A DNA stretch of 64,000 nucleotides from the NCBI GenBank assembly GCA_030828505.1, contig JAURCJ010000001.1, positions 62,001 through 126,000 on the forward strand, read 5' to 3'. Source of the stretch: Alphaproteobacteria bacterium (lineage in GTDB: Bacteria > Pseudomonadota > Alphaproteobacteria > TMED109). Below, in pieces: positions 1 through 64,000 of this stretch; position 1 is the stretch's first letter, and each line of letters starts with the position of its first letter. The position numbers were made by a program, and so were the translations under genes. Under the pieces are notes generated by a model. It had not been told where the DNA came from, did not search any database, and saw only the letters and a list, made by a program, of their open reading frames with translations.

Positions 1-2
1 TA

Positions 3-131
3 AAAATTTATCAAATAGGCACATTGATTTTATATATTTCAACTATTTTAACTATATATACTGGATATAATTATGTTATAAAAAGTATTATTACCTTAAA
101 AAATATAGAGAAGGAAAAAAATGCAAATTAA
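3..131 (+). CDS. pgsA: Phosphatidylglycerophosphate synthase, C-terminal end (partial)
   Basis: An open frame runs in from the left edge and stops with TAA at 129-131, inside the start of the next gene. The 42 visible residues form a hydrophobic helix (IGTLILYISTILTIYTGYNY) and a short charged tail. This resembles the last membrane segment of the CDP-alcohol phosphatidyltransferase PgsA, which makes phosphatidylglycerophosphate at the inner membrane. pgsA directly before moaD-moaE is a common alphaproteobacterial order, and the 11-nt overlap with moaD suggests co-transcription. The CDP-alcohol motif lies outside the window, so the name rests on the tail and the context. Confidence 0.55.
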   Translation, partial: KIYQIGTLILYISTILTIYTGYNYVIKSIITLKNIEKEKNAN

Positions 132-372
132 GTATTTTTCATGGGTTAAAGAACAAATCGGAGTTGATACAGAAAATATTACTCTCAATGATGGCATAGA
201 AACAGTTATAGATTTAATTAATCATCTCAAAAATAAGAGTGAAAACTATAATAAAGCTTTTAAAGATACTTCAATAATAAGATGTGCTGTGAATATGGAA
301 GTAACTAATTTAGATCAAAAGATTAATAATAATGATGAAATAGCATTTTTTCCTCCAATGACCGGTGGTTAA
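121..372 (+). CDS. moaD: Molybdopterin synthase small subunit MoaD
   Basis: This 83-residue ubiquitin-fold protein ends in Gly-Gly (FFPPMTGG). That C-terminus is adenylated and thiocarboxylated to deliver sulfur to precursor Z during molybdenum cofactor synthesis in the cytoplasm. Length and tail are typical of MoaD. The start follows a purine-rich stretch (AGAAGGAAAAAA). It is followed after 3 nt by moaE, its partner in the synthase heterotetramer. moaA and moaC are not in the window. Confidence 0.9.
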   Translation: MQIKYFSWVKEQIGVDTENITLNDGIETVIDLINHLKNKSENYNKAFKDTSIIRCAVNMEVTNLDQKINNNDEIAFFPPMTGG

Positions 373-375
373 AAT

Positions 376-816
376 ATGATAAAAGTTCAACAACAGGATT
401 TTGATGTTAACTCAGAAATTAAGAATATTACTTCGCTAAATAAAAATATTGGAGGGACAGGAATATTTATAGGAAATGTAAGAGAAGGAATTAACTCAAA
501 CTTAAAGTCTATGACATTAGAACATTACCCAAAAATGACAGAAAAGCAGTTAGAGAAAATTAATAATGAAGCAAAAACTAGATGGAACCTTATAGACAGT
601 TTAATAATTCATCGTTATGGAAAACTTTATCCTGGTGATCAAATAGTGTTAGTCGCCACTTTTTCTGAGCATAGAAATGACGCTCTAAAAGCTTGTGAAT
701 TTTTAATAGATTGGCTTAAAACAAAAGCCCCTTTTTGGAAATTAGAAGAGTCTGATGAAGGTAATGTATGGGTGGAAGAAAAAACTAGCGATATAAGTGC
801 TGCTAATAAATGGTAA
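376..816 (+). CDS. moaE: Molybdopterin synthase catalytic subunit MoaE
   Basis: This 146-residue protein is the large subunit of molybdopterin synthase, which inserts two sulfurs into precursor Z to give molybdopterin. The family signature KTKAPFWK is present at residues 115-122; Lys115 and Lys122 align with the two catalytic lysines of the family. RYGKLYPGD (80-88) and FSEHR are also MoaE-typical. It forms a two-gene unit with moaD. The end is convergent with ilvE across only 5 nt. Confidence 0.92.
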   Translation: MIKVQQQDFDVNSEIKNITSLNKNIGGTGIFIGNVREGINSNLKSMTLEHYPKMTEKQLEKINNEAKTRWNLIDSLIIHRYGKLYPGDQIVLVATFSEHRNDALKACEFLIDWLKTKAPFWKLEESDEGNVWVEEKTSDISAANKW

Positions 817-821
817 ATGAT

Positions 822-1691
822 TTATATTTGTCCAGTTACCTTATTATACTCTTCTATCATTAATTTACATATTTTATCTGGCGTAAAAGTATAATTATCA
901 ATTTTACTTACAGGAGTAATTTCTGCAGCTGTACCTGTACAGAAAACTTCATTAGCCATTGATAACTCATCTAGCTTAATGTGTCTTTCTACTAACTTAA
1001 TACCTTTGTTATTAGCTATTTTTATTACCTCTTGTCTTGTAATTCCATTTAGAAAACAATCTGCTTTAGGTGTATGTATTTCACCATCAATTACTAAGAA
1101 TATATTGGCACTAGTTGTTTCAGCTATATATCCTCTATAATCTAACATTAAAGCATCCTCACAGCCATTTCTTTCAGCTTCATGTTTCGCAAGTGTGCAT
1201 ATCATATAAAGTCCAGCAGACTTTGTAGAAACTGGGGCTGTTTCGGGAGATGGTCTTTTCCATTTAGCTAATTGTAATTTAATACCTTTTAATCTGGCCT
1301 CAGGAGTATAATAACTAGGCCATTCCCACGCTGCTACAGCAAGATGAATTTTATTTTTTTGTGCGCTTATACCCATCATTTCACTTCCCCTCCAAGCAAT
1401 GGGACGAACATAACCATTTTTTATATTATTCGCTTCTAGTACCATTTTTCTAATATCACATATTTCTTCTATACTATATGGAATTTCAAACCCTAAAGTT
1501 TTTGCTGAATGATGTAACCTTTTTGTATGTTCTAGTTCTCTAAAGACTTTACCTTCATAACATCTTTCACCTTCAAATACAGAAGATGCATAATGTAATC
1601 CATGGGTAAGTACATGAATTTTAGTTTCTTTCCAATCTACCAATTTTCCATCAAACCAGATGAAACCTTCATTTAAACTAAAATCTTCCAT
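822..1691 (-). CDS. ilvE: Branched-chain amino acid aminotransferase
   Basis: This is a class IV PLP aminotransferase that interconverts valine, leucine and isoleucine with their 2-oxo acids. The PLP lysine lies in the TKSAGLYM segment (residue 162 when counted from the longer start). The class signature ETTSANIFL, which contacts the cofactor phosphate, follows about 35 residues later. I chose the ATG at 1691 because GGGAG lies 9 nt upstream of it. The frame stays open to a TTG at 1706, which would add five residues but would overlap that ribosome binding site. ilvE beside an OmpR/EnvZ pair is a recurring alphaproteobacterial arrangement. The 135-150 nt divergent gap toward the response regulator presumably carries both promoters; I see no clear operator in it. 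Confidence 0.93.
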   Translation of the reverse strand: MEDFSLNEGFIWFDGKLVDWKETKIHVLTHGLHYASSVFEGERCYEGKVFRELEHTKRLHHSAKTLGFEIPYSIEEICDIRKMVLEANNIKNGYVRPIAWRGSEMMGISAQKNKIHLAVAAWEWPSYYTPEARLKGIKLQLAKWKRPSPETAPVSTKSAGLYMICTLAKHEAERNGCEDALMLDYRGYIAETTSANIFLVIDGEIHTPKADCFLNGITRQEVIKIANNKGIKLVERHIKLDELSMANEVFCTGTAAEITPVSKIDNYTFTPDKICKLMIEEYNKVTGQI

Positions 1692-1841
1692 ATAAAAATC
1701 TCCCAAGCAATAGCTTACAATATATAAAAAAAATGTAGACTATTATTTGTTCATAAATATATCAACCAAATCATAAAAAAAATTAAAATTTAAATAATTA
1801 CTTTATAGACTTAAGTTTTAAATTAAAGTTAAATTAACATA

Positions 1842-2558
1842 ATGGAAGATAAAAATAAAAATTTTACGGCTCATATTTTAGTAGTAGATGATGATAAAAG
1901 ACTCAATAAGTTATTAGAAAAGTTTCTTGTTGATAATAACCACTGTGTGGACACAGCGCAAAATACAAAATCGGCAAGAAAAAAAATTGCTATAGTTTCA
2001 TATGATATTATTATTCTCGATATAATGATGCCCGGAGAAAATGGACTAGATTTTCTTAAATATTTAAGACAAAACTATAATACACCAGTGCTTATGCTTT
2101 CAGCAATGAATGAAACCAAGAATAGAATAATTGGTTTTGAAATAGGTGCAGATGACTATCTTGGAAAACCATTTGAGCCAAAAGAATTACTTCTTAGAAT
2201 TGAAGCTATTTTGAGAAGAACTGAGGAAAATAAATTGGTTATTAAAGATAGTAATAATTTAATTCAATTTGGGAATATTCTATATGATCCAGAATCATCT
2301 ATAATTTGGAAAAATAAAAATAAAATTACATTAACCTCTAAAGAGAATGAACTTTTAAATATCTTAATTAATGATGCAGGAAAAACAATTGATAGATACA
2401 TATTAATTAATAATTTAAAATTAGGTGCGAGAGGGATAGATATAACAATAAGTAGATTAAGAAAGAAAATTGAAAACAATCCAAAGGTTCCTTCCTATAT
2501 AATTACAATTAGAGGAGAGGGCTATACCTTACCTAAAAACTTATTGGATGTTAAATGA
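1842..2558 (+). CDS. OmpR/PetR-type DNA-binding response regulator
   Basis: This 238-residue two-domain response regulator has an N-terminal receiver with the acidic pocket VVDDD near residue 15, the phospho-acceptor Asp60 (IILDIMMPG) and the conserved Lys109 (LGKPFEP). The C-terminal OmpR-type winged helix (about 135-235) ends in the family-typical IITIRGEGYTL. Its stop overlaps the start of the following kinase by ATGA, so the two are translationally coupled and almost certainly cognate. The position beside ilvE matches the locus that holds petR-like regulators in other alphaproteobacteria. The targets cannot be read from the sequence. Confidence 0.9.
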   Translation: MEDKNKNFTAHILVVDDDKRLNKLLEKFLVDNNHCVDTAQNTKSARKKIAIVSYDIIILDIMMPGENGLDFLKYLRQNYNTPVLMLSAMNETKNRIIGFEIGADDYLGKPFEPKELLLRIEAILRRTEENKLVIKDSNNLIQFGNILYDPESSIIWKNKNKITLTSKENELLNILINDAGKTIDRYILINNLKLGARGIDITISRLRKKIENNPKVPSYIITIRGEGYTLPKNLLDVK

Positions 2559-3871
2559 GACTAAGAGATATTATGCCCAAAAGTTTATTTGGAAGATCTT
2601 TATTTATTGTTGGATTACCAATAATATTTTTACAAATTTTTCTAGGTTATTTTTTCTTTGAAAGACATTGGGATGATGTAGGTAGAAGACTAGTTCTAGC
2701 CGTAGCAGGAGAAATAGCATTAATTTCAGAAAACATTATATTAGCCGAAAATAATCCTGATATAGAGAATAAAATATTTGAGGATGCTGCAAATTATTTT
2801 GGAGCAAAACTTAAAATTATACCTAATTATAATCTTACTAATATTGAATTATTACACCCTAAAAAATCAAGATTAGATAGAGCATTATCAAAGTCTTTAA
2901 AAGAAAGAATAAAATTTCCACATACATTCAATACTATTAAAAACTTAAATAAAGTTCTCATATACGTTCAACTTCCAAATAAAGTTTTACTCACTGAAAT
3001 TTCAAAAAAAAGATTGTATAGCTCTACAACTTATATTTTCATTGCTGTCATGGTTTTTTCATCATTATTTTTACTAGGCTTCGCTATATATTTTTTAAGA
3101 AGACAAATTAGTCCATTAAAGGAATTGTCTAATGCGGCTGGTGCCTTTGGAAAAGGAGATACTTTTTTTGCATTAAAGCCTAGAGGAGCTGATGAAGTAA
3201 GACAGGTTACTCATGCATTTTTAGATATGAGAGAAAGAATTAGATTACATATTGAACAAAGAACAAATATGTTAGCTGGAGTAAGTCATGATTTAAGAAC
3301 CCCGCTTACTAGAATGAGACTGCAAATTGAAATGCTTGCAGAAAATGAAGATAAAGTAGGATTAAAGGAAGATGTAACACAAATGGAACAAATGTTAGAT
3401 GCTTACTTATCATTTATTAAAGAAAAAGAAATGGAAATAAGAGTTAAATCAGACCTTTCAAAACTTATAGGTAGTATAATATTAGATGCCAAAAGAAATG
3501 GAGATATAATTATTCCAAAAAATATTGAGACTTTAGATGCAAAAGTTAGAATAAACGACATCAGAAGAGCAATAACTAATTTAACATCTAATGCATGTAG
3601 GGAAAGTAAAATAGTTGAAATTTCATTAATTAAAAAAGATAAAAACGCTTTAGTTATTATTGATGATGATGGCCCTGGTATAAAAGAAAAAGATTATTCA
3701 TCAGTATTTAAAGCATTTTATAGGATAGAAAGTTCAAGGAATTTATCAACAGGTGGTTTAGGGTTAGGGCTTACTATTGCTAGGGATATAGCTAGAAGCC
3801 ATGGAGGAGAAATAAAATTAGAAAAATCTAATTTAGGGGGACTTCGAGCAATTTTATCCGTACCAATATAA
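2555..3871 (+). CDS. EnvZ-like sensor histidine kinase
   Basis: This 438-residue inner-membrane kinase has two transmembrane helices (about 14-35 and 158-181) enclosing a periplasmic sensor of about 120 residues. A HAMP linker follows (about 182-235), then the H-box AGVSHDLRTPLTR with phospho-acceptor His245. The ATPase domain shows an N-box (NLTSNACRES), G1 (DDDGPGI) and G2 (GGLGLGLTIARDIARSHGG). All catalytic motifs are intact. It overlaps the response regulator by 4 nt. The stimulus is unknown; the periplasmic domain has no motif I recognise. Confidence 0.9.
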   Translation: MRLRDIMPKSLFGRSLFIVGLPIIFLQIFLGYFFFERHWDDVGRRLVLAVAGEIALISENIILAENNPDIENKIFEDAANYFGAKLKIIPNYNLTNIELLHPKKSRLDRALSKSLKERIKFPHTFNTIKNLNKVLIYVQLPNKVLLTEISKKRLYSSTTYIFIAVMVFSSLFLLGFAIYFLRRQISPLKELSNAAGAFGKGDTFFALKPRGADEVRQVTHAFLDMRERIRLHIEQRTNMLAGVSHDLRTPLTRMRLQIEMLAENEDKVGLKEDVTQMEQMLDAYLSFIKEKEMEIRVKSDLSKLIGSIILDAKRNGDIIIPKNIETLDAKVRINDIRRAITNLTSNACRESKIVEISLIKKDKNALVIIDDDGPGIKEKDYSSVFKAFYRIESSRNLSTGGLGLGLTIARDIARSHGGEIKLEKSNLGGLRAILSVPI

Positions 3872-3874
3872 AAT

Positions 3875-4444
3875 TTAGATAAAAATATGATTAAGTTTTT
3901 CAGCCATAACTAAACGTTTATCTAATACAGCCATTATAGCTTCTTCATTTTTTAATTCACCTTTACTCCATTCTCTCAGAGTTAATAACCATATTATAGT
4001 TAAAGCCTTAATTTTAATTAATCCATATGACCCTTTTGTTGATATATCAGAATAATCTAATATCAATTTCATACCTTTTATAGTCCTATTAAAGTTATAT
4101 GAAGATTCTATAATACTTTTTTTTGATATTTTAATTAATGCCTTAACCTCTTTAGCTTTTGATTGTATTACATCAAATCGACATAACATTAATTCTAGTA
4201 CCCTTTCTGATTTTGTGACTTGTTTTAATTCATTTATAGATAAATTTTCTACCATTGCAGAATTTATATCATCGGACCAATAATCAATAAGGTTTTGCTT
4301 GGAACTACATTCCAATAATACTTTTTCTAATGGAACTTTAGCTAATTTTGATAATTTTTTCATATCTAAAATATCCCATCTATTTGCTAAAATTTCTTTA
4401 ATAGCAATCGAAACTAATTTATTTCTTAATGCACTAGCACTCAT
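3875..4444 (-). CDS. TetR/COQ9-like protein
   Basis: This 189-residue all-helical protein has an N-terminal half resembling a TetR helix-turn-helix (LANRWDILDMKKLSKLAKVPLEKVLLE). The C-terminal half has a conserved Trp region and ends AVLDKRLVMAEKL. Alphaproteobacteria commonly carry such a TetR-family, COQ9-related gene between envZ and proC. COQ9 itself is a lipid-binding accessory factor of ubiquinone synthesis that evolved from the TetR fold, so both a repressor and a ubiquinone factor are possible. A ubiK gene lies about 2 kb away in the same direction. Convergent with the kinase (3 nt apart). The family is fairly safe, the function is not. Confidence 0.65.
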   Translation of the reverse strand: MSASALRNKLVSIAIKEILANRWDILDMKKLSKLAKVPLEKVLLECSSKQNLIDYWSDDINSAMVENLSINELKQVTKSERVLELMLCRFDVIQSKAKEVKALIKISKKSIIESSYNFNRTIKGMKLILDYSDISTKGSYGLIKIKALTIIWLLTLREWSKGELKNEEAIMAVLDKRLVMAEKLNHIFI

Positions 4445-4518
4445 AATATTATCCTAAAAAAATCTATAATATAAAATACTTCTATATGAAAAAGTATCAA
4501 GTAACTATCATAATTAAA

Positions 4519-5340
4519 TTAATGGGATAACATAATAGATTTCTTTACTGCTGATTTAATAGCTTTATCAATAGTATTTTTAAATATATTATTTTCATTA
4601 AATTCTTTTAGGGCAGCTTCAGTTACCCCGCCAGGACTTGTAACATCTATTCTAAGTTCTTCTGCTGATTTATTGGAGATAGCTGCCATATGGCTTGAAC
4701 CTAAAAAGGTTTCTACAACTAACTCTTTTGCTGTTTTTTTATCTAGGCCATTATTGATTGCAGACTTAATTAAAGTTTCTATAAATAAAAACACATAAGC
4801 TGGTCCACTTCCAGAAATAGCTGTAATGATATCCATTTCATTTTCTTTTTTTACAGATATTACTTTTCCTACAGCCGAAAATATTTTTATAGTTTTTTGA
4901 AAATGTGAATTTTTTGTTTTATTACAAGGATAAATAGCACTTATACCCTTTCCATATGTCGCAGGAGTATTTGGCATTACTCTAATTATAGATGACTCTT
5001 TTCCAAAAATGTTTTTATAAAATTTTATACGTTTTCCAGCTACTATAGAAATGATAGGAACTTTTATATCCATATATTTTTTTATTTCAAATGCCACCTC
5101 TTCAAGAATTTGTGGTTTTACTGCAATTAATAATGCTTTAATGCCTAATTTTTTTATATTAATTTTAGTAATACTCTTAAATACACATATACCTTTTTTT
5201 TTCAATAATATACTTTGATTTGTATTAGGTTCTAAAACAAATATATCATTATTACTTAAAATATTTTTAGATAATATACCATCCAAGATTGCGGTACCCA
5301 TTTTTCCACAACCTATAAATAAAACTGGAAATTTAATCAC
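4519..5340 (-). CDS. proC: Pyrroline-5-carboxylate reductase
   Basis: This 273-residue NAD(P)H-dependent reductase catalyses the last step of proline synthesis. The N-terminal Rossmann motif is FIGCGKMGTAIL, followed by AVKPQ near residue 94. RVMPNTPA (about 140) and the C-terminal signature region AISGSGPAYVFLFIE through DVTSPGGVTEAAL are family hallmarks. Length is normal. It lies 8 nt downstream of the broken YbjN gene on the same strand, the usual ybjN-proC order in this group. Confidence 0.93.
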   Translation of the reverse strand: MIKFPVLFIGCGKMGTAILDGILSKNILSNNDIFVLEPNTNQSILLKKKGICVFKSITKINIKKLGIKALLIAVKPQILEEVAFEIKKYMDIKVPIISIVAGKRIKFYKNIFGKESSIIRVMPNTPATYGKGISAIYPCNKTKNSHFQKTIKIFSAVGKVISVKKENEMDIITAISGSGPAYVFLFIETLIKSAINNGLDKKTAKELVVETFLGSSHMAAISNKSAEELRIDVTSPGGVTEAALKEFNENNIFKNTIDKAIKSAVKKSIMLSH

Positions 5341-5348
5341 GGAATTTA

Positions 5349-5854
5349 CTAAGCCTCACCTTGAGTTTCTAATAATGAAGCTTCCATAGCCTGAATCGGG
5401 GTTTTATCTCCCCATAATAAAAATTGAAAAGTTGGATAATACTTATCGCAATCTGACAATGACGAAGACAAAATATACTCTACTTTTTCAGGAGTAATTG
5501 ACGAATAATCAAAACTTATAAGTGAGTTCCTGTACATTAAATAACCTTCATCAACCCATAATTCAAAATGACCTGCACTAATATTTAAATTTATTTTATT
5601 TAATAAAGAATATAATTGATTATACTTTTTTATAGGAATTTTAAATTATAAGTCCAAGTATACTGCAATAATTTATGATCATTACTCCAAGCTAGAGTAA
5701 GTTGATAATCACACCACTCTCCACCAACCTCAACATATAAAGTATCATTATCAGCCCTATTATGAGGCCAATCATTTGAAACAACTACATCTTCTATTAA
5801 ATCTAGTGGATTTAAGTTATTATTTTCTAAATCTGATAAAACAGCTCTCATCAA
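5349..5854 (-). pseudogene. YbjN-domain protein, split into two frames by one base
   Basis: Two abutting frames make one complete YbjN-family protein of about 168 residues. The upstream part (5854 to a TAA at 5630-5632) reads through NPLDLIEDVVVSNDWPHNR and GGEWCDYQLTLAW and ends YNLKFL. In the -1 frame the reading continues without a stop as NLKIPIKKYNQLYSLLNK, then GHFELWVDEGYLMYRNS, to the C-terminus CDKYYPTFQFLLWG...ALLETQGEA at 5349 (my translation of both frames). The C-terminal half alone could only start at the internal Met at 5537. The family is thought to have a chaperone-like fold; its exact role is unclear. The break could be a one-base deletion in an A-run, a sequencing error or a programmed frameshift (see 5639-5645). 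Neighbours ubiK and proC are intact. Confidence 0.75.
5639..5645 (-). promoter_or_regulatory. Candidate -1 slippery heptamer T_TTA_AAA at the YbjN frame junction
   Basis: On the minus strand the zero frame reads AAT TTA AAA TTC CTA TAA. The heptamer T TTA AAA therefore has the canonical X_XXY_YYZ phasing, three codons before the zero-frame stop. A -1 slip here gives ATT CCT ATA AAA AAG TAT and restores the full YbjN reading. I see no strong stem-loop just downstream, and such heptamers are common in A+T-rich DNA, so its regulatory role is speculative. Confidence 0.35.
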
Positions 5855-6065
5855 TAAACCTTATTATACTAAATATAGTACTTTATAAAAAATAACATCT
5901 ATATAGAGTATAGTCTCAAAAGCTTACTTAAAGTGCAAATCAATCATAAAATATTTAATAAGACATAAAATAATGCAATATAATCAATGACTTAGTTATT
6001 AATAAAATTAATATTTTTTAAAATAATACATAATATGATTTATATTTTTTTAAATTTAAGCAGAA

Positions 6066-6353
6066 TCACTTAATATTAGCCGATTTTTTTTTATTATTTT
6101 TATTTAATAATAATATTTTTTTTTCTAACTGAGTTATTTTTTTTAATAATTCTTCATTTTCAATTCTAGATTTTTCTGCCATTTCCTTAACAATTAAAAA
6201 ATCTTTTTTATTTATTAACTCAAGTTTATATATTAACTTTTCAACCCTATCTTTAACTTTTTCTTCAATTTCTTCTTTTAATATTCCTAAAGTTGAGGTA
6301 GCACCTCCAAGTAATTTAATAATATCTTCTTTTATAAATTCTTTATTAGACAT
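6066..6353 (-). CDS. ubiK: UbiK/BMFP-type ubiquinone biosynthesis accessory factor
   Basis: This 95-residue, highly charged helical protein has an N-terminal amphipathic segment (LGGATSTLGILKEEIEEKVKDRVEKLI) and a C-terminal coiled coil (about 55-85), the layout of the BMFP/UbiK family (formerly DUF526). UbiK binds UbiJ and assists aerobic ubiquinone synthesis and fatty-acid handling at the membrane. In alphaproteobacteria this gene commonly lies between ybjN and lgt, as here. A 211-nt A+T-rich gap separates it from the YbjN gene; I see no further gene in that gap. Confidence 0.7.
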   Translation of the reverse strand: MSNKEFIKEDIIKLLGGATSTLGILKEEIEEKVKDRVEKLIYKLELINKKDFLIVKEMAEKSRIENEELLKKITQLEKKILLLNKNNKKKSANIK

Positions 6354-6466
6354 TTTTTATCCTTAGTTTTTTATAAAAAGTTACATATTTTTTTAGTACT
6401 ATATATAATCTTAATATAATTAAGTATTTAAAAATTTAAATCAAATAATACTAAGGTAATAAAATT

Positions 6467-7435
6467 ATGATATTGGTTACAGGAGCGGCAGGCTTTATAG
6501 GTTCAAATATAGTTTCAGCATTAAATAAAAAAGGGTTTTATAATATAATTATTTGTGATTGGTTAGATCATCCCAGTAAAAAAAATAATTTAAATAAGCT
6601 TAGATTTGAAAAGTTAATAACTCCAGAAAACATTTTTGAGTATTTAACTAAAAATAATAATATTGATCTTGTCATTCATATGGGAGCAAATTCATCTACT
6701 ACAGAGACTAATTTTAGATTAATATATGATAATAATACAAGATTTACGAAAAAACTATGGAAATGGTGTACTCAAATTAAAGTTAGGTTTATTTATGCTT
6801 CTTCAGCTGCAACTTATGGTGACGGTTCTAGAGGTTTTGATGACTCAGATAATAAGGTATATAAACCACTAAATATATATGGCCTGTCCAAATATCTGTT
6901 TGACAGATATGCTGTTAAACAAGCTAAAAAAAATATTCATCCTCCACAATGGGTAGGAATAAAATTTTTTAACGTTTATGGCCCTAATGAATATCATAAA
7001 GGAAAAATGCAATCTGTCGTAAAACACGCATTAGATCAATATAATAAGATAGGTAAAGTAAATTTATTTAAATCCTATAATAATGAGTATAAAGACGGTC
7101 AACAATCTAGAGATTTTATTTATATTGATGATTGTATAGCTCTAATAAACTGGCTTATAGATAACAAAGATATTTCTGGTCTCTTTAATTGTGGTTCTGG
7201 TATTGAGAGAACTTTTGAAGATTTAGTGAAGGCAATGTTTAAGGCAATAAACGTTCCTCCTAAAATTGAGTATATAGAAATGCCTAAAAATATAAAAAAA
7301 CAATATCAATATTATACAAAAGCTCAAATGAGTAAAATAAGAAATAAGGGGTATAAAATTAAAGCATTAACTTTAGAAGAAGGCATTTATAATTATGTTA
7401 CCAATTATCTACTATCAGAAGATAAATATAAATAA
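6467..7435 (+). CDS. hldD: ADP-L-glycero-D-manno-heptose 6-epimerase
   Basis: This 322-residue extended short-chain dehydrogenase has the NADP-binding GAAGFIGSNI at residues 6-15 and the catalytic Tyr138-x3-Lys142 (YGLSK). The heptose-epimerase stretches HMGANSSTTET (about 71-81), FFNVYGPNEYHKGKM and SRDFIYIDD are present. It converts ADP-D-glycero- to ADP-L-glycero-D-manno-heptose, a lipopolysaccharide core precursor, in the cytoplasm. No other heptose gene is nearby. It is the first gene of a plus-strand run and is followed after 2 nt by lgt. Confidence 0.92.
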   Translation: MILVTGAAGFIGSNIVSALNKKGFYNIIICDWLDHPSKKNNLNKLRFEKLITPENIFEYLTKNNNIDLVIHMGANSSTTETNFRLIYDNNTRFTKKLWKWCTQIKVRFIYASSAATYGDGSRGFDDSDNKVYKPLNIYGLSKYLFDRYAVKQAKKNIHPPQWVGIKFFNVYGPNEYHKGKMQSVVKHALDQYNKIGKVNLFKSYNNEYKDGQQSRDFIYIDDCIALINWLIDNKDISGLFNCGSGIERTFEDLVKAMFKAINVPPKIEYIEMPKNIKKQYQYYTKAQMSKIRNKGYKIKALTLEEGIYNYVTNYLLSEDKYK

Positions 7436-7437
7436 AT

Positions 7438-8259
7438 ATGATTGATCAATTTATAAGACTAACTGAAACCTCATGTTCCATAGGACTTACATCAGGCTTT
7501 TCTATATTTTCTTTAGAAATTAGATGGTATGCCCTTTCTTATATATTTGGACTAATATTGGGACAAATTTATTTAAAAAATATAATTAAGTATAATTATA
7601 CACTTATTAAAGAAGAACATATTGAAAATTTTTTATTATGGGCAATGATAGGAATTATTATAGGTGGAAGATTAGGCTATGTAATATTTTATAATTTTTC
7701 ATATTTCATTCTAAATCCTATGAAAATATTATATGTTTGGGAAGGAGGTATGTCCTTTCATGGAGGTCTTATTGGAATAATAATTGCCTCATATTTATTT
7801 ACAAAAATTAATAATTTACGTTTACTATCGCTTACTGATCTAATTTGTTCTGCAGCACCAATAGGAATATTTTTAGGAAGAATTGCTAATTTTTTAAATG
7901 GTGAGCTTTGGGGGAAAAAATCAGAATTACCTTGGGCTATCGCATTTAAATGCGCTGGACCTAATACTAGACATCCCAGTCAATTATATGAAGCCTTTTT
8001 TGAGGGTTTTTTGATATTTGTGATATTATATTTCTGCATAATGAAAAATAAATTGTTAGACAAACCAGGAAAAATTTCAGGCTTATTCTGTATATTGTAT
8101 GGTTACTCTAGAATTTTAATAGAATTTTATAGAGAACCTGATCGACACATTGGAGTATTTTTTAATAATTATACTCTGGGTATGATATTGTCTGTACCAT
8201 TAATCATTCTTGGTATTTATTTGTACTCGCAAGCTCACTATATAATTAAAAAAGAATAA
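7438..8259 (+). CDS. lgt: Prolipoprotein diacylglyceryl transferase
   Basis: This 273-residue polytopic membrane enzyme transfers diacylglycerol from phosphatidylglycerol to the lipobox cysteine of prolipoproteins. The Lgt signature appears as IGIFLGRIANFLNGELWGK (about 139-157). WEGGMSFHGGLIG (about 101-113) and the HPSQLYEA motif (about 180) are also conserved. About seven hydrophobic segments are visible. The window encodes several putative substrates, including the lipoproteins at 10108 and 39642. Confidence 0.95.
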   Translation: MIDQFIRLTETSCSIGLTSGFSIFSLEIRWYALSYIFGLILGQIYLKNIIKYNYTLIKEEHIENFLLWAMIGIIIGGRLGYVIFYNFSYFILNPMKILYVWEGGMSFHGGLIGIIIASYLFTKINNLRLLSLTDLICSAAPIGIFLGRIANFLNGELWGKKSELPWAIAFKCAGPNTRHPSQLYEAFFEGFLIFVILYFCIMKNKLLDKPGKISGLFCILYGYSRILIEFYREPDRHIGVFFNNYTLGMILSVPLIILGIYLYSQAHYIIKKE

Positions 8260-8262
8260 ATT

Positions 8263-9324
8263 TTGAAAGAACATTTTATAAAAAAAATAAAATTACAAGG
8301 ACCAATTACAATTGCAGATTATATGTCTGATTGTTTGTTAGCTCCAAAATATGGTTACTATAATAGAAATAATATAATTGGCGCTAAAGGAGATTTCATT
8401 ACCTCTCCAGAAATAAGTCAAATATTTGGAGAACTTGTTGGGTTAGCGTTTGTAGACTTTTGGTATAAATGTAATAAACCTGATTCTCCAATATTAATCG
8501 ATATAGGAGGAGGTAGAGGAACTATGATGAAAGATGCTTTAAGAGCAATAAATAACGTAGATAAAATTCTTTCAAAAAAAATCCAACCTATTTTTATAGA
8601 AGCATCTTCAAAATTATCAGAAGAACAAAAGCTAAATGTCCCAAAGTCTGTATCATTTACCGATATTAATGATATACCAAAAGGATTTACCATGCTTTAT
8701 GCCAATGAATTTTTTGATGCACTTCCAATTCATCAATTTATTAAAGTAAATGATAAGTGGCATGAACGACTTATAGACATTGATTCAAAAAATGATCTGC
8801 GTTTTATTCATGATATAAATCCGTCCCCGTATGAATATATTTTACCAGAATATTTAAAAAATAATGTTATAATTGAATTTAGCCCTGCCATTGTTAATAT
8901 CACTACTTCAATAATTAAAAAAGTTTTGGAGCAAAGAGGAGCTTTTTTAATTATTGATTACGCACTAGATAAAAAAGATTTATATGGTTCTTTTCAAGCT
9001 GTTAAAGAGCATAAATATATAAACCCCCTTCTATATCCAGGCGAATGTGATCTATCCACAAAAGTAGATTTTGCACTTATAAAAAATATTGCAAAAGAAC
9101 TTAAGGCTTATGTTTACGGTCCAATAAAACAGAATATATTTTTAAAAAATTTAGGTATTGATATTAGATGTGAACAGCTAATAAAAAACAACCCTAATAA
9201 AAAAGAAGAAATATTAAATGATTATTATAGATTGATATCAAATGATAAAATGGGAAGTTTATTTGAAGCCATAATAATAACTTCTGAAGAAAAATTGCAG
9301 CCCGCAGGTTTCCAAAATGCATAA
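8263..9324 (+). CDS. MidA/NDUFAF7-family SAM-dependent methyltransferase
   Basis: This 353-residue protein starts at TTG (8263). The family N-terminus LQGPITIADYMSDCLLAPKYGYY is present, followed by GDFITSPEISQIFGELVG and the SAM motif ILIDIGGGRGTMMKDAL (about 78-94). ANEFFDALPIHQF is the second family hallmark. The mitochondrial homologue NDUFAF7 dimethylates an arginine of a complex I subunit; bacterial members are presumed protein-arginine methyltransferases. It overlaps pgeF by 8 nt. The lgt-midA-pgeF order is standard in alphaproteobacteria. Confidence 0.85.
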   Translation: MKEHFIKKIKLQGPITIADYMSDCLLAPKYGYYNRNNIIGAKGDFITSPEISQIFGELVGLAFVDFWYKCNKPDSPILIDIGGGRGTMMKDALRAINNVDKILSKKIQPIFIEASSKLSEEQKLNVPKSVSFTDINDIPKGFTMLYANEFFDALPIHQFIKVNDKWHERLIDIDSKNDLRFIHDINPSPYEYILPEYLKNNVIIEFSPAIVNITTSIIKKVLEQRGAFLIIDYALDKKDLYGSFQAVKEHKYINPLLYPGECDLSTKVDFALIKNIAKELKAYVYGPIKQNIFLKNLGIDIRCEQLIKNNPNKKEEILNDYYRLISNDKMGSLFEAIIITSEEKLQPAGFQNA

Positions 9325-10108
9325 TAATAAATTGAAACCAATTTTAAGTAATAATCTAAAGTTTAAAAATATTACTCATGGCTTTTTTACTAAAAATGGT
9401 GGTTATTCAGACAATAATAATTACAGTCTTAATTGTAGTTTTAATTCGCATGATTATAAAGAAAACGTATATAATAATAGAAAGTTAATTTGCAACTATC
9501 ATAAATTAAGTATTAAAAATTTAAAAACAGTTAAACAAGTTCATAGCAGCAAAATCCTTTTTATAAATAATTTAAACGTCCAAACGTCTGAAATAGAAGC
9601 AGATTCAATAATAACTAATAAACCTAATATAGTTTTAGGGATTTTAACTGCGGACTGTGCTCCAGTCTTATTATTTGACCCTGTACAAAATATAATTGCT
9701 GCAGTCCATATAGGATGGCAAGGCGCGTTAAAAAATATTTTAACTAATACAATTAATAGCTTTATAAAAATTCAATCAAAAACAGCTAATATAAAATTAT
9801 CTATAGGTCCATGTATAGGGCCTAAGTCTTATGATGTTAAAGAAGATTTTTATAATAAATTTATAAGTAAAAATATTAATAATAAAAAATATTTTATTAA
9901 TTTTTATAACAAAGGATATAAATTTAACTTACCAGATTATATAAAAGATGAGGCGTTAGTTAATGGTATAAATTTAAAAAATATTTCTAATTCAAGAAGA
10001 GATACTTACCTAGAAGAAAATATGTTTTTTAGTTTCAGAAGAAATTTTCAACAAGGTGTAGGCGATTGTGGTAGAATGATATCCACTATTTCTATCAATG
10101 AAATATAA
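9317..10108 (+). CDS. pgeF: Multicopper-oxidase-fold purine nucleoside phosphorylase (YfiH/PgeF family)
   Basis: This 263-residue protein of the laccase-domain family is now known to act on purine nucleosides or to edit peptidoglycan precursors. The metal-site segments are all present: KQVHSSKI (His near 74), TADCAPVLLFDP (Cys near 114) and AAVHIGWQGAL (His near 131). The terminal region has SFRRNFQQGVGDCGRM. It overlaps midA by 8 nt and abuts the following lipoprotein gene (TAATG). Confidence 0.88.
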   Translation: MHNNKLKPILSNNLKFKNITHGFFTKNGGYSDNNNYSLNCSFNSHDYKENVYNNRKLICNYHKLSIKNLKTVKQVHSSKILFINNLNVQTSEIEADSIITNKPNIVLGILTADCAPVLLFDPVQNIIAAVHIGWQGALKNILTNTINSFIKIQSKTANIKLSIGPCIGPKSYDVKEDFYNKFISKNINNKKYFINFYNKGYKFNLPDYIKDEALVNGINLKNISNSRRDTYLEENMFFSFRRNFQQGVGDCGRMISTISINEI

Positions 10109-10923
10109 TGATTAAGTATTTAATATATATATATTTTTTATTCATAATTACTGGTTGCTTAATTATAGATAAACCATTTAAAAATTCAAAAACCTCTGCC
10201 CCAACTTATGACTCAATTAATTCTGTAATATATATTAAAAATATTATTGGTCTTAATAATCAAACCAATCTATTTTTGAAAGATAAAATTCAAAGTGAAC
10301 TGATAAAAAAAAATATTTTAGCCAGTCATAAATATTTTAATAAAAAAAGTTATATAATTACTTCAACACTTATTAATTACCCACAAGATAATTTAAAAAA
10401 AATAATTTTTAATATTTCTAATTCAGAGAAAAAGATTAATAAATTAGAAATGAAATTATCTAAAAAAAGTATTAATGACAATGATATTCAAAATTTAATA
10501 TCTATTCAATTAGCTGATTTTATTGAGACAGTAGTTCTAAAACTAAATAAAAAAAAATATTTAAAAATTATAGAATTAAAAGGGTTAAAAAATAATAAAA
10601 AACTTGAAAATATTTTTCTTAATAAATTAAAAGAAATCTATTCTCAAAATTCGATACAGGTTATAGACCAAAAAACTATTGTAAATAAAAACTTTGCCAA
10701 CTATTTTTTTATCAAAATTTTCTTTGATTTTAATAATATTGATAATAATAAAATAAAAATTAGTATTAATTGGGAAATATTAGATAAAAATGAAAATTTT
10801 ATAGGTTCTATTAAACAAGAAAATATAATAAAAAAATCCATCCTTAACTATGCGTGGGAGGAAATTTCAAATAAAATTATTGAAATGTCAATAACAGAGC
10901 TTAATATGATGATAAATCTATAA
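10108..10923 (+). CDS. Putative lipoprotein of unknown function
   Basis: This 271-residue protein begins with a hydrophobic segment ending in the lipobox-like IITGC (Cys about 17), so it should be lipid-anchored in the cell envelope. I do not recognise a named domain. The body has two similar alpha/beta halves. The C-terminal part (KISINWEILDKNENFIGSIKQEN...YAWEEISNKIIEMS) resembles the end of uncharacterised proteins often encoded between pgeF and prs in alphaproteobacteria. It is rich in Lys, Asn and Ile, as the base composition predicts. It overlaps the stop of pgeF and is followed by a 93-nt gap. Confidence 0.7.
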   Translation: MIKYLIYIYFLFIITGCLIIDKPFKNSKTSAPTYDSINSVIYIKNIIGLNNQTNLFLKDKIQSELIKKNILASHKYFNKKSYIITSTLINYPQDNLKKIIFNISNSEKKINKLEMKLSKKSINDNDIQNLISIQLADFIETVVLKLNKKKYLKIIELKGLKNNKKLENIFLNKLKEIYSQNSIQVIDQKTIVNKNFANYFFIKIFFDFNNIDNNKIKISINWEILDKNENFIGSIKQENIIKKSILNYAWEEISNKIIEMSITELNMMINL

Positions 10924-11016
10924 TAATAAATGGATTTAATATATTTATTATCATATATATTACGCAAATTTATGTTTATAATATATTTATCTTTAATAAT
11001 TTTATAAGGCTCAGAT

Positions 11017-11949
11017 ATGCATATAATTTCAGGTAATAGTAATCCAATTCTTGCAAATCAAATTAGTAAAGAATTAAAAGTTAAAATTATTGATGTAACT
11101 GTTACTAGATTCTCAGACCAAGAAGTATTTGTTGAGATAAATGAGAATGTTAGAGGTAAAAATATATTTGTAATTCAATCAACCTCTATGCCCGCAAACG
11201 ACCACATAATGGAATTATTGATTACAATTGATGCATTAAAAAGGGCGTCAGCGAGTACAGTTACTGCTATTATTCCATATTTTGGATATGCTAGACAAGA
11301 TAGAAAAGTTGGTCCTAGAACACCTATATCAGCTAAATTAATTGCGGATATTCTTACTACGGCAGGTATAGATAGACTTTTAACAATAGATTTACATGCA
11401 GGACAAATTCAAGGTTTTTTTGATATACCTGTAGATAACTTATATGCTGCTCCAGTAATTACAAAAGATATTATAAAAAACTATAAAAATAAGGATTTAG
11501 TAATAATTTCTCCAGATGTAGGGGGTGTTGTAAGAGCTAGAGGTATAGCTAAAAGAATTAACGGTGATCTAGCTATAGTAGATAAAAGAAGAGATAAAGC
11601 TAACGAATCAGAAGTAATGAATATAATAGGAGATATAAATAACCGTGATTGTATTATAGTAGATGATATAGTGGATACAGCAGGTACATTATGTAATGCA
11701 GCAGAGGCTTTAATTGATGCAGGCGCTAAAAGTGTTTCAGCATATATTTCGCATGGAGTTTTATCTGGTCCAGCTATAGAAAGAATAAAAAATTCTAAAT
11801 TAAATGAGCTAGTAATTACAGATAGTATAGCTCCAAGTAAATTAATCCTTGACGCAAGTAACATACGTATATTAAACCTAGCCCCACTAATAGCAGAAGC
11901 TATAAGGAGAATTAGTTCAGATAGTTCAGTTTCTAGCTTATTTGACTAA
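11017..11949 (+). CDS. prs: Ribose-phosphate pyrophosphokinase
   Basis: This 310-residue class I PRPP synthetase makes 5-phosphoribosyl diphosphate from ribose 5-phosphate and ATP for nucleotide, His and Trp synthesis. Visible hallmarks are [15 protein letters not shown] (about 33-47), [21 protein letters not shown] (ATP flexible loop), [17 protein letters not shown], and the PRPP-binding loop [14 protein letters not shown] (about 211-224). Length is normal. The preceding 93 nt are A+T-rich and probably contain the promoter. Confidence 0.97.
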
Positions 11950-12001
11950 TGTTAAATTTTGTAAATAAGAATATTTATTTAATTATTAATAGGAGTAAAC
12001 A

Positions 12002-12697
12002 ATGGTAATGACATCTAACCTTTCAGCAGAAACAAGAAAATCTGTCGGAAAGGGTAAATCAAGGGAGTTAAGAAGAGAAGGAAGAATACCGGCTGTTGTT
12101 TATGGTAATAAAATAGAGCCTATTGCGGTCTCAATAAAAGAGAGAGATTTAAATGCTGAACTTAGAAAAGAAGGATTTTTTAATAGGTTATGTAATCTAG
12201 AGATAGAAAAAGAAAATATAAAAGTTTTACCTCAAGAAATTTCTATTCATCCAGTTACTGATAAGGCTGAACATATAGATTTTTTAAGAGTTAGTGATAA
12301 TACTAAAGTCACAATTGAGGTTCCAGTAAAATTTGAAAATGAAGAAGAATGTCCTGGAATTAAAAAAGGGGGTATATTAAATATTGTAAGATATAATATA
12401 GAAGTATCTTGTCCTGCATCTAATATCCCAGAACTCTTTATTATTGACCTTACTGGTCTTGAATTAGGAGATTCTATTCGTTTTAGTAATATCAAAGATG
12501 TTTCGGATGGAGTCACTCCGACTATTACTGACAGAGATTTTATTATTGCTAGTGTCGTAGCCCCTGCAGCTCTTACTTCAGAGGAAGAAGCAGCAGAAAG
12601 TGCTGAAGGAGAAGAAGGTGAGGGAGATGCAGCTGAAACAGATACTAGTTCTAGTGAAGAAAAAACTGCAGAAGAAAATGATAAAAAAGAAGAATAA
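12002..12697 (+). CDS. rplY: Ribosomal protein L25 (Ctc/TL5 form)
   Basis: This 231-residue long form of L25 binds 5S rRNA. The N-terminal L25 domain (about 1-95) begins with SAETRKSVGKGKSRELRREGRIPAVVYG, followed by the TL5-type C-terminal beta domain (about 100-195). It ends in a strongly acidic low-complexity tail of about 40 residues rich in Glu and Asp. An AGGAG ribosome binding site precedes the ATG at 12002; the ATG at 12008 is an equally possible start. prs-rplY-pth-ychF is a widely conserved order. Confidence 0.93.
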   Translation: MVMTSNLSAETRKSVGKGKSRELRREGRIPAVVYGNKIEPIAVSIKERDLNAELRKEGFFNRLCNLEIEKENIKVLPQEISIHPVTDKAEHIDFLRVSDNTKVTIEVPVKFENEEECPGIKKGGILNIVRYNIEVSCPASNIPELFIIDLTGLELGDSIRFSNIKDVSDGVTPTITDRDFIIASVVAPAALTSEEEAAESAEGEEGEGDAAETDTSSSEEKTAEENDKKEE

Positions 12698-12723
12698 TTA
12701 ATTTATAGAATGGAAGCAAAGCA

Positions 12724-13293
12724 GTGTTATTCTTAGTTGGGCTAGGTAATCCAGAAACTAAGTATAGAATGAATAGACATAATGTTGGGTTTATTACTAT
12801 TGATAATATAATAAAAAAATATTCTTTTTCTCCATTAAGAAATAAATTTCAATCTCATATCATAAAATGTCAAATTAATAACCACCCTTTAACGCTAGTT
12901 AAACCTCAAACATTTATGAATTTATCTGGTCAGAGCTTAAGTCTTATAAAAAGTTTTTATAAACTTAAAAATGAGCAGATTATTGTAATTCATGATGATT
13001 TAGATCTTGAAGTTGGAGATATTAGAGCTAAAGTTGGAGGAAGTTCAGGCGGGCATAATGGATTAAAAAGTATTGATAATCATATTGGTGAAGATTATAT
13101 TCGAATAAGAATTGGGATAGGTCATCCTGGAGATAGGCAACTAGTTAATAACTATGTTTTGGGAGATTTTAATAAAAACGAATTATCTATAATAAGTCCA
13201 GTTATTAATAATTTAAGCTCAAATTTAGAATATATTATTAATAATATTAATAATTTATCTCAAGCACTTTCAGAAATTATAAGAAAAGGATAA
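12724..13293 (+). CDS. pth: Peptidyl-tRNA hydrolase
   Basis: This 189-residue enzyme recycles peptidyl-tRNA released by stalled ribosomes. It starts at GTG (12724) after GGAAG. The N-terminus VGLGNPETKYRMNRHNVGF carries the catalytic His (about 20). KPQTFMNLSGQSL, IVIHDDLDLEVGDIRAKVGGSSGGHNGLKSI and RIRIGIGHPG are the remaining family signatures. Only 4 nt separate it from ychF. Confidence 0.96.
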   Translation: MLFLVGLGNPETKYRMNRHNVGFITIDNIIKKYSFSPLRNKFQSHIIKCQINNHPLTLVKPQTFMNLSGQSLSLIKSFYKLKNEQIIVIHDDLDLEVGDIRAKVGGSSGGHNGLKSIDNHIGEDYIRIRIGIGHPGDRQLVNNYVLGDFNKNELSIISPVINNLSSNLEYIINNINNLSQALSEIIRKG

Positions 13294-13297
13294 TAAA

Positions 13298-14398
13298 ATG
13301 GGCTTCAACTGTGGCATTGTAGGCTTACCCAATGTAGGAAAATCGACTCTATTCAATGCTCTTACAGAAACAAGTTCTGCAAATGCAGAAAATTACCCTT
13401 TTTGTACTATAGAGCCAAATATAGGACGTGTAGCATTAGTTGATAATAGATTAGATGAATTGGCTCAAATAAATAATCCTAAACAAGTTATTCCTACCTT
13501 TATAGATTTTGTTGATATAGCGGGCTTGGTACAAGGTGCAAGTAAAGGAGAAGGACTTGGTAACCAGTTTTTAGCAAATATCAGGGAAGTAGATGCTATT
13601 TGTCATGTAATAAGATGTTTTGATGATAATGATATTACTCACGTTAATAATAAAATAGACCCTCTTGATGATATTGAAATAATAGAAACAGAATTAATGC
13701 TCTCAGACTTAGAAAGCCTTAGTAAGAGAATAACCTCTATAGAGAAAAAAGCTAAAGGGGGAGATAAAGAATCTAAAGTAACTATGGAATTAATGAAACA
13801 AATTATTATAAAACTCGAAAATGGAATCCCAGCAAGAGAAATAGAATTTTCAAAAGAAAATTTTATAATTGTAAAGCAGCTGAATTTATTAACAATAAAA
13901 CCAGTTTTGTTCGTGGCAAACGTAGATGAAAATGCTTCAGTTAAAGGAAATACTTACTCTCAACAATTAACTGAATTTGGGCTATCTAAAGGAATAAAAA
14001 CAATTACACTGTCAGCTAAATTAGAATCTGAAATTTCAGAAATAGCTGACAAAGAAGAAAGAAAAGAGTTTTTAAATGCAATGAACCTCAAAGAATCAGG
14101 TTTAGAGAAATTATCAAAAGCAGGCTATGGCCTTTTAGATTTAATAACATATTTTACTGCAGGTCCCAAGGAAGTTAGAGCATGGACTATTAAAAAAGGT
14201 ACAATCGCAAAAGAGGCTGCGGGAAAAATTCATAATGATTTCTCTAGGGGTTTTATTGCTGCTGAAACTATTGCATTTGAAGATTACGTTACAATTGGAG
14301 GAGAGCAACAAGCTAGAGAAAATGGTTACGTTAGAACAGAAGGAAAAGAATATGTTGTAATAGACGGAGATATTATTGTATTTAGGTTTAACGTTTAA
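13298..14398 (+). CDS. ychF: Redox-regulated ATPase YchF (Obg family)
   Basis: This 366-residue protein has P-loop GLPNVGKSTLFNAL (about 8-21), the switch region DFVDIAGLVQGASKGEGLGNQFL and the NVDE motif in place of the usual GTPase NKxD, which shifts specificity to ATP. A helical insert and a C-terminal TGS domain (about 280-364) follow, ending EYVVIDGDIIVFRFNV. YchF binds ribosomes and influences oxidative-stress responses. It closes the prs-rplY-pth-ychF run. Confidence 0.96.
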   Translation: MGFNCGIVGLPNVGKSTLFNALTETSSANAENYPFCTIEPNIGRVALVDNRLDELAQINNPKQVIPTFIDFVDIAGLVQGASKGEGLGNQFLANIREVDAICHVIRCFDDNDITHVNNKIDPLDDIEIIETELMLSDLESLSKRITSIEKKAKGGDKESKVTMELMKQIIIKLENGIPAREIEFSKENFIIVKQLNLLTIKPVLFVANVDENASVKGNTYSQQLTEFGLSKGIKTITLSAKLESEISEIADKEERKEFLNAMNLKESGLEKLSKAGYGLLDLITYFTAGPKEVRAWTIKKGTIAKEAAGKIHNDFSRGFIAAETIAFEDYVTIGGEQQARENGYVRTEGKEYVVIDGDIIVFRFNV

Positions 14399-14417
14399 AA
14401 GTATATAGGAATGTAAG

Positions 14418-15098
14418 ATGAGTAATAAAATAAAAATTAAATCAGCCGATGATAAGGATATACCTGTTTATATATATGAGCCATCTATAGAAAGGATAGG
14501 AGCAATTGTTTTAATTCAAGAAATTTTTGGAGTAAATGATCATATTAAGGATGTTGCTAAAAAGTTTTCAAATGAAGGATTTGTCACTTGGGTGCCAGAT
14601 ATTTATTTTAGAATTGAAGATGATGTTAATCTTGGATACTCAACTGATGAAATAAAAAAAGGGAAAAGTCTTAAAGAGAAATTAGGTTGGGATTTACCCA
14701 CTATGGACATATTAAGCTGTATAGCTAACCTTAAAGTAAGTTATAATGTAGCCACAATTGGTTTTTGTTATGGAGGCTCATTGTCTTGGAGAGCTGCTTG
14801 TACAGCTTATGGATTAGATGCATCTGTATGTTTTTATGGCTCCCAAATTGCTAGTTTCTTAGATAAAAACCCCAGATGTTCCACTTTAGTTCATTTAGCT
14901 GAGGAAGATCCTACAATAAATAAAGAAGACCAAAAAAAAATAATAGAATTTTCTAAAAATAAAGAACCAGCTATAATAATTCATAATTATAAAAATGCTG
15001 ATCATGGCTTTTTTTGCGACCAAAGAAAAAACTTTAATAAAGAAAATAGAGATTTAGCATTTAAAAGGACAATAGAATTTTTAAAAGATTCATTGTAA
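14418..15098 (+). CDS. Dienelactone hydrolase family protein
   Basis: This 226-residue alpha/beta hydrolase has a cysteine nucleophile in GFCYGG (Cys117), as in carboxymethylenebutenolidase. The family N-terminus IVLIQEIFGVNDHIKDVAKKFSNEGF is present. The putative acid is near EEDPTI, and the His lies in ADHGFFCD. Nothing nearby belongs to aromatic degradation, so the physiological substrate is unknown and a general carboxylesterase role is as likely. Length is typical. Confidence 0.82.
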   Translation: MSNKIKIKSADDKDIPVYIYEPSIERIGAIVLIQEIFGVNDHIKDVAKKFSNEGFVTWVPDIYFRIEDDVNLGYSTDEIKKGKSLKEKLGWDLPTMDILSCIANLKVSYNVATIGFCYGGSLSWRAACTAYGLDASVCFYGSQIASFLDKNPRCSTLVHLAEEDPTINKEDQKKIIEFSKNKEPAIIIHNYKNADHGFFCDQRKNFNKENRDLAFKRTIEFLKDSL

Positions 15099-15119
15099 TA
15101 ATATAGATAGGAGCCTCAA

Positions 15120-15581
15120 ATGAAACTTAATTTAATATTTAAACAACAAAGTATATTATTATTTATTACTTTTATTTTACTTATTATATGTAATAATACA
15201 TATGCTATGGATGGACCAAAAGAACTAATAATTACCGATTTAGAATTAGGTAATGGAAGAACTGCTGTTAAAGGGAAAGAAGTTGCTGTCCACTATACTG
15301 GCTGGTTATTTGATTCAAAAAAAGAAGCTACTAATTATTGTGATGCTAAAGGAAGTCAATTTGACTCTTCTATAGAGCGAGGTATGCCATTTCAGTTATC
15401 TCTAGGACAAGGCATGGTAATTCAAGGATGGGAAGAAGGTCTAATTGGAATGAAGGAAGATGGTAAAAGATGTTTAGTAATTCCTCCTTCAATGGGATAT
15501 GGTAATAGAGCAGTAGGAAATGGTTTAATTCCAGCCAATTCTACTCTTATTTTTGAAATTATTTTATTAGGTGTGCGATAA
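15120..15581 (+). CDS. FKBP-type peptidyl-prolyl cis-trans isomerase, exported
   Basis: This 153-residue protein has a signal peptide (about 1-29, ending NNTYA) and one FKBP domain. The core reads VAVHYTGWLFD, GSQFDSSIERGMPFQLSLG, VIQGWEEGLIGMKEDGKR and IPANSTLIFEIILL, with the substrate-pocket aromatic residues kept. It should accelerate proline isomerisation of proteins folding in the periplasm. A clear AGGAG site precedes the ATG. It is followed after 3 nt by mtnP. Confidence 0.9.
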   Translation: MKLNLIFKQQSILLFITFILLIICNNTYAMDGPKELIITDLELGNGRTAVKGKEVAVHYTGWLFDSKKEATNYCDAKGSQFDSSIERGMPFQLSLGQGMVIQGWEEGLIGMKEDGKRCLVIPPSMGYGNRAVGNGLIPANSTLIFEIILLGVR

Positions 15582-15584
15582 TAA

Positions 15585-16457
15585 ATGCGGAAAAAGAAAC
15601 CCTATTTAGGAATTATAGGCGGAAGTGGTATATATGATTTAGATAATATATCAAATTCAAGATGGCTTAATATATCTTCAAAATTTGGAGATCCATCTGA
15701 TGAAATTCTAACAGGCCTTATAAAGGGTATAAATATAGCCTTTCTGCCTAGACATGGAAAAAAACATAATTTACTTCCATCTAATATAAATTATAGAGCT
15801 AATATTGACTGTTTAAAATCATTAGGAGTGACAGATATAATATCATTGTCTGCTGTTGGAAGTCTTAAAGAAAATATTAAACCTGGTGACTTTGTAATTA
15901 TTGACCAATTTATAGATAGAACATTTGCAAGAAGTAAAACTTTTTTTAATGATGGAATTGTTGCGCACGTATCTATGGCCAAACCTACATCAAAAAAACT
16001 TGGAAATATTATATTTGAATCAGCTCCTGATAATATAAATATTCTCAATGGTGGAACATATATAGCTATGGAAGGTCCTCAATTCTCAACATTAGCAGAA
16101 TCTAATCTATATAGATCTTGGAACTGTGATGTTATAGGTATGACTAATATGCCAGAGGCAAAGCTAGCAAGAGAAGCTGAGATTGCTTATGCAACTATTG
16201 CAATGGTAACCGATTATGATTGTTGGCACCCTGATCATGATGCAGTTACTGTTGATAGCATTATAAAAGTGCTTAATACTAATTCATTAAATGCTAAAAA
16301 TTTATTAAACAATATTATAAATAATATTGCAAAAATAGATTGGGACTGGAATGACCCAGCATATAGTGCTTTAGATTATGCTTTAATTACACCTAAAGAA
16401 GCTAGGCCTGAAGAAGCAAAAAATAAGTTGCAGAATATACTAAAAAGATTTAGCTAG
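15585..16457 (+). CDS. mtnP: S-methyl-5'-thioadenosine phosphorylase
   Basis: This 290-residue member of the nucleoside phosphorylase family 2 cleaves methylthioadenosine, a by-product of polyamine metabolism, to adenine and methylthioribose 1-phosphate. Motifs are GIIGGSGIYDL (9-19), FLPRHGKKHNLLPSNINYRAN (about 52-72), a GTYIAMEGPQFSTLAES segment, and GMTNMPEAKLAREAEIAYATIAMVTDYDCW. NMPEA and TDYD favour MtnP over purine nucleoside phosphorylase. Its stop shares CTAG with that of convergent petC. Confidence 0.92.
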   Translation: MRKKKPYLGIIGGSGIYDLDNISNSRWLNISSKFGDPSDEILTGLIKGINIAFLPRHGKKHNLLPSNINYRANIDCLKSLGVTDIISLSAVGSLKENIKPGDFVIIDQFIDRTFARSKTFFNDGIVAHVSMAKPTSKKLGNIIFESAPDNINILNGGTYIAMEGPQFSTLAESNLYRSWNCDVIGMTNMPEAKLAREAEIAYATIAMVTDYDCWHPDHDAVTVDSIIKVLNTNSLNAKNLLNNIINNIAKIDWDWNDPAYSALDYALITPKEARPEEAKNKLQNILKRFS

Positions 16458-17230
16458 CTTTTAATTTTCTTCCATATTTTTCTATAAGAAATAAATAAAA
16501 CAGTTGTCATAAAAACTAGAAAAAGAAAAACTCTAAATCCCATAGACTTTCTATCATTAAGTTCTGGTTGAGCAGTCCATGCAAGAAATGAAATTAAATC
16601 TACTATTTCTTGTTCCATGCTAGCTTCTGTACCATCTAAGTATTCTACATCATCTCCATATAAAGGCTGTGGCATTGCTATAACGTTTCCTGGATAGGCA
16701 ATATTATAATAGCCATTTGACAACTCCTTGTCTTCAGGCGCCTCTTCGTATCCTTTTAAAAGACTGTAAAAATAGCTTGCCCCTCCTGCCCTTGCTTTTA
16801 TTATTAGAGACAGATCTGGAGGGATAGCTCCATTATTCATTGCTTTAGCTTGATTATCATTTTGATATGGGCTGACAAACCTATCTGATGGAATAGCTGG
16901 ACGCATGCTTATTTCACCATCTGAATCTGGTTCAGCCATAACTTCAAATTGTGATGCAAATTCCTTTACTTGTTCATTAGAAAAACCAATATCAATTAGG
17001 TTTCTATATGAAACATGTTCTAAACTGTGACATCCCGCACATATTTCATTATAAACCTGTAATCCTCTTCTTGCTGAAGCTTTATCAATTACTCCAAAAA
17101 TACCGTCAAACGAAAAATTCATCTTTGTAATTTTGGCATCTGACCCAGCGGCAAAAACATTGCTTAAAAAAGCATTTATTAAAATAAAAGATATAAAAAA
17201 TATCTTAATAATTTGATAATAATTTTTCAT
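16454..17230 (-). CDS. petC: Cytochrome c1 of the bc1 complex
   Basis: This 258-residue c-type cytochrome of complex III has a signal peptide (about 1-28). The heme is bound covalently at CAGCH (Cys64, Cys67, His68), and the likely axial Met is Met186 in IAMPQPL. A single C-terminal membrane anchor (about 233-252) holds it in the inner membrane. It passes electrons from the Rieske centre to a soluble or membrane cytochrome c. Third gene of petABC, 2 nt after petB. Confidence 0.95.
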   Translation of the reverse strand: MKNYYQIIKIFFISFILINAFLSNVFAAGSDAKITKMNFSFDGIFGVIDKASARRGLQVYNEICAGCHSLEHVSYRNLIDIGFSNEQVKEFASQFEVMAEPDSDGEISMRPAIPSDRFVSPYQNDNQAKAMNNGAIPPDLSLIIKARAGGASYFYSLLKGYEEAPEDKELSNGYYNIAYPGNVIAMPQPLYGDDVEYLDGTEASMEQEIVDLISFLAWTAQPELNDRKSMGFRVFLFLVFMTTVLFISYRKIWKKIKS

Positions 17231-17232
17231 AG

Positions 17233-18462
17233 CTATGTTCCATCTTTTATAGGTTTATTTAAAACTGACTCAGATATACTATTAGGTAGTGGTTTAGGAG
17301 TTTCTATTATTCCTATTATGGGCATAAATATGATAAAATGTGCAAAATAATATATTGTCGCCAATTGTCCAATTAAAATAAAGTGTCCTTCTGCTGGACT
17401 ACCACCTACCCATGTCAAAATAATCACATCTATAAACAAAAACCAAAAGAATTTTTTATAGATAGGCCTAAATGTAGCAGATCTAACCTTTGAAGTATCT
17501 AACCATGGGAGTGCAAATAAAATTAAAATAGCACTGATCATGGCAATCACTCCACCTAATTTATCTGGAACGGCTCTTAAAATTGCATAAAAAGGTAAAA
17601 AATACCATTCAGGAACAATATGAGCAGGAGTTTTTAAAGGGTCAGCAGGTATATAATTGTCAGGATGCCCTAAGAAATCTGGAGCATAAAAAACAACTGC
17701 AGCAAAAATAGTTAATACAAAACTAAGCCCAAACAAATCTTTAATAGTGTAATATGGATGAAAAGGAATAGAATCCTGAGGACCTTTTCTATCTATACCT
17801 AATGGATTGTTAGATCCATGCGTGTGAAGAGCTACTATATGTAAAATAACAACGCCAACAATTAAAAATGGAAAAAGATAATGTAATGCAAAAAAACGAT
17901 TTAAAAGAGCATTATCTACCGCAAATCCTCCCCAAAGCCATTCAACTACTGCAGTACCTACCACAGGAACAGCGGAAAATAAATTTGTTATAACTGTTGC
18001 ACCCCAAAAACTCATTTGCCCCCAAGGTAAAACATAACCCATAAAAGCAGTAGCCATCATAAGTAATAATATTATTAAACCTAACCACCATAATACTTCC
18101 CGAGGAGACTTATATGACCCATAATATAAACCTCTAAATATATGAATATAAACAACTATGAAGAAAAATGATGCTCCATTCATATGTATATATCTGATCA
18201 ACCAACCATAATTTACGTCTCGCATTATATGTTCAATACTCGCAAAAGCTCCTTCAACACTTGGAGTATAATGCATTGCAAGAACGATACCTGTAATAAT
18301 TTGAATCATTAAAAATATTCCTGCTAATGATCCAAAATTCCACCAATAATTTAAATTTCTGGGTGTAGGGTAATCGATTAAAGTATGTTGTAGCGTACTA
18401 AATATAGGTAGTCTATAATCTATCCATCCTATAACACCTTTACCGTTTTTAATATTACTCAT
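17233..18462 (-). CDS. petB: Cytochrome b of the bc1 complex
   Basis: This 409-residue polytopic protein carries the two b hemes and both quinone sites of complex III. Conserved stretches include [13 protein letters not shown], the helix with [20 protein letters not shown], and the Qo-site [13 protein letters not shown] (about 284-296). At least eight membrane segments are visible. The full-length single polypeptide (not split b6/subunit IV) is the proteobacterial form. It lies between petA and petC. Confidence 0.97.
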
Positions 18463-18482
18463 AAAAAAAGCCTTTCATCTAA

Positions 18483-19004
18483 TTATCCTATTTTAATAGT
18501 AGTTTCATCTAAAAAAACATAAGGAGGTATTTCTAAATTAGTAGGAGCTGGCCCCTTTCTAATTCTACCTGAGGTGTCATAATGAGAACCATGACATGGA
18601 CAGAACCATCCCCCATATTCTCCCTCCTGACCTAAAGGAACGCAGCCAAGATGAGTACAAACTCCTATCATGACTAAATATTTTGAATTTTTAGCTCTAT
18701 CTTCATCTGGTTGCGGATCTTTTAATGCGTTAAGATCTATATCATTAGCCTTAGAAATTTCTTCTTCTGTTCTATATCTAATAAATAATGGCTTGCCTCT
18801 CCAAAGTACACTAATAGACTGGCCAGGTTGTAAAGGTTCTAGATCAACTTCCACAGTAGCTAATGCTAATACATCAGCAGATGGATTCATTTGATCTATC
18901 AAAGGCCACCCTGCTGCTGCTATACCAGTTGCGACAGTAACTCCTGAAGTTATATGAATAAAATCTCTTCTAGTTTTTTTTTCATCAGTTGGATTATTTT
19001 TCAA
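18483..19004 (-). CDS. petA: Rieske iron-sulfur subunit of the bc1 complex
   Basis: This 173-residue protein begins with a twin-arginine-like signal ([13 protein letters not shown]) and a membrane anchor (about 18-35). The 2Fe-2S cluster ligands are Cys116 and His118 (CTHLGC) with Cys135 and His138 (CPCHGSH). Cys121 and Cys137 form the stabilising disulfide. The domain takes electrons from ubiquinol and gives them to cytochrome c1. First gene of the operon, divergent from hemF across 200 nt. Confidence 0.96.
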
Positions 19005-19075
19005 TTTATTTACCTCTATTAATAAAAATAAAAAAATATTTATCTATAATTTTGAAAGAACTCTCATTTATAATT

Positions 19076-19204
19076 TTGACATTTTTATAAATTAAATTAA
19101 ATTATGTACTTACTACAGATTAAAATATTATTAGACAAGCTTTTTTCAAGCTAAATTTTTAATTTAAATTATGGATATAAATTTACCATTATATATAGTG
19201 CCCT
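19076..19204 (+). promoter_or_regulatory. Possible hemF promoter/leader in the petA-hemF divergent gap
   Basis: A consensus TTGACA occurs at 19076-19081 with A+T-rich candidate -10 hexamers (TTAAAT about 16 nt on). This would leave a leader of about 95 nt before the hemF ATG. The leader holds a short AAGCT-type inverted repeat near 19137-19152. No FNR-type palindrome was found. The base composition makes chance matches likely. Confidence 0.25.
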
Positions 19205-20086
19205 ATGAATAAAAATAAAAGTAATTATGATCAATATAAATTTATAGAGAAAAATTTTTTTAATCTCAGAGATCAAATTTGCTTAGAATTTGAAAATATA
19301 GAAAATAGTTTACTAAATTCTTCAAATAATAATTTAAAGCCTGGTAAATTTAAGAAAAAATCATGGAAAAGAAAAGCAGACAAAGGTTTTACTCAAGGTG
19401 GAGGCGGAGTAATGTCTTTAATGTACGGAAGAGTTTTTGAAAAAGTAGGTGTTAATATTTCTACTGTAATGGGATCTTTTTCTGAAGAAATGAAAAATAA
19501 AATACCTGGCGCTAAATCTAACCCAAATTTTTATGCAACTGGAATTTCCTTAGTTGCTCATATGCATTCTCCTTTAATCCCTGCAGCTCATTTTAACACA
19601 AGATTTATTAGGACCACAAAAAATTGGTTTGGTGGAGGAACTGATCTTACACCTACTTATGCAAATAAATCGAAGGCTATCAGTAATTTCTTTCATAACA
19701 GCTTAAAAAAAACGTGCGATAATTATAATCCGTTATACTATCCTAAGTATAAAAAATGGTGTGATGAATATTTTTACCTGCCCCATAGAAAAGAAAAAAG
19801 AGGATTAGGTGGAATATTTTTTGATTATCTTGAAGATGATTTTGATAAAGATTATGAATTTGTGAAAGATATTGGTCAGACTTTTATAAAAACTTATTCT
19901 AAAATAGTATCTGATAAAATTAATTTATCTTGGACTAAAAAACAAAAAATGGATCAACTCTTTAAAAGAGGGCGTTATGTAGAGTTTAACTTGCTCTATG
20001 ATAGAGGAACTGCATTTGGACTAAAAACTGAAGGCAATATTGATGCTATATTTATGTCATTGCCTCCCCAAGTTTCCTGGAAATAA
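19205..20086 (+). CDS. hemF: Oxygen-dependent coproporphyrinogen III oxidase
   Basis: This 293-residue cytoplasmic enzyme oxidatively decarboxylates coproporphyrinogen III in heme synthesis. Family motifs are QGGGGVMSLMYGRVFEKVGVN (about 64-84), AHMHSPLIPAAHFNTRFI, FGGGTDLTP, FDYLEDDF and, near the end, RGRYVEFNLLYDRGTAFGL with LPPQVSW. The O2-dependent form fits the aerobic aa3/bc1 respiratory chain encoded here. It is divergent from petABC. Confidence 0.96.
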   Translation: MNKNKSNYDQYKFIEKNFFNLRDQICLEFENIENSLLNSSNNNLKPGKFKKKSWKRKADKGFTQGGGGVMSLMYGRVFEKVGVNISTVMGSFSEEMKNKIPGAKSNPNFYATGISLVAHMHSPLIPAAHFNTRFIRTTKNWFGGGTDLTPTYANKSKAISNFFHNSLKKTCDNYNPLYYPKYKKWCDEYFYLPHRKEKRGLGGIFFDYLEDDFDKDYEFVKDIGQTFIKTYSKIVSDKINLSWTKKQKMDQLFKRGRYVEFNLLYDRGTAFGLKTEGNIDAIFMSLPPQVSWK

Positions 20087-20117
20087 AAATTTAAAAAATC
20101 TTAATAATTTATAACAT

Positions 20118-21371
20118 TTAATTGTCAAAGTTTTTAATTTTATCTAAACATTCACTATATGATGGTTTGCAATCATTTAATATCCACCAATCTCTGATAT
20201 GGTTTAGAACCTGACCAACTTCTTTCCCTTCTTTTAAGCCTTTTTTAATCAAATCTTTCCCAGAAATAGGAAATTTAGGGGGAGGTTTATTAAAAGCGTT
20301 CTTTAAATCGTTTTTTATACTAATATCATTTATTATTAATATATCCTTAAAATCCATAACTTCTAATTCTCCATAATCAAGCCAAAGGTTAATTATAGTA
20401 ATTTTATTTATTTTTTTTATATTTAATAGCCAATCTATATTTCTTATTAATAATCTTTTATCTTCCCTAGATAATTTAAATTTTTTTATAACTAATGATA
20501 TTATATTATTTTTATTAGTTTCTTTTTGTTCTATGGAAGTTATTAAAAAAGAAACATAAATTACAAAAGGATAATTCAATCTATCTTTATAATTTATTAA
20601 CTTAGCTAAAATATTTTTTAACAAACTTTTATTTAACTGATAATTATCAATTAATACAGGAATAAATATATTAGTTAAAACATCATTTTTTATTATTTTA
20701 TCAAGAATATTAATAGCATTTTTACTTAATAAAATTTTATTAAATTCTAATAATAATCTTTCAGCAGATAATAAATTAAGATTTTTTGCTAACAAAATAC
20801 TCGCATCCATTGAAGCTTTATCAATATTATCTAAGTATCTTGATAAAAACCTAAAATATCTTAAAAGTCTTAGGTAATCTTCTTTTATTCTTTTACTGGG
20901 TTCTCCAATATATCTTAGCTTTTTATTTTCTAAATCTTTAAAACCCTTACCTGTAAAATCTAATATTGATCCATATTCATCAGAATATAAAGCATTAATA
21001 GTAAAATCTCTTCGATTAGCGTCTTCTTCCCATGTGCCACCAAACACAACTTTTGCATGTCTACCGTCTGTAAGAATATCTTTTCTTAAACTAGTTATTT
21101 CATATGATTTATTATCTTTAAATACAGTAATAGTTCCATGCTCTATTCCGGTAGGTTTAACATTAAATCCTGAATCTAATAGAATTTTCATAGCTTCTTC
21201 TGGTAATAACTTTGTTGCAAAATCAATATCATCTACAGGTTCGTCACTAAGCCAATCTCTTACAGCTCCTCCAACAATCATAGTTTTATCTGATCCACCC
21301 AGAGTCTGTAATATCTTAAGGGGAACACCAGAGGACCATGGAGGATTTCTATTTAAATTAACGCTCAACAT
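20118..21371 (-). CDS. cca: CCA tRNA nucleotidyltransferase / poly(A) polymerase family
   Basis: This 417-residue class II nucleotidyltransferase has the head motif GGAVRDWLSDEPVDDIDFAT (about 37-56), with the catalytic DxD in DIDFA, then KPTGIEHGTITVF, RRDFTINALYSD (about 115-126) and the RNA-binding RIKEDYLRLLRYFRF. It adds or repairs the CCA end of tRNAs. The start overlaps the preceding DUF6111 gene by 14 nt. Poly(A) polymerase activity cannot be excluded from sequence alone. Confidence 0.9.
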   Translation of the reverse strand: MLSVNLNRNPPWSSGVPLKILQTLGGSDKTMIVGGAVRDWLSDEPVDDIDFATKLLPEEAMKILLDSGFNVKPTGIEHGTITVFKDNKSYEITSLRKDILTDGRHAKVVFGGTWEEDANRRDFTINALYSDEYGSILDFTGKGFKDLENKKLRYIGEPSKRIKEDYLRLLRYFRFLSRYLDNIDKASMDASILLAKNLNLLSAERLLLEFNKILLSKNAINILDKIIKNDVLTNIFIPVLIDNYQLNKSLLKNILAKLINYKDRLNYPFVIYVSFLITSIEQKETNKNNIISLVIKKFKLSREDKRLLIRNIDWLLNIKKINKITIINLWLDYGELEVMDFKDILIINDISIKNDLKNAFNKPPPKFPISGKDLIKKGLKEGKEVGQVLNHIRDWWILNDCKPSYSECLDKIKNFDN

Positions 21372-21621
21372 GACCAGGTTCTATTCCATCTTCTGTAAGC
21401 TTTGGAGGTACATATTTACCGCCTGGCTCTTCACCAAATTGAATAAACCTAAATGAGACTAAAATTATTCCAAATACTATTATAGCAATGATAATAAAAA
21501 TAAACCAAGGAGCTTTTTGGGTACCATTTTCATTCTTACTTTTTCTAGTAAATAAAAACCATAACAAAAGTAATAATAAAAATATTATTATTGGTAAGAA
21601 TCTGATAATAAATACACTCAT
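21358..21621 (-). CDS. DUF6111-like small membrane protein
   Basis: This 87-residue protein has two transmembrane helices (about 5-24 and 39-60) and a conserved hydrophilic tail, GGKYVPPKLTEDGIEPGHVE. Such proteins (DUF6111) are encoded just upstream of, and overlapping, the CCA-adding enzyme in many alphaproteobacteria. The function is unknown. The 14-nt overlap with cca suggests translational coupling. Confidence 0.75.
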   Translation of the reverse strand: MSVFIIRFLPIIIFLLLLLLWFLFTRKSKNENGTQKAPWFIFIIIAIIVFGIILVSFRFIQFGEEPGGKYVPPKLTEDGIEPGHVER

Positions 21622-21646
21622 TTAATGTTTCCTTTATATTTTTATT

Positions 21647-22255
21647 CTAATATAATTTCATTATTTCGCAAAAATTAACAATCATTCTTGCTGTAGATCC
21701 CCATATTCTTTTATCTTTCCAATTATATTCATAATATGAATAATTCTTACCTTTATACTCTGCATTTTTTCTATTTAGATTATTTTTATCCAAAAAAAAG
21801 TCTAATGGAACCTCAAAAATATCTGCAACTTCTGACGCTTGAATTTTAGGTATAAAATTATTACTCACAGAACCAATTATTGGTGTTACTTTATAATTTG
21901 TTCCCGTAATACATTGATCTATTTGCCCTAAAACTTTTATATCCGTATTTTGAATACCAATTTCTTCAAAAGCCTCTCTTTTAGCACAGCTTATTATACT
22001 GTTATCATTTTTATCAAGTTTTCCACCAGGAAAACAAACCTGCCCAGGATGTGACCCTACACTTTTAGACCTTGTAGTTAAAATTACGTTAATTTTTTCT
22101 TTTTTTTCAATTAACGGAAACAAAACTGCTGCAATTTTATATTTTTTTTTGTCAGTAAATTCAGTTTTATTTTTATAACTTAATGACATATCAGCTATTA
22201 GTAATTCTTCTCTATGCAAAAGTGTTTTTTCAATTTTTAAATAAAAATTATTCAA
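21647..22255 (-). CDS. Nudix hydrolase, CoA pyrophosphatase-like (NudL type)
   Basis: This 202-residue Nudix protein has the motif VILTTRSKSVGSHPGQVCFPGGKLD, which marks the CoA-pyrophosphatase subgroup. It is followed by the Nudix box ending CAKREAFEEIGI, whose Glu residues bind Mg2+. It probably hydrolyses CoA or a related dinucleotide to 3',5'-ADP and phosphopantetheine. It overlaps the DUF1285 gene by 8 nt, and DUF1285-Nudix-DUF6111-cca is a recurring alphaproteobacterial cluster. Confidence 0.85.
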   Translation of the reverse strand: MNNFYLKIEKTLLHREELLIADMSLSYKNKTEFTDKKKYKIAAVLFPLIEKKEKINVILTTRSKSVGSHPGQVCFPGGKLDKNDNSIISCAKREAFEEIGIQNTDIKVLGQIDQCITGTNYKVTPIIGSVSNNFIPKIQASEVADIFEVPLDFFLDKNNLNRKNAEYKGKNYSYYEYNWKDKRIWGSTARMIVNFCEIMKLY

Positions 22256-22760
22256 AGTTATAATCCAAGTTTAAATACTCTTCTCTTAAAGAAGGTTCAT
22301 CAAATATAAAAAAATCTTTTCCGCTACATATACCATAGTGTGATATATTTTTAATTTTTTTCACTACCAATAAATCTACCAATTGGTAATAAATAGTCCT
22401 CGATAGTTTTGCTATTAAACCTTTTTTTACCAAAACATAAGGAAGTAATTCATTAGAATTATATTTTTGTTCTAGCCATATGGGGTTATTTTTACAAAGC
22501 ATAAACTCATAATCAACGTTTGTCTTGAAGTAAATATATGAAAAATTATCTTTATGTTTTAAATGCATTTCTTTTATAATATAAGGCGCATCTATTACTT
22601 TAACCAGAACATCTTCTACAGGAGTTCTTAAATGAAAAGTATTATTCTCATCCCTAACAAGAATAGTAGAAAAAAGTTTAACCATTGAGTGACGAGTAAT
22701 TTTAGATTTTTGATAATACCAATCACCATTCTGGTCTATTAAAAAGGGAGCTTCATTCAT
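22248..22760 (-). CDS. DUF1285 domain protein
   Basis: This 170-residue soluble protein opens with FLIDQNGDWYYQKSKITRHSMVKLFSTILVRDE, followed by FHLRTPVEDVLVKVIDAPYI, the hallmark segments of DUF1285. No catalytic motif is evident and the family has no established role. It is first in the minus-strand run that continues with the Nudix hydrolase (8-nt overlap), DUF6111 and cca. It is divergent from the MoxR module across 125 nt. Confidence 0.85.
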   Translation of the reverse strand: MNEAPFLIDQNGDWYYQKSKITRHSMVKLFSTILVRDENNTFHLRTPVEDVLVKVIDAPYIIKEMHLKHKDNFSYIYFKTNVDYEFMLCKNNPIWLEQKYNSNELLPYVLVKKGLIAKLSRTIYYQLVDLLVVKKIKNISHYGICSGKDFFIFDEPSLREEYLNLDYNFE

Positions 22761-22885
22761 AATAAATATCTAGCTAAAACTACAAAAAAAATCTATTATA
22801 TAATTTTTAATTTAATTTCATCTGAAACTATGATAACAACCGTATACTAACATAGTCTTTTTTATACATATCAGGATAGTTCATA

Positions 22886-23875
22886 ATGGTAAAAAAATCA
22901 TCGAAAGAAATTAAAGCAATAGAAAAACTTAATATTGATCTAGCTAAAGTCAGAAACCATGTAAAAGAAATTATTTTTGGTCAAGATGAGGTGATAGATA
23001 AAATCATTATTTCATTACTATCAGGAGGACATACACTTTTAGTAGGTCTTCCTGGATTAGCAAAAACCAGATTAGTAAGAAGCTTAGGAACAATTATGGG
23101 TTTAACGAGAAAAAGAATTCAATTTACCCCCGACCTTATGCCTACTGATATTTTAGGATCAGAAATTTTAGAGGAATCAATAAAAGGGAAAAGAGGGTTT
23201 AAATTCATAGAAGGTCCTGTTTTTTCTCAATTTCTGCTTGCCGATGAAATAAATAGAGCCAGTCCTCGAACACAATCAGCATTACTTCAAGCTATGCAAG
23301 AAAGAAGAGTTACTATAGCAGGCAAAAATTATGATTTACCTGAACCATTCCATGTTTTAGCCACACAGAACCCTATAGAGCAAGAAGGAACATATCCTTT
23401 ACCAGAAGCTCAATTAGATAGATTTTTAATGCAGGTCAATATTACTTATGCAAATAAAGAAGCAGAGAAACAAATGCTAATTGCTACAACTGGTATAGAA
23501 GAAATAAAGCCTAAGAAATTAATTACAGCTAAGCAGTTAATTACAGCTCAAAATTTAATCAGATCAATTCCAGTTGGAGAGCAGGTTATAGAAGCTATTT
23601 TAACTTTAGTTACAAGCGCGAGACCTGAAACGTCAAAAATAAAATCAGTAAAAAATAGTTTAGCATGGGGACCAGGCCCTAGATCCAGTCAGGCTATGAT
23701 GATTGCTTGTAGATCAAGAGCTGTGTTACAAGGAAGGCTGTCTCCTTCGGTAGATGACGTTATAGCTTTAGCTGAACCTATTTTAAAACATAGAATGAAT
23801 CTTAATTATTCTGCTAGAGCAGATGGTAATTCTCTTAATAAAATTATAGATGAATTAACTAAACTTCTAAAATAA
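22886..23875 (+). CDS. MoxR-family AAA+ ATPase
   Basis: This 329-residue protein has Walker A in LVGLPGLAKTRLV, Walker B in LLADEINRASPRTQSALLQAMQERRVT, and sensor 1 in LATQNPIEQEGTYPLPEAQLDRF. A C-terminal lid domain includes WGPGPRSSQAMM. MoxR ATPases act as chaperones that activate partner proteins, usually with DUF58 and VWA proteins encoded next door, as here. Its start follows AGGATAG. It heads a four-gene plus-strand module (22886-29566). Confidence 0.93.
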   Translation: MVKKSSKEIKAIEKLNIDLAKVRNHVKEIIFGQDEVIDKIIISLLSGGHTLLVGLPGLAKTRLVRSLGTIMGLTRKRIQFTPDLMPTDILGSEILEESIKGKRGFKFIEGPVFSQFLLADEINRASPRTQSALLQAMQERRVTIAGKNYDLPEPFHVLATQNPIEQEGTYPLPEAQLDRFLMQVNITYANKEAEKQMLIATTGIEEIKPKKLITAKQLITAQNLIRSIPVGEQVIEAILTLVTSARPETSKIKSVKNSLAWGPGPRSSQAMMIACRSRAVLQGRLSPSVDDVIALAEPILKHRMNLNYSARADGNSLNKIIDELTKLLK

Positions 23876-23889
23876 GCTAGTAATAAAAT

Positions 23890-24765
23890 ATGCGATTAAA
23901 AGCTGAAGAATTATCAAGTCAAATTGCCACCTTATATATTAAAGCTGATAGAATAGCTAATACTATTTGGGAAGGTTTGCATAATCGAAATAAAGATGGG
24001 GTAGGAGATAATTTTTGGCAATTTAGAAAATATGAATATGGGGACTCTGCACACTTAATAGATTGGAAAAAAACTGCGAAATCCAATGAAACATTTATTC
24101 AAGAAAAAGAATTACAAACTCTTCAAAACTTTTTTATATGGAGAGATACTTCCAAATCAATGAATTTTAGCTCCTCAGATACTATTGACACAAAAAAAGA
24201 TCGAGCAAATTTATTTACATTAGCTTTAACTATAATTTTGTCTAAATCTGGAGAAAATATTGCCTTAAACGGAATTAATTCAAAATTATTAAAGGGTAAG
24301 GAGGCAATAAGCTTTATTTCAAATCAAATTACTAAAGAAGTTAAAGGTAGTTATAAATCAATTCCAAATCTTAACGATATTAAAAACAATTCTAATGTAA
24401 TATTAATTGGCGATTTTTTAAATAATATAAAAGAAAATGAAAAAACTATTAAGGAGTTATCTAATAGAGGTATAAACGGGATATTAATTCATATATTAGA
24501 TCCAGCTGAAATTGACTTTCCTTATAATGGTAGGATAAATTTTAATGGTCTTGAGGGGGAAAAAAATATACTTATAGGGAAAGCTGAGTCGGTCCGCAGT
24601 AATTATAAAAAAGCGTTAAAAGTACATATTGAAAAATTGAATAAACTAGCTAATTCATATTCCTGGAAATATTTCATAGACACTTCAAATGAAGAACCGA
24701 GTGCTTCATTAAATAAAATATGCAACTTAATGACTAATTCTAATAAATTAGTATTAGGGTCATAA
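23890..24765 (+). CDS. DUF58 domain protein
   Basis: This 291-residue protein has the DUF58 core DNFWQFRKYEYGDSAHLIDWKKTAK (about 38-62), which merges into a VWA-like fold with FIWRDTSKSMNF (about 89-100) resembling a MIDAS DxSxS region. DUF58 proteins are the standard partners of MoxR ATPases and may be chaperone clients or adaptors for the membrane proteins that follow. Only 2 nt separate it from the next gene. Confidence 0.88.
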   Translation: MRLKAEELSSQIATLYIKADRIANTIWEGLHNRNKDGVGDNFWQFRKYEYGDSAHLIDWKKTAKSNETFIQEKELQTLQNFFIWRDTSKSMNFSSSDTIDTKKDRANLFTLALTIILSKSGENIALNGINSKLLKGKEAISFISNQITKEVKGSYKSIPNLNDIKNNSNVILIGDFLNNIKENEKTIKELSNRGINGILIHILDPAEIDFPYNGRINFNGLEGEKNILIGKAESVRSNYKKALKVHIEKLNKLANSYSWKYFIDTSNEEPSASLNKICNLMTNSNKLVLGS

Positions 24766-24767
24766 AT

Positions 24768-27521
24768 ATGTCTTTTTTATTAGCATTGTCATTTGGTAAC
24801 CCTCTAGCATTATGGGCCCTGCTTTCTATTCCTGGTGTTTGGTTGCTACTAAAAATATATCCACCAGCACCAAAAATAATTTATTTTCCTGCTATGCGGT
24901 TTTTAAATAATATTAATAATGAGGAAGAAACTGCAGGCAATACTCCTTTATGGCTGTTATTATTTAGAATTTTTTTGGTTATAATATTAATATTAGCTTT
25001 TTCACAACCAGTTTATAATGCTAAACCGAAATTTTTAAATGATAACCCCTTATTATTAATTATTGATAATGGTTGGTCATCCTCAATTAATTGGGAAAAA
25101 AGAAAAGAAAATTTATTAGAATATATAGATAGAGCTGAACAACAAAAAATACCAATAATAGTTCTCCCTACCGCTCCCAAAAATAACTTATTAGAAGATA
25201 AATTATTACTCTTAGATGCGGCAGGTGCTAAATCTTATGTAGAACTTTTAACGCCTAATCCATGGCCATCAGATTATAAATTACTTATCAAGAAAATAGA
25301 GAATTTACCTAAAAGTAAAGATTATAATATTGTTTGGTTGTGGGATGGCATTGATCATGAAAATGATGATAGCTCCCAAATATTTTCTAAAAAATTAGAG
25401 GACATTGGCCACCTAAATATTATTGATTTTTTAAATAACTCTCCTGTAAAAATAATAAAAAATGTAAGCAATACTTCTAATAACAATTTATTAATAGAAA
25501 TTCAGAGAAATGTTGGTTCAGTTGAAGAAACAATATTTATAAGAGCAAATGGTAATAATGGTAAACTACTTAATAGAAAAAAAGTTTCTTTTAAAGAAAA
25601 TGAGAGAATTATTAATACTGATTTTTTAATACCAAATGAATTAAGAAAGGAATTAATAACTATCTCAATTGAAAACACTAATAACGCGGGAGCAGTTTAT
25701 TTATTTGATGAAAAATGGAGAAAGAGAAATGTTGGTATTTATGGTGATAAAGAAACTTTTAGGACTCAGCCGCTTCTATCTCCCGCTTATTATTTAGATA
25801 GAGCCATTAATTCTTTTCACAAAGTTGAAATTTCTCAAATAGAAGAACTTATCCAAAACCAATTGTCTGTAATAATTTTACCAGGTGTTGGTACTCTGGC
25901 GGATGAAGTCAACTTAAAATTAAAAAATTGGATTAAGAATGGGGGAATATTAATTAGATTTGCAGGACCAAACTTGGAAGGATCAAATACTGATTTACTT
26001 CCAGTAAAATTAAGATCTGTTGATTCTAGATCATTTGGTGGTGCTTTAAGTTGGTCTAAACCGGTAACTATTAAAAACTTCCCTAAAGGTTCCCCATTGT
26101 TCGGAATTAATATAGATAGTGATATTCTCATCGAAAAACAAGTTATAGCAGAACCATCCTCAGATTTAATTTCTAAAACATGGGCTACACTTGAGGATGG
26201 AACGCCACTTATTACTGGGGAAAAATATGAAAAAGGATGGAACGTTTTTTTTCATATAACTGCTAACGCAGATTGGTCAAATTTGCCCTTAACAGCTACT
26301 TTTGTAGAAATATTGGATAAAATCATTAATATGGCATCAGGAACTATGGATAATTCAGATAATATTCCGTTACCACCATATAGTGTATTAGATGGGTTTG
26401 GAAGGTTAGTTGAACCCTCCAACGACGCTCTTCCTACAAATTTTATTAGCGAAAATGTAATACCTTCTTCTGGACATGCCCCTGGTTTTTATGGAAATGA
26501 ATTATTTATGAGATCACTTAACTTAGGGAATTCATTAGAATCATTATCACCTCAAAAAATAACATTCTCAGATGAAACAATTATTGAAGACTTTTACTCC
26601 AAAAATACATTTGAATTTAAATCATATTTATTAGTTTTATTATTAATTTTAGTATTTTTAGATTATTTCATAAGTCTAAATATTAGAGGAAAAATTAATA
26701 TAAATAAAATGTTTGGTTTAACAAAATTAATCATTCTATTATCAATTTTTCAGATATCTCTTAACTCAAATATAGCTGAAGCTGAAAGTAAAACATCTGC
26801 TTTAGAAACACATTTAGCATATATTCTAACACTTGATGAGGAAATAGATGCCACCTCTTATTTAGGTTTAACAGAACTAACAAAGGTTTTAAAAGAAAGG
26901 ACGTCTGTTGAAGCAGGTCCTCCCATAGCCATAAATATTACTAAAGATGATATTTCTTTCTATCCATTAGTTTATTGGCCAATTATAGCAAATGATAATA
27001 TCTTAAACGATGAAACCATAAAAAAAATTCAACTTTATATGAAAAATGGTGGTCTAATAATATTTGATACTAGAGATCAAAGTCCTAATAATATAATAAC
27101 TAAAAAAATAAGCCAAGAACAAGCATATTTAAAAGAAATATTAGAATCTTTAGATTTACCTGCTTTGATAGAAGTACCTGATAATCATGTATTAAGAAGA
27201 TCATTTTATTTATTAAATGATCTTCCAGGAAGATATACAGGAGGAAGTGTTTGGGTCGAAGCAACGGCTAGAAACTCTAAAGATGGTGTTTCTTCAATAA
27301 TTATAGGTGGAAATAATTGGGCAGCCGCTTGGGCAAAAGATAATTCTAACAAGCCTATATACACCGTTATACCAGGAGGTGAAAAACAAAGAGAATTTTC
27401 TTATCGTTTTGGCATAAATTTAGTTATGTATGCGATGACAGGTAATTATAAAGCAGACCAAGTGCATATTAAATCTATATTAAAAAGACTTAATAATAAA
27501 AGCCAAAAAAATAGTGAGTAA
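24768..27521 (+). CDS. BatA/DUF4159-domain membrane protein
   Basis: This 917-residue protein starts with a BatA-type N-terminus (about 1-85: two membrane helices around PPAPKIIYFPAMRFL). A long, probably periplasmic region follows, including an amidotransferase-like fold (LSVIILPGVGTLADEVNLKLKNWIKNGGILIRFAG). Two membrane segments lie near 620-670, and a C-terminal DUF4159 domain lies at about 680-905 (FYPLVYWPI...MKNGGLIIFDTRDQ and LPGRYTGGSVWVE). No cysteine nucleophile is visible in the amidotransferase-like part, so it is probably non-catalytic. Large proteins of this build follow moxR-DUF58 in alphaproteobacteria. Function unknown, envelope related by inference. Confidence 0.82.
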   Translation: MSFLLALSFGNPLALWALLSIPGVWLLLKIYPPAPKIIYFPAMRFLNNINNEEETAGNTPLWLLLFRIFLVIILILAFSQPVYNAKPKFLNDNPLLLIIDNGWSSSINWEKRKENLLEYIDRAEQQKIPIIVLPTAPKNNLLEDKLLLLDAAGAKSYVELLTPNPWPSDYKLLIKKIENLPKSKDYNIVWLWDGIDHENDDSSQIFSKKLEDIGHLNIIDFLNNSPVKIIKNVSNTSNNNLLIEIQRNVGSVEETIFIRANGNNGKLLNRKKVSFKENERIINTDFLIPNELRKELITISIENTNNAGAVYLFDEKWRKRNVGIYGDKETFRTQPLLSPAYYLDRAINSFHKVEISQIEELIQNQLSVIILPGVGTLADEVNLKLKNWIKNGGILIRFAGPNLEGSNTDLLPVKLRSVDSRSFGGALSWSKPVTIKNFPKGSPLFGINIDSDILIEKQVIAEPSSDLISKTWATLEDGTPLITGEKYEKGWNVFFHITANADWSNLPLTATFVEILDKIINMASGTMDNSDNIPLPPYSVLDGFGRLVEPSNDALPTNFISENVIPSSGHAPGFYGNELFMRSLNLGNSLESLSPQKITFSDETIIEDFYSKNTFEFKSYLLVLLLILVFLDYFISLNIRGKININKMFGLTKLIILLSIFQISLNSNIAEAESKTSALETHLAYILTLDEEIDATSYLGLTELTKVLKERTSVEAGPPIAINITKDDISFYPLVYWPIIANDNILNDETIKKIQLYMKNGGLIIFDTRDQSPNNIITKKISQEQAYLKEILESLDLPALIEVPDNHVLRRSFYLLNDLPGRYTGGSVWVEATARNSKDGVSSIIIGGNNWAAAWAKDNSNKPIYTVIPGGEKQREFSYRFGINLVMYAMTGNYKADQVHIKSILKRLNNKSQKNSE

Positions 27522-27526
27522 ACATT

Positions 27527-29566
27527 ATGAATAGTCTAAATTTTTATCCTCTAATTAATAGCAATTTATTAATAATTTTAATAATACTAAGCATAATTGT
27601 TATATTTATTGGTTTTAGGCTCAAAGCTCCTGGAAATATTTTTAAAACAATATTATTATGCTTGATTATTTTATCTATGGCTAATCCAACAATAATATCG
27701 GAAAATAGAGAAAATATTCCGGATACAGTTGCAGTTCTATTAGACCTTAGTCCTAGTCAAGACATCAATAATAGAAAAGATATTGCTCAAAAAGCTTATA
27801 ATACAGTTAAGAATGAACTTGAAAAAATAGATAATTTGGATGTCAGATTTAAGACAATTAATGGAGAAAAAGGCTCAAAAGTATTCGAACCATTAAATGC
27901 TATGGTTGGAGATATTCCTAATGATAGACTAGCTGGCGCAATCATAATCACAGATGGCCAAATTATTGATGCACCAAACATTGAAAAAAATCATAATTTT
28001 AAAGCACCTATAAATGTTTTACTTACTGGAGAAAAAGAAGAGAAAGATAGAAGACTAATAGTAGAGTCTGCGCCTAGATTTGGCATTGTAGGAGAAGAAA
28101 TTAATATTGATATTAAAGTTGAAGATATTTCAGCAAAAATACCTAATGCTTTAGTCACCATAAATATGAATGATGAAATAGAACAATCTAGATCTATACC
28201 TATTGGTGAAATTGTTACAATCACTATGCCTTTAGAAAGAGCAGGAATCACCTCTTTAAATATTGAAGTTGAACCTGGAGATCAAGAATTAACTCTGCAA
28301 AATAATAAAGCTGTTGTAGAAATAAATGCTATTCGCGAAAGATTGAAGGTAATGCTAGTATCCGGAGAACCTAATATGGGCTTAAGAAGCTGGCGAAACC
28401 TTCTTAATTCAGATCCCTCAGTTGACTTAGTTCACTTTACAATTTTAAGACCTCCTAATAAACAAGATTTAACTCCAGTAGGTGAACTTTCGCTTATTCC
28501 ATTTCCATCACGCGAATTATTTCAAGCAAATTTAAACGATTTTGATTTAATTATATTTGATCAATATCATCTTAGAGGTATTTTGCCTCAGTTTTATTTA
28601 AAAAATGTTGTGGAATATGTAGTAAATGGAGGAGCACTATTAGATGCTTCTGGCCCATCATATGCAGGACCTTATAGTTTATCTCTGTCACCTTTACAAA
28701 ATATATTACCGACTGAACCTACAGGAGAAGTCATAGTTCAGGAATTTACCCCAACTATGACCTCATATGGAGAAAGGCATCCCGTAACAGCAAATCTAAG
28801 AGATAATGGCAGTGCTAACTGGGGACCATGGTATAGAATGGTTGAAGGTTTAACTATCGCTGGAGATGTATTATTAGAAGGCCCCAATTCAAGACCATTA
28901 CTAGTTCTCAATAGAGTGGGACAAGGAAGAGTAGCACAAATATTATCTGATCAATCATGGGTATGGACTAAACCTGGTTCAAATAAAGGACCACAAGCAG
29001 ATCTGCTAAGGAGGCTAGTTCATTGGTTGATGAAAGAGCCAGAATTGGAGGAAAACGAATTATCTGCAAGAGTAGATAATGATACTATAATAATTACCAA
29101 GAATTCACTTACTATAGATAAAAAACCAATTATTAGCATATCTCCAGATAATATAAGAAAAGAAATTCTATTAGAAGATATAGGTAAAGGTAAGCAAATA
29201 GGTAAAATTTTATCTCCTGAAGAGGGAATATGGAAGTTTTCTTCTGGCAACTCTAAAATCTCATTGATAGTGGGTAATAGTAACTCAATAGAATATTTAG
29301 ATGTAAGAACTACTGAAAATATAGTTAAACCATTAGTTAAATTTACTTCCGGTTCAATCAATTGGATAAATAATGAGAAAAATATACCTAATATAAAATA
29401 TTTAGCTAAAAATAAAATTACTGAAGACACCGATAATCTAAATTTAATAAAAAATGAAAAATATTTCATTAAAAGTCTGCAACAATCCTCATTAGCTCCT
29501 TGGTATTTAGTTCTTATTTTAAGTTTAGTTTTACTTTTCTTATCTTGGTACAGAGAAACAAAATAA
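27527..29566 (+). CDS. Large membrane protein with VWA-like and amidotransferase-like regions
   Basis: This 679-residue protein has N-terminal membrane helices (about 12-60), then a VWA-like stretch (TVAVLLDLSPSQDINNR near 70-86 and GAIIITDGQIID) with an incomplete MIDAS. A class-I amidotransferase-like region follows (DFDLIIFDQYHLRGILPQFYLKNVVEYVVNGGALLDASG), and a C-terminal helix lies at about 655-674. It lies 5 nt after the DUF4159 gene and shares its layout, so the two probably work as a pair with MoxR and DUF58. Exact role unknown. Confidence 0.75.
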   Translation: MNSLNFYPLINSNLLIILIILSIIVIFIGFRLKAPGNIFKTILLCLIILSMANPTIISENRENIPDTVAVLLDLSPSQDINNRKDIAQKAYNTVKNELEKIDNLDVRFKTINGEKGSKVFEPLNAMVGDIPNDRLAGAIIITDGQIIDAPNIEKNHNFKAPINVLLTGEKEEKDRRLIVESAPRFGIVGEEINIDIKVEDISAKIPNALVTINMNDEIEQSRSIPIGEIVTITMPLERAGITSLNIEVEPGDQELTLQNNKAVVEINAIRERLKVMLVSGEPNMGLRSWRNLLNSDPSVDLVHFTILRPPNKQDLTPVGELSLIPFPSRELFQANLNDFDLIIFDQYHLRGILPQFYLKNVVEYVVNGGALLDASGPSYAGPYSLSLSPLQNILPTEPTGEVIVQEFTPTMTSYGERHPVTANLRDNGSANWGPWYRMVEGLTIAGDVLLEGPNSRPLLVLNRVGQGRVAQILSDQSWVWTKPGSNKGPQADLLRRLVHWLMKEPELEENELSARVDNDTIIITKNSLTIDKKPIISISPDNIRKEILLEDIGKGKQIGKILSPEEGIWKFSSGNSKISLIVGNSNSIEYLDVRTTENIVKPLVKFTSGSINWINNEKNIPNIKYLAKNKITEDTDNLNLIKNEKYFIKSLQQSSLAPWYLVLILSLVLLFLSWYRETK

Positions 29567-29575
29567 ACAAAAATA

Positions 29576-30181
29576 ATGCCTAAAATTTTGCCTAATATAA
29601 TTATTGAAAAATCATATCAAGATAAAATTAGTGGCTATATTTGTGGAATAGACGAAGTTGGAAGAGGATGCCTAGCAGGGCCAGTAGTGGCTGCAGCAGT
29701 GGTTTTAAATTTTAATTCTATACCAATAGGAATCAATGATTCTAAAAAATTATCTAAAATTAAAAGAAATTTAATTTCTAAAGAATTAAAAATAAAAGCA
29801 ATAGATATAGCAATAGGAGAGGCTAACAGTCTTGAAATTGATAAAATAAACATATTAAATGCTAGTCTTCTAGCAATGCAAAGAGCTTATAGAAATTTAA
29901 CTATACCAATTGCAGTTGCGCTAATAGATGGCATTCATTCTCCAACAATAAACTGCAAAACCGTTAATATTATTAAAGGTGATTCTAAAAGTATATCGAT
30001 CGCCGCAGCATCAATAATTGCAAAAACATATAGAGATAATCTAATGGAAGAAATTGGAAATAAATATCCAAAATATAATTTTAAAAATAATGTTGGATAT
30101 GGTACAAAAGAACACTATCAATCAATACTATTGAATGGCTTAACTAAGTATCATAGAAGATCTTTTAAATTATTTAAATAA
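29576..30181 (+). CDS. rnhB: Ribonuclease HII
   Basis: This 201-residue enzyme cuts RNA in RNA:DNA hybrids and removes single ribonucleotides from DNA. The active-site DEVGRG (Asp26-Glu27) opens the domain. KKLSKIKRN, the central VALIDG aspartate and GDSKSISIAAASIIAKTYRD are family hallmarks, and it ends YHRRSFK. It precedes ccrM by 39 nt, the order typical of alphaproteobacteria. Confidence 0.95.
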   Translation: MPKILPNIIIEKSYQDKISGYICGIDEVGRGCLAGPVVAAAVVLNFNSIPIGINDSKKLSKIKRNLISKELKIKAIDIAIGEANSLEIDKINILNASLLAMQRAYRNLTIPIAVALIDGIHSPTINCKTVNIIKGDSKSISIAAASIIAKTYRDNLMEEIGNKYPKYNFKNNVGYGTKEHYQSILLNGLTKYHRRSFKLFK

Positions 30182-30220
30182 AAATTTAATTATTAGAAAC
30201 GTAAAGTAAAGAATAAATAT

Positions 30221-31300
30221 ATGGAAAAATTAATAATAGGTGACTGCATTAAAGAAATGTCAAAAATGAAAGATAAGTCAGTAGATATGATATTTGCAGA
30301 CCCACCATATAATTTACAACTATCCAAAACATTGTTAAGGCCTGATCAAACGAATGTTAAAGGGGTTGACCATAAATGGGACAAATTTAATAGTTTTGAG
30401 GCTTATGATGAGTTTACAGCTAAATGGCTAAGTCAATGCAAGAGATTATTGAAAGATGATGGAACAATATGGGTTATAGGCTCTTATCATAATATATTTA
30501 GAGTAGGCTCAAAAATACAAAATTTAGGGTTTTGGATTTTAAACGATATAATATGGAATAAAACTAATCCTATGCCTAATTTCAAAGGCAATAGATTTAC
30601 TAATGCACATGAAACCTTAATATGGGCAAGTAAAAGTAAAGTTTCTAAGTATACCTTTAACTATAAAGCTATGAAGGTTGCAAATGATGATAAGCAAATG
30701 CGTTCAGATTGGTCATTACCAATTTGTTCTGGTAATGAGAGAGTCAAAAAATTAGGTAAAACTTTACATCCCACTCAGAAACCTGAAGCCTTACTTCATA
30801 GAATTATAATTTCTTCTACTAAAAAAGGTGATTGTATTTTAGACCCTTTTTTTGGAACAGGTTCAACCGGAGTTGTTGCTAAAAAACTATCTAGAAAAAT
30901 TATAGGCATAGAGCAAAGTAAGGAGTATATGCATTTTGCTAAAAAAAGAATAGAAAAAACAAATATTTTAAATGAAAAGGCAATTACTATTACTAAAAAC
31001 CTTAAAAGTGAAATTAAAGTGCCTTTTGGAAATTTACTAGATAATGGGTTGCTTAAAATTGGAAGTAAGCTTCATGATATTAATAAAAAGCATAAAGCTG
31101 TAATTAGAGCAGATGGCAGCTTAATGACAGATCAAAAAGTTGAAGGGTCCATTCATTCAGTTGGTGCAAAAATACAGGGTCATAATGCCTGTAATGGTTG
31201 GCAATTCTGGTATTTCGAAAAAAATGGTGAACTCATATCTATTAATAAACTTAGAGAAAAAATAAGAAAAAATAAAACGACAAAAGATAATACTAATTAA
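30221..31300 (+). CDS. ccrM: CcrM-type adenine-N6 DNA methyltransferase (GANTC)
   Basis: This 359-residue beta-class methyltransferase has catalytic DPPY at residues 27-30 and the SAM motif DPFFGTGSTG at about 207-216, the reversed order of its class. The C-terminal extension (about 270-350, with GSKLHDINKKHKAVIRADGSLM and SIHSVGAKIQGHNACNGWQFWY) is specific to the CcrM group and helps recognise DNA. CcrM methylates GANTC and in Caulobacter couples transcription to the cell cycle. No restriction enzyme is adjacent, consistent with a solitary regulatory methylase. Its end overlaps mutY by 4 nt. Confidence 0.93.
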   Translation: MEKLIIGDCIKEMSKMKDKSVDMIFADPPYNLQLSKTLLRPDQTNVKGVDHKWDKFNSFEAYDEFTAKWLSQCKRLLKDDGTIWVIGSYHNIFRVGSKIQNLGFWILNDIIWNKTNPMPNFKGNRFTNAHETLIWASKSKVSKYTFNYKAMKVANDDKQMRSDWSLPICSGNERVKKLGKTLHPTQKPEALLHRIIISSTKKGDCILDPFFGTGSTGVVAKKLSRKIIGIEQSKEYMHFAKKRIEKTNILNEKAITITKNLKSEIKVPFGNLLDNGLLKIGSKLHDINKKHKAVIRADGSLMTDQKVEGSIHSVGAKIQGHNACNGWQFWYFEKNGELISINKLREKIRKNKTTKDNTN

Positions 31301-32319
31301 ACCAAATTTGCTACTTTTTTCATTAAAGAAGGTAGCTGGCCTCTAGCATTACCAATATCAAGCCACTCACCTTCAATATCAACTCTATTAATAACTATAA
31401 TATAGTATACATTTAGTATCAGATTAAAATGGCTAAAAGTATGATGTATATAATCTTTTATATTTTCATGCTTAATTAAATCTTCAAATAATTTATCATT
31501 TGGAATATCATTTTTATCTAAAACCCATAAAGAGGATGGAAAAGATAGCATGCCTCCAAGTAATCCCTTATTGGGCCTTCTTACAAAAAGAAACTTATTG
31601 TCATCTTTTTTCTTAATTAAATAGCAATTGCCGTACCTAGTTATTTTATTTTTACTTGTTTTTATTGTATTAAAGTTTGTTAATGCAGACTTATTAAATC
31701 TAAAAGTTTTACATATATTGTTTATTGGGCAAATTGAACATTTTGGAAATTTTGACTTACAATATTTTGAACCAATATCCATAATTGCTTCATTAAAATC
31801 ACCTGGCCTATCTAAAGGTAATATATTTTCAGCAAGTTTTTTGATTGATGTGTTACATAAGTTATGTTTGTTATTTATTCTTGTGATAACTCTTCTGACA
31901 TTTACATCTAATGCTACCTTATGCTGGTTATAAGCTATAGCACAAATAGCTGAAGCAGTATAATCTCCAATACCTGGAAGTTTAATCAATATCTCTATAT
32001 CATTTGGAAAAATACCATTAAATTTTTCAACAATCTGTTTTGAACACTTATGTAAGTTTCTAGCTCTTGAATAATAACCTAAACCAGCCCAATAAGTTAA
32101 TACATCCTCAATATTTGATTCAGCTAATATATTTATATTTGGAAATCGAGAAATAAATTTTTTAAAATATGGAATAACTGCCGTAACAGTTGTTTGTTGA
32201 AGCATAATTTCGCTAATCCATACTTTATAAACATCTATATTATTTTTATTTGGTTCTCTCCATGGTAGGCTTCTTTTTTCTAAATCATACCAGTTTAAAA
32301 TAATTTTATTTGTATCCAA
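31297..32319 (-). CDS. mutY: A/G-specific adenine glycosylase
   Basis: This 340-residue base-excision enzyme removes adenine paired with 8-oxoguanine. It shows the catalytic pair Glu37 (ISEIMLQQT) and Asp138 (VALDVNVRRV), the helix-hairpin-helix LPGIGDYTASAI, and a four-cysteine 4Fe-4S loop (CKSKFPKCSICPINNIC). A degenerate Nudix-like domain (about 225-335) reads the oxidised guanine. Convergent with ccrM, divergent from the DUF721 gene. Confidence 0.95.
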   Translation of the reverse strand: MDTNKIILNWYDLEKRSLPWREPNKNNIDVYKVWISEIMLQQTTVTAVIPYFKKFISRFPNINILAESNIEDVLTYWAGLGYYSRARNLHKCSKQIVEKFNGIFPNDIEILIKLPGIGDYTASAICAIAYNQHKVALDVNVRRVITRINNKHNLCNTSIKKLAENILPLDRPGDFNEAIMDIGSKYCKSKFPKCSICPINNICKTFRFNKSALTNFNTIKTSKNKITRYGNCYLIKKKDDNKFLFVRRPNKGLLGGMLSFPSSLWVLDKNDIPNDKLFEDLIKHENIKDYIHHTFSHFNLILNVYYIIVINRVDIEGEWLDIGNARGQLPSLMKKVANLV

Positions 32320-32371
32320 AGCTGAGATCTTTCATAATCATATAAATAACTTTTACTATGAAATTATAGAT

Positions 32372-32833
32372 ATGAATTTAAAAAAAATAAATAACCCTAG
32401 AAGAATAAGTTTTATATCAAAAAGTATTACAAAAGAAATTTTTAAACAAAGAGGCTTCAAAGAACAAAAAGTAATTACAAATTGGAAAGATATTGTTGGT
32501 GAAGAAATTAATTTATATACTATCCCTGAATCATTAACACAAAATAAATTACTTATAATTAAGTGTGAAAGTTCATATGCTCTAGAATTTCAATATCATA
32601 TCCCAAAAATTATTGAAAGAATTAGTTTAATGATGGGATATAATGCGGTTAAAGATATTCGAATTAAACAAGGTAATGTTATAAGTAAAAATAAAACTAT
32701 CAGTAGAAAGAAAAATACCCTATCTAATAAAAATAAAGAAGAATTAAAAAAGATATTCTCTAAAATAAAAAATAAAAATTTAAAAAATAAATTAATTAAC
32801 TTTTCTAAATCTTTTTTCTCAAATATAGATTAA
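32372..32833 (+). CDS. DciA-like DUF721 protein
   Basis: This 153-residue basic protein has a DUF721 core at about 15-100 (ITNWKDIVGEEINLYTIPESL and LIIKCESSYALEFQYHIPKIIERIS). The C-terminus is Lys/Asn-rich and probably disordered. DUF721 includes DciA, which helps load the replicative helicase in bacteria without DnaC; whether this copy does so is inferred. mutY-DUF721-dsbA-smc is a standard alphaproteobacterial order. Confidence 0.8.
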   Translation: MNLKKINNPRRISFISKSITKEIFKQRGFKEQKVITNWKDIVGEEINLYTIPESLTQNKLLIIKCESSYALEFQYHIPKIIERISLMMGYNAVKDIRIKQGNVISKNKTISRKKNTLSNKNKEELKKIFSKIKNKNLKNKLINFSKSFFSNID

Positions 32834-32856
32834 AGAAAATATATAAGGAGTTTAAA

Positions 32857-33450
32857 ATGAAAATATTTACCCGTATATTGCTAATATTTAGTTTAATATT
32901 TCCTCTTCGTGCTTTTTCTGAAGATATGTCAGAACCTCTTCCCGGAAGAATACTAGGTAACGAGTCAGCCCAAATCATAATTGAAGAATATGCTTCTATG
33001 TCATGTGGTCATTGTGCAAGTTTTCATAACAATACTCTTGATAAGATTAAAAAAGAATTTATTGATACAGGTAAAGCTAAACTAGTTTTTTATGACTTCC
33101 CTTTAGATAGAGGAGCTATGATAGGTTCAATGATAACCCAATGTATGAATGATAATCAGTTTTTTCCTGTTTTAACTAGACTTTTTCAAAAACAAATTGA
33201 ATGGACACAAAGTGATAACCTTTTAGAATCGATAAATGATATTTTAGCTCCTTTAGGATTAGATAAAACACGAATTTTGTCATGTTTGGAGGAAAATGAA
33301 ATAAATCAAAATCGTTGGAAATCTCTATTAGCAGGAAGAAAATATGCAATTGATATTAAAGGTGTAGAAGCTACGCCTACTTTCTTTGTTAATGGTGAAA
33401 AAGTAGAAGGAAAGTTTGATTTAAAAAAATTAAAAGAACTTTTAAAATAA
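32857..33450 (+). CDS. Exported DsbA-like thioredoxin-fold protein
   Basis: This 197-residue protein has a signal peptide (about 1-21, ending LRAFS) and a DsbA-family thioredoxin fold. The redox motif is CGHC (Cys50, Cys53), and the cis-proline loop is ATPTFFVNG near residue 170. It probably forms or isomerises disulfides in periplasmic proteins. An AAGGAG site precedes the ATG. The reductase at 42208 may supply electrons to this or related proteins. Confidence 0.88.
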   Translation: MKIFTRILLIFSLIFPLRAFSEDMSEPLPGRILGNESAQIIIEEYASMSCGHCASFHNNTLDKIKKEFIDTGKAKLVFYDFPLDRGAMIGSMITQCMNDNQFFPVLTRLFQKQIEWTQSDNLLESINDILAPLGLDKTRILSCLEENEINQNRWKSLLAGRKYAIDIKGVEATPTFFVNGEKVEGKFDLKKLKELLK

Positions 33451-33529
33451 CTAAAGAAATGAAAAGAATATTTTGTGTATTTAAAATATTATAATACAAT
33501 ATATAGTATCTATTATTAATGGCTTCTTA

Positions 33530-36500
33530 ATGAAATTTACTAAACTAAAAATAACCGGCTTTAAATCTTTTGTTGATACTACAGAATTAGATATCAAAGA
33601 AGGGCTTACAGGTCTAGTCGGACCAAATGGATGTGGCAAATCAAATATTGTTGAAGCAATGAAATGGAATATGGGCGAAGCTGGTCCTTCAAGGTTAAGA
33701 GCTGGAGAAATGAATGATCTAATATTTGCTGGTACTAAAGGTAGAGCATCCCGAAACTCAGCTGAAGTTGTTCTAACTATTGAGAATAATAGTAATTCAT
33801 TAAAATTATATGAAAATAATAATGAAATAGAAGTATCCAGAAAAATAGATAAAGGCGAAGGCTCAACATATACAATTAACAATAAAGAAGTAAGACAACG
33901 AGATGTTCAGATTTTATTTGCAGACTTAGCAATAGGTTCTAGGTCAAATGCAATTGTAGATCAAGGACAAGTTGGACAAATTATTAATTCTAAACCTCAA
34001 GAAAGAAGAAAAATTCTTGAAGAAGCAGCAGGTATTTCTGGTATTCATGCAAGAAAGCATGAAACAGAGCTAAAATTAAAATCCACTGAAACAAATTTAG
34101 ATAAACTTGAGGAAATTATATATAATGATCAATTAAGATTAAAAGAATTATCAAGGCAAACAAAACAAGCAAAAAGATATAAAGATATTTCTGAAAATAT
34201 AAGAAGAATGGAAGCTATTATTCTTTATCAACGTTGGAATGATACAATTAATTATATTGAAAAAAATAAAGATGAATTGCGGTTATATATAGAAAAAGTA
34301 AATGATATTACTAGAAATATTTCGAAAAAAGAACTAGTCAAAAATGAAATAGAAGAAAATCTTCCTGCGCTAAGATCAGAGAAACAAAAATACTCTAATT
34401 TATTAAATAAATTTCAAGTTGAATATAATATTCTTATAAATGAAGAAGATAACTTATTATCCGAGCAGAAAAATATAAATGAAAATATTTCATATATAGA
34501 AACAGAAATTCTAAATGATGATAAATTATTTAAAGACCTAAAATTACAAGCAGATGAATTATCAAAAGAAATAGATAACTTAAATAATAGTAATGATACA
34601 TCTAAGCTAAGTAAACTTAAACTAAGTTTAGAAAACGCAAAAAATGAAGAAGATTCTATTTCTGAAGAGCTTAAAGCAGCCGAGAAAGATTTAAATATTA
34701 ATATATCACAAAGAAAGAATTTTGAAGCAGAAATAATAAAACTTAAATTAGAAAAAGAAGATAATACCATCAATATAAAAAATTCTAAAAAAGAATTAGA
34801 GCTAATAAAAAAAGGGCCTCTAGAAAAAGAGAATAAAAATACATTTATTAAACATATAGAAAAATATAAAAACGATTTACAAAAATTTAATAATGAAGAG
34901 AAAGACTTTATAAAAAAAAGAGATACAGCTGTTGCTAAAATTAATGAATATGAAACTCAAATTACTAAACAAAATATAATTTTGCAGAATAGTTATAGAA
35001 ATATCGAACAATATAATGCATCAAAAAATATTTTAACAAAATTATTTGAAAGTGAAGATGATAATATTGTGATCAATTCTTTAAAATTTCCTAAAGGATA
35101 TGAAAAAGCTATAGAAGCAAGTTTGGGACATGGTTTAAAAGCTTCTCTTGAAAAATCAGATATAGAATGGAGACATATAGAGCAAAAATCTCTATTTGAG
35201 CTGCCAGAAAATATTAATAATTTAAGCCAATATGCTAAAGGTGTGCCTGAGGTTATAAATATATTAAAATTAACTGGCATTGTAAATTCAACTGCTGAAG
35301 GTGATGAACTTCAACCTAAACTTAAGCCAGGCCAACAATTAGTCACTAAAAATGGAGGATTATGGCGCTGGGATGGATACACTCATAATGAAAAAGCTGA
35401 AACACCTGCTAATCAAATATTACAAAATAAGTCTAATCTTATAGAGATTAATTCTAAAATTAAGAAAACTCAAAGTAATATTGATAATACTAAACAAAAT
35501 ATAGAGAATTTAGAAGTTTTAATAAGAGAACAAGAAAAAGCTAAAAACAAATTTAATGATATTTTAATGGAGATAGATAATAAAAAAGTAAGCACAAGAG
35601 ATAAAATAGAGAATGAACAGAATAATTTAGCAGCTTATATTGAAAATAATAGCGAAGAAAATACAAAAGTAGCACTTTTAGAATCATCAATAGAAAAATA
35701 TAATCAAACTAATCAATTACTAGTAAAATCAATTAATGAAATTACAAAACAAAAACAATCACTAAAAAAAGAAGATTTGTTGCAAGATAATATTGATAAA
35801 ATATCACTAAAAAATAAAAATAAAAAAGAAAATTTAGCGAATCAAATATCTATATATCAAAAAGAGCTAAGTTTTATTGAAAATATTGAAAAGCAAATTA
35901 GACAATTCAATAATGAAAAAAGTAGACTATTAAATCAATCAGATAATATTTTGGAAAGAGTAAATAAGCTAAAAATCAGAAAAGAATCATTAGATAAAAA
36001 TATTAAAAACTTAGAATTAAAACCCAATCAAATAAAAGAAAATAAAAATCATATTTTAAATCAAATAGAAAAAATAAAAATAGAATTATCTGATATTGAA
36101 AACAAATTATCAATTAAAGAAACAAACAGCAAAGAAATAAATAATGAACTTAAAACCTATAATGATGAATTAATTAGACAACGAGAAAATAAAGCAAGAT
36201 TAGAAGGTTTGCTTCATCAGGCAAATGAAAAACAAAAAGATGATAAAGCTATAATCTCTGAAAAACTTAATATTGAACCCAATGATTTTCATAAATTGAT
36301 AGATCTTAATGACAATTTACCTAATTCAGAACAAGCAAGTTTAGAATTAGAAAAGCTACTACTACAAAGGGAACGAATCGGGCCAGTAAATTTAGTAGCA
36401 GAGGAAGATTCAGAAAAATTAGTTGAAAAGTTAAATGATATTGAAAATGAAAAGGAAGATTTAGTAAATGCGATAAGTAAATTAAGGTCCAGTATAAGGT

Positions 36501-37003
36501 CCATTAATAAAGAAGCAAAAATTAGACTCATGGAAGCTTATACTAAAGTAAATACTAATTTTAAAATATTATTTACTGAGTTATTTGGTGGAGGTGAAGC
36601 TTATTTGGCTTTAACCGAATCAGATAACCCCTTAAACTCTGGACTTGAATTAATGGCATCTCCTCCTGGTAAAAAACTTCAACAAATGAGCTTGCTTTCT
36701 GGAGGAGAACAAGCGCTAACAGCTATGGCGCTGATTTTTTCAGTTTTTCTCTCCAAGCCTTCTCCAATATGTATATTAGATGAGGTTGATGCACCTTTAG
36801 ATGAATCGAATGTTGATAGATTTCTTGACCTCATCGAATCAATATCAGAAAAATCCAAAACTAGATTTTTAGTTGTTAGTCACAACAGACTAACAATGGC
36901 TAGAATGCATCGACTATATGGAGTAACAATGCAAGAACCTGGTGTCTCACAACTAGTTTCTGTGTCTTTAAAAGAGGCAGAAAAATATGAAAATGTCTTA
37001 TAA
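33530..37003 (+). CDS. smc: Chromosome segregation protein SMC
   Basis: This 1157-residue SMC ATPase has Walker A in VGPNGCGKSNIVEAMKW (about 31-47). Two long coiled-coil arms (about 165-490 and 660-990) flank a hinge at about 500-640 (GYEKAIEASLGHGLKASLE). The C-terminal head has signature MSLLSGGEQALTAMAL and Walker B PICILDEVDAPLDE. It compacts and segregates the chromosome, normally with ScpA and ScpB, whose genes are not here. The arms are rich in Lys, Asn, Glu and Ile but the length is normal. Confidence 0.97.
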   Translation: MKFTKLKITGFKSFVDTTELDIKEGLTGLVGPNGCGKSNIVEAMKWNMGEAGPSRLRAGEMNDLIFAGTKGRASRNSAEVVLTIENNSNSLKLYENNNEIEVSRKIDKGEGSTYTINNKEVRQRDVQILFADLAIGSRSNAIVDQGQVGQIINSKPQERRKILEEAAGISGIHARKHETELKLKSTETNLDKLEEIIYNDQLRLKELSRQTKQAKRYKDISENIRRMEAIILYQRWNDTINYIEKNKDELRLYIEKVNDITRNISKKELVKNEIEENLPALRSEKQKYSNLLNKFQVEYNILINEEDNLLSEQKNINENISYIETEILNDDKLFKDLKLQADELSKEIDNLNNSNDTSKLSKLKLSLENAKNEEDSISEELKAAEKDLNINISQRKNFEAEIIKLKLEKEDNTINIKNSKKELELIKKGPLEKENKNTFIKHIEKYKNDLQKFNNEEKDFIKKRDTAVAKINEYETQITKQNIILQNSYRNIEQYNASKNILTKLFESEDDNIVINSLKFPKGYEKAIEASLGHGLKASLEKSDIEWRHIEQKSLFELPENINNLSQYAKGVPEVINILKLTGIVNSTAEGDELQPKLKPGQQLVTKNGGLWRWDGYTHNEKAETPANQILQNKSNLIEINSKIKKTQSNIDNTKQNIENLEVLIREQEKAKNKFNDILMEIDNKKVSTRDKIENEQNNLAAYIENNSEENTKVALLESSIEKYNQTNQLLVKSINEITKQKQSLKKEDLLQDNIDKISLKNKNKKENLANQISIYQKELSFIENIEKQIRQFNNEKSRLLNQSDNILERVNKLKIRKESLDKNIKNLELKPNQIKENKNHILNQIEKIKIELSDIENKLSIKETNSKEINNELKTYNDELIRQRENKARLEGLLHQANEKQKDDKAIISEKLNIEPNDFHKLIDLNDNLPNSEQASLELEKLLLQRERIGPVNLVAEEDSEKLVEKLNDIENEKEDLVNAISKLRSSIRSINKEAKIRLMEAYTKVNTNFKILFTELFGGGEAYLALTESDNPLNSGLELMASPPGKKLQQMSLLSGGEQALTAMALIFSVFLSKPSPICILDEVDAPLDESNVDRFLDLIESISEKSKTRFLVVSHNRLTMARMHRLYGVTMQEPGVSQLVSVSLKEAEKYENVL

Positions 37004-37035
37004 ATTAAGGTTCTTATTATATTTAATTCACGTTC

Positions 37036-37064
37036 TTGACAGTAATGTAGGTATACTCTATGTT
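37036..37064 (+). promoter_or_regulatory. Candidate sigma-70 promoter of the F0 operon
   Basis: TTGACA at 37036-37041 is followed, after 17 nt, by TATGTT at 37059-37064, 37 nt before the atpI start. It lies in the 97-nt gap after smc, where the next operon begins. A second -10-like TATACT overlaps the spacer. No experimental support; A+T richness weakens the -10 match. Confidence 0.4.
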
Positions 37065-37100
37065 TTGCAAAAATCATGATTTTTTAAGGTTTTTTTTATT

Positions 37101-37412
37101 ATGACCAAGCAAAAAAAAATAAATGATTTAGATGATTCTTTGAGTAAGTTATCTAAAAAACTAGATAATATTAGAGCAAAAAAAGATAGTGAGGATGATA
37201 ATAATAAAAATAAAAAATTTACAGGTTTTGCTCATGCATTCAAGGTTGTTTCAGAGTTATTTGCAAATATTTTAGTAGGAGGTTCTATAGGTTGGACATT
37301 GGATTATTTTGTTAATACAAAACCAATTTTTTTAATAATATTTTTGATAATTGGATTTATTTCGGGTATTTACACTTCATATAAATCGTCAAAAAAATTT
37401 GCAAAATATTGA
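37101..37412 (+). CDS. atpI: AtpI/AtpZ-type ATP synthase accessory protein
   Basis: This 103-residue protein has a charged N-terminus (about 1-40) and two transmembrane helices (about 52-72 and 76-95). The conserved GGSIGWTLDYF and GFISGIYTSYK are typical of AtpI/AtpZ proteins. These assist c-ring assembly or Mg2+ handling and usually head the F0 operon, as here. It precedes atpB by 42 nt. Confidence 0.85.
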   Translation: MTKQKKINDLDDSLSKLSKKLDNIRAKKDSEDDNNKNKKFTGFAHAFKVVSELFANILVGGSIGWTLDYFVNTKPIFLIIFLIIGFISGIYTSYKSSKKFAKY

Positions 37413-37454
37413 AGAACATATTATTAATTTTTAAGTATAATGTAAGGATATAAA

Positions 37455-38189
37455 TTGTCAGAAAAACACTCTCCATTAGACCAGTTTGCTATACATAGGA
37501 TCTATGAAATGAAGATTGGAGGTATTGATATATCCCTCACAAATTCATCTGTTATGATGATTATAGTTTTAGCTATTTTAAATATTTTCCTAATTTACTC
37601 TACAAAGAAAAAGTCTGTAATACCGGGAAGACTTCAATCTTTAGCAGAGATGAGTTATGAAATGATTTATAATACAACCAAAGATAATCTAGGAAAAGAT
37701 GGGGTTAAATTTTTTCCATTAGTATACTCTTTATTTATGTTTATTTTACTTTGTAATATGTTAGGTTTAGTGCCTTACAGTTTTACAGTAACTAGTCATA
37801 TTATTGTCACGTTTGCTCTAGCTTTTGGAATATTTCTGCTTGCTACAGTTTTAGGCTTTGTTCTGCACGGTCATAAATATTTGAGACTATTTCTACCTAA
37901 GGGAGTACCTATATTTTTAGCTCCTTTACTTGTTCCAATAGAAATTGTCTCTTACATTTCTAGACCTATAAGCCTTGCTGTTAGATTAGCCGCTAATATG
38001 ATGGCTGGACACACTATGATAAAAGTATTTGCAGGTTTTGTAGTAGCCTTAGGTATTTTTGGAATAGCACCATTTCTATTTATAGTTTTATTATATATTT
38101 TAGAAACTTTAATAGCATTTTTACAAGCTTATGTATTTGCGGTATTAACCTGCTTATATTTGAGCGATTCATTTCACCCAGAACATTAA
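37455..38189 (+). CDS. atpB: F0 ATP synthase subunit a
   Basis: This 244-residue polytopic protein forms the proton half-channels against the c-ring. The essential arginine lies in SRPISLAVRLAANMMAGH (about 177-194). The start is TTG at 37455 behind AAGGA, supported by the family-like N-terminus SPLDQFAIHRIY; no upstream ATG fits. atpI-atpB-atpE-b'-b is the alphaproteobacterial F0 operon, with F1 elsewhere in the genome. Confidence 0.95.
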   Translation: MSEKHSPLDQFAIHRIYEMKIGGIDISLTNSSVMMIIVLAILNIFLIYSTKKKSVIPGRLQSLAEMSYEMIYNTTKDNLGKDGVKFFPLVYSLFMFILLCNMLGLVPYSFTVTSHIIVTFALAFGIFLLATVLGFVLHGHKYLRLFLPKGVPIFLAPLLVPIEIVSYISRPISLAVRLAANMMAGHTMIKVFAGFVVALGIFGIAPFLFIVLLYILETLIAFLQAYVFAVLTCLYLSDSFHPEH

Positions 38190-38429
<240 letters not shown>

Positions 38430-38470
38430 AAATCAAAAATTAATTCTATAAATAGAAGGTTAAGTAAAAT

Positions 38471-39058
38471 ATGTTAAATGATAAATATATAAAATTTATT
38501 ACATTACTAAGTAGTGTTTTCTTTTTTACTTATCCTTCTATTTCAGCTGAAGGTACAGGAATGCCTCAAATGGTTATTCCTGATTTTATGCCTCAATTAG
38601 TATGGTTAGTTATCATTTTTACTATATTATATTTCTCAATGAAGTATATCGCTTTACCAAGAATAACAGAAATTATTACCAATCGAGATATGAAAATTGT
38701 TAATGATTTAGAGAAAGCAGAAGAAATCAAAAATGAGATTGAAGAAACTAATAAAGAGCACCAAAAAGCTTTAGAAGAAACTAATAATCAAATTAAAATT
38801 TTAGTGAACGAAATAAACAAAAAAAGTAATCAAGAGGCCGAAATAAAATTGCAAGAATGTCAAAATAATATTAATCAAAAAATTGAAGAAGAAAAAAGTA
38901 AACTTGAGAAAGAAGTAGATCAATTTAATAAAAATATTGAACAAATTTCTTGTGAAGCTGCGGAATCAATTATAGAAAAAATGTATTACGTGAAACCAAA
39001 TGATAATAATTTAAAAAAAATTATAAATAAATATTCAGAAAGCTATAAAAATGAATAA
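38471..39058 (+). CDS. atpF': F0 ATP synthase subunit b' (first b-type stalk subunit)
   Basis: This 195-residue protein has an N-terminal hydrophobic leader (about 8-26), then MPDFMPQLVWLVIIFTILYFS with the membrane anchor (about 38-60). A long charged coiled coil (about 75-170) forms half of the peripheral stalk. PQMVIPDFMPQLVWL is characteristic of alphaproteobacterial b'. It overlaps the following b gene by 8 nt, the usual arrangement. Confidence 0.88.
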   Translation: MLNDKYIKFITLLSSVFFFTYPSISAEGTGMPQMVIPDFMPQLVWLVIIFTILYFSMKYIALPRITEIITNRDMKIVNDLEKAEEIKNEIEETNKEHQKALEETNNQIKILVNEINKKSNQEAEIKLQECQNNINQKIEEEKSKLEKEVDQFNKNIEQISCEAAESIIEKMYYVKPNDNNLKKIINKYSESYKNE

Positions 39059-39647
39059 ATTTAAAAATAAAAATTTTAATTTTACTACAATATTATTATT
39101 TATTTTAATATCTACACCTGCAATAAGCGCTGACGGTACAAATTACAAGCATTTTCTAGGGATTACATTAGATGAAAAATTTTGGGTTCTTATCGCATTT
39201 ATACTATTTTTAATATTAGTTGGTAAAAAGGCAATAAATGCTACTAATTCAGCTTTAGATAATAGGTCCAATATTATTATAGATAAAATTAATAATGCAG
39301 AAAATACTTTATCTGAGGCAAAAACATTACTAAGAGAAAGTCAGCAAGCTCTAGCGCATCATAAAAATGAATCAAATAATTTAATAAATAAGAAAAAAGA
39401 TTTAGCAGAGAAATCAGCTGCTGAGTATGCAAATAGAATTCAGGAAGAGATAAAAAGAAAGACTATTTCTGCAGAAAGAGAAATCCAGTATATGCATACT
39501 GAAGCTGCCTCCCACATTAAAAATAAAATTACAAGTATTACATTAAGAGCTGTAGAGGATATAGCTAGAAATGAATTAAAAGATACTAAATCGAATGAAA
39601 TATACGAAAAATTTATTTCTGATATTCCTAAAGCTTTAAAATCATAA
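39051..39647 (+). CDS. atpF: F0 ATP synthase subunit b
   Basis: This 198-residue stalk subunit has an N-terminal hydrophobic leader (about 11-26) and the membrane anchor DEKFWVLIAFILFLILVGKK (about 41-60). A hydrophilic coiled coil follows, with the family-like LDNRSNIIIDKINNAENTLSEAK. It pairs with b' to hold the F1 head. Its 3' end overlaps the convergent lipoprotein gene by 6 nt. Confidence 0.9.
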   Translation: MNKFKNKNFNFTTILLFILISTPAISADGTNYKHFLGITLDEKFWVLIAFILFLILVGKKAINATNSALDNRSNIIIDKINNAENTLSEAKTLLRESQQALAHHKNESNNLINKKKDLAEKSAAEYANRIQEEIKRKTISAEREIQYMHTEAASHIKNKITSITLRAVEDIARNELKDTKSNEIYEKFISDIPKALKS

Positions 39648-40178
39648 ATTTTTATCTTTTATATTCTGATAAAACCCCAATAATAACTTATGGTTATATA
39701 GTTGATCTTTACTATTCTTGACTTTAATGTTTATTAAACTTTCCTTGCTTTCTAGTATTTCAGTTTTTGATGTGCTCAAAAAAGAACGGTTAAACTTTTT
39801 ATTAACTATTATTTTATTTTGTTCATTGATTAAAGCTATTATAAAACTAAAATTTTCAACCTGAAAATCTTTTATATCTTCTTCGTATTCAATTAGAAAG
39901 CTTACTAATAAGTCAATATTATCTGCATTATTTTTATCACTACTCTTATAACATTTCCATTTCACTTCATAAAATTTAACATTATATATATTTTTATTTT
40001 GACGATTGATATTTAGCCTATCTAAATTCTCTATAAATTTAACATCGGGGCATTCTATTTCAATATTTTCGCTAAGTATTTCATTATGAATACTATTAAT
40101 TTTATCTATTGAAGTACTGCATGCCGTAAGAAAAATTATAATAAATAATAAATTTATACGTCTAATATATGTAAACAT
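39642..40178 (-). CDS. Putative lipoprotein of unknown function
   Basis: This 178-residue protein has an N-terminal signal (about 1-20) ending in the lipobox LTAC, so Cys20 should be lipidated. The mature part is charged, with two more cysteines (IECPDVKF near 42 and VKWKCYK near 76). I do not recognise the domain; it may be a beta-rich envelope protein. It is convergent with atpF (6-nt overlap) and divergent from thrB. No operon partner. Confidence 0.65.
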   Translation of the reverse strand: MFTYIRRINLLFIIIFLTACSTSIDKINSIHNEILSENIEIECPDVKFIENLDRLNINRQNKNIYNVKFYEVKWKCYKSSDKNNADNIDLLVSFLIEYEEDIKDFQVENFSFIIALINEQNKIIVNKKFNRSFLSTSKTEILESKESLINIKVKNSKDQLYNHKLLLGFYQNIKDKNL

Positions 40179-40235
40179 TCAATAGCCTTTATTTAATTAA
40201 TTTATTAAAATTATTATATCTAGTATTATATATTT

Positions 40236-41213
40236 ATGGCACATCTAACTGAACTAAAACAATCTAATATAGATAAAATTATCTTAAATTATAATATTAT
40301 AGATTTTATAAATATCACCCCTATTTATGACGGCATTCAAAATAGTAATTATATTATTAATACTAAAAATAGAAAATTTATACTAACAATTTTTGAAGAT
40401 TCATACGTAATAGATAATATTGATTTTTTTTTAAATTTATTATCTTTTTGTAATAATAATAAATTTAATTGTCCATCACCCATTATAGATAAAAATAATA
40501 GTTATATATACTATATAAATGATAAGCCAAGCTGTATATTTAACTTCCTAGAGGGTAAATCGTTTACTAATAATATATTTAATATTGAAATTGTAGGGGA
40601 AGAATTAGCTAAACTACATTTAATTACTAATAGTTTTAATAAAAAAATAAAAATGAGATTTGATATAAATTTTTTTAATAAAATTATTCAAGACTATAAC
40701 TCTTATTTTTTAGAAAAACACTCCTTATTAATTCAAATATTTAAAAAAACACTCTATGAATATAAAAATTTAAGTAAATTAAATTTACCAAAAGCTATAA
40801 TACATGGAGATCTGTTCCCAGATAATGTCTTTTTTAAAAATACAAATGAAATTTCAGGTTTTCTTGATTTTTACTTCTCAGATTATAATTATTTAGCCGC
40901 AGATTTAGCTATTGTAATTATATCTTGGTGTTTTAAAACTAATAAAAAAAATGAGTATGTATTAGATTATAATAAAATCAATAATTTACTCAAAGGTTAT
41001 AATGGTTTAAGAAAAATTCAAGTAAATGAGATAGACTCTTTATTAGTTTTATGCAAAATTTACTGTATGCGTTTTATATTTACTCGGCTATTAGCTATAA
41101 ATAATGATTATGATAAAAGTAAAATTTTAACAAAAGACCCTAATGAATATATAAATAAATTTATATTTTTTAATAATATAATTAACTTTAGATTGCATAT
41201 AGATTATGAGTGA
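40236..41213 (+). CDS. thrB: Homoserine kinase (aminoglycoside-phosphotransferase fold)
   Basis: This 325-residue kinase is of the APH-fold ThrB type found in alphaproteobacteria. The N-terminus MAHLTEL...IDFINITPIYDGIQNSNYIINT matches the family, and the catalytic loop is AIIHGDLFPDNVFF followed by the Mg2+ loop GFLDFYFSDYNYLAADLA. It phosphorylates homoserine before threonine synthase, whose gene (thrC) is about 4 kb away on the other strand. It overlaps rnhA by 8 nt. Confidence 0.9.
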   Translation: MAHLTELKQSNIDKIILNYNIIDFINITPIYDGIQNSNYIINTKNRKFILTIFEDSYVIDNIDFFLNLLSFCNNNKFNCPSPIIDKNNSYIYYINDKPSCIFNFLEGKSFTNNIFNIEIVGEELAKLHLITNSFNKKIKMRFDINFFNKIIQDYNSYFLEKHSLLIQIFKKTLYEYKNLSKLNLPKAIIHGDLFPDNVFFKNTNEISGFLDFYFSDYNYLAADLAIVIISWCFKTNKKNEYVLDYNKINNLLKGYNGLRKIQVNEIDSLLVLCKIYCMRFIFTRLLAINNDYDKSKILTKDPNEYINKFIFFNNIINFRLHIDYE

Positions 41214-41649
41214 AGATACAACAACCATAAATATATGGACAGATGGAGCCTGCTCAGGTAACCCAGGGCCTGGAGGATGGGGAGCCTTAATTAAATATAA
41301 TAATTCAGTAAAAGAGCTTTCTGGTCCAGAAAAAAATACTACGAATAATAGAATGGAAATGGTAGCAGTTATTAAAGCTTTGCAATTTATTAGTACGCAA
41401 TCAGATATTAATTTGTTTACCGACAGTAAATATGTGAAAGATGGAATTACTAAATGGATCCATGGATGGAAAAAAAATAACTGGCAAAATAGTCAAAAAA
41501 AAGAAGTTAAAAATAAAGACCTATGGGTCGAATTAGATATATTATCTCAAAAACATAATATAAAATGGATTTGGGTAAAGGGGCATTCTGGTAATACAGA
41601 AAATGAAATTGCTGATAAATTAGCCACGGAAGCCATAGAAACTAACTAA
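41206..41649 (+). CDS. rnhA: Ribonuclease HI
   Basis: This 147-residue RNase H removes RNA from RNA:DNA hybrids. The four catalytic acids are visible: Asp13 (WTDGACSGNPGPGG), Glu51 (NNRMEM), Asp73 (LFTDSKYV) and Asp137 (NEIADKLA). The basic handle (GWKKNNWQNSQKKEVKNKDLW) is kept. thrB-rnhA is a common alphaproteobacterial pair. Its stop shares CTAA with that of the convergent peroxiredoxin gene. Confidence 0.96.
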   Translation: MSEDTTTINIWTDGACSGNPGPGGWGALIKYNNSVKELSGPEKNTTNNRMEMVAVIKALQFISTQSDINLFTDSKYVKDGITKWIHGWKKNNWQNSQKKEVKNKDLWVELDILSQKHNIKWIWVKGHSGNTENEIADKLATEAIETN

Positions 41650-42137
41650 TTATTATCTAAAGCCTTTAAGATACTTTCTGCACTAGATACGCTAAATGCT
41701 CCTGCTTCTTCTATAGCTAAATGTATTATAGAGCCATTTTCAACAATCATTGCAAATCTTTTTCCTCTTTTTCCTAAGCCAAAACCAGAACCATCAAATG
41801 ATAATCCTAAAGCTTCCGTAAAATCACCATTACCATCAGCAAGTAAAGTAACTTTTCCTTTAGAATTCTGATCTTTCTCCCAAGCATTCATTACAAAAGG
41901 GTCATTAACAGAAATACAAATTATTTCATCTACACCTTTACTAATTATATCATTTGAATACTCAACAAATCCAGGTAAATGTTTAGCTGAGCAAGTTGGC
42001 GTAAAGGCACCAGGAACAGAAAAAACTACTATCTTTTTATTTGCAAAATATTCTTCTACATTTATGTCAACTACGCCATCTGAAGTTAAATTCTTTAATA
42101 TAGCTGATGGTAGTTTATCTCCGTTAGATATGGTCAT
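41646..42137 (-). CDS. Peroxiredoxin, Prx5 type
   Basis: This 163-residue thiol peroxidase has the peroxidatic motif PGAFTPTCSAKHLPGF (Cys about 49). The Prx5-type stretches SVNDPFVMNAWEKDQ and SFDGSGFGLGKRGKRFAMIVENG follow. It reduces hydroperoxides using glutaredoxin or thioredoxin; there is no fused glutaredoxin domain. The order thrB-rnhA-peroxiredoxin is common in the group. Confidence 0.92.
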   Translation of the reverse strand: MTISNGDKLPSAILKNLTSDGVVDINVEEYFANKKIVVFSVPGAFTPTCSAKHLPGFVEYSNDIISKGVDEIICISVNDPFVMNAWEKDQNSKGKVTLLADGNGDFTEALGLSFDGSGFGLGKRGKRFAMIVENGSIIHLAIEEAGAFSVSSAESILKALDNN

Positions 42138-42190
42138 TAAAATCTCCTAATTAATTAATATGTATGTATACTAGATATAGAGGAATATAT

Positions 42191-42213
42191 CCATAATTAT
42201 TTTTTAATTATGG
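42191..42213. repeat. Perfect 9-bp inverted repeat across the end of the DsbD-like gene
   Basis: CCATAATTA and TAATTATGG (9 bp each) are separated by 5 nt and cover the stop codon at 42208-42210. The hairpin is A+T-rich. On the minus strand no T-tract follows, so it is at best a weak terminator or mRNA 3'-end stabiliser. Confidence 0.3.
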
Positions 42214-44250
42214 CATATTATTACTATACAATTTTTTCAGGCTTTGCCTTATTTCTTCTAATGTTAATAACTCTGAATATAAAAATCCATTAGGTAAATT
42301 CGCATTAAAAATAGCATTAAATGGAATTCCATATCTATTAGCACTATGCAAAAAATCAGTAATGTCTTTGTCTGGTTGTGTCCAATCACCTCTCATTAAA
42401 ATAATTTTATTATCTATAATTATTTTTTTAAATTCACTACTATTTAAAACTAATATTTTATTTGCTTTACAAGTAATACACCAATCAGCTGTTATATCTA
42501 TAAAAACTGTATCCCCTTGATTAATCAATTTTAATAATTCTTTGTTACTAAAATTAATCCAGTCATCTTCATGTTCTTTTGTATATTCATTACTAAAAAA
42601 ACCTGTATCATATGACACATAAATATTTCCCATTAATAAAAATGTAATAAGCATAAGATAATATTTCTTTAAATATAATTTATTAATAATTAATAAAAAT
42701 AATATTATTGCTGATAGACAGTATAGAAAAATAGCTAAACCAATTATAGAAATACATACATAACTCAACCAAACTGCAGTTAAAAATAACCCAATTCCAA
42801 GAAAATACCTTAGATAAAGCATCCATTTACCAGGTTTAGGTAGAAATCTTACTAAAGAAGGAAATAAAATAAATAATAAATACGGAAATGACATTCCTAT
42901 ACCTAAAAAGAGAAATATTAATAAAGTAATATATATATTTGAAGATAATGCAAAACTTACAGCAGTTCCTAAGAAAGGAGCTGTACATGGAGTAGCTAAT
43001 AAAGTAGCTAAAGCACCTTCAAAAAAAGCAACCCCATTCTTTTTTTTTCCTATATATTTATTGATACTACTACTTAATTTAATAGGAAGATTAATATTTA
43101 TTTTATCAAATAAACTCAAAGAGAATATAATTAATACAAATATTAAAAATAATAAGAAAATTGGCTGTTGAAATTGTATTCCCCAACCTACTTGACCAGA
43201 AATTTCTCTAATTAAAATTGTTATAAAAGCTAGAAAAATAAAGGAAAAAATAATACCTAAAACTGTTAATAAAAAATTATGCCTAATAGTAGATTTATCA
43301 TTGTAATTTGTATTAAGTATTCTATTTATTTTCAATAATAAAACCGGCAGTACGCACGGCATAAAATTTAAAACTAATCCACCTATAAATGCAAAAAATA
43401 TAAACATGTAAAGGCTATTTTTTTTAGTATTATTAATGAATATATTACGACCAGATACAGCTAAATCACCTTTAACAAAGATTATATCTAAATTACTAAT
43501 ATCTGGTACCTCATTTTCTAATAATAATTTTGCTGTAATTTTTCTATTTAAGTTTTCGAGTACAGTAATATTAATTGTTTTAATATATTCATCTTTATGT
43601 TCTAAAAATATTTCAATATCGCCTTTTGGAAAATCTAAAATACTATCTAAGGTTAGTAACAATGAATTTTCTGAGTCTTTGTCAATAACAATACTATTAA
43701 TACCTAATTTTTTATAATTTAAAGGTACTTTTGATAGAGCTCTTTCTATTTTGTAAAAGTAACTAGTATAGTTTGATTCTCCAGAATCTAAGCGCAGAAA
43801 TAAATTTGTTTCAAATGGAATACAAATATCTTTACATACTTGAAAATTAAGTATTGTTTCTAAATTTAGAGGTTTAGTAAAATCTTTGACGGCAATTTCA
43901 ATTGGGATTATAACGTCATCTTTGTAAACATTTGTTAGTAAATTTGCTGCTTCATATTCCTTTGAAGGAAATGGCCATTTTATTTCAAGTGATTTTAAAT
44001 TAGTAGTATTATTATAATCTAAATTAGGAGGTAAACCTGAATCTCCCGGTTGTCTCCAATATATTTTCCATCCTGGTTTTAAACTAAAATCTAAAGCTAT
44101 ATAAAAATTTTCCTTCTTAACTTTTGTAACAGATGAAATGAACTTAACTTCGACCATTTCTTCTGTGAATGAATTATAATCTTGAGCATAAGTGAAGTTT
44201 ACTAAAGTAAAGAATAGTAGATTTAATATTGAATACAAAATTATTTTCAT
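42208..44250 (-). CDS. ScsB/DsbD-like thiol:disulfide reductase
   Basis: This 680-residue protein has a signal peptide (about 1-22) and a periplasmic N-terminal region (LKPGWKIYWRQPGDSGLPP and a Cys pair in VCKDICIPF). A CcdA/DsbD-like membrane domain follows (about 275-540) with FMPCVLPVLLLKI and TPCTAPFLGTAV, then a C-terminal thioredoxin domain with ADWCITCKANK. It moves electrons from cytoplasmic thioredoxin across the membrane to periplasmic proteins. The N-terminal build is closer to ScsB than to enterobacterial DsbD. Confidence 0.85.
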   Translation of the reverse strand: MKIILYSILNLLFFTLVNFTYAQDYNSFTEEMVEVKFISSVTKVKKENFYIALDFSLKPGWKIYWRQPGDSGLPPNLDYNNTTNLKSLEIKWPFPSKEYEAANLLTNVYKDDVIIPIEIAVKDFTKPLNLETILNFQVCKDICIPFETNLFLRLDSGESNYTSYFYKIERALSKVPLNYKKLGINSIVIDKDSENSLLLTLDSILDFPKGDIEIFLEHKDEYIKTINITVLENLNRKITAKLLLENEVPDISNLDIIFVKGDLAVSGRNIFINNTKKNSLYMFIFFAFIGGLVLNFMPCVLPVLLLKINRILNTNYNDKSTIRHNFLLTVLGIIFSFIFLAFITILIREISGQVGWGIQFQQPIFLLFLIFVLIIFSLSLFDKININLPIKLSSSINKYIGKKKNGVAFFEGALATLLATPCTAPFLGTAVSFALSSNIYITLLIFLFLGIGMSFPYLLFILFPSLVRFLPKPGKWMLYLRYFLGIGLFLTAVWLSYVCISIIGLAIFLYCLSAIILFLLIINKLYLKKYYLMLITFLLMGNIYVSYDTGFFSNEYTKEHEDDWINFSNKELLKLINQGDTVFIDITADWCITCKANKILVLNSSEFKKIIIDNKIILMRGDWTQPDKDITDFLHSANRYGIPFNAIFNANLPNGFLYSELLTLEEIRQSLKKLYSNNMP

Positions 44251-44278
44251 GCTGCTTAGATATAAGAAAATATAAAAA

Positions 44279-44920
44279 TTAGCTTTTATCAGTATTTAAA
44301 AGAGCGTATAATATATGGTCTTCCCATACATTATTAATTTTCATTGCTTTTCTTAAAACCCCTTCGTACTTAAAATTTAGTTTTTCTAAAAGATTTCTAG
44401 AACTTATATTGTTTTTTAAAGTAAATGCTTGAATTCTATTAATTTTTAAATTCATAAAAATATACGGAATAATGCTACGCATGGACTCTTCCATATAACC
44501 TTTTTTTATGTAAGGCTCCCCTAGCCAATAACCAATATTACAAGTTTGCATCACACTTCTTTGAACATTAGAAATATTTATCCCTCCTACCAATTCTTTA
44601 CTATCTTTTTCAAAACATAAAAAAGAATATGCTTGATCATAAGCAGCTTTAGATCTGTATAACCTTAATTGCTTCATATAATTACTTCTATTACAGTGCT
44701 CAATATTCCAATAAGGCTCCCATTTATATAAATATTCATATGATTCTTTTCTTAAATTTACCCAATACTTCCAGTCTCTTCTTCTAGGATGCCGAATAAT
44801 TATTCTATCACTTTCAATATAATTATGAGGAAAGTAACCTCTAAATGCATAAGCTATTTTTTTTAATCTATTACCTTTGAAGGACTTAGGTTTTATAACT
44901 TTAAATTTATATTTGCTCAT
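44279..44920 (-). CDS. GNAT acetyltransferase, RimJ-like
   Basis: This 213-residue protein has an acetyltransferase domain with RIIIRHPRRRDWKYWVNLRKES at the start. The acetyl-CoA region reads NIGYWLGEPYIKKGYMEESMRSIIPYIF, and NRIQAFTLKNNISSRNLLEKLNFKYEG follows. This pattern is that of RimJ/RimL N-terminal protein acetyltransferases. In relatives it lies near thrC, often with an M16 peptidase gene between them; here thrC is only 29 nt away. Confidence 0.85.
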   Translation of the reverse strand: MSKYKFKVIKPKSFKGNRLKKIAYAFRGYFPHNYIESDRIIIRHPRRRDWKYWVNLRKESYEYLYKWEPYWNIEHCNRSNYMKQLRLYRSKAAYDQAYSFLCFEKDSKELVGGINISNVQRSVMQTCNIGYWLGEPYIKKGYMEESMRSIIPYIFMNLKINRIQAFTLKNNISSRNLLEKLNFKYEGVLRKAMKINNVWEDHILYALLNTDKS

Positions 44921-44949
44921 ATTAAATACTCAATACTAAATTTAAGTAA

Positions 44950-46359
44950 TTAAAAACTTGAATTAGAAGATATAAAATTTTTTATCTCACTAAGATCATT
45001 AGGCATAGTTTTATATTTTTCATTTAAAGTAAAAATATTTTTATATTTATTTGGTAGGCTAGGTGAATTATTTATTGCCTTATTTACGGCCGAAGAAAAT
45101 TTTACTGGATGCGCTGTAGATAATACTATGCATAAGTCGTCTAAATTTGCAGTACAGGCAGCTTGGAGGCCTACAGATGTATGAGGGTCAACAATAATGT
45201 TTTTTTCATAACAGCTTCTCATTCGCTCTAATGTTATATCGTCATTTACACCTACACCTATAAAAGTTTTATTTAATTGATATAATATTTCTTTACTTAT
45301 CTCAAAGGAGCCATGAGTATTAAGCTTGGTCATATATTCTGTTACTAATGCCGGATTATATTCTAGGCATTCAAATAAAAGTCTTTCAAAGTTACTTGCA
45401 ACTTGTATATCCATCGATGGACTTAAAGTTGGCACTACTGTTGATACTCTGTAAATACCTGTTTGAAAAAATTTAGACAATATATCATTACTATTTGTCG
45501 CAATAATAATTTTATTAATTGGTAACCCCATTTTCTTTGCAATATAACCAGCGTATGCATCACCAAAATTTCCAGTCGGAACAGAAAAATTTACTCTTTT
45601 TAATTTATTGAATTTTAAAACCTTTAGTGCTGAGTAAAAATAATAAACAACTTGAGCTAAGACTCTTCCCCAATTTATAGAATTAATTGATGCAAGGTTT
45701 TGCTTTTTATTAAATTCTTTATCAACTAGTAATGTTTTGACTATTGCTTGGCAATCATCAAAATTACCTTCTAATGCGATATTAAAAACATTATCAGCAT
45801 TAACAGTAGTCATTTGTCTTCTTTGAAATTCACTTACTTTATCTTTAGGATGTAATATGATTATATTAGCTCTTGGATTATTTTTAAAAGCTTCTATAGC
45901 GGCAGAGCCTGTATCACCGGATGTAGCTCCTATTATAGTTATATTTTTATTATTTCTATCTAAAAATAAATTAAATATTCTACTTAAAAACTGTAAGGCA
46001 AAATCTTTAAATGCTAATGTAGGACCATGATATAGCTCTAATATTTTTATATTATTATTATAATTTGTTAAAGGAGCTGGGTCTCCACTTCCAAAATCTT
46101 TATATGAATTTATAGCAATTTGATATATTTCGGACTTATTTATACAACTACCACAAAATTTATAAATTATTTCTGTAAATAATTCAGTATAACTTAGATT
46201 TGCCATCTTATATACTTCATCTGAATTTAAAAATGGAAAATTTTCAGGTATATACAGACCTCCGTCAGGTGCAAGACCTTCCATAGTAATTTTACTGAAA
46301 TTATTATCAGAAATATGATATTTATTTCTGGTAGAAATATAATTCATTAATTTACCCAA
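44950..46359 (-). CDS. thrC: Threonine synthase
   Basis: This 469-residue PLP enzyme makes threonine from O-phosphohomoserine. The N-terminus has the family TMEGLAPDGGLYIPENFP, the PLP lysine is Lys118 in GPTLAFKDFALQFL, and IIGATSGDTGSAAIEAF and SVPTGNFGDAYAGYIAKKMGLP bind the cofactor phosphate. Met5 is an alternative start (MNYISTRN). It works downstream of the homoserine kinase encoded at 40236. Confidence 0.95.
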   Translation of the reverse strand: MGKLMNYISTRNKYHISDNNFSKITMEGLAPDGGLYIPENFPFLNSDEVYKMANLSYTELFTEIIYKFCGSCINKSEIYQIAINSYKDFGSGDPAPLTNYNNNIKILELYHGPTLAFKDFALQFLSRIFNLFLDRNNKNITIIGATSGDTGSAAIEAFKNNPRANIIILHPKDKVSEFQRRQMTTVNADNVFNIALEGNFDDCQAIVKTLLVDKEFNKKQNLASINSINWGRVLAQVVYYFYSALKVLKFNKLKRVNFSVPTGNFGDAYAGYIAKKMGLPINKIIIATNSNDILSKFFQTGIYRVSTVVPTLSPSMDIQVASNFERLLFECLEYNPALVTEYMTKLNTHGSFEISKEILYQLNKTFIGVGVNDDITLERMRSCYEKNIIVDPHTSVGLQAACTANLDDLCIVLSTAHPVKFSSAVNKAINNSPSLPNKYKNIFTLNEKYKTMPNDLSEIKNFISSNSSF

Positions 46360-46386
46360 AATATATTAATTAAAATATTATTAATA

Positions 46387-47334
46387 TTAATTCTTATAAT
46401 TAATTTGTAAGGTAAACCAAAATAAAAAAGAAAGCATCATAAATAATATAACTGCCAAAGATTGATGAAACATAGCAATATACATGTTTAATTCAGTAAA
46501 GATTACAGTAGCCCCAATTACAATTTGAAATACTATAACAATTACTAATATATTCCGTACTCTATAAATTAATTTATTATGCCTAATATCCTTATAAATC
46601 CTAAAGACAAAATAAATACAAATTGCGGAAATAATAGCTAAAGCTCTGTGAGTAAGGTGTAAAAATTTATTATGCTGAAAAATACTTAAACCATCGTCAG
46701 AACATAATGGCCACAAATCACAAGCTAAAGAAGATCCACTTTTTGAAACAATTGCCCCCATTAGCATTGTAAGCATTATAAAGATGAGAGATATTATTAA
46801 GGTAGATAATTTGCGTTTATTATATGGAATATTAACATTATAATTTAAATATAATGATTGCATGAATATTCTTATGACGAATAGTAATAAAATTAATGCA
46901 AAGCCTAAATGAACAGCAACTGACCATGGAGAATTACTATCAAATACAGTAAATCCCCCCATTAACCCTTGTAATACCAATAATACTAATATTGCATAAA
47001 GGGTTTTTTGATTAATACCTGAATTATGTAGTTTTAAACCTATTATAAAAACAATAAGTGTTAAAGGAGCTATAAATATAGCAGCATTAAGCCTATGAAT
47101 CCATTCTAGCATTATTTGGTAAAATTCATAATTAACATCAGAAATAGTAGATAATTTTTCTGGATCAGGAAACCATAAACCATAACACAAAGGCCAATCC
47201 GGGCAAGATAAACCTGATCCAGTTAATCTTACAGCAGAGCCTAGAGATATTTGGGAAAATATTGCAACTATTAGCAAACCAGAGAATATCTTTAGTAATA
47301 TAATTATTCTATCTTTAGAAATATTATTTAACAT
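46387..47334 (-). CDS. ctaA: Heme A synthase (COX15/CtaA)
   Basis: This 315-residue protein with about eight membrane helices oxidises the methyl of heme O to the formyl of heme A for aa3 oxidase. Hallmarks are GSAVRLTGSGLSCPDWPLCYG (about 32-52), MLEWIHRLNAA with the first His, AVHLGFAL, LTHRALAIISA and FHQSLAV. The gene overlaps SURF1 by 11 nt and so belongs to the oxidase operon. It cooperates with CtaB at 49947. Confidence 0.94.
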   Translation of the reverse strand: MLNNISKDRIIILLKIFSGLLIVAIFSQISLGSAVRLTGSGLSCPDWPLCYGLWFPDPEKLSTISDVNYEFYQIMLEWIHRLNAAIFIAPLTLIVFIIGLKLHNSGINQKTLYAILVLLVLQGLMGGFTVFDSNSPWSVAVHLGFALILLLFVIRIFMQSLYLNYNVNIPYNKRKLSTLIISLIFIMLTMLMGAIVSKSGSSLACDLWPLCSDDGLSIFQHNKFLHLTHRALAIISAICIYFVFRIYKDIRHNKLIYRVRNILVIVIVFQIVIGATVIFTELNMYIAMFHQSLAVILFMMLSFLFWFTLQINYKN

Positions 47335-48004
47335 TTTTTCTCCAAAATATATTCATAAATATACTTAGGGCTAAAGCTAGAGAAAACCAAGTAATTGCAT
47401 ACTGTAAATGGTCATTAGGAATATTAATATTATATTGACTACCGACAGGATATTTTTCTTCAATATTATTTTCTTCTATTATAAAAAAATCTAACAACGG
47501 TATTGAAATATATTCACTAATTTCATTAATATTAATATAATACCACTCATTTTTAGAAATGCTGTTATTTGGAGTGAAGTAATTAATATTTTGTTGAAAT
47601 TTTACTATCCCATTAATTTTAATACTTTCAGAGTTATTACTATCTAGTATTTTAAAATCTTTAGGAATAAACCCTCTATTAACTAAAATAGTTCCGTATT
47701 GAGTTTTAAATGGGATAACTAAATGTTTTCCAACTTTTTTATCGAATACCTTAGAGTATATAGTTATATAATTATCATACAAATAATGACCTGATAGTTG
47801 TATTTGTCTATAACTATGATTTTTAATATTCTTAATTATTTCATCCGATATTTCTAATGGGGGTAGTGATAGACTTGTTCTCATAGTATTTAATATTTCA
47901 GTTTTCCATCTTAACCTCTCTAACTGCCAAGTTCCTAGTGATAGTAAGATTATTATAGCTACAGAGCTATAAATTAGAGATGTAAATAATTTTTTATTAC
48001 TCAT
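47324..48004 (-). CDS. SURF1-family oxidase assembly protein
   Basis: This 226-residue protein has transmembrane helices at both ends (about 8-27 and 204-221) enclosing a periplasmic domain, as in SURF1. LGTWQLERLRWKTEILNTM, YDNYITIYSK, TILVNRGFIPKD and HLQYAITWFSLALAL are family stretches. It helps insert heme A into oxidase subunit I. It overlaps ctaA and lies 3 nt after the DUF983 gene. Confidence 0.9.
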   Translation of the reverse strand: MSNKKLFTSLIYSSVAIIILLSLGTWQLERLRWKTEILNTMRTSLSLPPLEISDEIIKNIKNHSYRQIQLSGHYLYDNYITIYSKVFDKKVGKHLVIPFKTQYGTILVNRGFIPKDFKILDSNNSESIKINGIVKFQQNINYFTPNNSISKNEWYYININEISEYISIPLLDFFIIEENNIEEKYPVGSQYNINIPNDHLQYAITWFSLALALSIFMNIFWRKNVK

Positions 48005-48007
48005 TTT

Positions 48008-48385
48008 CTATATATTATTTCTGTTTGAAATGCATAGAATTAATGCTTTAAACGGCCTAAGTATTATGAATGAAAGTGCGAATGTAATGGGAAACCAAAT
48101 AATTATATGTACCAATAAATCTGGATTAAAGATAGTTTCTAATATAAATACTCCAACAGCAACTATTATGCTGGTTAATAACATTGTAAACCATGCTGCT
48201 CCATCTCCTATTTTATTATAGTTTACCTTATATCCACATTTAGGGCATTTATTTAATAACTTTATATAGTATTTAAAAATACTAACTGAAGAACAACTAG
48301 GACATAGCCCGTATACAACCTTCTTAAATAAAGAAATATTATTAGCTTTTTTATCTTCCTGTAGTTCTTTAGTGGACTGTGCCAC
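48008..48385 (-). CDS. DUF983 small membrane protein
   Basis: This 125-residue protein has an N-terminal zinc-ribbon-like part (LCPSCSSVSIFKYYIKLLNKCPKCGYKV; four Cys, about 27-54) and two membrane helices (about 65-90 and 94-115). DUF983 genes regularly sit between ctaE and SURF1 in alphaproteobacterial oxidase operons and are presumed oxidase-related. It overlaps ctaE by 17 nt. Confidence 0.88.
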   Translation of the reverse strand: MAQSTKELQEDKKANNISLFKKVVYGLCPSCSSVSIFKYYIKLLNKCPKCGYKVNYNKIGDGAAWFTMLLTSIIVAVGVFILETIFNPDLLVHIIIWFPITFALSFIILRPFKALILCISNRNNI

Positions 48386-49202
48386 CTAATCCACCCCACC
48401 AATAAATCGCAAAAAATAAAAACAGCCATACTACATCAACAAAATGCCAATACCAAGCAGCTGCCTCAAACCCAAAGTGGTGGTCTGGCTTGAAATGGCC
48501 TACTAGAGATCTTCCCAAACAAACGATTAAAAAGATAGAGCCAATTAAAACATGTGCACCATGAAAACCAGTAGCCATAAAGAAAGTTGAGGAATAAATT
48601 CCATCTGTAAATCCAAAAGCTGCATGTCCATATTCATAAGCTTGCACCGCAGTAAAACATACACCTAGAAATACTGTAAGAACTAACCCCCAAATTAAAC
48701 CACCCCTTTTATTTTCTTTTAATGCATGGTGAGCCCATGTAACTGTCGTTCCTGATGTTAACAAAATTATTGTATTAATAAGTGGCAAATGCCAGGGATT
48801 AAATACTTCTACTCCTTGTGGTGGCCATGTACCTCCAGTATGTTCAACTCTAGCAATTTGAATTGCTTCATCTGCATAAAGACTTGCATCAAAGAAGGCC
48901 CAAAACCAGGCTACAAAAAACATTACTTCAGAGGCAATAAACAAAACCATCCCGTATCTTAAGCCTAATTGAACTGTTGTTGTATGATGTCCTTCATGCT
49001 CACCTTCTCTAATAACATCTCTCCACCAAACAGCCATAGTACCAAGACTCATAATTAAACCGATAGCCATAACGATACCATTATCTATTTCATGCATATA
49101 CATAATAGCACCTACAGCTAATACTAGTGCCGAAATAGCTCCTACTAATGGCCAAGGACTGGGATCAACTAGATGATATGGATGATTAGCTTTAGATGAC
49201 AT
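48369..49202 (-). CDS. ctaE: Cytochrome c oxidase subunit III
   Basis: This 277-residue protein with seven membrane helices is a core subunit of aa3 oxidase. It has KANHPYHLVDPSPWPLVGA at the N-terminus, RYGMVLFIASEVMFFVAWFWAFFDASL with the conserved Glu, GFHGAHVLIGSIFLIVCLGR and AAWYWHFVDVVWLFLFF. It stabilises proton uptake and subunit I. It follows ctaG by 40 nt. Confidence 0.97.
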   Translation of the reverse strand: MSSKANHPYHLVDPSPWPLVGAISALVLAVGAIMYMHEIDNGIVMAIGLIMSLGTMAVWWRDVIREGEHEGHHTTTVQLGLRYGMVLFIASEVMFFVAWFWAFFDASLYADEAIQIARVEHTGGTWPPQGVEVFNPWHLPLINTIILLTSGTTVTWAHHALKENKRGGLIWGLVLTVFLGVCFTAVQAYEYGHAAFGFTDGIYSSTFFMATGFHGAHVLIGSIFLIVCLGRSLVGHFKPDHHFGFEAAAWYWHFVDVVWLFLFFAIYWWGGLGGTVH

Positions 49203-49242
49203 TATTTAACTCCCTATTTTTTTCTTCTATTATATTAATTTA

Positions 49243-49821
49243 TTAATTTTTTGCACTAGAATTTTTATTTATTTTACCTTTATTTTCACTTTTTTCTCCT
49301 GAATTAAAAAAAGTATATGATAAAGTTATAGTCTTAACTTCTTGCGTATTTGGATCAGTAGCTATTTCAGGGTCAATAAAAAAACTTACAGGCATTTCTA
49401 CGACTTCACCGCTTTCTAATGTTTGTTCTTCAAAACAAAAACAATCTATTTTTGAAAAATATTTACCTATTTTGGGAGGAGTTACATTAAACGTTGCAAT
49501 TCCTGTAATCTTTGATTCTGATAAATTTTTTGCTGTATAAAAAGCTAAGTTATTTGTTCCAGTTTTTACAACAACTTCTCTATTTACTGGAATAAAATTC
49601 CAATTTAATCCTCCTGCTACATCTGAATTAAATTGCACCTTTATATTAACTGCTGGTAAATTACTTTTTATAACTTCCTCTTTAAGAGCAACTGGCGTAC
49701 CACCAAATCCAGTTGTTCTGCAAAATAAGTCATACAAAGGAACGGCTGCATAAGATAAACCTATCATTCCTAAAACTACAGAAACGACTAATACAGCTGT
49801 AAATTTAGTATTTTTATTCAT
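49243..49821 (-). CDS. ctaG: Copper chaperone CtaG (COX11)
   Basis: This 192-residue protein has a membrane anchor (about 8-28) and an immunoglobulin-like periplasmic domain. The copper-binding CFCF lies at 127-130 (Cys127, Cys129), with Cys34 in LYDLFCRTTGFGGTP. It delivers copper to the CuB site of subunit I. The gene starts 4 nt after the 39-residue CoxF-like gene. The Ser/Lys/Asn-rich end is probably disordered. Confidence 0.94.
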   Translation of the reverse strand: MNKNTKFTAVLVVSVVLGMIGLSYAAVPLYDLFCRTTGFGGTPVALKEEVIKSNLPAVNIKVQFNSDVAGGLNWNFIPVNREVVVKTGTNNLAFYTAKNLSESKITGIATFNVTPPKIGKYFSKIDCFCFEEQTLESGEVVEMPVSFFIDPEIATDPNTQEVKTITLSYTFFNSGEKSENKGKINKNSSAKN

Positions 49822-49825
49822 TTTA

Positions 49826-49945
49826 CTAAGCGCCCATTTTTATAAATGATATTATATATATACTTAGTATAATAAATATGATTAAAGCTGCTATCATCCA
49901 GTTCTTTTTCTTTAATTTAGAATTTTTTTTAATGCTATTTTTCAT
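49826..49945 (-). CDS. CoxF-like 39-residue single-helix membrane protein
   Basis: My own translation of the gap between ctaB and ctaG gives MKNSIKKNSKLKKKNWMIAA, then a hydrophobic helix rich in Ile, ending SFIKMGA and TAG. A very basic N-terminus followed by one helix and a KMG-like end is the pattern of the small CoxF-type proteins found between ctaB and ctaG in many alphaproteobacteria. It fits exactly into the gap (1 nt after ctaB, 4 nt before ctaG). Probably an oxidase assembly factor; role unproven. Confidence 0.72.
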   Translation of the reverse strand: MKNSIKKNSKLKKKNWMIAALIIFIILSIYIISFIKMGA

Positions 49946-49946
49946 A

Positions 49947-50864
49947 TTAACTTATCCACAAATATATATATTTATCTATTGGCATTATCATAAATAATAG
50001 AAATAAATACAAAATAGAATATTTAAATAAAATAGGTTCTGCTCCTATTTTCCCTTTATAAACATTCCATGAAAAATATATAAAAATAATAGTTAATAAA
50101 AAAGAAGTAATACCATAAATATTTCCAAGATAACCTAAATACCAAGGAGATGGTGATATTATTATTAATGATAAAGAATATAAAATTATATTATTTCTAG
50201 TTATTTTTTTTCCTTTAACTACAGGTAACATAGGTATTCCTGCTTTTTGATAATCTTCTGATCTATATAAAGATAAAGCCCAAAAATGTGGTGGAGTCCA
50301 CATAAATATTATCATAAACAATATTACTGGCAATAAACTAAATTCCTGAGAGACTGCAAACCATCCAATTACGGGAGGAAGTGCCCCAGCTGCCCCACCA
50401 ATAACTATATTTTGAGGTGTATATCTTTTCAGCCATATGGTATAAATAAAAATATAGAACATTATTGAGATAAAGAGAAAAGCTGCAGCTAAATAATTTG
50501 AGGCAACAAAAAGAAGAATAATCGAGAAAATAGATAAAACTATGCCTAATGTTAAAGCCTCCTCAGATTTAACTCTTCCCGAAGGGATAGGCCGAGATTT
50601 GGTTCTATCCATAATTAAGTCAATATCTCTATCATACCACATATTAATAGCCCCAGCTGCCCCTGCTCCTGCACCAATAGCGATAATAGAAAATGTAGCT
50701 AACAGAGGATGAATATCGTTTGGAGTAAGAAGTAAACCAATAATAGCCGTAAAAATGGCGAGAGACATAACTCTTGGCTTTAGCAACTCAAAATAATCGG
50801 ATACACCTGCAGCTGAGTCATCAATATTCATTTTTATTTTTTCACTTCCACTGCAGGCCACCAT
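49947..50864 (-). CDS. ctaB: Protoheme IX farnesyltransferase (heme O synthase)
   Basis: This 305-residue UbiA-family prenyltransferase with about eight membrane helices converts heme B to heme O. Motifs are DYFELLKPRVMSLAIFTA (about 23-40), NMWYDRDIDLIMDRTKSRPIPSGR (first Asp-rich motif) and YTPQNIVIGGAAGALPPVIGW. The ATG at 50864 gives the length used; an internal ATG at 50831 behind GGAAG is also plausible and would drop 11 poorly conserved residues. It follows ctaD. Confidence 0.94.
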   Translation of the reverse strand: MVACSGSEKIKMNIDDSAAGVSDYFELLKPRVMSLAIFTAIIGLLLTPNDIHPLLATFSIIAIGAGAGAAGAINMWYDRDIDLIMDRTKSRPIPSGRVKSEEALTLGIVLSIFSIILLFVASNYLAAAFLFISIMFYIFIYTIWLKRYTPQNIVIGGAAGALPPVIGWFAVSQEFSLLPVILFMIIFMWTPPHFWALSLYRSEDYQKAGIPMLPVVKGKKITRNNIILYSLSLIIISPSPWYLGYLGNIYGITSFLLTIIFIYFSWNVYKGKIGAEPILFKYSILYLFLLFMIMPIDKYIYLWIS

Positions 50865-50887
50865 ATATTAAAAATATTCTTTCTAGC

Positions 50888-52501
<1,614 letters not shown>

Positions 52502-53353
52502 CTATTCTTTTACTTTGGCTAAATTAAGATCTTCTCCTACTTTAGCATAATTTTCTTTCGCCTCTTCTATCCAAGCTAAAAACTCCTCTTCAGAGACTGC
52601 ATGAACTTCTATAGGCATGTAACCGTGGTTTGTTCCACATAATTCAGAACATTGCCCATAAAATATGCCCTCTCTATCTGCTTGGAACCATAGTTCATTA
52701 AGTCTTCCAGGAATTGCATCTTTCTTAACACCTAGTGAGGGAACGGCCCAACTATGTAAAACATCAGAAGACGTCATCTGAACTTTTATTACTTTACCGA
52801 CCGGAACAACAACTCTTGTGTCTGTTGTTAACAACCTTGTGTATGGTCTATCTTCTCCTTCAATATCTTCTTTATCCTGGACCATCCAAGCATCATAAGT
52901 GAAGTTTCCATGATCCGGATATTCATAAGACCAATACCATTGGTGACCAATTGCTTTTACTGTCATATGTGCTTCAGGAATAACATCACTTTTATATAGT
53001 AATTTAAAAGATGGAACCGCCATAATTACCAAAATTAAAACAGGAATTGCAGTCCAAGCAATTTCCAAGAATGTATTATGAGTTGTTTTGCTAGGCTTGG
53101 GGTTTGTTTTGGTATTAAACTTTACAGCAACTATAACTAATAAAGCCAAAACAATTAAAGATATTATAGTTATGAGCCAGATTAATCCATTATGAAAAGA
53201 AACCATCTCAGCCATAACAGGAGAAAAAGCTTCTCTTAAATTTAACCCCCATGGATGAGCGGCACCCATATTTTCTGCAGCAAAAGCCTTATTTGCAATA
53301 AAAAATGTAAAAACTGAGCTTAAGGTGATTTTGAAAGTTTTTATAAAACACAT
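52502..53353 (-). CDS. ctaC: Cytochrome c oxidase subunit II
   Basis: This 283-residue protein has a signal peptide (about 1-26), two membrane helices (about 55-78 and 95-116) and a C-terminal cupredoxin domain with the dinuclear CuA site. Ligands are in VLHSWAVPSLGVKKDAIPGR and QCSELCGTNHGYMPIEV. Aromatic residues for electron entry are in GHQWYWSYEYPD. First gene of the minus-strand oxidase series; the divergent 233-nt gap before the subunit IV gene is nearly pure A+T with no recognisable gene. Confidence 0.97.
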   Translation of the reverse strand: MCFIKTFKITLSSVFTFFIANKAFAAENMGAAHPWGLNLREAFSPVMAEMVSFHNGLIWLITIISLIVLALLVIVAVKFNTKTNPKPSKTTHNTFLEIAWTAIPVLILVIMAVPSFKLLYKSDVIPEAHMTVKAIGHQWYWSYEYPDHGNFTYDAWMVQDKEDIEGEDRPYTRLLTTDTRVVVPVGKVIKVQMTSSDVLHSWAVPSLGVKKDAIPGRLNELWFQADREGIFYGQCSELCGTNHGYMPIEVHAVSEEEFLAWIEEAKENYAKVGEDLNLAKVKE

Positions 53354-53586
53354 ATGTAGACCCTCTTAAGTAAAATTAAATTACCTATTATTTATTTTTT
53401 AAAATAAATAATATTTACCCTAATCATTTAGCAATCTATTAAATGTAAATCAAGGTTATTATAAATTAAAATTAATTAAATTAGAAAATATATTAATTCA
53501 AAAATAAATAATAATGTATTATTTTTTTTTATTTTATATTATATTTTTAAAATAGTTTATATTCTTATAAAGATGGAGAGAATTTA

Positions 53587-53715
53587 ATGGCGTATGATAA
53601 AGAAAAATATTTTCAAGAACATGTTAGTACATGGAAAACTTTTGTTAAATTAAGTGCTTATGGAACTATAGCAGTGATTGCTCTTGTAGTTTTAATGGCT
53701 ATTTTTCTAGTTTAA
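53587..53715 (+). CDS. aa3-type cytochrome c oxidase subunit IV (42 residues)
   Basis: Translating from the ATG at 53587 gives MAYDKEKYFQEHVSTWKTFV, then a single helix rich in Ala, Val, Ile and Leu ending IFLV. A hydrophilic start with a conserved HxxTW-like turn and one membrane helix matches the bacterial aa3 oxidase subunit IV family. TGGAGAG lies 8-12 nt upstream. It is divergent from ctaC, which fits its role as a small accessory subunit of the same oxidase. Confidence 0.78.
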   Translation: MAYDKEKYFQEHVSTWKTFVKLSAYGTIAVIALVVLMAIFLV

Positions 53716-53787
53716 ACTACTTGATTTAAAGGATACAAGAGTATTTTCATTATTGACAAATTTAAGCTTATTCTAAATAAAAGTTTT

Positions 53788-53937
53788 ATGATTACTGTAT
53801 TGCTATTTTTAGCTAATTGTAGTGATTATTCTTTCAACGAATTAAACCCCTTTAAACTATTATGTTCAGGGGACTTTGATCCTAACACTAATAGCTGTAG
53901 TATAGAAGCAGATTTTCCTGACCCAACAGAAAAATAA
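53788..53937 (+). CDS. Possible very small lipoprotein
   Basis: The ATG at 53788 opens a 49-residue frame: MITVLLFLANCSDYSFNELN and a short acidic tail with two further Cys (LLCSGDFD and NSCSIEAD), ending PDPTEK. LANCSD looks like a lipobox, though Asn before the Cys is unusual. The frame is open upstream with basic residues (DKFKLILNKSF), so a non-ATG start nearer 53752 would give a better signal peptide. It lies between the oxidase subunit IV and RraA-like genes. Unrecognised. Confidence 0.42.
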   Translation: MITVLLFLANCSDYSFNELNPFKLLCSGDFDPNTNSCSIEADFPDPTEK

Positions 53938-53956
53938 TTAAACGAGAAGTTTATGA

Positions 53957-54616
53957 ATGTTAGATGAAGGACAAATTATAGATGAGCTACTATTATTAAA
54001 CTCTTCAATTGTGCATGATGCACTAAGAATAGAAAAATACTCTAATCAAACTCTTCCCCATGAAATTAAACCTTTAAATTTTGAAAAACCAATTGCTGGG
54101 AAAATATGGACTATCTCTGGATCTTTAAAAAAAGATACTTCAGAAAAAGAAACTCTATTATCCTGGACTAATTTTCTTTCTAAAGCAGAAAATAATTCTA
54201 TTGTTGTTTGCCAGCCAAATAATCATGAAATAGCATTAATGGGCGAATTATCTGCAGAAACACTTAAACTTAAAAATATAAAAGGATATATTACTGATGG
54301 TGGTTGCAGAGATGTAACTAGAATAAAAGATAAAATTAAATTACCTGTATATTGTCGTTTTAATACTCCAAAGGATGTCGCTGGTAGGTGGATGGTCGAA
54401 GAAATGGGAACTTCTATAATTATTGGCAATGTAAAAATTAATTCAAATGACTATCTGATAGCAGATGAAGATGGAATAGTAATTATACCAAAACACTTAA
54501 TCAATAAAGTTTTAATTAAAGCTAAAAATGATCTAAATTCAGAAAATAAAATGCGTGCAGCTATATTAGATGGTATAGACCCTAAGGAAGCCTACTTAAA
54601 ATATGGTAAATTTTAA
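53957..54616 (+). CDS. RraA-like protein (possible HMG/oxaloacetate aldolase)
   Basis: This 219-residue protein shows the RraA/HMG-aldolase fold: LLNSSIVHDALRI near the start, the metal-site GYITDGGCRDVTRIK (about 113-127), LPVYCRFNTPKD, and the end GNVKINSNDYLIADEDGIVIIPKHL. DGGCRD keeps the Arg and Asp used by class II pyruvate aldolases, so an aldolase or decarboxylase is more likely than an RNase E regulator. It lies 17 nt before an SDR gene; the two may form a small catabolic unit. Confidence 0.82.
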   Translation: MLDEGQIIDELLLLNSSIVHDALRIEKYSNQTLPHEIKPLNFEKPIAGKIWTISGSLKKDTSEKETLLSWTNFLSKAENNSIVVCQPNNHEIALMGELSAETLKLKNIKGYITDGGCRDVTRIKDKIKLPVYCRFNTPKDVAGRWMVEEMGTSIIIGNVKINSNDYLIADEDGIVIIPKHLINKVLIKAKNDLNSENKMRAAILDGIDPKEAYLKYGKF

Positions 54617-54633
54617 AAAATAAGGACCTATCG

Positions 54634-55467
54634 ATGAAATATGATGAAATAATTGATGATGAATCTGGTTTTGCTATGCCTAATGCATCAAAATTTGATG
54701 TATTCAATTTATTTAGCTTAAAAAATAGAACTATTGTGATCACTGGTTCTGCTCAAGGAATAGGAAGAGTAGCAGCTATAGCTTGTGGAAAGGCAGGAGG
54801 TAATATTGCTATTACTGATAAAGATATTAATGCTGCAAATAGCCTAGAAAAAGAATTAAAAAACGCTGGCATTAATGCAAAGTCTTGGGAATTAGATGTA
54901 ATATTAGAGGATGACATTATAAAAGTTTTTGCTGAAATATCATCTCATTTTGGCTCTCTAGATGTGCTTGTAAATAATGCTGGAACTGCTAAAAGAAGCC
55001 CTGCTGAGGATATGAAAACAGAAGATTTTGAAAAAATAATTAAACTTAACCTAACCAGCAGTTTTATTTGTTGTAGAACTGCATCTAAATATATGTTCAA
55101 GAATAATAAGGGTTCAATAATTAATATCTCTTCAATTATGGGAGTCACAGGTGGTGGACCAGCACCTAATTCTCCTTATCATGCATCAAAAGGTGGGCTC
55201 GTTAACCTTACCAGGTCCTTAGCTAATGAATGGGGTGAAAGAGGAATAAGAGTTAATTCTATTGGCCCAACTTATACAAAAACTAGATTAATAAAAGAAT
55301 TAAATGCAAATCAAGAAAAATTAGCTCATATAATAGAAAGAACTCCATTAAAGAGATTAGCTGAAGTTTCAGAAATGGCAGGAGGTATTTTATTTCTTGC
55401 CTCTGATGCATCATCAATAGTAACTGGACATACGCTTATGTTAGATGGTGGATGGTCAGCAATTTAA
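54634..55467 (+). CDS. Short-chain dehydrogenase/reductase
   Basis: This 277-residue classical SDR has the cofactor motif TGSAQGIGR (about 38-46), NNAGTAK, the catalytic Ser in INISSIMG and YHASKGG (Tyr-x3-Lys), ending MLDGGWSAI. The 30-residue N-terminal extension before the Rossmann fold is unusual for the family. Substrate unknown; FabG-like or sugar-alcohol dehydrogenases look similar. It follows the RraA-like gene by 17 nt. Confidence 0.9.
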   Translation: MKYDEIIDDESGFAMPNASKFDVFNLFSLKNRTIVITGSAQGIGRVAAIACGKAGGNIAITDKDINAANSLEKELKNAGINAKSWELDVILEDDIIKVFAEISSHFGSLDVLVNNAGTAKRSPAEDMKTEDFEKIIKLNLTSSFICCRTASKYMFKNNKGSIINISSIMGVTGGGPAPNSPYHASKGGLVNLTRSLANEWGERGIRVNSIGPTYTKTRLIKELNANQEKLAHIIERTPLKRLAEVSEMAGGILFLASDASSIVTGHTLMLDGGWSAI

Positions 55468-55479
55468 AAACGGTTACTT

Positions 55480-57663
55480 ATGATAAATAAAAACACATAT
55501 CTTATGTCTGAACTTAATAAAGCTCAACAAGAAGCTGTAAAAACGGTTAATGGTCCACTTCTTGTTTTAGCCGGAGCTGGAACAGGCAAAACAAAAGTAC
55601 TTACTTCCAGGCTATCTTATATCTTACAAAATAACATAGCCCATCCATCAGAAATTTGTGCTGTAACATTTACAAATAAAGCTGCAAATGAGATGAGAAT
55701 AAGAGTTGAAAATATGATTGGAAACTCAATAGCTGGCTGGTGGCTAGGAACATTTCATTCTTTAGCAGCGAGAATATTAAGATCAAATGCTGAATTAGTG
55801 AATTTGAAAAATACATTTACAATTATAGATACTGATGACCAGATTAGGCTTATAAAGCAAGTATTATCACTAGAAAATATAGATGAAAAAAGATGGCCGG
55901 CTAGAAGCTTACTATCTATAATACAAAGATGGAAGGATATGGGCTTAAATCCAGAAGAAGTAAAAGATGCATTTCATACTGGAACTGATTTTGCAAATAA
56001 TCAGGCAATTAAATTATATAAATTATACCAAAACCGTCTAATTACACTTAATGCTGCCGATTTTGGAGACCTTCTACTTCATGTAATTACCATTTTTCAA
56101 AAAAACTCTACTATTAAAAAATTATATCAAAATAAATTTAAATATATTTTAGTTGATGAATTTCAAGATACAAATGCTTCTCAATACTATTGGCTGAAAA
56201 CTTTAGCAGAAGAACATAAAAATTTATGTGCTGTTGGTGATGATGATCAATCTATTTATTCCTGGAGAGGAGCAGATGTAAGTAATATTCTTAATTTTGA
56301 GAAAGACTTCAAAAACACTAAAACTATAAGACTAGAAGAAAACTATCGTTCTACTGGAAATATTCTAGCTGCAGCATCTGGATTAATATCTAAGAATCAA
56401 AGTAGACTAGGTAAAACTTTATGGACAACTGGAGAGATGGGAAATAAAATTAATATAAGATCAGTTTATGATGGGAAACAAGAAGCAGAATATATTAGCG
56501 ATGAAATTGAAGCTTATCAAAGAAATAATAATAGTATTAATAAAGTAGCAATATTAGTTAGAGCTGGCTTTCAAACTAGGACATTTGAAGAAAGATTTTT
56601 GAAGATAGGTCTTCCTTATCAAGTAGTAGGTGGATTAAGATTTTATGAAAGAGCAGAAATAAGAGATGCAATTGCCTATTTAAGACTAATTAATTCATCA
56701 GATGACCAACTAGCTTTCGAAAGAATAATTAATAAACCTAAAAGAGGTCTAGGTGATAAAACTATTAGACAAATAGAACAATATTCTAGGTCAAGTAAAA
56801 TTAACTTAGAAAGTGCTGCAAGAAAATTAGCAGAAACAGATGAACTTTCTTCAAAAGCGTCCGCGTCTATAAGACTTCTTTCTAAAAAATTAGATAAATG
56901 GAGAATAGATTTAACTAGTAATAAACTAGGTGAATTAGTAGAAATCGTTTTAGAAGAATCTGGTTATATGGAAATGTTAAAAAAAGACCGTTCAATAGAA
57001 GCTCCTGGTAGATTAGATAATCTTAAAGAATTGGTTAATGCAATAAATGAATTTGAATCACTCCAAAACTTTTTAGAACATATTCAATTAGTTATGGAAG
57101 GAGCTAATAACCAAGATATAGAAACTGCTAAAATAATGACTTTGCATGCCGCTAAAGGCTTAGAATTTCCATTTGTGTTTCTACCTGGATGGGAAGAAGG
57201 GTTATTTCCTAATCAGAGATCTATTGATGAAAATGGAGAAAGTGGATTAGAAGAAGAAAGAAGATTAGCCTATGTAGGTATTACTCGTGCAAAAAATGAA
57301 GTTTGGATATTTAATGCTAATTCTAGACTAACTCATGGCCAATGGATAGATTGTATCCCTTCAAGGTTTATTGATGAATTACCTGAGGAAAATATAAATA
57401 AACTATCTTCATATTCAAATAATTATAGTTTTAATTCTTCAATAGCATCTGAATGGTTTAATAAAAATAATAAAATAGCTAATAATTATAATAAAGAGAA
57501 TATTTATGAGAATAAAACTAATCAGTTTAAATTATTGGAAAGAGTATTTCATCAAAAATTTGGTTATGGAAAAATAATAGAAATTGATGGTGATAAAGCA
57601 ACTATCAATTTTGAAAAGGCAGGAGAAAAAAAATTAATACTTACCTTTATAGAAAAAATATAA
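55480..57663 (+). CDS. uvrD: UvrD/PcrA-type DNA helicase
   Basis: This 727-residue superfamily 1A helicase unwinds DNA 3' to 5' in repair and replication restart. Motif I is LAGAGTGKTKVLTSR, motif II is LVDEFQDTNASQYYWL, and motif III is AVGDDDQSIYSWRGAD. Motif IV/V stretches include LEENYRSTGNILAAAS and IMTLHAAKGLEFPFVFLPGWEEGLFPNQRS. The C-terminus has the Tudor-like FHQKFGYGKIIEIDGDKATINF, seen in UvrD and PcrA. It precedes prmA by 6 nt. Confidence 0.95.
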   Translation: MINKNTYLMSELNKAQQEAVKTVNGPLLVLAGAGTGKTKVLTSRLSYILQNNIAHPSEICAVTFTNKAANEMRIRVENMIGNSIAGWWLGTFHSLAARILRSNAELVNLKNTFTIIDTDDQIRLIKQVLSLENIDEKRWPARSLLSIIQRWKDMGLNPEEVKDAFHTGTDFANNQAIKLYKLYQNRLITLNAADFGDLLLHVITIFQKNSTIKKLYQNKFKYILVDEFQDTNASQYYWLKTLAEEHKNLCAVGDDDQSIYSWRGADVSNILNFEKDFKNTKTIRLEENYRSTGNILAAASGLISKNQSRLGKTLWTTGEMGNKINIRSVYDGKQEAEYISDEIEAYQRNNNSINKVAILVRAGFQTRTFEERFLKIGLPYQVVGGLRFYERAEIRDAIAYLRLINSSDDQLAFERIINKPKRGLGDKTIRQIEQYSRSSKINLESAARKLAETDELSSKASASIRLLSKKLDKWRIDLTSNKLGELVEIVLEESGYMEMLKKDRSIEAPGRLDNLKELVNAINEFESLQNFLEHIQLVMEGANNQDIETAKIMTLHAAKGLEFPFVFLPGWEEGLFPNQRSIDENGESGLEEERRLAYVGITRAKNEVWIFNANSRLTHGQWIDCIPSRFIDELPEENINKLSSYSNNYSFNSSIASEWFNKNNKIANNYNKENIYENKTNQFKLLERVFHQKFGYGKIIEIDGDKATINFEKAGEKKLILTFIEKI

Positions 57664-57669
57664 AATAAA

Positions 57670-58539
57670 TTGAGCTTTATATGGGTATTAAAGCTTAAAG
57701 TCTCTGAAAAAATTAGAGAAGAAATTGAAGCATCTCTGATTTCTTTAAATGCAACTGTTACATCTATAGAGGATGATAAGAATTCTCATTTACTTAAACC
57801 AGAACTATATACTACCTCAGCATTTTTTATTAAAAAGCCTAAAGTTGATCTAATTAAATTTATATTACTCAATTATGGTATTAAGTGCGATAAAATAAAT
57901 TTAAAAAAAATTAAGATTGAAGAAATATATAAAGCACATTCTAATACTCTGCAGCCAATAAATATTGGTTCTTTTAAATATTCAGAATCCAAAAACAAAA
58001 AAAATTTTTTAATTAAAAAAAATATAATTATTCCAGCAGGTCTAGGATTTGGAACAGGGCATCACGCTTCAACACAAGGAAACATCTATATGTTATGTAA
58101 GGTTTATTTAAAAAATAATATTACAAGAAAAAATATTATTGATATTGGCTGTGGATCAGGAATATTAGGAATTACTATGGCTAAATTATGGAAAAAGGAA
58201 ATTGAGTTAATCGATATAGATAAGCAATCAGTAAAAACATCAAAAGAAAATGCTAAATTAAATGATGTAAATACACTAATTAAAGTATACAAAGGTAATG
58301 GTTTGATTAAAACTAATAAACCAAACTATGATATTATTGTAATGAACATTCTAGCTAATACTATAATGAATAATATAAAATTAATTAAAAAAAAATTAAA
58401 TAAAAATGGAAGAGTTCTACTTTCGGGAATTCTTAAAAATCAAAAATTCATGATATTAAACAAATTACGTACAATGGGTTTAATATTAGAAGCAGAATAT
58501 ATTATTGATGGGTGGATAACTTTATTGATAAAAAAATAA
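57670..58539 (+). CDS. prmA: Ribosomal protein L11 methyltransferase
   Basis: This 289-residue enzyme methylates ribosomal protein L11. An N-terminal substrate domain (about 1-90) leads to PAGLGFGTGHHASTQGNIYML (about 125-145) and the SAM motif IIDIGCGSGILGITMAK, with MNILANTI in place of the usual catalytic loop. The start is TTG at 57670; no in-frame ATG precedes the conserved N-terminus. uvrD-prmA is a common alphaproteobacterial neighbourhood. Confidence 0.88.
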   Translation: MSFIWVLKLKVSEKIREEIEASLISLNATVTSIEDDKNSHLLKPELYTTSAFFIKKPKVDLIKFILLNYGIKCDKINLKKIKIEEIYKAHSNTLQPINIGSFKYSESKNKKNFLIKKNIIIPAGLGFGTGHHASTQGNIYMLCKVYLKNNITRKNIIDIGCGSGILGITMAKLWKKEIELIDIDKQSVKTSKENAKLNDVNTLIKVYKGNGLIKTNKPNYDIIVMNILANTIMNNIKLIKKKLNKNGRVLLSGILKNQKFMILNKLRTMGLILEAEYIIDGWITLLIKK

Positions 58540-58544
58540 ATAAT

Positions 58545-58787
58545 TTATATTAACCACCAATCTTTTGAATAGTTTTCAGATGAATAATTATTTTTATAAA
58601 ATACATTATTTTTATTTTTTAATTTTAAATTATCTATTAAAAAATTAATAAAAGATTTAAAATATTTACTTTGCAGTCTTTTTCCATAAATTATTTTTTC
58701 AATAGAATATTCAAATTTTTCAATTTTACTAATTTGTAAATTATTTGTTTTAAGAAAAGAAGATTTTTTTAGAACTTCATACTTCAT
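58545..58787 (-). CDS. Unrecognised 80-residue basic protein
   Basis: The frame begins at ATG 58787 behind AAGGA and encodes 80 residues rich in Lys, Asn, Tyr and Phe (MKYEVLKKSSFLKTNNLQ at the start, SKDWWLI at the end). There is no signal peptide, helix or motif I recognise. Codon and amino-acid use match the A+T-rich neighbourhood, so coding is not certain. It is convergent with prmA (5 nt apart) and lies directly downstream of the hairpin pair on the same strand. Confidence 0.4.
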   Translation of the reverse strand: MKYEVLKKSSFLKTNNLQISKIEKFEYSIEKIIYGKRLQSKYFKSFINFLIDNLKLKNKNNVFYKNNYSSENYSKDWWLI

Positions 58788-58811
58788 ATAAATTTATCCT
58801 TATTTTTTTTT

Positions 58812-58933
58812 ATGGCAGTTTGACTTTCATATGGGGAGGAGAATACTCAAACTGCCATTATTTCTTGAACTAATAATGATTTGAAATATTGATATAAAAT
58901 CACCAGGAGAGGAAAATCAAACCATCATTATTA
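58812..58933 (-). ncRNA. Tandem hairpin element with anti-Shine-Dalgarno-like loops
   Basis: Two inverted repeats lie in tandem. Hairpin A (58812-58858) has a perfect 12-bp stem, ATGGCAGTTTGA with TCAAACTGCCAT, and a 23-nt loop. Hairpin B (58871-58933) has a 10-bp stem, TAATAATGAT with ATCATTATTA, a 3-nt bulge and an inner TTGA/TCAA, with a 32-nt loop. Stems differ but loops are alike. On the minus strand the loops read CTCCTCCCC and CCTCTCCT, resembling cuckoo/CcsR sRNAs of alphaproteobacteria; on the plus strand they are GGA-rich. A TATAAT (minus strand, 58943-58938) lies 5 nt outside hairpin B. Strand and function are inferred; it could also be a 5' leader of the 80-residue ORF. Confidence 0.45.
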
Positions 58934-59161
58934 ATTAATTATATAAAATAATATTTATTTAATTAAAAACATTATTGTTACAACTAAGCTATGCAAAATA
59001 TGCATTCAAAACTTGTTTTTTTTTAATATAAGCATACCTGAGATAAAATATTTAATTATGCCCTCATTTATAGCAACTTAGATATGATATAAATACATGG
59101 CTAAAAAAAATAATTAACTTTATTTTGTAATAATAATAAGAAACCTTATATAAATTATATT
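58934..59161. other. A+T-rich gap before pepP without recognisable gene
   Basis: Apart from the candidate minus-strand -10 at 58938-58943, this 228-nt stretch has no reading frame of note, no tRNA-like fold and no clear terminator. It should hold the pepP promoter and leader (plus strand). A short near-palindromic TATGCAAAATATGCAT occurs near 58991-59006; its meaning is unknown. Confidence 0.5.
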
Positions 59162-60955
59162 ATGATAAATAAAACTTCTATAATTAAAAGAATAAAACTT
59201 ATTCAAAATTATTTATGCGATAATGATTTAGATGGCTTTATTCAACCAAGAGCAGATAGTTATCTAGGCGAATATGTCCCTAAAAGTGATGCAAGGTTAG
59301 AATGGATAAGTGGTTTTACTGGCTCTGCAGGTGTAATATTAGTTCTAAGAAAAAAGGTTATTTTATTTGTTGATAGTAGATATACAATCCAGGCAAAACA
59401 CGAAACTAAAAATACAGGAATTAAAATCATTCTTTCTTTTAAGCAATCTTTAGAAAAGTATATATTAAAAAATATAAAAAATTTTACAAAGATTGCTTTT
59501 GATCCATGGTTATATTCATACTCTTATATTCAAAATATAAAAAATATTGAAACCAAAATTAATAGTCAATTTGTACCATTGAAAAAAAACCCTATAGATT
59601 ACTTTTGGTCTATTAATAGAAATAGCCCCCCTAACTCTCCAATAAAAGTTCATCCCCTTAAATATGCAGGTATTAGTTCAAGTATAAAGATAAAAAAATT
59701 ATCTATATATTTAAAAAAATTAAAAGCTGAAGCCTATATTATTAATCAACCAGATGCTATTGCATGGTTATTAAATATTAGAGGTTTAGATCTAAAACAT
59801 ACACCAATAATTTTAACTCGAGCCATATTATTTAATAATGGAAATATATATTTATTTATAGATTCTACTCGTATTAATAAAAATGTTAGTAACCATTTTA
59901 AAAGTATTAAAATTAAAATTTTACCTGAAAAAAATATAGTTACTGAAATTAAAAAAATATCAAAAGAAAAAAATAAAATTCTTATAGATCCTAATTATGT
60001 ATCTTATGCATTAATCCAAGATATTAAAAAAAACACTCTGATAGAAACAAAATGTCCTATTGAACACTTAAAATCAATAAAAAATAAAACAGAAATTCAA
60101 GGAGCTATTTCTTGTCACATTAAAGATGGTATAGCTTTATCTAAATTTTTATTTTGGTTACATAAATATAAAACTTCACTTAACTCAGAATTACTTGCGG
60201 CAAATAAAATAGATAATTTAAGATCAACACAAGAAAATTTTATTAGCACCTCATTTGAAACTATTAGCGGCTTTGCTTCAAATGGAGCAATAGTTCACTA
60301 TCGTGTGACTGATAAAAGTAATAAAAAATTTAAAAACAATAATCTATATTTATGTGATAGTGGTGGTCAATATTTAGAAGGAACTACTGATGTGACTAGA
60401 ACAGTAGCAATTGGAAAGCCTACACAAAATATGAAGGACCATTTTACAACCGTTTTAAAGGGACATATAGCACTTGCAAGCGCTATATTTCCATATGGAA
60501 CGACAGGTAATGATTTAGACCTACTTACAAGATTACCACTATGGAAAGAAGATATGAATTATGGACATGGAACTGGTCATGGGGTAGGCTCATGTCTTAG
60601 TGTACATGAAGGACCACATAGAATCTCTAAGGGTTCTTTCATAAAACTAGAACCCGGTATGATAACTTCAAATGAACCAGGTTTTTATTTAACTAATAAA
60701 TATGGCATTAGAATTGAAAACCTTATGCTTGTTAAGAAAATTAAAAATAAAAATAATAAAAATATGTTATCATTCAAAACACTTACTCTAGCGCCAATTG
60801 ATGTTAACTTAATTAATTATAATTTATTAAATCATGAAGAAATTAATTGGTTAAATAGTTATCATGAAAAGGTATTAAAAAAAATATCAAATAGCTTAGA
60901 AAAAGATAATAAAAATTGGCTTAAAAATGTATGCGCTCCTTATTTAAAATCATAA
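59162..60955 (+). CDS. pepP: M24-family aminopeptidase P
   Basis: This 597-residue metallopeptidase removes N-terminal residues before proline. It has the three-domain build of long aminopeptidase P: two creatinase-like N-terminal domains (about 1-300) and a pita-bread catalytic domain. The dimetal ligands are visible in LYLCDSGGQYLEGTTDVTRT (two Asp), GHGTGHGVG (His), LEPGMITSNEPGFY (Glu) and YGIRIENLML (Glu). The start QNYLCDNDLDGFIQPRADSYLGEYVP is typical. Single gene, convergent with ligA. Confidence 0.92.
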   Translation: MINKTSIIKRIKLIQNYLCDNDLDGFIQPRADSYLGEYVPKSDARLEWISGFTGSAGVILVLRKKVILFVDSRYTIQAKHETKNTGIKIILSFKQSLEKYILKNIKNFTKIAFDPWLYSYSYIQNIKNIETKINSQFVPLKKNPIDYFWSINRNSPPNSPIKVHPLKYAGISSSIKIKKLSIYLKKLKAEAYIINQPDAIAWLLNIRGLDLKHTPIILTRAILFNNGNIYLFIDSTRINKNVSNHFKSIKIKILPEKNIVTEIKKISKEKNKILIDPNYVSYALIQDIKKNTLIETKCPIEHLKSIKNKTEIQGAISCHIKDGIALSKFLFWLHKYKTSLNSELLAANKIDNLRSTQENFISTSFETISGFASNGAIVHYRVTDKSNKKFKNNNLYLCDSGGQYLEGTTDVTRTVAIGKPTQNMKDHFTTVLKGHIALASAIFPYGTTGNDLDLLTRLPLWKEDMNYGHGTGHGVGSCLSVHEGPHRISKGSFIKLEPGMITSNEPGFYLTNKYGIRIENLMLVKKIKNKNNKNMLSFKTLTLAPIDVNLINYNLLNHEEINWLNSYHEKVLKKISNSLEKDNKNWLKNVCAPYLKS

Positions 60956-60956
60956 A

Positions 60957-63011
60957 TTAAAAATAAGATAAAAATTCTTTTTCAGTCAATATATTCACTG
61001 AAAGTTGTTGAGCTTTATTAACTTTTGAACCAGGTTTTAAACCCACAACTAAAAAATCAGTTTTATTTGATATTTGAGAAGATATTAAAGCACCAATTTT
61101 TTCAGATTTATTTTTTATCTCTGTTCTTGATAAATGTTCAAATTTACCCGTAAAAACAATTCTTTTCCCATATAAATAATGTGATGTATCAGCACTAAAT
61201 AAGGATTCATTTATAGTTAAATATTTAAGCAAATTGGAAAACAATAATTTATTTTCTTTAAAATAGGATATTAAAGATATAATAACTTTTTCTCCAATGC
61301 CATTTATATTCTCCAACTCATTAATTAGTTTATATTTATTATCTTCATCTAAACCTAAAATTCTATCAATCAAATCCGCTGAGCTAGTATAATTTTTTGT
61401 TATCAATTTTGCTGTCCCTAGGCCTAAATGACGAATGCCAAGTGAATACAAAATTTTATCCAAAGTTTGTATTTTAGATTTATTTATAGAATTTATTAAG
61501 TTGGTTACAGATAATTTTCCCCAACCTGGTAAACTTAAAATTTTTTCCTGCTTAATTATTGCATCTGGTAAAGCTAGTGCAAATATATCTGCAGGTTCCC
61601 TTATCAATTTTGTATTAAATAATTCTATTACTTGTTTTTCACCTAAACCCTCTATATTAAAAGCATTTCTTGAAACAAAATGAATTAATTGTCCGACTAT
61701 TTGCTCTTTACAACTCATATGATTTAAGCAACGAATAATAGGGTCATTTTTATCAATTTTAAGAGGATTACCACAAGATGGACAATATTCTGGAAAACTT
61801 ATATTTTCATATTTTAAAGGTCTTAATTTATGATTATAATCAACAATTTGAGGAATAACATCTCCTGCTCTTTTTACTGAAACAGTATCCCCAATGACCA
61901 AGCCTAACCTATGAATTTCATCTTTATTATGTAAGCTTGCTCTTTTAATTCTTACTCCACCAATAGTTACAGGCGTTAATTCTGCAACAGGAGTAATTGC
62001 TCCAGTTCGGCCTACTTGAAACTTAACATTTCTTAAAGTAGTTATTCCTAATTCTGCAGGAAATTTATGTGAAACTGCATATCTAGGTGAATGATCTGTA
62101 GAGCCTAGTCTATCATAAAAACTTATATCATTTAACTTATACACTATGCCATCTATATCAAAATCTAATTTAGATCTATTCTCATAAATATATTTATAAA
62201 AATCTATCATTTGCTCTAAATTTGAGCAAAGTTTTACTGGATGATTTAGATTAAAACCGATACTTTTTATAAATTCTCTAATCTCTAATAAAGTTACACC
62301 TATATTTTCTGAGATTACACCCCAATTATATGCAAAAAACCCTAGCTTTCTAGAAGCAGTGATTTTAGGGTCTAGTTGCCTAACTGAACCAGCTGCTGCA
62401 TTTCTAGGATTAGCAAAAAGAGGTAGAGCATTTTTTAATCTAGAAGCATTGAGTTTCTCAAATTCTATATTTGACATATAGATTTCACCTCTAATTTCTA
62501 TTTCACTAGGAAATTTACCATCTAAAAAAAGAGGGATTCCTTCAATAGACTTAATGTTTTCAGTAATATTCTCTCCTTTCCTTCCATCTCCTCGCGTAGC
62601 ACCTACATCAAGCTTACCATTCTTATAAATTAAGGTAGCAGATAAACCATCAATTTTTGGCTCAGCTAAAAATTCAAGGTTTATACTTTTATCTATTTGA
62701 AGAAACCGTTTAGTTTTAACTATAAAGTTTTCTACATCTTTTTTAGTAAAAGTGTTTCCTAAAGATAACATTGGGACCTTATGTTCAATTTTTTTAAATT
62801 CTGAAATTAATTCAGCACCAACTTTTTTTGATGGACTATTATCAAGTACTAAATCAGGAAATTTTTTTTCTAATTTATCATTTTCAATTTTGAGTTGATC
62901 ATATTCTGCATCCGATATTTCTGGGTTATCATTATTATAATATAAATTATTATGATATTCTATCTCTCTAGCCAGATGTTTAAGCTTTTTTATTATTTCT
63001 TCTTTATTCAT
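60957..63011 (-). CDS. ligA: NAD-dependent DNA ligase
   Basis: This 684-residue ligase seals nicks in replication and repair. It has the Ia domain (YHNNLYYNNDNPEISDAEYDQL), the adenylation Lys119 in AEPKIDG, and the oligonucleotide-binding domain with TGAITPVAELTPVTIGG. A four-cysteine zinc finger follows (CPSCGNPLKIDKNDPIIRC...C), then helix-hairpin-helix repeats and a C-terminal BRCT domain (about 605-680). All parts are intact. It follows recN by 25 nt, the usual recN-ligA order. Confidence 0.97.
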   Translation of the reverse strand: MNKEEIIKKLKHLAREIEYHNNLYYNNDNPEISDAEYDQLKIENDKLEKKFPDLVLDNSPSKKVGAELISEFKKIEHKVPMLSLGNTFTKKDVENFIVKTKRFLQIDKSINLEFLAEPKIDGLSATLIYKNGKLDVGATRGDGRKGENITENIKSIEGIPLFLDGKFPSEIEIRGEIYMSNIEFEKLNASRLKNALPLFANPRNAAAGSVRQLDPKITASRKLGFFAYNWGVISENIGVTLLEIREFIKSIGFNLNHPVKLCSNLEQMIDFYKYIYENRSKLDFDIDGIVYKLNDISFYDRLGSTDHSPRYAVSHKFPAELGITTLRNVKFQVGRTGAITPVAELTPVTIGGVRIKRASLHNKDEIHRLGLVIGDTVSVKRAGDVIPQIVDYNHKLRPLKYENISFPEYCPSCGNPLKIDKNDPIIRCLNHMSCKEQIVGQLIHFVSRNAFNIEGLGEKQVIELFNTKLIREPADIFALALPDAIIKQEKILSLPGWGKLSVTNLINSINKSKIQTLDKILYSLGIRHLGLGTAKLITKNYTSSADLIDRILGLDEDNKYKLINELENINGIGEKVIISLISYFKENKLLFSNLLKYLTINESLFSADTSHYLYGKRIVFTGKFEHLSRTEIKNKSEKIGALISSQISNKTDFLVVGLKPGSKVNKAQQLSVNILTEKEFLSYF

Positions 63012-63036
63012 TTACTATACCTAATAATAATATATT

Positions 63037-64000
63037 TTAATTATCTTTCATTAGACTTTCTGCTGCTTTTCTTGCAGCTTCAGTTATTTTTTCTCCGGAT
63101 AACATTCTAGCAATTTCTTCTAACCTTTGCTCATAATTTAAACTTATTATACTAGTCGTAGAAAAAGTACTTTTGTTACTTTTATTAACTTTAAAATGAT
63201 TTTTAGACCTTGCAGCTACTTGAGGATGATGGGTAACTGCTAAAACTTGGTTACTTTGACCTAGTAAATTTAATCTTTTTCCAATAGCATCGGCTACTGC
63301 TCCTCCAACCCCTGTATCTACTTCATCAAATATTAAAGTTTTTATGAAGTTGTTTTTACTATCTGCAGATAAAGAAACTTTAATAGCTAGCATGATCCTT
63401 GATAATTCCCCACCTGAAGCTATTTTATCTATAAAATTAAATCCTGTATCTTTATTAGTTTCAATTTTAAAAGTAACATTATCCATACCATTAGATTTCC
63501 AATTATCTTCATCGAGTAAACTTAATGACACTTTAAATTTAGCATTATCAAGTTTCAATATTGGAAATTCTTTATTTACATATTCTGAAAGTTTATTAGA
63601 AGCTTTATATCTAAGATTAGTTAATTTTACCGCCTCTTCTTTATATTTTTGTCTCAGAATATTTATTTCTTCTTCTAGTTTTTTTAACTCATTTTGAGAA
63701 TTAGCGAAATTACTTAAATTTTTTTCAAGTTCATTGCTGAAACTATTAATTTCAGATTCATCTATATTATGTTTTCTAGCTATTCTTTTTATTAATGAAA
63801 TTCTATTTTCAATATCATCTAAATTTAAATTAGATATATCAATACTTTCTAAGCATTCTTCTAATATAGCTTCTGTTTCTTTATACTCAATCAAAGTATT
63901 TTCTATTGATTCATCAAGTTTCTTAAATAATTTCTTATTAAATGGCAAAATTGAAAAAATTTGTTTCTTTGAAAGGACTAAATTTTCATAAACTCCTTGA
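63037..64000 (-). CDS. recN: DNA repair protein RecN, C-terminal part (partial)
   Basis: The frame is open to the right edge (residues QGVYENLVLSKKQIFSILPF precede the TTG at 63948), so the N-terminal half is cut off by the window. Visible are the end of a coiled coil, then the ABC signature KIASGGELSRIMLAIKVSL, Walker B TLIFDEVDTGVGG, and the H-loop VTHHPQVAARSKNHF. RecN is an SMC-like ATPase that handles double-strand breaks. About 320 residues are seen, compared with about 555 for the family. Confidence 0.95.
   Translation of the reverse strand, partial: QGVYENLVLSKKQIFSILPFNKKLFKKLDESIENTLIEYKETEAILEECLESIDISNLNLDDIENRISLIKRIARKHNIDESEINSFSNELEKNLSNFANSQNELKKLEEEINILRQKYKEEAVKLTNLRYKASNKLSEYVNKEFPILKLDNAKFKVSLSLLDEDNWKSNGMDNVTFKIETNKDTGFNFIDKIASGGELSRIMLAIKVSLSADSKNNFIKTLIFDEVDTGVGGAVADAIGKRLNLLGQSNQVLAVTHHPQVAARSKNHFKVNKSNKSTFSTTSIISLNYEQRLEEIARMLSGEKITEAARKAAESLMKDN

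Follow-up and report, generated by a model that had tools for sequence, protein, structure and literature searches.

Two adjacent inverted repeats at 58812-58933 of a 64,000-nucleotide stretch of alphaproteobacterial DNA (the window) raise the question of whether they encode a structured RNA and, if so, on which strand it lies and what its loops recognize. An earlier note on this DNA described paired but unlike stems that share a loop core, and proposed a likeness to the cuckoo/CcsR sRNAs on the minus strand or, alternatively, a CsrA/RsmA-type RNA on the plus strand. Comparison with related genomes indicates that the repeats almost certainly form a real minus-strand structured RNA that heads a small gene. 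That description had missed the small open reading frame (ORF) downstream, the promoter elements upstream and a one-hairpin version in other genera.

Structure of the hairpin region

Hairpin B (58812-58858, minus strand) has a perfect 12-bp stem, AUGGCAGUUUGA/UCAAACUGCCAU (equivalent to ATGGCAGTTTGA/TCAAACTGCCAT), which closes a 23-nt loop containing a C-rich, anti-Shine-Dalgarno-like motif at 58833-58841 (minus strand) that reads CUCCUCCCC (equivalent to CTCCTCCCC). Hairpin A (about 58868-58933, minus strand) is built on the stem UAAUAAUGAUGGUUUGA/UCAAAUCAUUAUUA, with about 14-17 pairs when G-U wobbles on the minus strand are included, and is paired in seven of seven two-hairpin genomes. Its loop holds a small inner hairpin (about 58890-58902, minus strand) and a C-rich motif at 58906-58912 (minus strand), which is CCUCUCC in the window. 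The sequence agrees with the account of paired, unlike stems sharing a loop core, and on the plus strand both motifs are, as had been noted, G-rich (GGGGAGGA and CAGGAGAGGA) with TCAAAC next to them.

Scanning the whole window for perfect stems (11 bp or more, loop no longer than 36 nt) returned eight, of which hairpin B alone has at least five G/C per arm, and five control windows drawn from a Markov model contained no stem with at least five G/C in an arm. The stem of hairpin B is above chance expectation. Elsewhere in the window, at 8908-8957, a 353-aa gene contains an AT-rich inverted repeat of 16 bp whose loop is C/U-rich on the minus strand; this repeat was judged ordinary. The minus-strand fold of the hairpin region has a z-score of -4.07, with none of 200 shuffles equally stable, compared to -1.45 for the plus strand. 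A terminator scan of this region found no terminator, and no U-run occurs 3' of any stem on either strand; together these results exclude a terminator remnant.

Distribution among relatives

The element is present in nine genomes, which represent four genera of a single TMED109-like family of marine Alphaproteobacteria, and in all nine it is found immediately 5' of a small ORF and divergent from pepP. Six of the seven genomes of the genus carry the arrangement of hairpins and small ORF. By DNA search, four additional genomes of the genus were seen to carry the element (79-84% identity), and a search with the small protein added G002, the sixth genome of the genus, and G007 from another genus, both of which have two hairpins upstream. 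At the pepP locus of G009 and G011, which belong to two more genera, the element is shorter and consists of one hairpin, which retains the CCUCCC loop on an entirely different stem (AGGUGGCUUA/UAAGCCACCU).

One covariance model (R1) retrieves exactly the seven two-hairpin genomes, and another (R2), built from the nine B-type hairpins, recovers a single locus from each of these nine genomes and gives no other convincing copy across 28 genomes of the family. Among the weak R2 matches, L076-L078 are ordinary terminator-like hairpins that do not have C-rich loops, and L069 contains no convincing hairpin. In the wider class, neither R1 over 289 sampled genomes nor a small-protein profile (A8) over 385 sampled genomes gave a match beyond the genus, in samples drawn evenly and, for R1, with strict filters that weak relatives could escape. 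Among the named records of the genome scan are MAGs, Alphaproteobacteria bacterium TMED109 being one example. The element is most likely a taxon-restricted leader RNA.

Covariation, loop conservation and strand

Among the nine B-type hairpins, 94% of cells are paired, and changes on both sides are seen in 7 of 12 pairs. Their covariation score is 0.405, compared to 0.186 when shuffled (0/500 shuffles), and pairing drops to 21-51% when the partner is shifted by 1-3 columns. Much of this signal comes from the stems of G009 and G011, so it reflects few independent events. Support from the two-hairpin alignment points the same way but is weaker (5 pairs, 5/500). Non-Watson-Crick cells read on the minus strand include 17 G-U against 3 A-C, which identifies the minus strand as the one that keeps the pairing.

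While the stems diverge, CCUCCC is invariant in the B-type loops of all nine genomes. Five of the seven A loops contain CCUCCCC; the window has CCUCUCC and G006 has CCUUCCC, and these two degenerate versions differ by C-to-U changes only, so that pairing with a G-rich partner would be retained through wobble. The shared core is CCUCCC(C), and the 5' flank varies (UCUCCUCCCC, UUUCCUCCCC). These compensatory changes, the invariant CCUCCC and the minus-sense wobbles bear out the original idea of a structured RNA with fixed loops and diverging stems that resembles anti-Shine-Dalgarno hairpins when read on the minus strand, and pairing, for which a covariance search in relatives had been suggested, proved to be conserved in nine genomes of four genera.

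The small ORF and its probable promoter region

Along the minus strand, hairpin A is followed by hairpin B, an AAGGA Shine-Dalgarno and an 80-aa ORF. The ORF (MKYEVLKK...YSKDWWLI; 58545-58787, minus strand), which has homologues in nine genomes, starts about 20-30 nt 3' of hairpin B, with the Shine-Dalgarno-like AAGGA at 58797-58801 (minus strand). This unit is convergent with prmA (57670-58539) and divergent from the M24 aminopeptidase gene pepP (59162-60955). In G009 and G011 (loci L035 and L036), prmA is absent between uvrD and the small ORF, which is therefore convergent with uvrD.

Within the genus, pairwise dN/dS of the small ORF is about 0.26-0.62, and variation at third codon positions equals or exceeds that at other positions in nearly all pairs, consistent with translation into a mildly constrained protein. 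Residues M1, Y3, E4, G35, Y64, S74, K75, W77 and W78 are invariant in the nine homologues. The ORF of G009 and G011 is 100 aa in length and has MKYE at its start and SKDWW or SKKWW at its end, and a profile comparison supports the homology of the G009 protein (E 2.4e-7). Searches of Pfam, NCBIfam, PHROGs and PDB revealed no significant relative or known domain, and an AlphaFold2 model, a single long helix with a pLDDT of 66, is too weak to interpret. The ORF may represent a previously unrecognised small protein family, which the proposed function of the element, if true, would link to this RNA.

Upstream of the hairpins, sequence evidence points to a probable -10 box, TATAAT (58938-58943, minus strand), and to a palindromic ATGCATATTTTGCAT box (58991-59005, minus strand) as a probable regulator site. 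TATAAT starts exactly 62 nt past the start of this ATGCA box in six genomes of two genera. In seven genomes from four genera, an ATGCA..TGCAT-type palindrome precedes the first C-rich loop by 93-98 nt. G005 and G001 have a variant box, ATGTGTTTTTTGCAT, and the spacing from box to first loop is identical for one- and two-hairpin versions. This layout suggests that transcription begins at the foot of hairpin A, near 58931. A GRTATG(C) half-site is also found about 33 nt upstream of the palindromic box (box loci L003, L005, L015, L016, L035 and L036). In most of the genus a second palindrome, GTAACATTAATGTTAC, occurs just downstream of the first box (58966-58981, minus strand); it is seen in the relatives G001, G003, G005 and G006 and is degenerate in the window's own genome.

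Proposed function of the loops

The preferred reading, for which the chances appear about even, is that the loops pair in trans with Shine-Dalgarno sequences. A minus-strand transcript would start near 58931, under a promoter composed of TATAAT and the upstream palindromic ATGCA..TGCAT-type regulator site, and would carry hairpins A and B followed by the mRNA of the 80-aa protein. The stems would be interchangeable scaffolds that display a pyrimidine loop with the consensus YUCCUCCCC, an anti-Shine-Dalgarno mimic, and the loops would serve as redundant seeds in trans for a small number of mRNAs whose Shine-Dalgarno sequences (GGGAGGA) are unusually rich in G. Such pairing would block ribosome binding along the lines of alpha-r14/NfeR1, CcsR and mycobacterial 6C/B11, here without Hfq, and the co-transcribed small protein is a possible partner of the RNA. 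Three points favour action in trans: the ribosome-binding site of the small ORF offers no complement to the invariant part of the loop, the loops stay while the stems change, and the closest RNAs of like design work in this way (PMC10746234; PMC7143759; PMC12395582). A point against it is that a free sRNA would require processing from the mRNA, since no terminator belongs to the hairpins themselves. If true, this reading would add a new family of anti-Shine-Dalgarno-loop RNAs, from uncultured ocean bacteria in whose genomes no Hfq was found. Furthermore, it would indicate that a design of variable stem and fixed C-rich loop is workable in AT-rich genomes, and that it serves as an mRNA leader in addition to stand-alone or 3'-derived sRNAs.

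The main rival, doubtful but with a substantial share of the probability, is a cis-acting leader that controls only the small ORF, whether through autoregulatory sites for its protein, another RNA-binding protein on the pyrimidine loops, or loop-Shine-Dalgarno pairing inside the leader. The element has never been found apart from the small ORF, whose start is about 20-30 nt past hairpin B, and the loops of G002, G006 and G007 contain UUUCCU, the complement of the ORF's own AGGAAA. However, this complementarity does not hold in G003, G009 and G011, and the invariant CUCCC has no complement in the ribosome-binding site of the small ORF. In addition, the small protein has no known RNA-binding domain, and the model of its structure has low confidence (pLDDT 66).

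A rather unlikely reading is a dual-function mRNA leader in a marine lineage without Hfq. Its tandem anti-Shine-Dalgarno 5' end would act in trans on metabolic and transport genes with high translation, and its coding part would make a small RNA-binding partner that replaces Hfq or CcaF1. Of the 28 family genomes, 10 have an Hfq match, all of them element-free, and no match was detected in the nine element-bearing genomes, one of which (G006) has 96% completeness; several of the assemblies are incomplete. At the genus level, Hfq was found only in the element-free genera g5, g7 and g8 and was not found in the element genera g1, g2, g4 and g6. This anticorrelation is confounded, with shared ancestry as an alternative to a causal link between Hfq and the element.

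It is improbable that the structures only stabilise the 5' end of the mRNA, or act at the level of DNA as a cruciform or operator, with loops that have no specific partner. Their position, probably at the very start of the transcript, would suit such a role, but between genera it is the loop sequence that is kept and not the stem, and a DNA operator would preserve the sequence of its stem and show no preference for G-U over A-C.

Relation to known RNAs

C-rich loops are a feature of the CcsR/cuckoo RNAs, and the proposed likeness to them stands as far as the anti-Shine-Dalgarno-like minus-strand loops, the diverging stems and the nearby small protein gene are concerned. CcsR1-4/cuckoo in Rhodobacter and relatives are tied to a small protein gene and have a reported effect on C1 metabolism (PMC10253847). 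CcsR follows ccaF1, a DUF1127 gene, is expressed from an RpoHI/RpoHII promoter and interacts with Hfq (PMC10253847; PMC8307010). In the element, on the other hand, the hairpins precede an unrelated ORF without a DUF1127 domain, rather than following and being co-transcribed with a DUF1127 gene as at the CIN1 locus. No DUF1127 gene was found in the 28 family genomes, no Hfq match was obtained in the element-bearing ones, and the loop core CCUCCC(C) is only partly like CCUCCUCCC. Strict membership as a processed, Hfq-binding, DUF1127-linked stress sRNA is very improbable. Searches of Rfam 15 with the window and four homologous loci gave no relevant match, either at the gathering threshold or at E<=10, and none to cuckoo, for which Rfam may hold no model; SNORD36 and n00280 (inside uvrD) were irrelevant or chance matches.

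The overall design is shared with alpha-r14/NfeR1, CcsR and 6C/B11, although membership of cuckoo/CcsR is not supported by the tested features. The alpha-r14/NfeR1 (SmelC397) and SmelA075/SmelA099 sRNAs of Rhizobiales have hypervariable stems and conserved, redundant anti-Shine-Dalgarno loops, and a conserved motif marks the sigma70-type promoter of alpha-r14-type sRNAs (PMC7143759; PMC10746234; PMC3927594). NfeR1 pairs through its identical loops, and its predicted targets are mostly transport proteins (PMC7143759; PMC10746234). The element resembles this group in its variable stems, fixed loops, promoter motif and predicted transport targets. However, alpha-r14/NfeR1 RNAs consist of three or four CCUCCUCCC hairpins encoded by stand-alone genes, often in several copies, whereas the element is a single-copy leader of a small ORF with one or two CCUCCC(C) hairpins, whose loops have only CCUCC in common with alpha-r14/NfeR1. 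In mycobacteria, which have no Hfq, the C-rich loops of 6C/B11 pair with G tracts at ribosome-binding sites (PMC12395582). These actinobacterial RNAs differ from the element in their longer C runs (about six or more, compared to a longest run of four to six, usually four) and in the placement of the active loop in a terminator; the element has no Rfam match.

A plus-strand CsrA/RsmA-type RNA in the pepP leader, the alternative first raised alongside cuckoo, is hardly credible. The plus strand does read GGGGAGGA and CAGGAGAGGA, which provide the GGA loops of CsrA/RsmA-binding sRNAs, but csrA was found in 0 of the 28 family genomes, the plus-strand fold is poorer, the wobbles favour the minus strand, and the TATAAT box would direct minus-strand transcription. 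A chance repeat or terminator remnant, the outcome named at the outset as refuting a structured RNA, has nothing in its favour and a negligible probability, given the conservation in nine genomes, the covariation and the lack of a U-run or terminator-like site.

Predicted targets of trans pairing

A Shine-Dalgarno-like 4-mer was found in 70 of 264 sampled genes (about a quarter). Across all sampled start regions, loop pairing is no better than that of shuffled loops, which indicates no global effect, and GGGGAGGA is not enriched genome-wide. In six assemblies, no match to the exact 16S 3' end, GGATCACCTCCT, was found. Among the start regions there are two outliers: that of a PQQ-dependent dehydrogenase (AAAAGGGAGGAGAGTTTATG), with a predicted duplex of -20.2 kcal/mol with loop B, and that of a sodium:solute (SSF) symporter (GGGGGAGGATTATAAAATG), at -18.4 kcal/mol, with the third-ranked region at -13.1 kcal/mol. 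These two genes are predicted targets and, together with the conserved promoter box, offer testable predictions.

GGGAGG is rare in start regions, with 2 of 278 sampled genes in G000 and 1 of 152 in G003. The syntenic orthologues of the dehydrogenase and symporter in G003 keep GGGAGGA, and their pairing with G003's own loops is weaker, at -12.7 to -15.4 kcal/mol. Among 74 orthologue pairs, the dehydrogenase has -14.0 in both genomes and the next pair -6.2; conservation of the targets could be checked in these two genomes only. In G006 and G007 the gene was not at its syntenic place, or this place lies past contig ends. Strong Shine-Dalgarno sequences of highly expressed or highly translated genes are conserved for other reasons anyway. 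In other genomes, perfect or strong GGGGAGGA start sites belong to different genes, which in G007 appear, by eye, to encode transporter binding proteins. The PQQ-dependent dehydrogenase genes at L111:3260 (minus strand) and L180:11132, from two species and with 96% protein identity, each have an exceptionally strong Shine-Dalgarno sequence, GGGAGGAGAG.
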